From Lachnospiraceae bacterium (lineage in GTDB: Bacteria; Bacillota_A; Clostridia; Lachnospirales; Lachnospiraceae): a stretch of 5,618 bases of DNA. The notes under the pieces are model-generated. The model saw nothing but the letters and a program-made list of their open reading frames with translations, made no database searches and had not been told where the DNA came from. A program made the position numbers and the translations under genes. The DNA lies in the NCBI GenBank assembly GCA_017540915.1, contig JAFYAD010000082.1:1-5618 (forward strand), written 5' to 3'. Of this stretch, positions 1 to 5,618 are shown piece after piece; positions within the stretch are counted from its first letter, which is position 1, and each line of letters begins with the position of its first letter.

Positions 1-159
1 AGGCTGTCTCGAAACGCCCTCGTTCGATTTAGCTATTGCGATTCCCATACCTATGGCACCACCTAAAGCAGCAAGTCCTACCACTATGGCTGCTCCTATG
101 GCCTTTCCGGAAATGTCGGTAGCCGCCAACAATGTTGCGATTGTCATCAATGTTCCCAT
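1..159 (-). CDS. atpE: ATP synthase F0 subunit c, N-terminal part (runs off the left edge)
   Basis: This is the start of the proteolipid c subunit, whose ring in the membrane carries ions and turns the F0 rotor. Only 53 codons are in the window, reading MGTLMTIATLLAA and ending with the polar-loop motif S-R-Q-P that cuts the family's two helices apart. The first helix has the Gly/Ala pattern GLAALGGAIGMG that packs c subunits in the ring. The ion-carrying carboxylate lies in the second helix, outside the window. The ATG at 159 is preceded by AGGAGGA (164-170) at a five-base spacing, a strong ribosome binding site fitting the high c-subunit copy number. It lies 64 bases downstream of atpB with no terminator between, so the two are co-transcribed. 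At the position aligned with the Na+-binding Gln32 of Ilyobacter c there is Met, which hints at proton rather than sodium coupling (inference). Identification is secure. Confidence 0.93.
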   Translation of the reverse strand, partial: MGTLMTIATLLAATDISGKAIGAAIVVGLAALGGAIGMGIAIAKSNEGVSRQP

Positions 160-223
160 TACGTCCTCCTTTGTAGCTGTAAAGCTTCTTTATGAAATAT
201 GATAAAAAATTCCGAATGTGCGA

Positions 224-1069
224 TCAGGCAACTGCTGCCTCCGCCTCAACCTTTTTCTTTTTGGGCTTCTTCTCGTGCTTCTCGGTAACCTCGCCATAAT
301 ATACGGAAGTAAGCATCGTCAGCACGTATGCCTGTATCAACGCATGCAATACGGTGAAAAGCACGCCCACCAGAACCGGCAGCACAAAACTCAATGTGAT
401 GAAATAATACACAAGCTCCGTGGTGAGCATACCGGACAGCAGTGCGCCAAAAAGTCGGAATGTCATGGACAGCGGCAGTGAGAACTCCTTCAAAGTACCA
501 AGGACACCCTTGCCTCCGTTTGAGGTCAGGCCACCGAACATGATAAAGAGGTATGAAAAACATCCCATAGCTATGGCGCCGTTGATATTGGCCAATGGTG
601 CCGGCAGTGATATCGAATGTCCCTCTGTAGTGATGCCCTGAATTCCGAAAAGCTCAAACATCGTGCCCGTGAAAATATAGGATCCCGCTGCAAAGATGTA
701 AGCTCCCAGCGCTCTGTTCCTGTGCGGGCTGTTGCCCTTTGCAAGCCTGTCGAAAAGCCCTACCCACTCCTCTATCAGAAGCTGGAATTTTCCCGGAACG
801 AACTTGAACTTCGGTATTGCAAAAATGCGTATCAGAAGCGCTATGAGTAGCAATGCCGCCGTGACCACAAATCCCGATGCAAGGGAAGGATCCACAGCGA
901 TACCGAATACGTTTATCTTGTTGACGTCATGCAAAACCGCATCTCTCATGGCTTCCTGTATCGACTCATGGTGTTCGGAATAGGGCTGTGTAAATATGAT
1001 GCCCGCCACGACAGCTGCCAGTATCACAAAACATAGTAATAATGTATTTCTGCGTTTTGTTTTATCCAT
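224..1069 (-). CDS. atpB: ATP synthase F0 subunit a
   Basis: The a subunit is the membrane stator that passes ions to and from the c ring. The 281-residue product has an N-terminal membrane segment (about 10-26), further hydrophobic segments near 64-86, 121-142, 163-181 and 196-256, and the family signature around S-M-T-F-R-L-F-G (201-208). R205 is the essential arginine (E. coli R210), and Q246 in I-Q-A-Y matches E. coli Q252. The residue after RLFG is Ala209, where most family members have Asn (E. coli N214). After the last helix comes a charged tail, residues 261-281, with a lysine cluster (KKPKKKKVE) and an Ala-rich end, longer than in many homologues. The ATG is preceded by AGAGGAAAG (1075-1083). 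It is the first gene of the operon: a promoter lies directly upstream, no atpI is seen, and atpE follows 64 bases later. Confidence 0.95.
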   Translation of the reverse strand: MDKTKRRNTLLLCFVILAAVVAGIIFTQPYSEHHESIQEAMRDAVLHDVNKINVFGIAVDPSLASGFVVTAALLLIALLIRIFAIPKFKFVPGKFQLLIEEWVGLFDRLAKGNSPHRNRALGAYIFAAGSYIFTGTMFELFGIQGITTEGHSISLPAPLANINGAIAMGCFSYLFIMFGGLTSNGGKGVLGTLKEFSLPLSMTFRLFGALLSGMLTTELVYYFITLSFVLPVLVGVLFTVLHALIQAYVLTMLTSVYYGEVTEKHEKKPKKKKVEAEAAVA

Positions 1070-1112
1070 ATCATCTTTCCTCTGTCTTTGAAAAAACTAT
1101 CATTAACTTTGA

Positions 1113-1141
1113 AAGATAGCACTTTGAGTCGTCACTGTCAA
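1113..1141 (-). promoter_or_regulatory. Promoter of the atp operon
   Basis: On the minus strand there is a perfect TTGACA -35 box (1136-1141), a 17-base spacer and TATCTT (1113-1118) as -10 box. TGC just before the -10 box makes it an extended -10. Transcription should start near 1106, giving a leader of about 37 bases before the atpB ATG. The site lies in the gap between the terminator of the upstream gene and atpB, where an operon promoter is expected. Prediction from sequence only, but the match is very good. Confidence 0.82.
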
Positions 1142-1239
1142 GCAAACCGAAATTTTTGGTGTAGTTCCCATATCGCTTTTGCTCAGCCTCTCATCTGACG
1201 GAGCCTGACAATCGAGCAGGTAAGACAAGGTCGCCCCTA

Positions 1240-1292
1240 CTCGCCAGCGAGCCGCCGGTCAGCTTTAGCTGACATATTCCTATCGGCGGCTC
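1240..1292. repeat. Nested GC-rich inverted repeat between terminator and atp promoter
   Basis: GAGCCGCCG (1249-1257) pairs with CGGCGGCTC (1284-1292), a perfect 9-bp stem. Inside it GTCAGC (1258-1263) pairs with GCTGAC (1268-1273) around TTTA, leaving a one-sided stretch of about ten bases. A further small palindrome, CTCGC-CA-GCGAG (1240-1251), overlaps the left arm and would compete with it. No T run follows on either strand, so it is not a plain intrinsic terminator. It could be a structured RNA 3' end, a protein-binding palindrome or a dispersed palindromic repeat. The rest of 1142-1239 shows nothing I can name. Confidence 0.6.
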
Positions 1293-1295
1293 TAC

Positions 1296-1332
1296 GATAG
1301 AAGAAAAGCCCACCGTAACATCAGGCGGGCTT
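1296..1332 (-). terminator. Intrinsic terminator of the 767-codon gene
   Basis: Read on the minus strand, AAGCCCGCC (1324-1332) pairs with GGTGGGCTT (1306-1314) around a nine-base loop, with one G-U wobble, and TTCTTCT follows the stem. On the plus strand the same position is an A-C mismatch and no T run follows, so the minus strand is the working direction. It lies about 60 bases after the stop codon of the unknown gene and isolates it from the atp promoter. Confidence 0.82.
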
Positions 1333-1391
1333 ACAACAGAACAATTTGCGCATATCAGCCCTGATAAAAGAATCCCACAGACTCAGGACGA

Positions 1392-3695
1392 TCAAACGTG
1401 AATTCCGTTTGTTTTATTTTTCTCAGTCGTTTTGTCCTGTTCATTATTTATCTCAGGCTGTTCATTATTTTTCTTTGACTGTCCGTTATTCATTATCTTC
1501 GGCGGTTCCCTGTTCTCCTGTACAGGATTGATGATCATGTCCTCCTTCAGCACCTTCGATATTAAAGTGTTTGCATTCGCCATCTCGACAAGCTGTTCTC
1601 CTGAATACTGTTCTATCACATTCTTGAATGCCTGTTCTGATTTTAATTTATTTTCAAAGGCTTTCGGTGAGACAGCCGGATTATCTGCCTCCAAAAGCTC
1701 CCTGTGATTCCTGAAGTACTCACGGGTCACGATTTGGGCGGCATAGATCAGCTTGCTGGTTTTCATATAATCCGCATCGATATTTGGCAGCTTTAGCATT
1801 ACATCCAGACCTGCGTTTTTATCAACGTATTCCTCTGCCGGCGTTTTCTTCCTGACAATTTTGGCTTTATCCGGAGCAGGCTTTTCTGCCTGCTTTTTTG
1901 ATTTCTTTTTCTTTGCTTCGGCTGCTTTACGTTTTTCTTCGGCAGCCTTTACCCTTTGGTCATGCTCTTCCTTGCGTTTCTGCCTTTGCTTTTCCCTTAT
2001 GGGCGCAAGCTCCGCTCTCTTTTCTGCCATTTCATCGATCTGTTTCTGAACCTCCTCCGGTATCACCTCATCCCTGTCAAATGGCTTGGGGTCAAGCTCC
2101 ACTGTTGGATAAACGGGCTTTTTATCAAGATCTCTCACGACCATGTCAGCAGACATTTTCAGCTCCGCAGCGCCGTAAAGACGCGCTACTCCGGCAGGTG
2201 TTCCCGGCACCTTATCCTTTTTTTCGATATATTTATCAGCCAGCTTTTTCAGGCGTTTTGCACTCGCCCTGATATCTTCTTTTAACTCATCTATAGTCTT
2301 ATTTTCGGGATTTGAGTTCTCATCCCCGTCCAGTGCCTTTTTTAACCGGCAGAATTCCTCGGCTTCCTTGCGAAGCTTTTTATGCTCATCCGTCTCCGAT
2401 TTGAAGATACCTGCTCGCGCTTTATTAAATCTTTTCAGAGCATCCTCCGGATCTGAGCTGAACACAACGGGAGTTTTATCCAATCTGTGTTCTCTTGAGC
2501 TCTCAACATCTTCACTTAATGCCTTGATTAAATACTCATCCAAAAAGCCCTGTTTTTTTGCAGTCTGAGTCAACTCTCCTATCTTTTCTATCAGTTTTTT
2601 TCTTTGATCTTCTGTTTTTAGCGGTGTGTTCTGAAGCTGCTCTATAAGCTTATCGCATTCCGACAAAAATTCCTCCTGCCCCGGTTTATATTCGGCTTTA
2701 TTTTTGGGCTTCTGACTATGCGGCTGTCTGTCTATCAATGCGTTTATACGAGCAGCTTTGACACCGTATGTAAAAGTTGCCAGCATGTTCAGATCTTCAA
2801 TAGGCCATCCGTTCCTGAGTCCCGCCTGCATTCCCGTCATAGAATACAGTATGACCGCAGTTCCTCTCTCATAACGTTCATTTAATGTTTCTGCCGGATC
2901 TACTCCGTCTGCCTTTCCAAAAAACTTGTCCATAACCTGAACTTCCTTTCCAAAGGAATTGGTTTTTGCAAGCTTTTCAGCCATGGGCAAGGTTTCTTCA
3001 ATCTGCTTTAACAACTGATCACGAAGTTTTATGGACTCCGCCGGTGACATCTGACCTTTTTCCTTTTCCTCAATATAATCCGTCATGGTATTGAGGATCT
3101 TGTCAACTCCGATGACCACACCCGAAAATGGCAGACCATGCTTTTCCATGCGAAGACCATCCATCATAAGATCCGAGATCTTTCGATTTGAATTTTGAAT
3201 CAGCGGCTGCAATCCGTTCCCTAAGATACAATGTCTCTTGAAAAACTTCAGTCCGTATCCTCTCGCACTGCGTTCGACACAACCCACATTGATACGGGTT
3301 ATATAATCTTTTGCATATTCTATCTCTTCATCCGTATAAGCATTGCCTTCCTTCAATTCTTCAAAGGCTTTGCCAATATCTGCTTTGTAGCGTTCGATTA
3401 TCTTTTTACTCTGCTCTCTGAGCTTTTTGTATCCCTTTCGATCTTTAACCTGAAACGCTCTGATATACGTTCCATCCATACCCGGAATATCATCGAACGC
3501 CAAGCTGTAAATATAGTCATTATTATCCGGATCCGGATTTAACGCAAGCTTTCCGACCGCCGGAAACAGCTCCCCTAATGGCTGTACATACTCACCGGCA
3601 AACTCTGTTGAGTGAGACGTAAACAATTCAGTCAGGTCATTGGACATATCCTCTTTGAGGATGTTATAGATCTCTTTTTTTGTTCTGGGTGCCAT
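1392..3695 (-). CDS. Large charged protein of unknown function (767 aa), probably cytoplasmic
   Basis: I do not recognise this protein. It has no signal peptide and no membrane segment, and is rich in Lys and Glu. Residues 1-320 look like a mostly helical folded region, with less charged patches at 33-80, 140-200 (including a C-V-E-R-S-A-R-G-Y-G stretch) and 275-320. Residues 330-500 are charged and helix-rich. Residues 545-610 form a Lys/Glu/Ala-rich probable coiled coil or single helix with a basic run (KKKKSKKQ). A second compact helical segment spans about 616-720. Residues 735-767 are a low-complexity Asn/Gln tail with seven-residue repeats. No catalytic motif or metal-binding cluster is evident. 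The start at 3695 is chosen because AGGGAGG stands eight bases upstream; an in-frame ATG at 3731 has no such site. It is a single-gene unit with its own terminator. Possible roles include a scaffold or structural protein; this is a guess. Confidence 0.85.
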   Translation of the reverse strand: MAPRTKKEIYNILKEDMSNDLTELFTSHSTEFAGEYVQPLGELFPAVGKLALNPDPDNNDYIYSLAFDDIPGMDGTYIRAFQVKDRKGYKKLREQSKKIIERYKADIGKAFEELKEGNAYTDEEIEYAKDYITRINVGCVERSARGYGLKFFKRHCILGNGLQPLIQNSNRKISDLMMDGLRMEKHGLPFSGVVIGVDKILNTMTDYIEEKEKGQMSPAESIKLRDQLLKQIEETLPMAEKLAKTNSFGKEVQVMDKFFGKADGVDPAETLNERYERGTAVILYSMTGMQAGLRNGWPIEDLNMLATFTYGVKAARINALIDRQPHSQKPKNKAEYKPGQEEFLSECDKLIEQLQNTPLKTEDQRKKLIEKIGELTQTAKKQGFLDEYLIKALSEDVESSREHRLDKTPVVFSSDPEDALKRFNKARAGIFKSETDEHKKLRKEAEEFCRLKKALDGDENSNPENKTIDELKEDIRASAKRLKKLADKYIEKKDKVPGTPAGVARLYGAAELKMSADMVVRDLDKKPVYPTVELDPKPFDRDEVIPEEVQKQIDEMAEKRAELAPIREKQRQKRKEEHDQRVKAAEEKRKAAEAKKKKSKKQAEKPAPDKAKIVRKKTPAEEYVDKNAGLDVMLKLPNIDADYMKTSKLIYAAQIVTREYFRNHRELLEADNPAVSPKAFENKLKSEQAFKNVIEQYSGEQLVEMANANTLISKVLKEDMIINPVQENREPPKIMNNGQSKKNNEQPEINNEQDKTTEKNKTNGIHV
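1437..1499 (-). repeat. Three 21-base tandem repeats coding the Asn/Gln tail
   Basis: Three imperfect 21-base units (1437-1457, 1458-1478, 1479-1499) lie end to end near the 3' end of the 767-codon gene. Each starts with CTGT on the plus strand and contains a (T/C)(C/G)TTATT- or CATTAT-like core. They encode seven-residue units NNGQSKK, NNEQPEI and NNEQDKT. The unit length is a multiple of three, so gain or loss of copies would keep the frame. Confidence 0.72.
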
Positions 3696-3703
3696 ATTTT
3701 TAA

Positions 3704-3710
3704 CCTCCCT
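3704..3710 (-). promoter_or_regulatory. Ribosome binding site that fixes the start of the 767-codon gene
   Basis: On the minus strand AGGGAGG ends eight bases before the ATG at 3695, a near-ideal Shine-Dalgarno site. The in-frame ATG twelve codons upstream (3731) is preceded by a GC-rich stretch with no such site. That upstream ATG also falls only about 13 bases from the predicted transcription start. Confidence 0.85.
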
Positions 3711-3750
3711 GTCAACTGCATGCCGCTGCAACGGCTACCGTACACTATAT

Positions 3751-3782
3751 ATTATACATCTGTTTTTCATTTAAGGTTGCAA
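3751..3782 (-). promoter_or_regulatory. Probable promoter of the 767-codon gene
   Basis: A perfect TATAAT -10 box lies at 3751-3756 on the minus strand, about 55 bases before the start codon. The best upstream -35 match is TTGCAA (3777-3782), but its spacing of 20 bases is too long, so the -35 is weak or absent. Transcription would begin near 3744. Further TATAAT-like boxes lie upstream within the hairpin array. Confidence 0.5.
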
Positions 3783-3835
3783 TAAGCTTCGTATACCTTC
3801 TCCGGGAATACAGTCTAAGCCATATACTGCCAACG

Positions 3836-3859
3836 ATAACAGACACTTGTGTCTGTTAT
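3836..3859. repeat. Perfect 11-bp palindromic hairpin
   Basis: ATAACAGACAC (3836-3846) pairs perfectly with GTGTCTGTTAT (3849-3859) across TT. The right arm runs into the first TTATACCACA copy (3856-3865). It lacks the mismatch and internal loop of the other array hairpins, so it may be of different origin. Confidence 0.8.
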
Positions 3860-3919
3860 ACCACAACATCTAAGCTCAAACTTCACCTTCGGTTCGTTTT
3901 AGCTAAGAGTTTGGTGTAA
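3856..3919. repeat. Array hairpin A with TTATACC/GGTGTAA ends
   Basis: The core stem is TCTAAGCT (3869-3876) with AGCTAAGA (3901-3908), broken by one A-A mismatch (3872, 3905). Above it AAAC (3878-3881) pairs with GTTT (3896-3899), then an internal loop, then ACC/GGT around TTC. Outside the core, TTATACC (3856-3862) can pair with GGTGTAA (3913-3919) using one G-T wobble. It is a diverged copy of hairpin B at 4080-4120, identical at 33 of 41 positions. Confidence 0.75.
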
Positions 3920-3964
3920 GTTCTGCTAAGCTCGCTCCGCTCGCTAAGCAGAAGCTATTATACC
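3913..3964. repeat. Array hairpin with GC-rich CGCTCCGC head
   Basis: The stem 3921-3931 with 3943-3953 has 10 pairs and one A-A mismatch (3928, 3946). Next come facing TC/TC bases (GA/GA on the minus strand), a GC/GC pair of bases and a TCC loop. GGTGTAA (3913-3919) can also pair with TTATACC (3958-3964) to lengthen the stem, but the same arm could instead close hairpin A. Confidence 0.75.
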
Positions 3965-3974
3965 ACATCCGATG

Positions 3975-4016
3975 TCACTAAATTCAGCCTTCACTTCGTT
4001 CGGCTTCATTAAGTGA
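3975..4016. repeat. Array hairpin with two G-A internal loops
   Basis: TCACT (3975-3979) pairs with AGTGA (4012-4016), then an A-A mismatch (3980, 4011), AAT/ATT, facing TC/TC bases (GA/GA on the minus strand) and AGCC (3986-3989) with GGCT (4002-4005). Inside the apparent loop a second GA/GAA module with an AC/GT step and a GAA loop can be drawn on the minus strand. Confidence 0.72.
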
Positions 4017-4023
4017 TCCTTGC

Positions 4024-4057
4024 TGTGAGAGTTATCACTTTAGTGATTACTCTCACA
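4024..4057. repeat. Long array hairpin with one central mismatch
   Basis: TGTGAGAGT (4024-4032) pairs with ACTCTCACA (4049-4057). A T-T mismatch (4033, 4048) follows, then ATCAC with GTGAT around TTTA. This makes 14 base pairs with a single internal mismatch, the most stable simple hairpin of the array. On the minus strand the mismatch is A-A. It has no T run on either side. Confidence 0.8.
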
Positions 4058-4074
4058 CATCCGTTAGGTGTATA

Positions 4075-4127
4075 GGTAAATCTAAACTCAAACTTCGCCG
4101 TTGGCTTGTTTTCGTTAAGATTATACC
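4075..4127. repeat. Array hairpin B (second copy of hairpin A)
   Basis: GGTAAATCT (4075-4083) pairs with AGATTATACC (4118-4127) with one bulged A, so the third TTATACC copy is the lower right arm. An A-A mismatch (4084, 4117) stands where hairpin A has one. Then come AAC/GTT, AAAC/GTTT, an internal loop and GCC/GGC around GTT. Relative to A, two pairs changed on both sides (A-T to G-C and G-C to A-T), which keeps the fold. Confidence 0.75.
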
Positions 4128-4138
4128 ACAGATTCATC

Positions 4139-4159
4139 TCTGCTACTGCAGATTTTTTA
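4139..4159 (+). terminator. Weak terminator-like hairpin with T run
   Basis: TCTGC (4139-4143) pairs with GCAGA (4148-4152) around TACT, followed by TTTTTT. The stem is only five pairs and no gene ends upstream on this strand. It might stop plus-strand read-through from the array before hsp20, but support is thin. Confidence 0.3.
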
Positions 4160-4209
4160 TAGCGGTATTATACCTTTATGAAGTGTTCACAAAAAATTCA
4201 CAAATTTTA

Positions 4210-4236
4210 TTAGCACTCTCTCTTGACGAGTGCTAA
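4210..4236 (+). promoter_or_regulatory. CIRCE operator (HrcA binding site)
   Basis: TTAGCACTC (4210-4218), nine bases, then GAGTGCTAA (4228-4236): an exact match to the CIRCE consensus. HrcA binds it and represses heat-shock genes at normal temperature. The spacer and right arm contain the -35 box of the hsp20 promoter, so bound repressor would block RNA polymerase directly. Confidence 0.97.
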
Positions 4237-4251
4237 TAAACGTGATATTAT
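4223..4251 (+). promoter_or_regulatory. hsp20 promoter (sigma-A type)
   Basis: TTGACG (4223-4228), a 17-base spacer and TATTAT (4246-4251), with TG at 4243-4244 forming an extended -10. Transcription should start near 4258, giving a leader of about 129 bases. The -35 box overlaps the CIRCE operator. Confidence 0.88.
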
Positions 4252-4258
4252 GATCACA

Positions 4259-4361
4259 GTTCAAGGGAGAACCTGAACACAAGTACAAATGTTAACTGCA
4301 GGGTGTATCGAGATATCACGACATGCGAGCCGCATCCGTAAAACTCCCACACCCATAGCAG
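4259..4361 (+). other. Structured 5' leader of hsp20
   Basis: The leader can fold into a small hairpin, GTTCA (4259-4263) with TGAAC (4274-4278) extended by GG/CC past a bulged A. A larger domain follows: CTGC plus GGGTGT (4296-4299, 4301-4306) pairs with ACACCC plus GCAG (4349-4354, 4358-4361), enclosing ATGCG-AGC-CGCAT (4323-4335). CTCC (4344-4347) could alternatively pair with GGAG of the ribosome binding site (4374-4377). A role in stability or thermal control of translation is inference. Confidence 0.5.
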
Positions 4362-4386
4362 ACAATATGAAAAGGAGGCATGACTT

Positions 4387-4833
4387 ATGTTAGTACCGAG
4401 CATCTTTGGAGAAAACTTATTGGATGGATTTTTTGACGACGACTGGATGAGACCGGGCAGAACAGGAAGACCTGCTCCTATCCCTCATAACCTTGTGATG
4501 AAGACCGATATCAAAGAGACCGACGGTGGCTTTGAGCTGGCTATCGAGCTTCCGGGCTACAACAAAGAGGACGTTCAGGCAGAGCTTAAGGACGGTTACA
4601 TGACCATCTCCGCTACCAAGAAAGACGAGAAGGACGAAAAGGATGACAACGGCAAGTACATCCGCAGGGAGCGTTTCTACGGAAACTGCAGCAGATCCTT
4701 CTATGTGGGCGAAGAGGTTAAAGAAACCGATATCCAGGCGAGCTTTGAAAACGGCGTCTTAAAGGTATTCGTACCCAAGAAAGAGGCTGTGCCGGAGGTT
4801 CCTGAGAAGAAGTTCATACAGATCACCGGCTGA
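4387..4833 (+). CDS. Hsp20 / alpha-crystallin family small heat-shock protein
   Basis: This is an ATP-independent chaperone that holds unfolding proteins, normally as a large oligomer in the cytoplasm. The 148-residue length is typical. A short N-terminal arm rich in Phe, Asp and Pro (1-35) leads to the alpha-crystallin domain (about 37-131). Family marks include L-P-G-Y-N-K-E-D (55-62) and the G-V-L motif in F-E-N-G-V-L-K-V (120-127). An I-Q-I motif (144-146) near the C-terminus fits the I-x-I anchor that docks into a neighbouring subunit. A Lys/Asp-rich loop (78-90) precedes the R-R-E-R-F strand. AAGGAGG (4372-4378) stands eight bases before the ATG. The gene is alone, under a CIRCE-controlled promoter. 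Its orderly use of frequent codons suggests high expression when induced. The family call is firm; a specific symbol is not assigned because several names are in use. Confidence 0.96.
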   Translation: MLVPSIFGENLLDGFFDDDWMRPGRTGRPAPIPHNLVMKTDIKETDGGFELAIELPGYNKEDVQAELKDGYMTISATKKDEKDEKDDNGKYIRRERFYGNCSRSFYVGEEVKETDIQASFENGVLKVFVPKKEAVPEVPEKKFIQITG

Positions 4834-4872
4834 TCACTTTATAGTAAATCCTCCATAGGATCCATTTAAGCA

Positions 4873-4914
4873 AACAAGACCGCAGGGGCATGTGAATGTT
4901 CCTACGGTCTTGTT
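4873..4914. terminator. Bidirectional terminator between hsp20 and the glycosyltransferase gene
   Basis: AACAAGACCG (4873-4882) pairs with CGGTCTTGTT (4905-4914), continuing past one C-A mismatch into AGG/CCT around a 14-base loop. On the minus strand the mismatch becomes a U-G wobble and the stem is continuous. It ends in TTGTTT then GCTT, so it serves the glycosyltransferase gene (stop at 4931) best. It lies 39 bases after the hsp20 stop and probably stops that transcript too, though the plus-strand T run is poor. Confidence 0.78.
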
Positions 4915-4930
4915 CATGTCGCCTTCCTGC

Positions 4931-5618
4931 TCACCTTCCCGAGCGCTTTCCTGCCGCATGACTTACAGCTTCAAACAGCTGCCCGGCAGCATGATCCGTG
5001 CTCAGATTTTCACACACATATTTTTGTGCTTCCTTTGCGTATTGCCGGAAAACATCGATGTTTTCATATACATCCAGCATGGCTTTACACATTGCGTCAA
5101 CATCGCCATACGTAAAGATCTTGCCATTCTGTCCGTCCTTTAAGAAGTCATCTGCCGCACCGACTGCATCCGTCGATATCACCGGCAGACCTGCTGCCGC
5201 TGCCTGCATTACCGCGCACGAATACGGTTCCTTTCCAGGATGAACATATACATCCGCCATGACCAGATATTCATACAAATGATCCAGATCCACCTCCGGA
5301 ACACTGATGATCCTTTCGTCCCGCGCTGCCGCAGCATCAACTGTGTTTTTGTCTTCACCGTCTCCCACTATGATAAGTCTCAGCTCATCCGGCTCTGTTT
5401 TTTCAAATGCCCGGAGCAGATCTCCCACTCTTCTGCCCGGTATCAGCTTGCCAACGAACAGAAAAACAAAGCTTTTTTCGGGAATGCCATGCACTCTCCG
5501 AATTTCCTTTTTTTCTGCCAGTGCCGTCTGCTCCCTGAGCTTACGGTAATCATATGTATAGGCTCCCAAAAAAAGTCCGGATCTATCCACCCTCCTTGAA
5601 ACAAAGTAATCCTCCGAC
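4931..5618 (-). CDS. GT4-type glycosyltransferase, C-terminal part (runs off the right edge)
   Basis: This is the C-terminal, nucleotide-sugar-binding half of a GT-B fold glycosyltransferase; 228 codons are in the window and the frame stays open to the edge. In the fragment, F-V-F-L-F-V-G-K-L (50-58) begins the Rossmann-like domain, followed by G-R-R-V-G-D-L-L-R-A-F (61-71) and L-I-I-V-G-D-G (81-87). A-D-V-Y-V-H-P (121-127) leads to the donor-site E-x7-E region, here E130 with Gln138 in place of the second Glu, then A-G-L-P-V-I-S-T-D (142-150). The end, D-G-Q-N-G-K-I-F then G-D-V-D-A-M (161-176), is typical of GT4 enzymes. The GTG at 5590 is not a start: AGGAGG abuts it with no spacing and the homologous sequence continues upstream. 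Donor and acceptor cannot be told. Such enzymes usually act in polysaccharide or cell-surface synthesis, but no neighbour in the window confirms this. Confidence 0.9.
   Translation of the reverse strand, partial: SEDYFVSRRVDRSGLFLGAYTYDYRKLREQTALAEKKEIRRVHGIPEKSFVFLFVGKLIPGRRVGDLLRAFEKTEPDELRLIIVGDGEDKNTVDAAAARDERIISVPEVDLDHLYEYLVMADVYVHPGKEPYSCAVMQAAAAGLPVISTDAVGAADDFLKDGQNGKIFTYGDVDAMCKAMLDVYENIDVFRQYAKEAQKYVCENLSTDHAAGQLFEAVSHAAGKRSGR

Follow-up and report, generated by a model that had tools for sequence, protein, structure and literature searches.

The window, that is, the whole stretch of 5,618 nucleotides that was analysed, contains a divergent gap (3696-4386) located between an orphan ORF of 767 aa on the minus strand (1392-3695) and a gene for an Hsp20 small heat shock protein on the plus strand (4387-4833). 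The 767-aa ORF matched no Pfam family, and a search of the protein collection, in which 7984 candidates were scored, returned a single relative that is 98% identical. The gap holds four related hairpins, named B, C, D and F and given here in plus-strand coordinates. Hairpins B (3868-3908, with the outer extension TTATACCACAAC...GTTTGGTGTAA) and F (4075-4124) are of the long-core type and are the two copies described in the first-pass annotation, which had delimited the second one as 4080-4120. This hairpin pair is real, but the count of two was incomplete: it missed a third copy, D (3971-4018), which was identified by alignment between B and F and is the best match to the family described below, and a short relative, C (3920-3953; TTCTGCT-a-AGC-tc-GC-tcc-GC-tc-GCT-a-AGCAGAA), which scores 37.1 bits with covariance model R1 but was itself part of the training set of that model.

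Two other palindromes lie on the same stretch of the plus strand. Hairpin A (3835-3859), recognized by its fold, consists of GATAACA-N12-TGTTAT followed by ACCACA, and its flanks recur together with other palindromes in loci L099, L106 and L114. Hairpin E (4024-4057) is a 16-bp inverted repeat that falls outside the family. Interspersed among the hairpins are three minus-strand boxes that match the pattern TGTGGTATAA(T/C), namely TGTGGTATAAC at 3855-3865 and TGTGGTATAAT at both 3957-3967 and 4120-4130; these pattern matches presumably correspond to the extended -10 box of Gram-positive bacteria (TRTGNTATAAT). Hairpins B, C, D and F all have the same orientation, their GA-rich strand being the sense strand of the 767-aa ORF, and none of them has a stop codon nearby. 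As DNA, the region 3835-4140 folds far better than shuffled sequences (z -6.9). As RNA, copy F alone folds weakly on the plus strand (z -1.3 to -1.5) and with a z of -2.9 on the minus strand.

Architecture and covariation of the hairpins

Recomputation of the comparison between 3868-3908 and 4080-4120 reproduced the identity at 33 of 41 positions, the eight differences listed in the first-pass annotation, the A-A mismatch common to both copies, and the two compensated pairs, in which G3874-C3903 becomes A4086-T4115 and A3885-T3893 becomes G4097-C4105. The difference at 3901/4113 had been described as breaking a pair. One pair of the copy B fold is indeed broken, but this is not a loss, as the unpaired state is the norm of the family: the column holds a C in 71 of 73 distinct copies, giving a TC-TC mismatch, whereas copy B has, exceptionally, gained a pair. 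When eight substitutions were placed at random, at least two compensated pairs arose in 1.2% of 200,000 trials, and the two copies alone are therefore moderate evidence for selection on the fold. The fixed mismatches and the dispersed family are beyond the reach of a two-copy comparison.

The architecture common to the copies consists of an outer stem, an A-A mismatch, three base pairs, a TC-TC mismatch and, further inward, either a variable stem or a short loop, the short-core copies being without an inner stem. On the other strand the mismatches are T-T and tandem GA-GA, the latter succeeding one another like the rungs of a ladder. This strand gives the better RNA fold in 78 of 80 copies. 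Tandem GA steps and GNA triloops are stable in both DNA and RNA.

The arms of the hairpins covary. In an alignment of eight hairpins (A2), 94.3% of the 87 cells are paired and 10 of the 14 pairs show two-sided changes, with no one-sided change; none of 500 shuffles reached as high, and slid controls were at most 49% paired. Among 73 distinct copies, 95.1% of 762 cells are paired and two-sided changes occur in 10 of 11 pairs, again with none of 500 shuffles as high on both measures; 171 of the cells are changed on both sides. All these shuffles are a null that ignores relatedness. A set of 18 copies that contains no window sequences is 99.1% paired over 234 cells; it has two-sided changes in seven of 13 pairs, which 26 of 500 shuffles matched, and in 38 cells, which no shuffle matched. 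Further pair types showed no excess over the shuffles, which reached the observed value in 357 (A2), 40 (73 copies) and 413 (18 copies) of 500 cases.

Wobble pairs are scarce. The 762 cells of the 73 copies comprise 717 Watson-Crick pairs, eight GT and ten AC combinations, which would be wobble pairs on one or the other strand, and 27 other mismatches. A larger alignment (A4), made from 150 of 197 matches (129 distinct rows) with the 47 weaker matches left out, contains 1206 Watson-Crick pairs in 1290 cells, nine and 18 wobble combinations, and 57 other mismatches, 34 of which are T-C. The internal mismatches are nearly invariant: in the 73 copies, A (73) stands opposite A (72), and T (72) and C (73) stand opposite T (73) and C (71), and in A4 the A is present in all 129 rows on both sides, while TC, present in all 129, faces T in 129 and C in 123. 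RNA helices usually carry some G-U, and the near absence of wobble on either strand leans to a constraint at the level of DNA. It should be noted that helices of 3-4 bp between internal loops may be intolerant of wobble, which would weaken this inference. Since covarying arms are here combined with fixed mismatches and hardly any wobble, constraints at the DNA level and at the RNA level can be told apart in this family.

Distribution of the family and likeness to known repeats

We sampled 397 genomes of one gut-associated family, which we infer to be the Lachnospiraceae, reached from a relative of hsp20. Model R1 was made from alignment A2, with the four window copies in its training set, and at E<=0.01, with at most 15 candidates scored per genome, it matched in 162 of the 397. 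A second model, R2, was built from the 18 copies that include no window sequence. On the window it found D (63.4 bits, E 5.1e-14), F (46.3 bits, E 7e-10) and B (37.8 bits, E 8.3e-8, at 3870-3907), with C not found at E<=1. The first-pass annotation had proposed selection on the fold and not only a recent duplication, and had named the lack of copies elsewhere, or changes that ignore the pairing, as what would speak against it. Copies do exist outside the locus and their changes respect the pairing, which upholds the proposal with far more than two copies.

The absence of an R1 match is unreliable, because genomes G030 and G019 are R1-negative in the 397-genome scan and carry the element. A pattern derived from the consensus, CACTAARYTC-N(8-36)-TCRYTAAGTG, was present in 25 of 50 hand-picked genomes, at 0-100 copies per genome and with many carriers having fewer than ten, and the reversed pattern was found in none of the 50. 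Five genomes that are rich by R1 (G016, G053, G383, G054 and G324) have no exact-pattern copy. The richest genome by this pattern is G030, with 100 copies (53+47) in 3.3 Mb; its copies have an unusual long core, GCAAATCCCGC...GCGGGTTTGC, and the genome is absent among those positive with R1. Named loci gave access to 64 more genomes; 23 of them have the pattern, and none has a reversed match. Those carriers include an uncultured Clostridium MAG (L020, 28 copies), Candidatus Blautia merdavium (L027, 12), an Agathobacter MAG (L001, 10), Catonella morbi ATCC 51271 (L044, 4) and Blautia wexlerae (L049, 1). The five genomes titled Bacilli (L053, L072, L079), Erysipelotrichaceae (L064) and Anaerovorax (L059) had no exact-pattern copy. 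In the hsp20 neighbourhoods themselves (L001-L080, 0.8 Mb) R1 had no match at E<=0.01; the 23 carriers have the pattern elsewhere.

In a DNA search of eight relatives most matches were chance ones inside long frames, and array pieces came from G347 only. The spacing pattern TTATACCACN{65,95}TTATACCAC, used as a lead only, pointed to G306 and occurred in 10 of 397 genomes, and its reversed control in 7 of 397 (9 matches in G255 alone); G306, G347, G363 and G381 were accepted by eye for the hairpins inside. The pattern TTATACCACN{20,50}GTGATAA was found in 18 of 397 genomes and, since its reversed control was nearly as frequent (15), only the multiple hairpin-like matches of G347 and G363 were accepted, by eye. 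No match to plasmid or phage records was obtained for 3700-4200 (a 501-bp gap), and the exact pattern had 26 stretches in viral contigs, which are pattern matches only. A third pattern, GATAACAN{4,30}TGTTATACCAC, gave 81 stretches in viral contigs, of which one had a palindromic centre of at least 3 bp, and was dropped. Integron attC sites were a further candidate that was considered and set aside.

This repeat family, present in 162 of the 397 sampled genomes of one gut-associated family, has no Rfam match. The window gave none at gathering score and three below-gathering matches at a loose threshold, none of them over B, C, D or F. Seven matches in 20 loci of the family (riboswitches, tRNAs, Clostridiales-1 and the S4 leader) did not overlap the hairpin, and seven loci with related X1 hairpins had no match. 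A family hairpin lies just behind a lysine riboswitch in L243 (1253-1548), and another adjoins a Clostridiales-1 RNA in L249 (1501-1802). Among titles and the starts of abstracts, with most subscription journals outside the scope, the literature offered REP families and a survey tool, and nothing that resembles this hairpin family.

Judged by their sequences, the hairpins are members of a dispersed, REP-like family of palindromes of Lachnospiraceae-type bacteria: they are short imperfect palindromes, occur in many copies per genome and are extragenic, which are the broad traits of REPs. The REPs of Escherichia coli are likewise dispersed extragenic palindromes, some of them close behind stop codons (PMC12306157), but the family differs from them in its host bacteria, its sequence, its ladder of fixed mismatches and a frequent second hairpin at 62-65 nt. 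REPs tagged with GTAG or CGTC are also palindromic with complementary changes, and CGTC REPs are reported to occur without a dedicated transposase, according to PMC3733652 and PMC2817692; words beginning with Clostrid or Firmicutes are absent from the main text of both. The family, in contrast, carries no tag beside its hairpin, the flanks in alignment A3 (4-5 columns) being NTTC before and (T/C)(T/C)C after, with no GTAG or CGTC consensus. Nor does it show the arrangement of a RAYT-linked REP (REPtron), in which a Y1 gene is flanked by repeats: in 30 loci around Y1 genes (PF01797), no model match was found at E<=0.1. Like BIMEs, which are described as mosaic REP arrays of alternating orientation (PMC2817692), the family forms arrays of several hairpins, but its copies mostly share one orientation, as judged by eye. 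Finally, the terminator-like stem-loops near stop codons of low-GC Firmicutes, which mostly end in T-runs (PMC1590033), also lie close behind stops, whereas a T-run follows 4 of 218 GA-sense copies of the family (9 of 218 TC-sense).

Position relative to stop codons

Placement was studied in loci chosen by model score or list order, with ORFs of at least 100 aa as gene calls. Of 111 matches, duplicates included, 93 lie between ORFs, six inside an ORF of at least 70 aa and 12 at edges. The 93 inter-ORF matches are distributed over co-directional (59), divergent (27) and convergent (7) gaps. Counted as distinct gaps these are 38, 16 and 4, against 71, 25 and 18 for all gaps of at least 40 nt; these counts reveal no clear preference for co-directional gaps or for any other gap type. 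Where the neighbouring ORFs run in the same direction, the GA strand coincides with the sense strand in 47 of 59 cases and is the opposite one in 12, duplicates included.

Among 220 non-duplicate matches, 32 start within 10 nt of an ORF stop codon in the GA-sense orientation, 23 of them at 3-5 nt, as compared with 10 in the TC-sense orientation (Fisher p = 5e-4). At 11-30 nt behind the stop there are two GA-sense and ten TC-sense matches. Six of the ten TC-sense near-stop cases are at -11 or -10, and among the 32 GA-sense ones a single case (L442) is at -10; these would be frames that end in the TAA of the element itself. Another 12 of the 220 lie, GA-sense, 62-65 nt behind a stop codon, which suggests that a second hairpin follows the first at a fixed spacing of about 59 nt. 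It should be noted that most copies, 188 of the 220, lie outside the distance of 10 nt from a GA-sense stop. Pfam named 20 of the 32 upstream ORFs, as ribosomal protein S8 (9), ribosomal protein S13 (4), phosphoglycerate kinase (3), RpoA (1) and others (3); several stop-codon copies therefore lie behind rpsH, rpsM and pgk.

The gap between rpsH and rplF was inspected in 30 genomes, a non-random sample in which 18 were R1-positive and the rpsH hairpins of G049 and G050 were already known beforehand. Of these genomes 28 have rpsH, in 29 loci, and 27 gaps were readable, the elements being judged by eye. Ten gaps (159-326 nt) have the element at the stop codon, two have a piece of it and 15 (11-148 nt) are without it. 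Nine of the ten gaps with the element belong to R1-positive genomes and the tenth to G019, which is R1-negative. At a single orthologous position, then, some genomes have the element and others lack it; the counts are not an unbiased rate. The gaps behind rpsH thus form a natural series of orthologous sites, in which effects on operon expression would be directly comparable. Of 16 genomes with an element behind rpsH, 12 have three or four Watson-Crick pairs among the four of the inner stem, made by nine different stems; of the remaining copies, three have two of the four pairs and one is outside the expression. In four of the 16 copies AGC stands opposite GGT, with one non-pair.

Spread of the element and its possible role

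The cores of the element are more alike within than between genomes, with an identity of 0.79 against 0.45 (98 cores, 12 genomes; 0 of 2000 permutations), a contrast to which the variation of core length between genomes contributes. Copies also form tandem arrays, mostly in one orientation as judged by eye, with both orientations in L246 and L269. The reading that we favour, and to which we assign an even chance, is that the element is mobile, fold-constrained DNA whose retained copies have their effect in the mRNA, at the ends of genes. Copies would spread by DNA copying, through mobilisation or gene conversion by an enzyme, and those kept would work as stable mRNA hairpins at the 3' terminus of a cistron. 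There, by analogy with the REPs of E. coli, which are reported to stall ribosomes when they lie no more than 15 nt from a stop codon (PMC12306157, which cites its reference 17), the hairpin would meet the terminating ribosome and either shield the upstream message or set its output relative to the next gene; 33 of the 220 matches lie GA-sense at most about 15 nt from a stop codon, the window copies not being among them. The placement at stop codons and the strand bias suggest such an action at the cistron end, while the near absence of wobble and the likeness within genomes suggest that the fold also matters for the copying of the DNA. Both levels may hold, in that a mobile palindrome is spread and the retained copies serve the mRNA.

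The same facts may be read, with a smaller though still substantial probability, as those of selfish DNA, whose fold is kept so that an enzyme handling single-stranded DNA can copy or move the element, as in REPs and REPINs, a host function in RNA being secondary or absent. Homogenised cores, tandem arrays, presence or absence at the rpsH gap and the scarcity of wobble on either strand are all consistent with it. The strand bias and the stop-codon placement, however, would need an additional assumption, such as a choice of target. The Y1 transposase domain PF01797, moreover, occurs in 14 of 20 element-rich genomes, being absent in six, and in 10 of 20 supposedly element-less ones, a comparison that is weak because the latter group included G030 with its 100 exact copies. 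With no clear excess of PF01797, and with no linkage in the 30 Y1 loci described above, mobilisation by a RAYT is unsupported.

A bolder version of the favoured reading, which we regard as rather unlikely, is that the element is a structured mRNA element placed precisely behind the stops of essential genes (rpsH, rpsM, pgk), whose ladder of sheared GA steps would be read by a protein at the terminating ribosome; it would spread as mobile DNA, and some arrays, including that of the window, would contain extended -10 boxes as well and thereby take promoters along.

The remaining explanations fare far worse. Mutation instead of selection could produce compensated changes without function if template switching in imperfect palindromes rewrote one arm from its partner, and the observed two-sided changes, with their few wobble intermediates, speak for it; such a correction would, however, remove the A-A and TC-TC mismatches as well, yet 123-129 of 129 rows keep them in each column, and these invariant or near-invariant mismatches make such an origin highly improbable. 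Equally slight is the probability that the hairpins serve the two flanking genes as a terminator of transcription, as a leader resembling a riboswitch, or as an ordinary operator. The three minus-strand boxes within the array point in this direction, as does the position of TGTGGTATAAT, in a related array, upstream of an apparent gene start in L118-L122, L233, L236 and L239 (by eye), but a sigma-70 scan of the gap found no promoter site in minus-strand orientation, 214 of 218 GA-sense copies have no T-run behind them, no Rfam family covers the hairpins at gathering score, and the copies follow unrelated genes. A recent local duplication with neutral drift would explain the 33 identities among 41 positions, but with paired changes in copies from many other genomes, and with D, F and B found by a window-free model, its probability is negligible.

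As for the window array itself, which is in the sense orientation of the 767-aa ORF, our guess would be that it is a leader of that ORF, which it may drive or insulate, or the remnant of the 3' end of a lost gene. Its nearest parallel is locus L223 of genome G306, which contains a close counterpart of window positions 3856-3967 with the same flanks and -10-like boxes. In L223 the inner stem AAAC/GTTT is replaced by GATC/GATC, and in the counterpart of hairpin C the arms TTCTGCT/AGCAGAA have become TTCTACT/AGTAGAA, a compensated change from G-C to A-T.

Some minor observations concern the surroundings. Within the window, an ATP synthase a subunit gene (224-1069) has a relative at E<=1e-20 in just 24 of the 397 family genomes, the best with 75% identity. 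Upstream of hsp20, at 4206-4240, is a perfect 13-bp inverted repeat, TTTATTAGCACTC-N9-GAGTGCTAATAAA, which we take to be the CIRCE operator of HrcA, and a repeat resembling it likewise precedes hsp20 in L002, L003 and L005. An inverted repeat with a 4-nt loop 3' of hsp20 (4873-4914) is probably the terminator of that gene. In the Agathobacter MAG, the region upstream of hsp20 (L001:60-794) is a tandem array with a period of 145 bp and copies about 90% alike. A second hairpin type, with the core ACGAG...CGACG, a length of 62-64 nt and the flanks TTATACCAC/GTGATAACA, alternates with small palindromes in G347, G363 and G306 (L118-L122, L130, L140, L233-L240). Judged by eye, its outer end TGTGGTATAAT precedes apparent gene starts by about 30-120 nt, and the type may form a separate family of repeats that carry promoters. 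The two hairpin types adjoin each other within a single array at L223:1421-1611 (G306), where they look like modules of one mosaic element.
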